A stretch of 19,512 bases of DNA from Bacillota bacterium (GTDB taxonomy: Bacteria; Bacillota_A; Clostridia; Clostridiales; Clostridiaceae): positions 1 to 19,512 of the forward strand of contig JAKBFR010000038.1 of NCBI GenBank assembly GCA_021837545.1. The letters are read 5' to 3'. Every line of letters begins with the position of its first letter. Position 1 is the first letter of the stretch. The notes below the pieces were generated by a model. The model did not search any database. It was given only the letters and a program-made list of their open reading frames with translations, and was not told where the DNA came from. Both the position numbers and the translations under genes were made by a program. Shown here piece after piece: positions 1-19,512 of this stretch.

Positions 1-140
1 AGTTGTTCCAAATATGCTTGTTCAAAGCTTGCCTTTGAAGCTAGCATTTTGGGCACAACTTGTAATCTTAGAAGCACCCAGCAAAATCTTCAGTAACCGT
101 AACAAACGCATACCATCCCTTTTGGTTTATTAGTACTAAA
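1..140 (+). repeat. Dispersed intergenic element, copy A
   Basis: This stretch matches copy B (about 8170-8290) over roughly 110 nt at an estimated 70-75% identity. The shared core GCTTGCCTTTGAAGCTAGCA lies at 27-46 here and 8194-8213 there. After it both have an ACAACTTGT block, then CAAAATCTT and AGTAAC. The left end (AGTTGTTCC) is partly complementary to GGGCACAACT at 50-59, so the element can fold. Copy C near 4026-4260 shares the same 3' half. No reading frame runs through it. It may continue beyond the left window edge. Confidence 0.6.
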
Positions 141-205
141 CTTAATTTTTTTACGTTACTGCAAGTATTTTTATGTTTCGCCATACCCGTGGATTGTGAT
201 TTTAT

Positions 206-646
206 TTAGGCTAGTAATTTTTCGGCTTGTTCTTTTAGCAAATTAATTTTGCTTTCTGCATCTACAACTGAAAAACTATATATATCTACGAAATTATAGA
301 AATAATTAGCAAAAGATATTCTTTTATTTCGTTTTACATCTAATTCTTTCCCTATCTCTTCCAATAAATCAACTTCTTTTTCATTGTATTCCCCATCAAT
401 AAGCGCAAGACCTATTAATTCAAAATAAATAATATTTTTGCTTCTTTCAGAAGAACTTTTTAAAGTTTCATATACAGAATTTAAATTTATCTCTGTTATT
501 TCACTTTCTTTTATATTTAATTCATCTAAATAATCATTATAAAGATTCTTTTCTTCTTTTGCGAAAATATTATCTGAATTTGCAAGACCTTTGACCAATT
601 GCATAAAAGAAATTCCTTCATTTTTACTTAATTCATTTAAAAACAT
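206..646 (-). CDS. TerB-like acidic helical protein of unknown function
   Basis: This is a 146-residue, mostly helical, soluble protein with no signal peptide or membrane segment. It holds two similar acidic stretches. One near residues 20-45 contains ANSDNIFAKEE, and one near residues 80-105 contains ALIDGEYNEKEVDLLEE. The second has the (A/I)DGE...E pattern seen in TerB/tellurite-resistance-like domains, so I infer a TerB-like fold. The family has no agreed enzymatic activity. I chose the ATG at 646 because a strong AGGAGGGG ribosome binding site (652-659) sits 5 nt upstream. The frame opens further, to a TTG at 673, but that would place the binding site inside the gene. It lies about 200 nt downstream of lepA behind a perfect inverted repeat, so it is probably its own transcription unit. 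Confidence 0.7.
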   Translation of the reverse strand: MFLNELSKNEGISFMQLVKGLANSDNIFAKEEKNLYNDYLDELNIKESEITEINLNSVYETLKSSSERSKNIIYFELIGLALIDGEYNEKEVDLLEEIGKELDVKRNKRISFANYFYNFVDIYSFSVVDAESKINLLKEQAEKLLA

Positions 647-678
647 ATAAACCCCTCCTAAATTTCTATTCAATAAAA

Positions 679-716
679 ATTATTTGTATAATACTAATTA
701 TTATTATACAAATAAT
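679..716. promoter_or_regulatory. Perfect 15-bp inverted repeat upstream of the TerB-like gene
   Basis: The arms at 679-693 and 702-716 are exactly complementary, separated by an 8-nt loop. On the minus strand the right-hand side runs into a T-rich stretch (TTTTTATT), 33 nt before the ATG at 646. It could be a terminator for lepA (128 nt past its stop), an attenuator in the leader of the TerB-like gene, or an operator. The sequence alone does not decide. Confidence 0.55.
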
Positions 717-843
717 CCCTTAAATTTAATATATTTTTATTTCACTCATTTATAATTTTTTTATTATACTTAATCAGAATTTTGATTAGTTCATCTAAAT
801 TATATGCATGAAATATCCCCATTATATTTTTATAATATATATA

Positions 844-2655
844 TTAATCTACTTTTAAGATTGCCATAAATGCTTCTTGTGGAACTTCAACAGATCCGAC
901 TTGTCTCATTCTCTTCTTTCCTTCTTTTTGCTTTTCAAGTAATTTCTTCTTTCTTGAAATATCTCCACCATAACATTTAGCTAATACGTCTTTTCTCATA
1001 GCTTTTACAGTTTCTCTTGCTATAATCTTACCTCCAATTGCTGCTTGAATTGGAACTTCAAACATTTGTCTTGGAATTGCTTCTTTTAATTTTTCAACTA
1101 TTCCTCTTCCTTTATGATATGCTCTTTCCTCTGGAACTATCATTGATAGTGCATCAACTATATCTCCATTTAATAATATATCTAATTTAACTAGCTTAGT
1201 TCTAATATATCCTTTTAATTCATAATCTAAAGATGCATATCCTTTAGTTCTAGATTTTAAAGTGTCAAAGAAATCATATATTATTTCATTTAGCGGAATA
1301 TCATATTTTACAACTGCTCTAGTTTCTTCTATATATTCCATATCAATATATACACCTCTTCTGTCTTGACACAATTCCATAACTGATCCAACATAATCTT
1401 TTGGAGTTATTATAGATGCCTTAACTACTGGTTCTTCCATATAATCCACTTCAGTTAAAGGTGGTAGATTAGTTGGATTTGTTATTTCTAATATTTCACC
1501 ATCTGTTTTAATTACTTTATATATAACTGATGGTGCAGTTGTAATTATATCTAAATTAAACTCTCTTTCAACTCTTTCTTGAATTATTTCCATGTGCAAT
1601 AATCCTAAGAATCCACATCTAAATCCAAATCCTAAGGCCATTGATGTTTCTGGTTCAAAATTTAATGCTGCATCATTTATTTGCAATTTTTCTAAAGCTT
1701 CTCTTAATTCATCATACTTTGCTCCATCCACTGGAAATATTCCTGAATAAACCATTGGTATAGCAGGTTTATAACCTACAAGTGCCTTTTCTGTTGGTCT
1801 GTTAGCTTCTGTTATAGTATCTCCAACTCTAGCATCCCTAACATTTTTAATTGATGCGGTCACATAACCAACATCTCCTGCGCTTAATTCATCAATTGGA
1901 AGTACTCCTGGAGTAAATACACCGACTTCAGTAACCTCATAAAATTTATTAGTTGCCATAAGCTTAATTTTGCTTCCAATCTTTATTTTTCCATCCATTA
2001 CTCTCACTATACACACAACGCCCTTATAGCTATCATAATATGAATCAAAAATTAATGCCTTTAAAGGTGCTTCTTCGTCTCCATCTGGTGATGGTATGTT
2101 CTTAACAACATATTCTAACACATCACCTATATTAAGCCCTGTTTTTGCAGATATCATAGGTGCTTCTGATGCATCTATTCCTATTACATCCTCAATCTCT
2201 TTTTTAATTTCTTCTGGTCTTGCAGATGGCAAATCAATCTTATTTATTACTGGTGCAATTTCCAAATTATTATCTAATGCTAAATAACAATTAGCCAAAG
2301 TTTGCGCTTGAACACCTTGTGTTGCATCAACAACCAATATAGCACCTTCACAGGCTGCTAAACTTCTTGACACTTCATAATTAAAATCCACATGTCCTGG
2401 AGTATCAATTAAATTAAAAATATATTCTTCACCATTGTCTCTTTTATATATAAGTCTCGCTGCTTGAGACTTTATTGTAATCCCTCTTTCTTTTTCTATA
2501 TCCATATTATCTAGAACTTGTTCTTCCATTTCCCTTTTAGTTAAGGTCCCTGTAGTTTCAAGTAATCTATCAGCAAGGGTTGACTTACCATGATCAATAT
2601 GTGCTACTATTGAAAAATTTCTGATATGTTCTTGTCTTTCACTTTTCATACGCAT
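844..2655 (-). CDS. lepA: Elongation factor 4 (LepA), ribosome back-translocating GTPase
   Basis: This 603-residue protein has the standard length and full domain order of LepA/EF4, a cytoplasmic translation GTPase that binds stalled or mis-translocated ribosomes. The G domain is complete: G1 AHIDHGKST at residues 18-26, G2 RGIT near 58-61, DTPGH at 84-88, NKID at 138-141 and SAK at 169-171. The C-terminal EF4-specific domain carries the conserved [24 protein letters not shown] region, which is cited here only by position, about residues 563-585, with CYGGD and RKKKLL as key parts. The start is taken at the ATG at 2655, with AGAAGG 5 nt upstream. A second ATG two codons later is possible. A long intergenic region separates it from the upstream gene, so it probably has its own promoter. 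In many Firmicutes lepA lies near spoIIP, gpr, rpsT, holA and comEC, as it does here. Confidence 0.97.
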
Positions 2656-3167
2656 AACTGCCTTCTAAACTTAAGACAGTTCCTTCACCCCCGTTATAAT
2701 TAAATCAGCTAAATTATAACATACATCCATTTAAAAAGGCTACAAGAAAATCTCTTCATAGACTTTTCAATTCACAATTCATGCCCTTTAAGGTACCCTG
2801 TGGGCAATCATCAATAAAAACTCCAAGGAAAAAGTTCAAATGACGAAATATTAAAGGAAACACGACTCGCAGTCATGCGCTGTGGAAGTTCAAAAAGCCA
2901 AATATGTAATGTCCACAATGGGAAAGTTCGAGAACCAAATATAAAAATTAGACTCTCACGTTTGGACTTTCACTTCGAATTTCTTTCGTTTTTCACTTTT
3001 AATTCGTAATTTCTTTATGTTATAAGTTATTAGTAGTTTTTTAAGTTCCTGATTGTGCTTCCCATTCTTTTCGCAGTGTGTGCTTTTTTTTATTTGTGAA
3101 AAGTTCTTGGTTGCGCTTCGCGCTTTTTTTATTTGTGAAAAGTTCTTGGTTGCGCTTCGCGCTTTTT
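2656..3167. other. Gene-free stretch between lepA and the small membrane protein gene
   Basis: No supported gene lies here. Closest to lepA, a TATAAT-like hexamer around 2711-2716 (minus strand) could be part of the lepA promoter, but I see no convincing -35 box. Positions 2822-2985 hold dispersed element copy D. Positions 3098-3175 hold two 39-bp tandem units, with a decayed relative just before them (about 3050-3097). The remainder is AT-rich sequence with no clear signal. Confidence 0.6.
2822..2985 (-). repeat. Dispersed intergenic element, copy D (inverted relative to copy C)
   Basis: Read on the minus strand, this matches the central part of copy C (about 4060-4145) in order: a GTGAGAGTC block, a TATTTGG..TTCTCGAACTT block, GAACTTCC.CAGCG, then GAGTCG.GTTTCCTT. 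Copy D contains the TATTTGG...GAACTT segment twice, about 47 nt apart, so it appears to be an expanded version. It is non-coding. Identity is estimated by eye. Confidence 0.6.
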
Positions 3168-3175
3168 TTATTTGT
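3098..3175 (+). repeat. Two tandem 39-bp units with a hairpin and T-run
   Basis: Units at 3098-3136 and 3137-3175 are identical. Each starts GAAAAGTTCTTGG, then has GCGC-TTC-GCGC (a 4-bp stem) followed by seven T, then ATTTGT. A degenerate unit precedes them at about 3050-3097. On the plus strand each resembles a short intrinsic terminator, although no plus-strand gene lies upstream. The last unit overlaps the TAA stop (3168-3170) of the small minus-strand gene. Confidence 0.8.
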
Positions 3176-3497
3176 GTATATTTTTTAATATTTCTTCTAT
3201 TTTATTTATAAAAACGGATTCATTTTTTATTTTAAAATTATTATCTCCTAATCTTACTAATATGTCTTTCTCTGATTCTTTATAAATTTTCAGAAATGAA
3301 TTATCCTTTATAAAATTCGAAAAATCTTCTCCAAATTTTTCACTTACAAGTTCATAATTTTCATTTGTATTTCCAAGAGGTGATAATGCTTTAGTATTAA
3401 TTACATCTACTTTAATAATTCCAAGTAAAACAAAAAATAAAATCAAAAATGCTGGTAATACTTTTTTAAATATGTAACCCTTAAAAATATTCTTCAT
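3168..3497 (-). CDS. Small membrane-anchored protein of unknown function
   Basis: This 109-residue protein was not recognised. The N-terminus is basic (KNIFKGYIFKK), followed by one strongly hydrophobic segment at about residues 13-29. This is either a signal anchor or an uncleaved signal peptide. The remaining 75-80 residues are polar and lysine/glutamate rich, and would face outside the membrane if the usual positive-inside rule holds. There are no cysteines and no enzyme motifs. The ATG at 3497 has GGGTG about 8 nt upstream. The gene lies between lepA and spoIIP, isolated by repeat-rich DNA on both sides. Its stop codon falls within a tandem 39-bp repeat unit, so its C-terminus may have been shaped by the repeat. 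A role in sporulation is possible from position only. Confidence 0.6.
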   Translation of the reverse strand: MKNIFKGYIFKKVLPAFLILFFVLLGIIKVDVINTKALSPLGNTNENYELVSEKFGEDFSNFIKDNSFLKIYKESEKDILVRLGDNNFKIKNESVFINKIEEILKNIHK

Positions 3498-3717
3498 ATT
3501 AAAAACACCCTTTTCAAATAAGTTAATTCATGTTTAAACTATCTCTAATATTTTCTTTAACTTTTTATTTAGATTCTTTCCATATTTAGAAAGTATTATT
3601 CATTACTTTACTAATATTATGTTATTGTTGTATCTACCCAAATAATTTTTTAATCTAATACTATGTTAACCTGAATTTTATAATAGCTGAATAAATTTTT
3701 AGGATTTTTATATATGT

Positions 3718-3749
3718 AAAAGTTCTTGATTGTGCGGTCGCACTTTTTT
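3718..3749 (+). repeat. Single diverged copy of the hairpin/T-run unit
   Basis: It begins AAAAGTTCTTGATTG like the units at 3098-3175, then has GTGC-GGTC-GCAC (stem 3732-3735 with 3740-3743) and six T. The stem bases differ from the tandem units but remain complementary. That compensation suggests the hairpin itself is maintained. It is in the same orientation as the tandem copies. Confidence 0.55.
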
Positions 3750-4025
3750 CATATGTGCGTATTTTTTATATGTGTATATCTTCACCATATGAGAGTATGT
3801 ACTTTCTACTTAATAAAGTTATAGCATTCTATAATGATCAAAATCTTAAATATACAAAAAGAATTCATTGAAATTATCACATATCGTTGAATGAATATAT
3901 TAATTTTTATTATGTAACTCTATCATATATACCAAAGTTCCAAGTTACTCCTATAATTTTCATATATATATCTTAAACTAGAAATAAGGGGGCATGCTTT
4001 TGTGGAGTGTTGCATCAGAGGATTT

Positions 4026-4260
4026 AACTGTAGATATTTCTTCAGTAGAAGTTGTTCCACTTTGAAGTGAGAGTCCAAATCTTGTATTTGGATTCTCGAA
4101 CTTCCTCAGCGAACGCATGTGAGTCGAGTTTCCTTGCCTCAGGAGCATGCATAAATGGGTGCAACTTCTACTGATAGAAATCCACAGTGTATTTTCTTAG
4201 TAACCGAAACAACAGAGTACCATTTCTTTCGACGGATTATACCCAAAGTGCAATTTCCAC
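4026..4260 (+). repeat. Dispersed palindromic element, copy C (largest copy)
   Basis: Outer arms at 4026-4058 and 4157-4188 are imperfect inverted repeats. The best part, CAGTAGAAGTTG, is matched by CAACTTCTACTG. Between them is a second hairpin: GAGAGTCCAAAT (4069-4080), loop CTTGT, ATTTGGATTCTC (4086-4097), with one G-T pair. Its middle matches copy D in inverted orientation. Its 3' half (GTGCAACTT, then CTTAGTAACCG.AACAA and TACCA) matches copies A and B. It carries no reading frame. The length and nested palindromes resemble a MITE or REP-like element, but no target-site duplication was identified. Confidence 0.6.
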
Positions 4261-4269
4261 CTTCTGTAT

Positions 4270-5328
4270 CTATTTATTTAAAATTTCTGCAATTACTCTA
4301 GCCATACATTCTGCTGTAACTTTTGATTCTTCCGGAGTGTTAGTATTTGAACCTATTTCAAAAAGCAAACATCCATCACTTTTACTTTGATTAAATGCAT
4401 TTTTACCTCTATTATACGTGAATATTTTTGTGGGTAAAGTTGGAAATAACTCAGATGTTTTGTTAAATACCTTTTCTGTAAGTTCTTTATTCTTATCATA
4501 TCTTGTACTATTTTTAGCATTTACAAACATTATTTTCGATGCACTCATTCCATAAACTTCAGTTGTCGTTATAGCTTTATTTTCTATTGAATCTCTATGC
4601 AAATCTATAATCATTTTAAAATCTCCATATTGTTTTAAATATTTATCAACAGTTTCTCCAGATCTTGTATAACTATCATTATAAGAAATACAGTGATCAG
4701 TTTTATCATGTATTACTGAAATTCCATAATTCTCTTCGAGTTCATTAGCAAGAACATCTCCAACTCCAACTACATTTGTATTTTCATCTGAACTTTCTGG
4801 TTCTGTTGCATTATAATTTTCAGTAGTATGACTATGATAAATTAATATTTCTGGCTTTGACTTATTTATTTCCTTTTTTAAACTTGCATCATAAATTTGT
4901 GTATTTTTACTATCATTATTTGCAGGTAACTTAGAAATACTCTCTTCACTGACTTGGAATGGATTAAAGGTAAAAGTTGACTTAGTATTATTATCATCTA
5001 TATTATAAAAAAAACTAACTTCATTTTGTATTATTCCTCTATAACTAAAATTATTTAAACCTAATACTTCAAAGCAAACCGTCTTTAGTGAAAGCTTATT
5101 TTCAGCATAATTCCCCTCATCGTAAGTTTGAGATTCTATTATTGGCATTCCTAAATTTAATAATTCAACATAAGCAAAGGCTCCTCTTTCTCTATTATCT
5201 TTTAAAAAACTACCAAGTCTTATAAATAAGATACTTAAAATCAAAATAAGCACTACTATACCTATATTTATATTAGGTTTTACTTTAATTTTTTTTCGAA
5301 TGTTATTTGTTCTTTCTCTTCTGATCAT
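4270..5328 (-). CDS. spoIIP: Stage II sporulation protein P, engulfment peptidoglycan amidase/endopeptidase
   Basis: This 352-residue protein has a short basic cytoplasmic tail, one membrane helix at about residues 22-38, and an extracytoplasmic SpoIIP domain from about residue 150 to the end. Conserved blocks include IYHSHTTENY, a zinc-site type motif (His and Glu), then MIIDLHRDS and LLFEIGSNTNT. In Bacillus, SpoIIP cuts stem peptides from septal peptidoglycan and works with SpoIID and SpoIIM in the mother-cell membrane to drive engulfment. I chose the ATG at 5328 because AAGGTG (5335-5340) sits 6 nt upstream. The in-frame GTG at 5337 is inside that binding site. gpr lies directly upstream, a common clostridial and bacillar pairing. 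A hairpin lies between the two genes, so separate control (sigma-E for spoIIP, sigma-G for gpr in Bacillus) is plausible, but I could not identify such promoters. Confidence 0.93.
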   Translation of the reverse strand: MIRRERTNNIRKKIKVKPNINIGIVVLILILSILFIRLGSFLKDNRERGAFAYVELLNLGMPIIESQTYDEGNYAENKLSLKTVCFEVLGLNNFSYRGIIQNEVSFFYNIDDNNTKSTFTFNPFQVSEESISKLPANNDSKNTQIYDASLKKEINKSKPEILIYHSHTTENYNATEPESSDENTNVVGVGDVLANELEENYGISVIHDKTDHCISYNDSYTRSGETVDKYLKQYGDFKMIIDLHRDSIENKAITTTEVYGMSASKIMFVNAKNSTRYDKNKELTEKVFNKTSELFPTLPTKIFTYNRGKNAFNQSKSDGCLLFEIGSNTNTPEESKVTAECMARVIAEILNK

Positions 5329-5488
5329 ATATATCACCTTATTCCCCCTTGTACTATTTTATATTATGTCTATAACTGTTCTAGCCACTCCCACTCTTTA
5401 GATAGAAGTTAATACCGCACAGTCATATACGAGGTGCCCCTTATCGGTACTATATGTCCACTATTAGGATGATTTAACTAAAATCAGA

Positions 5489-5517
5489 TTCAAGTGGAAT
5501 ACAAAATTCCACCTGAA
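5489..5517 (-). terminator. Hairpin downstream of gpr, possible terminator
   Basis: A 12-bp stem (arms 5489-5500 and 5506-5517) with a 5-nt loop lies 57 nt past the gpr stop. In minus-strand RNA all twelve positions pair, with one G-U. In plus-strand RNA that pair would be an A-C mismatch, which favours function on the gpr transcript. The following T-run is weak (GATTTTAG), so it may instead be a processing or stability hairpin. Confidence 0.45.
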
Positions 5518-5573
5518 AAGTTTTACTTTATAATTATATTAATAAATTTACATAATTATTCTTCCAATCAAAA

Positions 5574-6557
5574 TCACCCCATAAATTTATTGATTTCTTC
5601 CATATTCATATTAGGTTGCACAGCCATATTTATTCCATTAGCTATTATTTTTGATAAGGAATTTATGACTAAATCAATATCTTTTGGTGTAACTATCATA
5701 TCTGTATTGTTTTTCGTTGATATTACTTCCTTAATAAGATTCTCTTTTTCATTTTTATCAAGAGATTTTAACATTTTATAAAAATCAGTTCCACTTGATG
5801 ATTGGCTTATTAGTGAGTCTACAACTAAATCTATAGTATCATTGGTAATTGTAATTGCATCTACAACTGTTGGTACTCCTATAGCAATAACCTTTACGCC
5901 TAAAGTTTCTTCATTTATTTGTTTTCTATTATTTCCAACTCCGGCACCTGGTGATATTCCTGTATCGCCAATTTGAATTGTTGTATTTACTCTTTGAACC
6001 CTTCTTGCGGCTAGTGCATCTATACATATTACTAGATCTGGTTTGATTTTTTCCACAACTCCCTTAATTATTTCCACTGTTTCAATACCTGTAACTCCTA
6101 ATACTCCTGGAGCTATTGAACAAACAGGTCTAACAGAGTCATCAATTGCTTCAGGCATTACTGTTTGCAAATGTCTTGTTACCATTATTTTTTCTGTTAC
6201 TTTTGGGCCTAAAGCGTCTGGAGTTACTTGCCAATTTCCAAGTCCCACAATTAATGCAGTTTTTTTAGTATCAATTTTTATTAATCTTCCTAAAATTTCT
6301 GATACCACCTCAGAAACTCTATCCATAGTTTCTCCATCATAAGCAGTAAAATCAGGAATATCTATAGTTACATAATTCCCTTTTGGTTTTCCAATTTTTT
6401 TGGCTCCTTCTTCATTTTTCACTTTCACTGTAGTTACTTTAATATTTTTTTCACTTTCTTCAATAACTTCAATTCCATCTATATCTCCTTCTGCCTTATG
6501 ATTTTCTTTATATATTTCCCTTGCTTCAAGTACTAGATCTGTTCTAACATTTATCAT
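5574..6557 (-). CDS. gpr: Germination protease GPR (SASP-degrading, family A25)
   Basis: This 327-residue protein matches the family length. GPR is made in the forespore as a zymogen and, during germination, cleaves the small acid-soluble proteins that coat spore DNA, releasing amino acids. The N-terminus contains VRTDLVLEA, which resembles the Bacillus autoprocessing site (cleavage after the Leu of RTDL). By analogy the propeptide here would be only about 8 residues. Two conserved aspartates proposed as catalytic in Bacillus (Asp127 and Asp193 of B. megaterium) correspond to D114 in VTPDALGP and D180 in VICIDALAARR, both offset by 13. The ATG at 6557 has GAGGTG 5 nt upstream. It is divergent from rpsT, with a 172-nt gap that also holds the rpsT promoter. 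I saw no convincing sigma-G promoter by eye. Confidence 0.96.
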   Translation of the reverse strand: MINVRTDLVLEAREIYKENHKAEGDIDGIEVIEESEKNIKVTTVKVKNEEGAKKIGKPKGNYVTIDIPDFTAYDGETMDRVSEVVSEILGRLIKIDTKKTALIVGLGNWQVTPDALGPKVTEKIMVTRHLQTVMPEAIDDSVRPVCSIAPGVLGVTGIETVEIIKGVVEKIKPDLVICIDALAARRVQRVNTTIQIGDTGISPGAGVGNNRKQINEETLGVKVIAIGVPTVVDAITITNDTIDLVVDSLISQSSSGTDFYKMLKSLDKNEKENLIKEVISTKNNTDMIVTPKDIDLVINSLSKIIANGINMAVQPNMNMEEINKFMG

Positions 6558-6617
6558 ATAAACACCTCATTATATATTTAGTCAGTTTTATTTTTCCTTT
6601 TTCTTTGAATTTAATAC

Positions 6618-6646
6618 TTGAATTACATAACTTGTGATGCTATAAT
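6618..6646 (+). promoter_or_regulatory. Sigma-A promoter of rpsT
   Basis: TTGAAT (6618-6623) and TATAAT (6641-6646) are separated by exactly 17 nt. Transcription would begin near 6653, giving a leader of about 77 nt before the rpsT ATG. Confidence 0.85.
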
Positions 6647-6652
6647 AAGGTT

Positions 6653-6729
6653 TGTTGAATATGAACTCGTACGCAGATTTCCCCAAAAGCTGCAGAGACC
6701 CTATAAAAATTTAAGGGGGTGAATTAAGA
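6653..6729 (+). promoter_or_regulatory. Structured leader of rpsT with pairing options for the ribosome binding site
   Basis: The binding site AGGGGGT (6714-6720) can pair with ACCCT (6698-6702), which would hide it. A second C-run, TTTCCCC (6678-6684), sits in the loop of a small GCAG...CTGC hairpin (6673-6676 with 6690-6693) and could pair with the same G-run. Autogenous control of S20 is known in gammaproteobacteria. Here it is an inference from pairing alone. Confidence 0.4.
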
Positions 6730-6993
6730 ATGGCAAATATAAAATCAGCTAAAAAGAGAATTAAAGTTACTCAAACTAAGACTTTAAATAACAGAATGGT
6801 TAAGTCTGCTTTAAAGACTGCTATAAAGAAATTTGAAGTTGCTGTAGAAGCTAAGAATAGTGAAGACGCTAAAACTTTATATACATCAGTTGTTAAGTCA
6901 TTAGACATGGCTGCTTCTAAGGGAGTTGTTCATAAGAACATGGCTGCTAGAAAGAAATCAAGATTAGCTACAAAGTTAAGCGCTATGGCATAA
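6730..6993 (+). CDS. rpsT: 30S ribosomal protein S20
   Basis: This 87-residue, lysine/arginine-rich, all-helical protein begins [12 protein letters not shown], the typical S20 start, and has the C-terminal [16 protein letters not shown] block. S20 binds 16S rRNA early in 30S assembly. It is the only plus-strand protein gene in the window. The start at 6730 is supported by AAGGGGGTGA, about 9 nt upstream. Promoter, leader and terminator are all visible, so it is a complete single-gene unit. The converging holA gene ends 76 nt past the rpsT stop, and the two share a terminator. Confidence 0.98.
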
Positions 6994-7000
6994 TCTTAAA

Positions 7001-7032
7001 AACCCATCTATCACTAGATGGGTTATTTTTTT
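7001..7032. terminator. Bidirectional intrinsic terminator of rpsT and holA
   Basis: A perfect 10-bp stem AACCCATCTA / TAGATGGGTT (7001-7010 and 7015-7024) has a 4-nt loop. On the plus strand it is followed by ATTTTTTT. On the minus strand the stem runs straight into TTTTTAAG. It therefore suits both converging genes. A second small hairpin (AAGTGC-GTT-GCACTT, 7047-7061) lies between it and the holA stop. Confidence 0.92.
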
Positions 7033-7069
7033 GCGCAAATTACGAGAAGTGCGTTGCACTTTCTTTAGT

Positions 7070-8104
7070 TTATTTTTTAACTGTAAGAGTATTTATAAGG
7101 AGAAATTCCATCTCCATATTTTTGTCTAGTCCTGTGGATTTTAATTTTGTTTCTGTTTTTACACAAAGTTTAATTAATTCCATTAATTGCTTTTGTGTAA
7201 ATCTATTTGTTTGCGTTATTAATTTTTCGCATACAAACTGTGGTAATCTATATTCTGATATAATATCCTCTAATCTTTTTCCATTAGTAATTTTAACTTT
7301 TATTTCATATAATCTTAAAAAGTGTTTTTCAATTGCACTTATTATAAGCATATGTTGATCTGATTTATATAAAATTTCTTTCATTATGTCTATGGCCTTA
7401 TCAATCTTCCTTGCAGCTATTAATTCTACTAAATCAAAAATATCATCTTCATGAGAATTTAAAATAAGTAGATTAATATCATCTTTCTTTATATCTCTAC
7501 CTTCACAATATGATATAAGCTTATCAGCTTCTCTTTTTATAATGTCAAAATTACTTTGTACCTTCTCACAAAAATACATTAATTCAACTTTTCCAATTTG
7601 CTTTCCTTTTTCTTTAAATATCTCCGAAACCTTTTTTAAATATTTATCTTTCTTTAACTTATCACAATATACTATGGGTAAAAACTTACTTATAACCGTT
7701 AATTTTTTATTTTTGTTAGGTCTATCTCTCTTATCATTTAATAAGTAATACATTATCAAAATAGTATCAGGCGGTAAGTTCTCCACATATTTCTTAATAT
7801 CATTATATATTTTTGTACCTGTCGAATCACTTTTATCCTGCAAAAAACTTGCTCTATAAATAATAACAACTTTTTTTTCACTCATAAAAGGCATTGTTTC
7901 ACAGGCATTCATAATATCATCAAAACTCGTATTCATACCATCTATTCTTATTAAATTAAGTTCTTTAAACTCTTCAGATACTTCTCTTTTAATAATTAGG
8001 CTTATCCCATCCTTAATAAGCTCTTCATCTAATCCACAAAATATATATCCATTCTTCACATTACCTTTTTCAATTTCTTGTTCATAAACTTCATAATTAA
8101 TCAA
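7070..8104 (-). CDS. holA: DNA polymerase III delta subunit (sliding-clamp loader)
   Basis: This 344-residue protein matches the family length. Delta is part of the clamp loader that opens the beta clamp and places it on DNA. The N-terminal AAA+-like domain starts NYEVYEQEIEKGNVKNGYIFCG, which is cited by its parts KNGY and FCG: clamp loader delta proteins characteristically begin with such a (K)NGYLF.G strand, lacking a working P-loop. The TMPFMSEKKVVII segment near residues 70-82 is typical, as is the C-terminal collar region with AIEKHFLRLYEIK. The start is a TTG at 8104 with AGAGG about 9 nt upstream. The family N-terminus aligns from here, and the first ATG would come too late. A dispersed element separates it from comEC, which precedes it as in many Firmicutes. 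Confidence 0.93.
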   Translation of the reverse strand: MINYEVYEQEIEKGNVKNGYIFCGLDEELIKDGISLIIKREVSEEFKELNLIRIDGMNTSFDDIMNACETMPFMSEKKVVIIYRASFLQDKSDSTGTKIYNDIKKYVENLPPDTILIMYYLLNDKRDRPNKNKKLTVISKFLPIVYCDKLKKDKYLKKVSEIFKEKGKQIGKVELMYFCEKVQSNFDIIKREADKLISYCEGRDIKKDDINLLILNSHEDDIFDLVELIAARKIDKAIDIMKEILYKSDQHMLIISAIEKHFLRLYEIKVKITNGKRLEDIISEYRLPQFVCEKLITQTNRFTQKQLMELIKLCVKTETKLKSTGLDKNMEMEFLLINTLTVKK

Positions 8105-8169
8105 TTTAATTTTCCTCTCATATAAAAAATAACTTTATATAAATACCCAAAATCGAAATTTTACATTTC

Positions 8170-8290
8170 ATTCTGCCAAATTTCTCTGTGAGCGCTTGCC
8201 TTTGAAGCTAGCATTTTTGGTACAACTTGTGACCTTAAAAACACTAATCAAAATCTTGAGTAACTGTAGCAAATGCGTGCCCTTATTTCG
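8170..8290 (+). repeat. Dispersed intergenic element, copy B
   Basis: It lies between comEC and holA and shares its core and downstream blocks with copy A at the left end of the window. The core GCTTGCCTTTGAAGCTAGCA is at 8194-8213. The 3' half (GTAACTGTAGCAAATGCGTGCCC) parallels AGTAACCGTAACAAACGCATACC in copy A, and similar blocks in copy C. The left arm of the palindrome seen in A and C is not evident here. It is non-coding. The comEC stop is about 34 nt past its right end. Confidence 0.6.
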
Positions 8291-8323
8291 GTAGGATATA
8301 TGCATAAATATGGGTATCTATGA

Positions 8324-10018
8324 TCAAATCTCTATTACTTTACCATTTATTACAAATACTTTATTCGTAAGTCCATCTTTAAAATTTATTATATCATATT
8401 CACTTGACTCCTTACCACTTACCATTTTCAATAAATATTTTTCTTTTGAAGTCTCTAAAATATAATTCTTCCCTTGTAATTTAATATTACAAATACCATC
8501 TATATTTATTAATTTTCCCTGTCTATATGATTTTGTTGATAGTGTAGCTTCTGAAAGCCTTTTTAAGTCAATTTGATTTTTATTGGCAATAAGCACTCTT
8601 TGATTTCTATAACTAATCAAAATGGCTCCTTCTGTATAATATTTTATATTAAGAATTGGACTATATATTTGAATTACTATTACTAAAATAGATATAAGTG
8701 GAAGGTAAATAAATTTTTTATATCCTTTCCTAACGAAATAAAAACTTAACATTAAAAATAAATAGAAAAACACTACATACTCATTTCCATAAAACATAGG
8801 TAACGAAATTTTATCAATGGTATTTAACATCCAATCAAATATTTTTATTATATGTAAATTTAAATAACACCCAAAATCGAATAATTTCGGAAAAATATAT
8901 GTAAGTGCTAATATATTTCCAGTAACAACTATAAGATCTACAAATGGAACTAAAAATAAATTACCAATAATGAAATTTGCAGAAAAATCTTTAAATATTA
9001 GAATTAAATATGGTATTGTAAAAATTTGTGCACTTAATGTTAAGCTTAATGGCTCTCTGAGCTTTGCATGCAATTTATATAGTATATTATTAAATTTCTT
9101 ATTAAACATTATTATTCCAAGTGTAGCTAAATAAGATAAATGAAAAGATATACTAAAAATACTATAGGGTTGGTAAATTATTAAAATTATAGCAGAAAGA
9201 CATAGTGCTGAAATTGAACTATTATTCCTTTTTAATATATGTCCCACTTCTACACATGAAAGCATTGCAAAAGCTCTTATACTCGAATAATTATACCCAG
9301 TAAATATGACGTAAATCATTGTAGCTAAAAGCCCAAACTTACCTCCTATAAAAATCCTTAAAAATCCATAAACTATAGCTACATGCAATCCTGAAACACT
9401 TATACTATGTATGACTCCAAAATTTTTCATATCCTCCTTATCTTCTTCATCTAAATAATCAGAATATCCAAAAGCAATTGATGCTATTAATCCCGCTTTT
9501 CTTCTGCCTAAGTTTTCTTCTAAATTAGTATATATTTTTCTTTTCAGATCATAAAGTTTAGTTATAAAATCGCCATTAACTTTAGTCATTGTTTTCGGTT
9601 CAATCTCCCCGACAACCCCATTAATTTTATCTTGTATATTTTGAACTTCTCCTGAAACTTTATATCTTTCTCCAACATATAAAGTTTTCTTATTAGTTTT
9701 TAATATAATATTTTTTCCTTGATAGTCTCCTATAATACTATAGTTATTCACTTTTACTATTCTTACTTCACCACTTATTTCATTTTCAATTCTATAATAT
9801 GAAAAATTCATAAGGATTCCAATAGTAAAAAATATAATCATAATACATGTAAAACTAACTCCACAGTAATAAAATAAACAAATAAAAAAGAAGGCCACAA
9901 TAAATATTGCAAGCCCCTTAAATCCTTGATTTATTCCATAATAAATACAACTAATAGCTAGTGTTAAAAAAATATATACTACTGGATTTGCTACTTCCTC
10001 TATTTTTTTAGAAAACAT
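8324..10018 (-). CDS. comEC: ComEC/Rec2-type DNA uptake channel lacking the metallo-beta-lactamase domain
   Basis: This 564-residue polytopic membrane protein belongs to the ComEC family, the channel that carries single-stranded DNA into the cytoplasm during transformation. The N-terminus has hydrophobic helices (about residues 12-75), then an OB-like soluble part (about 80-150), then the competence domain. Family motifs are clear: HSISVSGLHVAIVYGF near residues 204-220, SSIRAFAMLS, and SISFHLSYLATLGI. After the last helix only about 105 residues remain. They show no HxHxDH or other metallo-beta-lactamase signature, so the protein is shorter than the roughly 750-residue Bacillus form. Domain-short ComEC proteins do occur in clostridia. 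The ATG at 10018 has AGGTG 5 nt upstream. The stop of the ATPase-like gene lies 4 nt before it, so the two are probably translated in a coupled way. Competence has not been shown by anything here. Confidence 0.9.
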   Translation of the reverse strand: MFSKKIEEVANPVVYIFLTLAISCIYYGINQGFKGLAIFIVAFFFICLFYYCGVSFTCIMIIFFTIGILMNFSYYRIENEISGEVRIVKVNNYSIIGDYQGKNIILKTNKKTLYVGERYKVSGEVQNIQDKINGVVGEIEPKTMTKVNGDFITKLYDLKRKIYTNLEENLGRRKAGLIASIAFGYSDYLDEEDKEDMKNFGVIHSISVSGLHVAIVYGFLRIFIGGKFGLLATMIYVIFTGYNYSSIRAFAMLSCVEVGHILKRNNSSISALCLSAIILIIYQPYSIFSISFHLSYLATLGIIMFNKKFNNILYKLHAKLREPLSLTLSAQIFTIPYLILIFKDFSANFIIGNLFLVPFVDLIVVTGNILALTYIFPKLFDFGCYLNLHIIKIFDWMLNTIDKISLPMFYGNEYVVFFYLFLMLSFYFVRKGYKKFIYLPLISILVIVIQIYSPILNIKYYTEGAILISYRNQRVLIANKNQIDLKRLSEATLSTKSYRQGKLINIDGICNIKLQGKNYILETSKEKYLLKMVSGKESSEYDIINFKDGLTNKVFVINGKVIEI

Positions 10019-10022
10019 CAAC

Positions 10023-12542
10023 TCACCTCATTAATGAGTTTTGCCACTTTCTAGCTAAAATTTCAAAAATAATTAAAAATATTATTGAAACTGCTAATTC
10101 AATTATAATTATATCTTTAGGTAATATATTATTAATTAAAATAACACCAACTATTGCTATAATAATTATTAAAAATGATACTATTCCCATAACTAATTCA
10201 TTAGATAATCTCCTTATAGACACATTGCTATTAAACAATGTAAACAATAAAATTCCCATCGATAAAATAGTTAAGGGTATTAAAGTTGCTTCTTTACCAT
10301 CAACCTTATAAATTGAAATCATGGTGATTACACTTAATATTGAAGCTCTAGTTATCATTTCATTGTTACTAATATCTCGTCCGCGTTTCAACAAAATTAT
10401 TAAAGATATTGGAATAAATAAAAATCCATTTATCACTAAGATGTTCCACGAATCTAAGCTTTCAGTTTGTCCCATTATAAGGCAACCTAGCAAAACAAAA
10501 AGTTCTGAAAGAATAGTCATAAAGTACATTTTAAAACCTCTATCTATATTCTTACTAAATACTCTTGAAAAATCCCTTATTTTGAAAAATCCATCTAAAT
10601 AATTTTCTTGAATATAAACATCGCATAATCTTTTTACCATTACAGATGCCTTTCCTTTACCTATTCCAACATTAGATAAATTAAGGGCTGGTAAATCACC
10701 TAAATTTTCTCCTGTAGTCGCAACCCTATGTCCATCTTTTATGAACAATGAAACTATTTTTGATTTAATTTCAGGATTTACTCTACAAAACACTCTAACT
10801 CTGCAAAGTAAATCTCTAAGCTCTTGGTGATTTAATGAATCTAATTCTATTCCTGCTACTACTTGATTATCATTTTTTATTATATTTGCTTTTTTTGCAT
10901 TTGTTATAGCACTCAATTTGCTTTCTTCGGTAAATAATATAGGCACTATTGCTTTATCCTTGATACGTTCTATGCTGTTTTTAAGATTTTCTTCAAGAGG
11001 ATTTTCTAATCCAATTATCCCTACGAAAACCAAATTACTTTCTATGTTCTCACCTTTAGATGGCTCATAACTAAAGTTTCTATAAGCGAAACCTTCTGTT
11101 ATTAATCCCTCTATAGATAAATTCATATCTGTATCTTTTATTATAGCTTTATATTCATCTGTTAACTCTCTCTCAACACCTTCTATCATAATATATTTAC
11201 ATCTTTCTAAAACATCATCTACATTTCCTCTAGTATTTGCCCTATATCTTCTATCGAAATTACTTACAACAGTGAAAAATCTTTTATCTGAATCCATAGG
11301 TATTTCTAAAGTTCTTGAATTTTTACTATCTATAGAGGCCTTATAAATTTTCTTTTTAGCAGCATAACTTAAAAAAGCAAGTTCATCTAATTCGCCTTTC
11401 CCACTATCATTACTCGCGTTATAGATCGCATTATTACATATTAATGATATCTCCACTATTCTATCAAAAGTTATTTCTTTTGAATATGAATCACTTGTAG
11501 ATATTACGCTATTATTGATAAATATCTTTTTTACAATCATTTCTTTTTTACTTATGGCGCCAACCTTATCTAAAAATAAAATATTAACGTCTTTAATTAA
11601 ATTAAATACCGAGAAATTTATTATTTCAATATTTTGATTTAAAAAACTTTTAACTACACTATTAAAAATCAGCTTTGCAATTATAGCAATTGGAAAGCAA
11701 CCTAATGCAAATAATGCTGTGCATATATATTTTTTTTGTATATCTTCTCCTGTATACACAAAATATGAACCTATAACTAAGATACTTACAAAATATATTA
11801 ATAAATATTTTTCTAAAAGCTTTGATACCATTGTTCCAAAGTTATGTTTCCTATTACTTGCATAAGTAAGCATTGCAAGGACTCTTCCTAGTTGTGTAAA
11901 GTTTCCAGTAGCAATAACTATTCCTAAACCATCACCAGATTTTATTACAGAACCTTTAAATAATATGTTTTTCATATCTGAAAGTGAATAAATATTACCT
12001 ATTATTTTACTTTCGAATTTTTCTTTATAAAAAGTTTCTCCTGTTATACTCTTTTCATCTACCTTTATATCCTTAGCACTTATTATTCTTAAATCTGCTG
12101 GAATAACCGAATCCCTATTAAACCTAACTATGTCTCCCATTACCAGCTCTTCAGACTTGATTTTTTTTTGCGTTCCATCTCTAATAACTACTATATCTTC
12201 AGAATTTAACCTTTCTAAAACTCCAATTTCTTTATCTCTTTTTGTAGTATGCATTATTAGTATTATTAAATTTGATATTAATATTAATGCTGCTATTCCA
12301 CCAAATAAATAGAACCTAAATATAAATAATATTATTGTAATTATTATATATATAATTATACCTTTTTGTTTTAACGCATTAAATATATGCTTATAAAGCC
12401 CATTTCCACTTGGTAAATCAATTTTATTTGTACCATGTTTTAATCTTATTGCTTCACAATCATTTTCACTAACTCCAGCTTGAACATTACTATTTAATAG
12501 TTCAACTATCTGAGCCCATGAATTAATACAGTATTTTTCCAA
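10023..12542 (-). CDS. Degenerate P-type ATPase-like membrane protein
   Basis: This 839-residue protein has the full P2-type (Ca2+/cation pump) architecture. An N-terminal cation-ATPase domain is followed by helices near 61-98, actuator domain 105-225, helices near 245-300, P and N domains 315-650, and six C-terminal helices near 668-830. Key motifs depart from the family. DKTGT reads DKVGA at 325-329 (the phospho-Asp is kept). The PEGLP of helix M4 reads CFPIA at 282-286. TGDGVND reads TGENLGD at 610-616, losing the first Asp. The NxxTD of M6 reads NGFLF at 705-709. TGE of the actuator is intact (167-169). Pumping is thus doubtful and the ion-binding residues seem lost. A catalytically altered pump, or a regulatory pseudo-pump, are both possible. 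The start is a TTG at 12542 preceded by GGTGGGG. It is coupled to comEC. Confidence 0.85.
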   Translation of the reverse strand: MEKYCINSWAQIVELLNSNVQAGVSENDCEAIRLKHGTNKIDLPSGNGLYKHIFNALKQKGIIIYIIITIILFIFRFYLFGGIAALILISNLIILIMHTTKRDKEIGVLERLNSEDIVVIRDGTQKKIKSEELVMGDIVRFNRDSVIPADLRIISAKDIKVDEKSITGETFYKEKFESKIIGNIYSLSDMKNILFKGSVIKSGDGLGIVIATGNFTQLGRVLAMLTYASNRKHNFGTMVSKLLEKYLLIYFVSILVIGSYFVYTGEDIQKKYICTALFALGCFPIAIIAKLIFNSVVKSFLNQNIEIINFSVFNLIKDVNILFLDKVGAISKKEMIVKKIFINNSVISTSDSYSKEITFDRIVEISLICNNAIYNASNDSGKGELDELAFLSYAAKKKIYKASIDSKNSRTLEIPMDSDKRFFTVVSNFDRRYRANTRGNVDDVLERCKYIMIEGVERELTDEYKAIIKDTDMNLSIEGLITEGFAYRNFSYEPSKGENIESNLVFVGIIGLENPLEENLKNSIERIKDKAIVPILFTEESKLSAITNAKKANIIKNDNQVVAGIELDSLNHQELRDLLCRVRVFCRVNPEIKSKIVSLFIKDGHRVATTGENLGDLPALNLSNVGIGKGKASVMVKRLCDVYIQENYLDGFFKIRDFSRVFSKNIDRGFKMYFMTILSELFVLLGCLIMGQTESLDSWNILVINGFLFIPISLIILLKRGRDISNNEMITRASILSVITMISIYKVDGKEATLIPLTILSMGILLFTLFNSNVSIRRLSNELVMGIVSFLIIIIAIVGVILINNILPKDIIIIELAVSIIFLIIFEILARKWQNSLMR

Positions 12543-12632
12543 AAGAACCCCACCATTCTAAATCACTTCATTATTAACCTTATTAAACCATTATACTATA
12601 ATTTATCATTTTATATAGTTATATTTATTTAC

Positions 12633-12646
12633 AGTATAATTATACT
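12633..12646. promoter_or_regulatory. Perfect 14-bp palindrome upstream of the ATPase-like gene
   Basis: AGTATAATTATACT is exactly self-complementary and lies about 90 nt upstream of the TTG start at 12542. A candidate -10 box (TATAAT on the minus strand, 12590-12595) lies between them without a clear -35. A further inverted repeat, TTTTTATGTA (12686-12695) with TACATAAAAA (12708-12717), sits about 70 nt past the spoVAE stop and lacks a T-run. Either could be an operator, but in DNA this AT-rich chance palindromes are common. Confidence 0.3.
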
Positions 12647-12785
12647 TGTTAATACATTGAAAGGCAAAATTTAAATATAGTCTTATTTTTATGTATTTTA
12701 GTTAAAGTACATAAAAAAAATATTGCATTATCCTTGTATATTTTGTCTGTTACTTTATTTCATGTGCCTCAGAATATGTATATTA

Positions 12786-13142
12786 TTATTTTTTTGTTTT
12801 AGGGTTAAAAATAAGTGCCATTAAATATCCAAAGAATATTGATGCTGTAATTCCAGCTGCTGCTCCTTTAATACCTCCTGTAAATGCCCCTAATAATCCA
12901 ATTTCTTTAACTTCTTTTATTGCAGCCTTAGCCAAAGCATTTCCAAAACTCGGCAATGGAACAGTTGCTCCAGCTCCACCAATGTCAACTAATTTATCAT
13001 ACCATCCAAAAGATCCTACTATTGCTCCAAGTACAACAAATACAACTAATATTCTTCCTGGTGTTAATTTTGTGACATCTATTAATATTTGACCTATAAC
13101 ACAAATAATGCCTCCAACTATAAATGCACTTACATAATCCAT
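12786..13142 (-). CDS. spoVAE: Stage V sporulation protein AE, DPA channel membrane subunit
   Basis: This 118-residue protein is almost entirely hydrophobic, with about four membrane segments. The FIVGGIICVIGQILID start is the family signature shared with SpoVAC, and the central GGAGATVPLPSFGNALA block is typical of SpoVAE and SpoVAC. It acts in the spore inner membrane, where SpoVA proteins move Ca2+-dipicolinic acid into the developing spore and out again at germination. The ATG at 13142 has AAGGAAG-type purines about 6 nt upstream. It is the last of three spoVA genes. Clostridia commonly have only spoVAC, spoVAD and spoVAE, in contrast to the longer Bacillus operon. Here it lies 321 nt after spoVAD, with a heptamer array in between, so its own promoter is possible. 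Confidence 0.93.
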   Translation of the reverse strand: MDYVSAFIVGGIICVIGQILIDVTKLTPGRILVVFVVLGAIVGSFGWYDKLVDIGGAGATVPLPSFGNALAKAAIKEVKEIGLLGAFTGGIKGAAAGITASIFFGYLMALIFNPKTKK

Positions 13143-13463
13143 CTACTCTTCCTTCCCTTCTACAAATATTTCTTAATAAAAATAGTAATTATCAATTATC
13201 AATTATCAATTATCAATTATCAATTATCAATTATCAATTATCAATTATCAATTATGGGAATTTTAAATGGTAACCGATTAATTGCCAAATTTTTATGTAT
13301 GCTCCATTTTATAATTTGATGTGTAAATAGTTCTAATTTATACCTATCTATTGTATATTGAAAAGCTAATTTCACCTTTTTATGATCTAATTCACAATCT
13401 ACAATTCACAAATAAATTGTCTGAAACCATCCAAATTAATTGAAAATTGAACATTGATAATTT
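13143..13463. other. Gap between spoVAD and spoVAE
   Basis: These 321 nt hold no supported gene. Nearest spoVAE lies the heptamer array at 13187-13255. The rest (13260-13463) is AT-rich and includes scattered CAATTCACAA / ACAATCTACA type words similar to the array unit. I see no strong terminator after spoVAD and no clear promoter. The spacing is unusual for genes whose products act together. Confidence 0.5.
13187..13255. repeat. Tandem heptamer array (CAATTAT)
   Basis: There are nine exact CAATTAT units from 13193 to 13255, preceded by one partial unit (AATTAT, 13187-13192). The array begins 45 nt upstream of the spoVAE ATG. Such pure short repeats tend to change length by replication slippage. 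With a 7-bp unit, each step would shift the spacing of upstream signals. Confidence 0.95.
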
Positions 13464-14483
13464 CTATTTCATCTCTATAGCAACTGCATGAGCTATTCCT
13501 GGAATTGTTTCACCTTGAAGTGAAGATGTTGTACTCATAAGTGCACCTGTCGAAACTAATAATAATTTCTTTATTTCTTTTTTCATAAGCTTCTTATATA
13601 AATATCCTGTAAATACAACTGCTGAGCATCCGCATCCACTGCCCCCAGCTTCAGTTTTTTGTTTTTCCTTATCAAATATAATCTCACCACAATCAATATG
13701 TTGTTTCCTAATATCATAACCAAATTCTTGTATTAATTTATCGGCAAGTTCTCTTCCTATTATCCCTAAATCTCCTGTTGCTATAATATCATAATCACTT
13801 GGTTTTCTTCCTGTATCTTTAAAATGATTCACTATTGTATCAACAGCTGCTGGTGCCATAGCAGCTCCCATGTTATTGGCATCCTTCTGTCCAAAATCTT
13901 TTACTTTCCCAGTCGTTACATAAGTTACTTCCGGATAATTTCCTTCATATCCAAGAATTAATGCGCCCGATCCTGTTACTGTCCATTGCGCTGTTTGGGC
14001 TCTTTGAGAGCCATAGTCAAGCGGAAATCTGAATTGCCTTTCTGCTGAGCTAAAATGAGAGGAAGTTGTTGCAATTACATACTTAGCAAAGCCACCATCC
14101 ATTATAATTGCTGCTAAACTTAAAGATTCTGACATGGTAGAACACGCTCCATATAATCCAAAGAATGGAATACTAAATTCCCTTGCTGCAAAACTTGATG
14201 AAATTATTTGATTTAGTAAATCTCCAGAAAATAAGTAATCTATATCTGTTTCTTTAAGTTTTGCTTTCTTTAATGTTTCAGTTATAGCCGTAAACATCAT
14301 TTCACTTTCTGCTTTTTCATAACTATCCTTTCCCAATGTATCATCATTTAAGACTTCATCAAAATATCCACTTAAAGGACCTTCGCCTTCCTTTGGTCCT
14401 ACTATAGAATGTGCTGCTATTATTTTAGGTGGATTATCAAATTTCACTGTTTGCCTACCCATTTTTTTACTATGCATTTGCAT
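13464..14483 (-). CDS. spoVAD: Stage V sporulation protein AD, dipicolinic-acid-binding SpoVA subunit
   Basis: This 339-residue protein has a thiolase fold, as its family does. It begins GRQTVKFDNPP with a following IVGPKEGEGPL block, has the thiolase-like Cys in GLYGACSTMSESL (about residue 114), and a glycine-rich GGSGCGCSAVV stretch near residue 280. SpoVAD is a soluble protein of the SpoVA complex. Bacillus SpoVAD has been shown to bind DPA directly, and the ability matters for DPA uptake. I chose the ATG at 14483, since the GGAG of a ribosome binding site lies 9 nt upstream. The frame extends to a TTG at 14492, but that abuts the binding site. spoVAC lies upstream and spoVAE downstream. 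The whole protein looks intact. Confidence 0.95.
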   Translation of the reverse strand: MQMHSKKMGRQTVKFDNPPKIIAAHSIVGPKEGEGPLSGYFDEVLNDDTLGKDSYEKAESEMMFTAITETLKKAKLKETDIDYLFSGDLLNQIISSSFAAREFSIPFFGLYGACSTMSESLSLAAIIMDGGFAKYVIATTSSHFSSAERQFRFPLDYGSQRAQTAQWTVTGSGALILGYEGNYPEVTYVTTGKVKDFGQKDANNMGAAMAPAAVDTIVNHFKDTGRKPSDYDIIATGDLGIIGRELADKLIQEFGYDIRKQHIDCGEIIFDKEKQKTEAGGSGCGCSAVVFTGYLYKKLMKKEIKKLLLVSTGALMSTTSSLQGETIPGIAHAVAIEMK

Positions 14484-14686
14484 AATTAACAACTCCCTCT
14501 ACACTTTTTAATATAAAATCAATTTCTGCTTGTGAAATACCAATTACTAATTACCAATTGTCAATGTTCAATTGTTTCTTCTAAAACTAATCATTAATCA
14601 TCTAATTGACAATCGAGCACTAATTCGTACTCCTTCACTATTTAGCATTTTTTAATATTTAAATTATGTTATTTCCCATTGAATCG

Positions 14687-15154
14687 TTAAAATAACATAA
14701 TTACATAATAAACTATTCCTATAATTACAGATGATCCAATTCCATACACTAAAACGGGGCCTGCAATTGTAAACATTTTTGCTGCAACTCCAAATATAAA
14801 TCCTTCTTTTTTAAATTCTATTGCAGGTGAAACTACAGCATTCGAAAATCCTGTTATAGGAACAACGGTACCTGCTCCACCAAACTGAGCTAGTTTACCA
14901 TATATCCCTGTTCCTGTTAATAGTGCCCCTAAAAATATCATTACAATTGGAACAATACTCATAACTTGCTCTTTAGGAAATCCATAGTTAGTTGCTATAT
15001 TATTAATAAATTGACCTATATCACAAATTAACCCTCCAACTAAAAAAGCCTTCAAACAATCTTGAAATATTTTAGATTTTGGTATAACTTCGTTTGCCAT
15101 AACCTCATATTTTTGTTTAATTTCTGCTTCTTTTATTTCCCTATTGCTGCTCAA
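14687..15154 (-). CDS. spoVAC: Stage V sporulation protein AC, DPA channel membrane subunit
   Basis: This 155-residue protein has a charged N-terminal tail of about 33 residues (lysine and glutamate rich), then four to five membrane helices. The helix start FLVGGLICDIGQFI and the GGAGTVVPITGFSNAV block are typical of SpoVAC. Bacillus SpoVAC has been reported to act as a mechanosensitive channel and is part of DPA movement through the inner spore membrane. The TTG at 15154 is preceded by AAGGAG, 11 nt upstream. No in-frame ATG lies near it. It is the first gene of the spoVA group and is separated from the sigF terminator by about 200 nt of repeat-like DNA. In Bacillus this operon is sigma-G dependent. 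I could not confirm such a promoter here. Confidence 0.93.
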   Translation of the reverse strand: MSSNREIKEAEIKQKYEVMANEVIPKSKIFQDCLKAFLVGGLICDIGQFINNIATNYGFPKEQVMSIVPIVMIFLGALLTGTGIYGKLAQFGGAGTVVPITGFSNAVVSPAIEFKKEGFIFGVAAKMFTIAGPVLVYGIGSSVIIGIVYYVIMLF

Positions 15155-15184
15155 AGTAATTCACGCTCCTTTTTATCCGATAGC

Positions 15185-15300
15185 TAGCATCCGTAATACT
15201 CCCTGATATATAAAACGCCTCTTCCTAACGTCAGATGAGTACTCACAGAGCACGCGACCATCATCAAATTATAGATTTGAGATGTCTAGTATATCTATCA
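15185..15300 (-). repeat. Possible fifth member of the dispersed palindromic element family
   Basis: It lies between sigF and spoVAC. The minus-strand order is CATCTCAAAT, loop, ATTTGATGATG (a hairpin at 15259-15269 and 15275-15284, with one bulged base), then GCGTGC, TGTGAGT, CTTA, GGAAGAGGC. Copies C and D show the same layout of an AAAT/ATTTG hairpin, a GCG element, a GTGAGT or GCGAGT block, and a TTCC/GCCTC end. Identity is low, so membership is uncertain. Confidence 0.35.
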
Positions 15301-15359
15301 TTTGCAAAATTATGAAAATTAATCATGTTATTTTTTGGTAAGGTAACTTTCACACGCGA

Positions 15360-15415
15360 AAAAATAGAATATATATTTGTACAATAAAATTTCAACAAAT
15401 ATACATTCTATTTTT
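15360..15415 (-). terminator. Terminator of the spoIIA operon
   Basis: The inverted arms (15360-15380 and 15395-15415) are 21 nt long with a 14-nt loop, 8 nt past the sigF stop. The one non-Watson-Crick pair becomes a G-U in minus-strand RNA. The stem ends in a run of T on the minus strand. This fits an intrinsic terminator closing spoIIAA-spoIIAB-sigF. Confidence 0.85.
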
Positions 15416-15423
15416 ACTATCTT

Positions 15424-16179
15424 TTATTCTTCTAGTTTCTTTCTCATTTCAGCTAAAACTTTCTTCTCAATTCTAGATACCTGAACTTGGTTTATTCCAA
15501 GCATCTTAGCCACCTGAACTTGCGTCTTATCTTTAAAATAACGTAACAATATTATTTGTCTTGCCTTGTTGTCTAAACTACTTAAAGCTTCCTTAAGAGC
15601 TATTCTTTCAATAATATTTCCATCATCTACACTTTTTTCACTTAATTTATCTATTAAAAGAACTGGTGCTCCATCATCTTGATGTATTGTATCATATAAA
15701 TACTGTAAACTATTTGAAGATTCTATTGCAAATAAAATTTCTTCCTTGTCAACATCTGCATAATCAGCAAGTTCTTCTATAGTAGGTGACCTCTTAAGCT
15801 TTTTAGTTAAAATTTCTTTATAGAAATATACCTTTCTAGCTAAACTTTTAACATTACGGCTTACTTTTATCATTCCATCATCTCTTAAAAACCTTTTAAT
15901 TTCGCCTATTATCATGGGAACTGCATAAGTTGAAAACTTAACATTATAAGTTAAATCAAAATTATTTATAGCTTTAACTAATCCAATTGATCCTATTTGA
16001 AATATATCTTCATAATCATATCCTCTATTTAAAAACTTTTTACTTAGAGACGATACTAATGGTAAATTCATTTCTATTAATGTATTCATAGCATCACTAT
16101 CACCGTTTCTAGCTGAAGCTATTAGTTCTGGATTCTTGTCATAATTATAATCCTCTCGTTTTAAATCCTCTTTTTCCAT
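15424..16179 (-). CDS. sigF: RNA polymerase sporulation sigma factor F
   Basis: This 251-residue protein is a sigma-70 family factor of the SigF/SigG/SigB group. It is the first forespore-specific sigma factor. Region 2 spans about residues 35-100 (with DIFQIGSIGLVKAINNFD, FSTYAVPMIIGEIKRFLRDDG), region 3 about 105-175, and region 4 ends with a helix-turn-helix (VQVAKMLGINQVQVSRIEKKVL). The last is cited by position, about residues 222-243. The ATG at 16179 has AGGTGA about 5 nt upstream. An in-frame GTG at 16188 lies in that binding site. The spoIIAB stop overlaps the same site, so translation is likely coupled. Activity would be controlled by SpoIIAB binding until SpoIIAA displaces it. Confidence 0.97.
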   Translation of the reverse strand: MEKEDLKREDYNYDKNPELIASARNGDSDAMNTLIEMNLPLVSSLSKKFLNRGYDYEDIFQIGSIGLVKAINNFDLTYNVKFSTYAVPMIIGEIKRFLRDDGMIKVSRNVKSLARKVYFYKEILTKKLKRSPTIEELADYADVDKEEILFAIESSNSLQYLYDTIHQDDGAPVLLIDKLSEKSVDDGNIIERIALKEALSSLDNKARQIILLRYFKDKTQVQVAKMLGINQVQVSRIEKKVLAEMRKKLEE

Positions 16180-16188
16180 ATATTTCAC

Positions 16189-16620
16189 CTAACTTACCAC
16201 GTTGAATTTCTTCTTGATTACCACCTTTGTACCAATCCCCTTTTCGCTTTCTACCTTTAAATCATCCATAAATGTTTCCATTACAGTAAATCCCATACCT
16301 GATCTTTCTATATCTGGCCTTGATGTATATAACGGTTCCATAGCCTGCTCTATATCATCAATTCCAATACCCTTATCAATGATAACTATTGTAACTTCAT
16401 TTTCATTAATTTCTGCTTCAATTCTAACTAATCCATCTCCTTTATTCTCATATCCATGTATTATAGAATTTGTAACTGCTTCAGATACAGCTGTTTTTAC
16501 ATCATTTATTTCATCAATTGTTGGATCCAATTGAGCAACAAAAGCCGCAACTGCAACTCTTGCAAACCCTTCATTCTGAGATTTGCTTACAAATTCTACG
16601 CTCATTTTATTGTCAGACAT
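16189..16620 (-). CDS. spoIIAB: Anti-sigma F factor and SpoIIAA kinase
   Basis: This 143-residue protein has a GHKL (Bergerat-fold) ATP-binding domain. The N-box is in [14 protein letters not shown] (Glu and Asn), G1 is DKGIGI, and G2 is RSGMGF. In Bacillus it binds and inhibits SigF, or phosphorylates SpoIIAA on serine. The Bacillus protein has 146 residues. I chose the ATG at 16620 because GGAGGGG sits 5 nt upstream and the protein then begins [10 protein letters not shown], as family members do. The longer frame to an ATG at 16644 would overlap spoIIAA. It is the middle gene of the spoIIA operon: a 14-nt gap from spoIIAA, and a stop codon 9 nt before sigF. Confidence 0.97.
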
Positions 16621-16634
16621 GATAACCCCTCCAT

Positions 16635-16976
16635 CTAAATGCACCTTACTGCTTCATCTACAGTATTATAATTTTTAATTACCTTATATAAACCCGCTAG
16701 TTCAAAGATTCTATTAACATTTTTATTAGGTTCTGTAATGCAAAGCGCTCCTCCCTTATTAGATAACTTCTTATACCTACCTAACACTGCTCCAATTCCT
16801 GAACTATCCATAAAAGTTACTCCTGAAAAATCTAAAATTACCTTTTCTATGTTATCCCTATCAATTCTATCATCAATCTTTACTCTAACCTCCTCGGCGC
16901 TATTATGATCTAGTTCTCCACTAAGAGTTGTAATTAGAATATTTCCCTGTTTTTCAAATTTTAAATACATACCCAT
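16635..16976 (-). CDS. spoIIAA: Anti-sigma F factor antagonist (STAS domain)
   Basis: This 113-residue protein is a single STAS domain. The DSSG motif falls at residues 57-60, so Ser58, the Bacillus phosphorylation site, is at the same number here. This agreement supports the start at 16976. [10 protein letters not shown] (20-29) is also typical. Unphosphorylated SpoIIAA binds SpoIIAB and frees SigF. SpoIIAB phosphorylates it, and the phosphatase SpoIIE (not in this window) removes the phosphate. The ribosome binding site is weak: only GAGAT, about 7 nt before ATG 16976. A second ATG lies two codons later. It is first in the operon, behind a likely sigma-H promoter. Confidence 0.96.
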
Positions 16977-17084
16977 TAAGAATATCTCGAATTAAAATTT
17001 AAATTATAAATTTATGTTCAAATTATTATAAAGTTACAATTCCAACATATATATTAATTTAAACTCAAATACTTTAGTTGTGAG

Positions 17085-17115
17085 ATATTCCACTTTCACC
17101 TCCTTCTTTACCTTT
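17085..17115 (-). promoter_or_regulatory. Probable sigma-H promoter of the spoIIA operon
   Basis: On the minus strand AAAGGTAAA (17107-17115) resembles the sigma-H -35 box RNAGGAWWW with one mismatch. GTGGAATAT (17085-17093) fits the -10 box RNNGAATWW exactly. The spacing is 13 nt between the two nine-base elements, about one base longer than usual. A TGACGCT at 17156-17162 is a weak match to a Spo0A box and lies about 40 nt further upstream. In Bacillus spoIIA needs sigma-H and Spo0A. Confidence 0.55.
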
Positions 17116-17229
17116 CTTTGATCTATTTACCATATTTTAACATAGTATTCCATTCAGCGTCAAACTATTTATTACAGTTTTTTCTATTTTTTAATAATTT
17201 AATCATTAACTCATAGAAAATTTAAACTA

Positions 17230-17278
17230 AAAATAAAAGGCACTCTTTTGTATATAACATCAGAGTGTCCTTTATTTT
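17230..17278 (-). terminator. Terminator of the Lon-like protease gene
   Basis: Arms at 17230-17246 and 17262-17278 pair over 17 positions with two imperfections (one becomes G-U in minus-strand RNA). The minus strand ends with TTTTATTTTTAG. It lies 15 nt past the stop at 17294. Confidence 0.82.
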
Positions 17279-17293
17279 GGTAGTATATATACA

Positions 17294-19512
17294 TTACTTT
17301 TTCTTTTTACCACCTTTATATTTCAAAAGCTCATTTTCTATTTCTTTAAAAAAGCTCTTTACAGATTCACCTTCATCTAGTATCAGCACCTCAATTGCAT
17401 CTTCTAAAGTTTCCATAGTATAAATATGAAATTTTTTTGTTTTAATATCTTCTTCAACTTCACATCTTAATATTAATTCATCTGCATTTGTATTTGGAAT
17501 TAAAACACCCTTCCCATTTATTTCATCTATCATCGTACAAACCCTATGAAAACCTTCGATTTTTTCATTAACACCACCAATTGCTTGAATTTCTCCAAAC
17601 TGATTTATAGATCCAGTTACTGCAATATTTTGTCTTACTCCTCTATTGCTTAAGGCTGATAAAATGCAAATTATTTCTGCAACCGATGCACTATCGCCTT
17701 CAACCATCCCATAGGTTTGTTCAAAACTTAATTGAAGGTCTACTGGTAATTTCTCATATGGACTTATTAAATTGCTCAAAAGTCCCCGGAGTATACTAAT
17801 TGATTTTTCATGAATATTTCCACTCATTTTGCATTCCTTATGAATATCAATTATTCTACCTTCTCCTATATGAGATAAACATGTTATTCTCATAGGTTTA
17901 CCAAAACTATAACAACCATTTCCAACTACTGCAAGTGCATTAATTATCCCTACTTTTTTTCCATTTGTGGTAATTAATATTTTTTTATTTTTATAATTAT
18001 CCATTATTTCTTCTAAAATCTTTTCATCTTCATAAGCAATATCTATTATATCTCCCTTTTCTATATTGGTTCTATTATCTTCTTTAGCATTATTATTAGC
18101 TAAATATAATAGTTTATTTATATAGTAATCATCTATAGACAGCTTATTTCTTTGCCCTGTAACTCTAGATAAAAATTTAATCATTTCATTAAGTGCATCA
18201 TCAGTCATATTTAATAACTTGTCTTTGCTTATTTTCTCCTTAATCATTTCAATAATTGAGTTTCTAGTAGTATCATTATATTTTAATTCAATATCTGCTT
18301 CAATTCTAAGTTGAAATATTCTTTTAAAATCTTCATCATTATCATATAATATTTGAAAACTTTCGTAATCACCTATTAAAATAACCTTTACGTTAATAGG
18401 AATAGATTCTGGCTTTAGTCCTGCAATAGAAAGTACTTCTAAATAACTTTTCGTATAATTATAATTTACTTTCCCATGAATTAATGCCTTTTTTAAATAA
18501 TAATAACTAAGTCCACTACTTATTAAAGAATTTAGTCTTAATATTAAACATCCCTCATTAGCCCGGAGTAAGCTTCCTGCACTGATTAAAGAAATATCTG
18601 TACTATATCCACCATTATTATTTCTATATTCAATATTTCCAATTAGATTTCCAATAGTAGGATCTTCTTCATATACCACATTCGGATGATTTTGTTTAGA
18701 ATTATCAACAATTACATTCACATCATATTTAGAAAACGCCTCTTTTATATATTCCTCATCATCTTCTAAATTTATTGTATAACATTCAACTATTGTTTCC
18801 TCAAAATCATCATACATTTGAATTAAATATTTATAGATTTCATCGAGGGATATAAATTGTAATAATAAATCATCTTTTTCTTTCTGCATATTTTTTTTTA
18901 TATAGTCTCTATAAATATCCTTAAGTTTTTCAATTGATTTTATTTCAATATCCTTTAATGTTTCTAATATAACTTCTGCTTCCTTTTTTAGTTTTGATGC
19001 TTGTTTTTCAATGGTTTCTTGAGTGATATTTTCTAGATTATCATATTCATTTTTGCTCATCTCATCGCCTTCATCTTTTAACGGAATAAAAACAAATCCA
19101 CCATTAGTTGCTTTAACATCAAAATTTTTAGTCTTTGCTGAATCCATAAGCTTAGTTATATAGTCATTTCTTTTTTCACTTATATCTTCAATTATATCTT
19201 CCTTTTCATCATCTGAAGAACTACTGTAAAAATCCATTATACATTCAAAATATTTTTCTTTAATATCTTCAATCGTTTCTTTTAATATATTACCTTTTCC
19301 ATTAGGTAAAAATAAAGCTCTTGGATTTAATTGTTCTTGCGATGTCACATAACAAATATCCTTAGGTGGTGGAAGTTTTTCATATATATTCGTAACATAC
19401 TCCACTAAATTTTCTAATTTCTCTTTTGAAAATGAATCTACATAATATATATTGTATCCGTCCTTTTGAATGCTTAAGCTCTTTTTTATTTTATTTAAAG
19501 TAGATGTGATTT
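17294..19512 (-). CDS. Lon-family (COG1067-like) protease, 5' end outside the window
   Basis: The frame stays open to the window edge, so this is partial. The visible part is about 738 residues, and the GTG at 19405 is not a believable start since coding continues through it. The N-terminal part matches the AAA_32 type of Lon-related proteases: PPPKDICYV and PRALFLPNGKG correspond to the usual PTPDDWCYV and PxALxLPxGxG. A helical, lysine/glutamate-rich insert follows (about 120-210 past the GTG). The C-terminal S16 protease domain is intact: catalytic Ser in VEGDSASVAE (codon 17690-17692) and Lys in GGVNEKIEGF (codon 17561-17563). At the expected P-loop position (about 19418-19441) the sequence is VDSFSKEK, and the Walker B area reads GCLILRLNS, so ATP use looks doubtful. 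It ends in its own terminator, ahead of spoIIA. Substrates are unknown. Confidence 0.88.
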   Translation of the reverse strand, partial: ITSTLNKIKKSLSIQKDGYNIYYVDSFSKEKLENLVEYVTNIYEKLPPPKDICYVTSQEQLNPRALFLPNGKGNILKETIEDIKEKYFECIMDFYSSSSDDEKEDIIEDISEKRNDYITKLMDSAKTKNFDVKATNGGFVFIPLKDEGDEMSKNEYDNLENITQETIEKQASKLKKEAEVILETLKDIEIKSIEKLKDIYRDYIKKNMQKEKDDLLLQFISLDEIYKYLIQMYDDFEETIVECYTINLEDDEEYIKEAFSKYDVNVIVDNSKQNHPNVVYEEDPTIGNLIGNIEYRNNNGGYSTDISLISAGSLLRANEGCLILRLNSLISSGLSYYYLKKALIHGKVNYNYTKSYLEVLSIAGLKPESIPINVKVILIGDYESFQILYDNDEDFKRIFQLRIEADIELKYNDTTRNSIIEMIKEKISKDKLLNMTDDALNEMIKFLSRVTGQRNKLSIDDYYINKLLYLANNNAKEDNRTNIEKGDIIDIAYEDEKILEEIMDNYKNKKILITTNGKKVGIINALAVVGNGCYSFGKPMRITCLSHIGEGRIIDIHKECKMSGNIHEKSISILRGLLSNLISPYEKLPVDLQLSFEQTYGMVEGDSASVAEIICILSALSNRGVRQNIAVTGSINQFGEIQAIGGVNEKIEGFHRVCTMIDEINGKGVLIPNTNADELILRCEVEEDIKTKKFHIYTMETLEDAIEVLILDEGESVKSFFKEIENELLKYKGGKKKK

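Follow-up and report, generated by a model that had tools for sequence, protein, structure and literature searches.

Background

A gene for a P-type ATPase in which several signature motifs of the superfamily are altered lies directly upstream of comEC on a contig of a Clostridiaceae bacterium (JAKBFR010000038.1), and it raises the question whether such a gene still encodes a pump, whether it is a pump in the course of being lost or whether its product has been retained for a different task. The stretch of 19,512 nucleotides was analysed over its whole length and is referred to as the window. According to the available part of PMC10654040, it is the Asp of DKTGT, within the signature motif of the P-type superfamily, that becomes phosphorylated. 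Degenerate P-type domains are known elsewhere, an example being Plasmodium GC-beta as described in the accessible portion of PMC6592433. A literature search, in which subscription journals were thinly covered, returned no report on an ATPase-comEC pair or on a free-standing bacterial pseudo-P-type ATPase.

A sequence-only reading of the window had proposed a selected pseudo-pump, or a pump with a changed mechanism, and had taken the short gap to comEC within a sporulation cluster as a hint of a membrane role. The analysis presented here supports the selected pseudo-pump and the pairing, and lends no support to a role in sporulation.

The ATPase gene of the window

The gene and its motifs were located as follows.

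10023..12542, minus strand: gene of a diverged P2A-like P-type ATPase, probably a pseudo-pump; 839 aa, TTG start, full-length homologues exist
12548..12554, minus strand: GGTGGGG, likely ribosome-binding site of the ATPase gene, read from the sequence
12036..12044, minus strand: TGE dephosphorylation motif, residues 167-169, intact (alignment)
11682..11699, minus strand: CFPIAI in M4, residues 282-287, at the site of PEGL in canonical relatives (alignment)
11550..11570, minus strand: DKVGAIS phosphorylation motif, residues 325-331, canonical DKTGTLT (alignment)
10920..10931, minus strand: TEES, HAD motif II, residues 538-541, canonical TGDH (alignment)
10695..10715, minus strand: TGENLGD, HAD motif IV, residues 610-616, canonical TGDGVND (alignment)
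10410..10430, minus strand: NGFLFIP in M6, residues 705-711, without the T and D of canonical NLVTD

The frame is indeed open for 839 codons, as had been noted before, and since a protein search returned 208 matches, the window's own included, among 7994 scored candidates, it can be attributed neither to chance nor to a sequencing error. Pfam recognised E1-E2_ATPase (1.8e-29), Cation_ATPase and Cation_ATPase_N, and no model of the hydrolase (P) domain was matched at E up to 0.001. A, N and P domains are present in the protein, together with some ten membrane helices, as in the P-type ATPase superfamily; its best NCBIfam models, one of the PMR1 type (252/798 bits) and one of the Mg type (167/611 bits), both stay far under the cut-off. 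Upstream of the gene lie spoVAC, spoVAD and spoVAE, and downstream of it comEC, holA, rpsT (on the opposite strand), gpr, spoIIP and lepA, where gpr, rpsT and lepA are what we take these three genes to be.

The list of altered motifs given earlier (DKVGA, CFPIA, TGENLGD and NGFLF, with TGE and the overall architecture intact) agrees with translation and alignment. In detail, the window protein has lost both T residues of the phosphorylation motif (D+2 and D+4), the glutamate of M4, the T and D of M6 and the N of GDGVND, and it has kept the phosphorylatable Asp (D325) and the adjoining Lys (K326), with E612 and D616 as the acids of the Mg2+ site. As these four residues are present, the window copy has lost accessory chemistry and ion ligands but not the nucleophile. 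Loss of the catalytic Asp thus applies to part of the family, in which it is missing from 34 of 91 aligned sequences, but would be overstated for the window copy. If a pseudoenzyme is defined by the loss of a catalytic residue within a selected family, the term describes the family and not the copy of the window with its Asp.

Distribution of the family

Where organism names are given among the 120 matches listed, they are all Clostridium, at 40–96% identity. The count for the genus was drawn from a set of 98 relatives, 59 of them from the same genus as the window: 43 of the 59 have a family match of 33–96% identity, one broken and one short copy included, and the canonical pumps score below these matches at no more than 29%. 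In 16 of the 59 no match to the family outscored the canonical pumps, and an intact copy is missing in 18, in which comEC stays. The broken copy (L043, genome G016) and the short one (L042, genome G040) indicate that the ATPase gene can be lost.

A scan of the genome collection found 102 relatives, of which 79 distinct loci were retained. They belong to Clostridium species, uncultured Clostridiaceae, Haloimpatiens and Inconstantimicrobium, with Caproiciproducens, Clostridiales and Bacillota as further record titles. For the alignment 122 loci with the gene were used; L042 and L043 were dropped as too short, and after each group of identical proteins had been reduced to one entry the alignment had 91 rows including the window. 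A second set of 20 genera was drawn from family-level search matches and not from the pattern scan; 11 of its 20 sequences match rows already in hand and 9 are new.

By bit score the gene is carried by 134 of 206 genomes of the bacterial family, a number that was counted by hand, rests on a 440-bit line drawn after the list had been inspected and includes the broken and the short copy as well as some copies with reported stops. Below this line and outside the window's genus, a low-scoring set of 46 genomes was taken, excluding five matchless genomes. A comEC gene is present in 45 of the 46, and upstream of it ten genomes carry still more eroded ATPase copies, with open frames of 768–915 codons; in the other 35 there is no ATPase within the stretch fetched. 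A canonical DKTGT pump beside comEC was seen in none of the 45. Within the family, long open frames persist from 96% down to about 26% identity. Public sources label several of its proteins as transporters of calcium or magnesium, which is probably wrong.

Catalytic and ion-site residues

Positions are given in what we take to be the numbering of SERCA (D351, T353, F487, K515, R560, T625, K684, D703, N706, D707, E771) and were mapped by motif, not via an alignment to SERCA. DKTGT occurs in none of the 91 rows, in none of the 20 genera of the second set and in none of the ten distant copies, the latter also being devoid of DKTG. Homologues with intact motifs would point to a merely local decay in the window; the nearest approach to DKTGT within the group is the DKTGSIS of C. 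intestinale (L074), which fits the looser consensus DKTG[TS] given in the part of PMC6592433 at hand. For PEGL the nearest are L087, the one row among the 91 with PEG in M4, and one further deep copy (L205), both of which keep PEG.

At the position of the phosphorylated Asp the 91 rows show D 57 times, E 16, K 11, N 4 and P 3 times, and the Lys that follows is present in all of them; an example of an Asp-less member is L081 from C. folliculivorans, with EKIGAIS. At least 13 changes between D and non-D are required on the tree, a quick one with the motif columns removed and with SH-aLRT support only, on which starred branches force all 13. In the second set the Asp is replaced in 5 of 20 sequences (E in L199, L209, L213 and L216, P in L200). 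As motif I is aligned with uncertainty in L218, L238 and L242 and the M4 columns are poorly aligned throughout the family, these counts are rough. The TGE of the A domain is kept to a large extent (T in 90, G in 88 and E or D in 85 of the 91 rows), and rows without the Asp still mostly retain TGE, K352, G516, K684 and an acid at 707. This repeated loss of the Asp under selection provides a natural series, from the motif-complete pump of a sister family over Asp-keeping to Asp-less members, which allows one to ask what a P-type ATPase does without its cycle.

As to the nucleotide, G516 is found in 91/91 rows and K or R at position 515 in 80/91. A direct sign of nucleotide binding was found neither at the place of F487, which is F in 14/91 rows (M in the window), nor at that of R560, which is R in 2/91.

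Selection and conservation

The dN/dS ratio had been named as a check on the pseudo-pump proposal and lies well below 1 in the pairs examined: 29 hand-picked pairs (NG86), which share sequences and of which 10 have a dS above 1, gave values of 0.07–0.33, and members with the Asp did not separate from those without it. Among ten locus pairs the dN/dS of the ATPase was similar to that of comEC and higher than that of gpr (10/10) and of lepA (7/7 measurable). These values, together with the 0/91 count for DKTGT, support the selected pseudo-pump, and we regard a pseudo-pump family under selection as likely, with good though not full confidence.

The membrane part is the least conserved one, with 0.33–0.37 in the family as against 0.61–0.78 in canonical pumps. 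The P domain falls from 0.80–0.82 in the latter to 0.52–0.53 and the A domain, less strongly, from 0.73 to 0.59, whereas the N domain is nearly unchanged (0.59 against 0.61). The canonical set consists of 8 sequences of differing divergence and the domain borders were drawn by eye, so that this comparison is indicative; as such, the pattern would fit a freed transport path with nucleotide-binding and actuator parts still under constraint.

The main rival to the pseudo-pump supposes that the members which keep the Asp are active P-type ATPases with a changed cycle and a new substrate, for example a lipid, an amine or a neutral solute. In the window's clade Asp325 would then become phosphorylated, ion carboxylates would have been lost because of the new substrate and Asp-less members would be secondary. 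A slow or altered cycle is indeed conceivable in this clade, because the Asp and most catalytic carboxylates are retained: the Asp, acidic residues at 703 and 707, T625, K or R at 684 and TG[ED] occur together in 41/91 rows, position 707 is acidic in 91/91, the M5 E/Q is kept in 78/91 and purifying selection is strong. However, T353 is replaced by V, I or L in 79/91 rows and N706 survives in 2/91 (the window has GENLGD instead of GDGVND), the low conservation of the membrane segments is a poor fit to a conserved substrate site, and the Asp was lost several times with no visible change in dN/dS. We therefore consider an active transporter to be unlikely, albeit worth keeping in mind.

Linkage to comEC

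The following features mark the junction of the two genes.

8324..10018, minus strand: comEC, 564 aa counted from ATG, Competence domain only
10023..10029, minus strand: GAGGTGA, likely comEC ribosome-binding site, over the ATPase stop codon (read from the sequence)

The gap of 4 nt to comEC described earlier is correct for a comEC start at the ATG of position 10018; counted from a TTG at 10021 it is 1 nt. The pairing itself proved to be maintained: comEC is the next gene on the same strand, within 530 nt, in 75 of the 79 loci, and of the other four, three contigs end too soon (L077, L097, L115) and one has holA instead (L085). It is also next on the same strand in 20/20 genera of the second set, and the ten distant copies likewise lie upstream of comEC. 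Over 87 loci, namely those 75 and 12 from further, partly identical genomes, the gap has a median of 23 nt and is within 30 nt in 46.

In genus genomes without the gene, none of the 11 readable regions has an ATPase upstream of comEC; spoVAE directly precedes comEC in 6 and other ORFs do so in 5. One clear separation of the pair was observed, in G035, where the eroded ATPase of L085 stands beside holA and comEC is found on another contig as a frame of 522 aa. The synteny and the genomes with comEC only suggest that the ATPase is closely tied to comEC and that comEC can do without the ATPase, and the maintenance of comEC alone, the broken copies and the separation in G035 make an obligate complex with ComEC unlikely.

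Two irregular comEC genes were noticed. L209 has a comEC frame of 384 aa only, adjoining an Asp-less ATPase copy, and L171, from a genus genome with 7% contamination (G058), is an additional comEC, full-length at 817 aa and accompanied by a separate holA, rpsT and gpr, possibly on a foreign contig.

A second rival holds that a redundant pump is slowly being lost and is retained for now as the leader of the comEC message, selection acting mainly on translation coupling and on harmlessness in the membrane. The 16 of 59 genus genomes without a match and the two with a broken or short copy would agree with such a decay, as would the 35 of 45 further family genomes without an ATPase upstream of comEC and the long branches of the family. 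On the other hand, frames remain open over the whole range of identity and in the ten distant copies, dN/dS is low and the soluble domains are still conserved. Moreover, many of the deep members have a loose spacing to comEC, of as much as 530 nt, so that coupling alone cannot explain the retention of the ATPase. Decay alone is thus less likely, and we give it little credence.

ComEC reduction and the origin of the eroded family

The window's ComEC has the Competence domain (PF03772, E 3.2e-49). Lactamase_B, the metallo-beta-lactamase domain present in B. subtilis ComEC, was not detected, with E values up to 0.1 allowed, in the window protein and four other Clostridiaceae proteins, and was detected in 3/3 ComEC proteins examined from another two families within the order. 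Next to an eroded ATPase, complete comEC proteins (74 in all) measure 433–624 aa. The loss of the ComEC nuclease domain is not put forward here as a new finding, as it is already in print for Clostridiaceae (PMC6299819, in the part available). That ComEC changed because competence was lost was considered too and rejected: TIGR00426, the only competence gene examined, is matched in 58/59 genus genomes. We take this model to be of the ComEA type. What is new is that the neighbouring pump has been eroded in the same lineage as the one in which ComEC lost its domain.

For comparison, the comEC regions of 15 genomes from another family of the same order were inspected. In 9 of them (L138-L146) a full-length ATPase with DKTGTLT, GDGVND, PEGL and NLVTD stands upstream of comEC; the rest comprise 2 with ATPase pieces, 3 without and 1 broken off by a contig end. 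Usually two small genes lie between this pump and comEC, one ORF being called in 2/9; in L138, the one region tested, they encode an ECF riboflavin-type S component and a protein of 99 aa without a Pfam match. The ComEC proteins of this sister family are 691–714 aa long (14 proteins), with Lactamase_B in 2/2 tested.

The eroded family is set apart by a branch with support 100, the branch to the canonical set measures 1.14 changes per column and those inside the family are long. In the ancestry test a clade with the sister-family pump obtained a p-AU of 0.522, calculated on 48 of 82 rows under a simpler model, and a grouping with the canonical pump of the genus had a support of 73; the test speaks neither for nor against descent from the comEC-linked pump of the sister family. 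On a separate deep branch of the genus, L187 and L188 are P-type ATPases of 994–1003 aa with DKTGT, in which no PEG was found.

Similarity to known P-type ATPases

The nearest known counterparts are the P2A Ca2+-ATPases (with LMCA1/lmo0841 and SPCA1/SERCA as the nearest solved ones), with which the window protein shares the A/N/P/M architecture, TGE and about 20% identity. Its best sequence match in the PDB is LMCA1, the calcium pump of Listeria (E 2e-65), and P2A Ca2+-ATPases are among the best fold matches of its predicted structure; a first AlphaFold2 model built from 16 sequences, with a pLDDT of 64 in the cytosolic part, was set aside. In contrast to these pumps the window ATPase lacks DKTGT, PEGL, GDGVND and NxxTD, and a third of the family lacks the Asp.

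A P-type ATPase fold (KdpB) paired with a separate channel-type protein (KdpA) is found in KdpFABC (PMC9651954, as far as its accessible text goes), the comparison being our own. There, however, a catalytically competent KdpB has KdpA as its partner, whereas here the neighbouring gene encodes a Competence-domain protein. Plasmodium GC-beta has a degenerate P4-ATPase-like domain in which signature residues are mostly gone (PMC6592433, same portion), but in that eukaryotic protein the P4-like domain is joined to a cyclase, whereas the bacterial P2A-like protein stands free. The FUPA families are likewise uncharacterised bacterial P-type ATPases; FUPA 24, the only one compared, and that by description, differs in being about twice the normal length and in having functional motifs, as stated in the available part of PMC3573892.

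Possible function

The family is one related group with a fixed site upstream of comEC, without DKTGT in the members examined, with repeated loss of the Asp and loss of most ion-binding signatures, under purifying selection and with the fold as predicted. The explanation that accounts best for this is, in our somewhat guarded judgement, a Clostridiaceae family of P2A-type pseudo-pumps in which the whole fold was kept and the transport cycle lost. The lost chemistry of the pump, the selection and the comEC neighbourhood in many relatives suggest that the ATPase probably has a job other than pumping.

In such a pseudo-pump the nucleotide may still be bound, as G516, the K or R at 515 and the conservation of the N domain suggest, and the A domain may still drive a change of shape, although an ion cycle driven by phosphorylation would not run at a useful rate. 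The protein could thereby have become a nucleotide-responsive membrane scaffold or regulator, a role that we think plausible but would not yet rate at even chances. The nuclease-less ComEC would be its most likely partner, and in the window's clade both are probably encoded by one message and translationally coupled, given the 4-nt gap; physical contact between the two proteins is nevertheless a tentative suggestion, and rather a doubtful one.

Going further, a reduced ComEC channel might have acquired the ATPase fold as its gate or as an allosteric subunit. A Competence-domain pore without nuclease would then be governed by the binding of nucleotide and by movement of the A domain, with no need for a phosphorylated intermediate, and the joint loss of pump chemistry and of the ComEC nuclease domain would have produced a membrane machine of two genes. 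We mention this as a speculative and rather improbable extension. The position of the ATPase beside a reduced ComEC makes the function of ComEC in Clostridiaceae directly testable.

Promoter and the question of sporulation

The ATPase gene appears to have a promoter of its own.

12639..12667, minus strand: sigma-A-type promoter TTGCCT-17-TATAAT of the ATPase gene, conserved in the window's clade

It is situated 125 nt upstream of the ATPase start, between poorly conserved flanks, and was found in 17 of 89 upstream regions, all of them from the window's clade, where 0.1 would be expected from mononucleotide shuffling. With a putative vegetative promoter of this kind, transcription shared with spoVA need not be assumed, which would weaken the inference of a sporulation function. 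In the available part of PMC6837493, a transcriptome of C. beijerinckii, P-type ATPases are mentioned in general only. The genes upstream of the ATPase vary, those in the branch of the window being spoVA genes.

A spore-specific membrane protein acting with SpoVA, as might be suggested by the spoVAC-AD-AE genes that immediately precede the ATPase gene in the window and at many further loci, is less likely and in our view very improbable, given the ATPase's own conserved promoter and the 30 loci with more than 9 kb upstream, among those listed, in which no spoVA was seen there and comEC still follows where the contig allows.

Three further observations concern the window outside the ATPase gene. 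In the interval between spoVAE and spoVAD (13187-13255) about ten head-to-tail copies of the 7-bp unit AATTATC form, on the minus strand, a ladder of promoter-like TTGATA/GATAAT matches. At 3085-3176 a perfect 39-bp unit is repeated 2.4 times and enters the end of an ORF of 109 aa (3168-3497) without an NCBIfam match. Finally, 17294-19405 encodes a Lon-like protease of 703 aa, which reaches 129/517 bits with the LonB-type model, far under the cut-off, and the gene lies upstream of spoIIA-type genes, a position that is maintained in many relatives.
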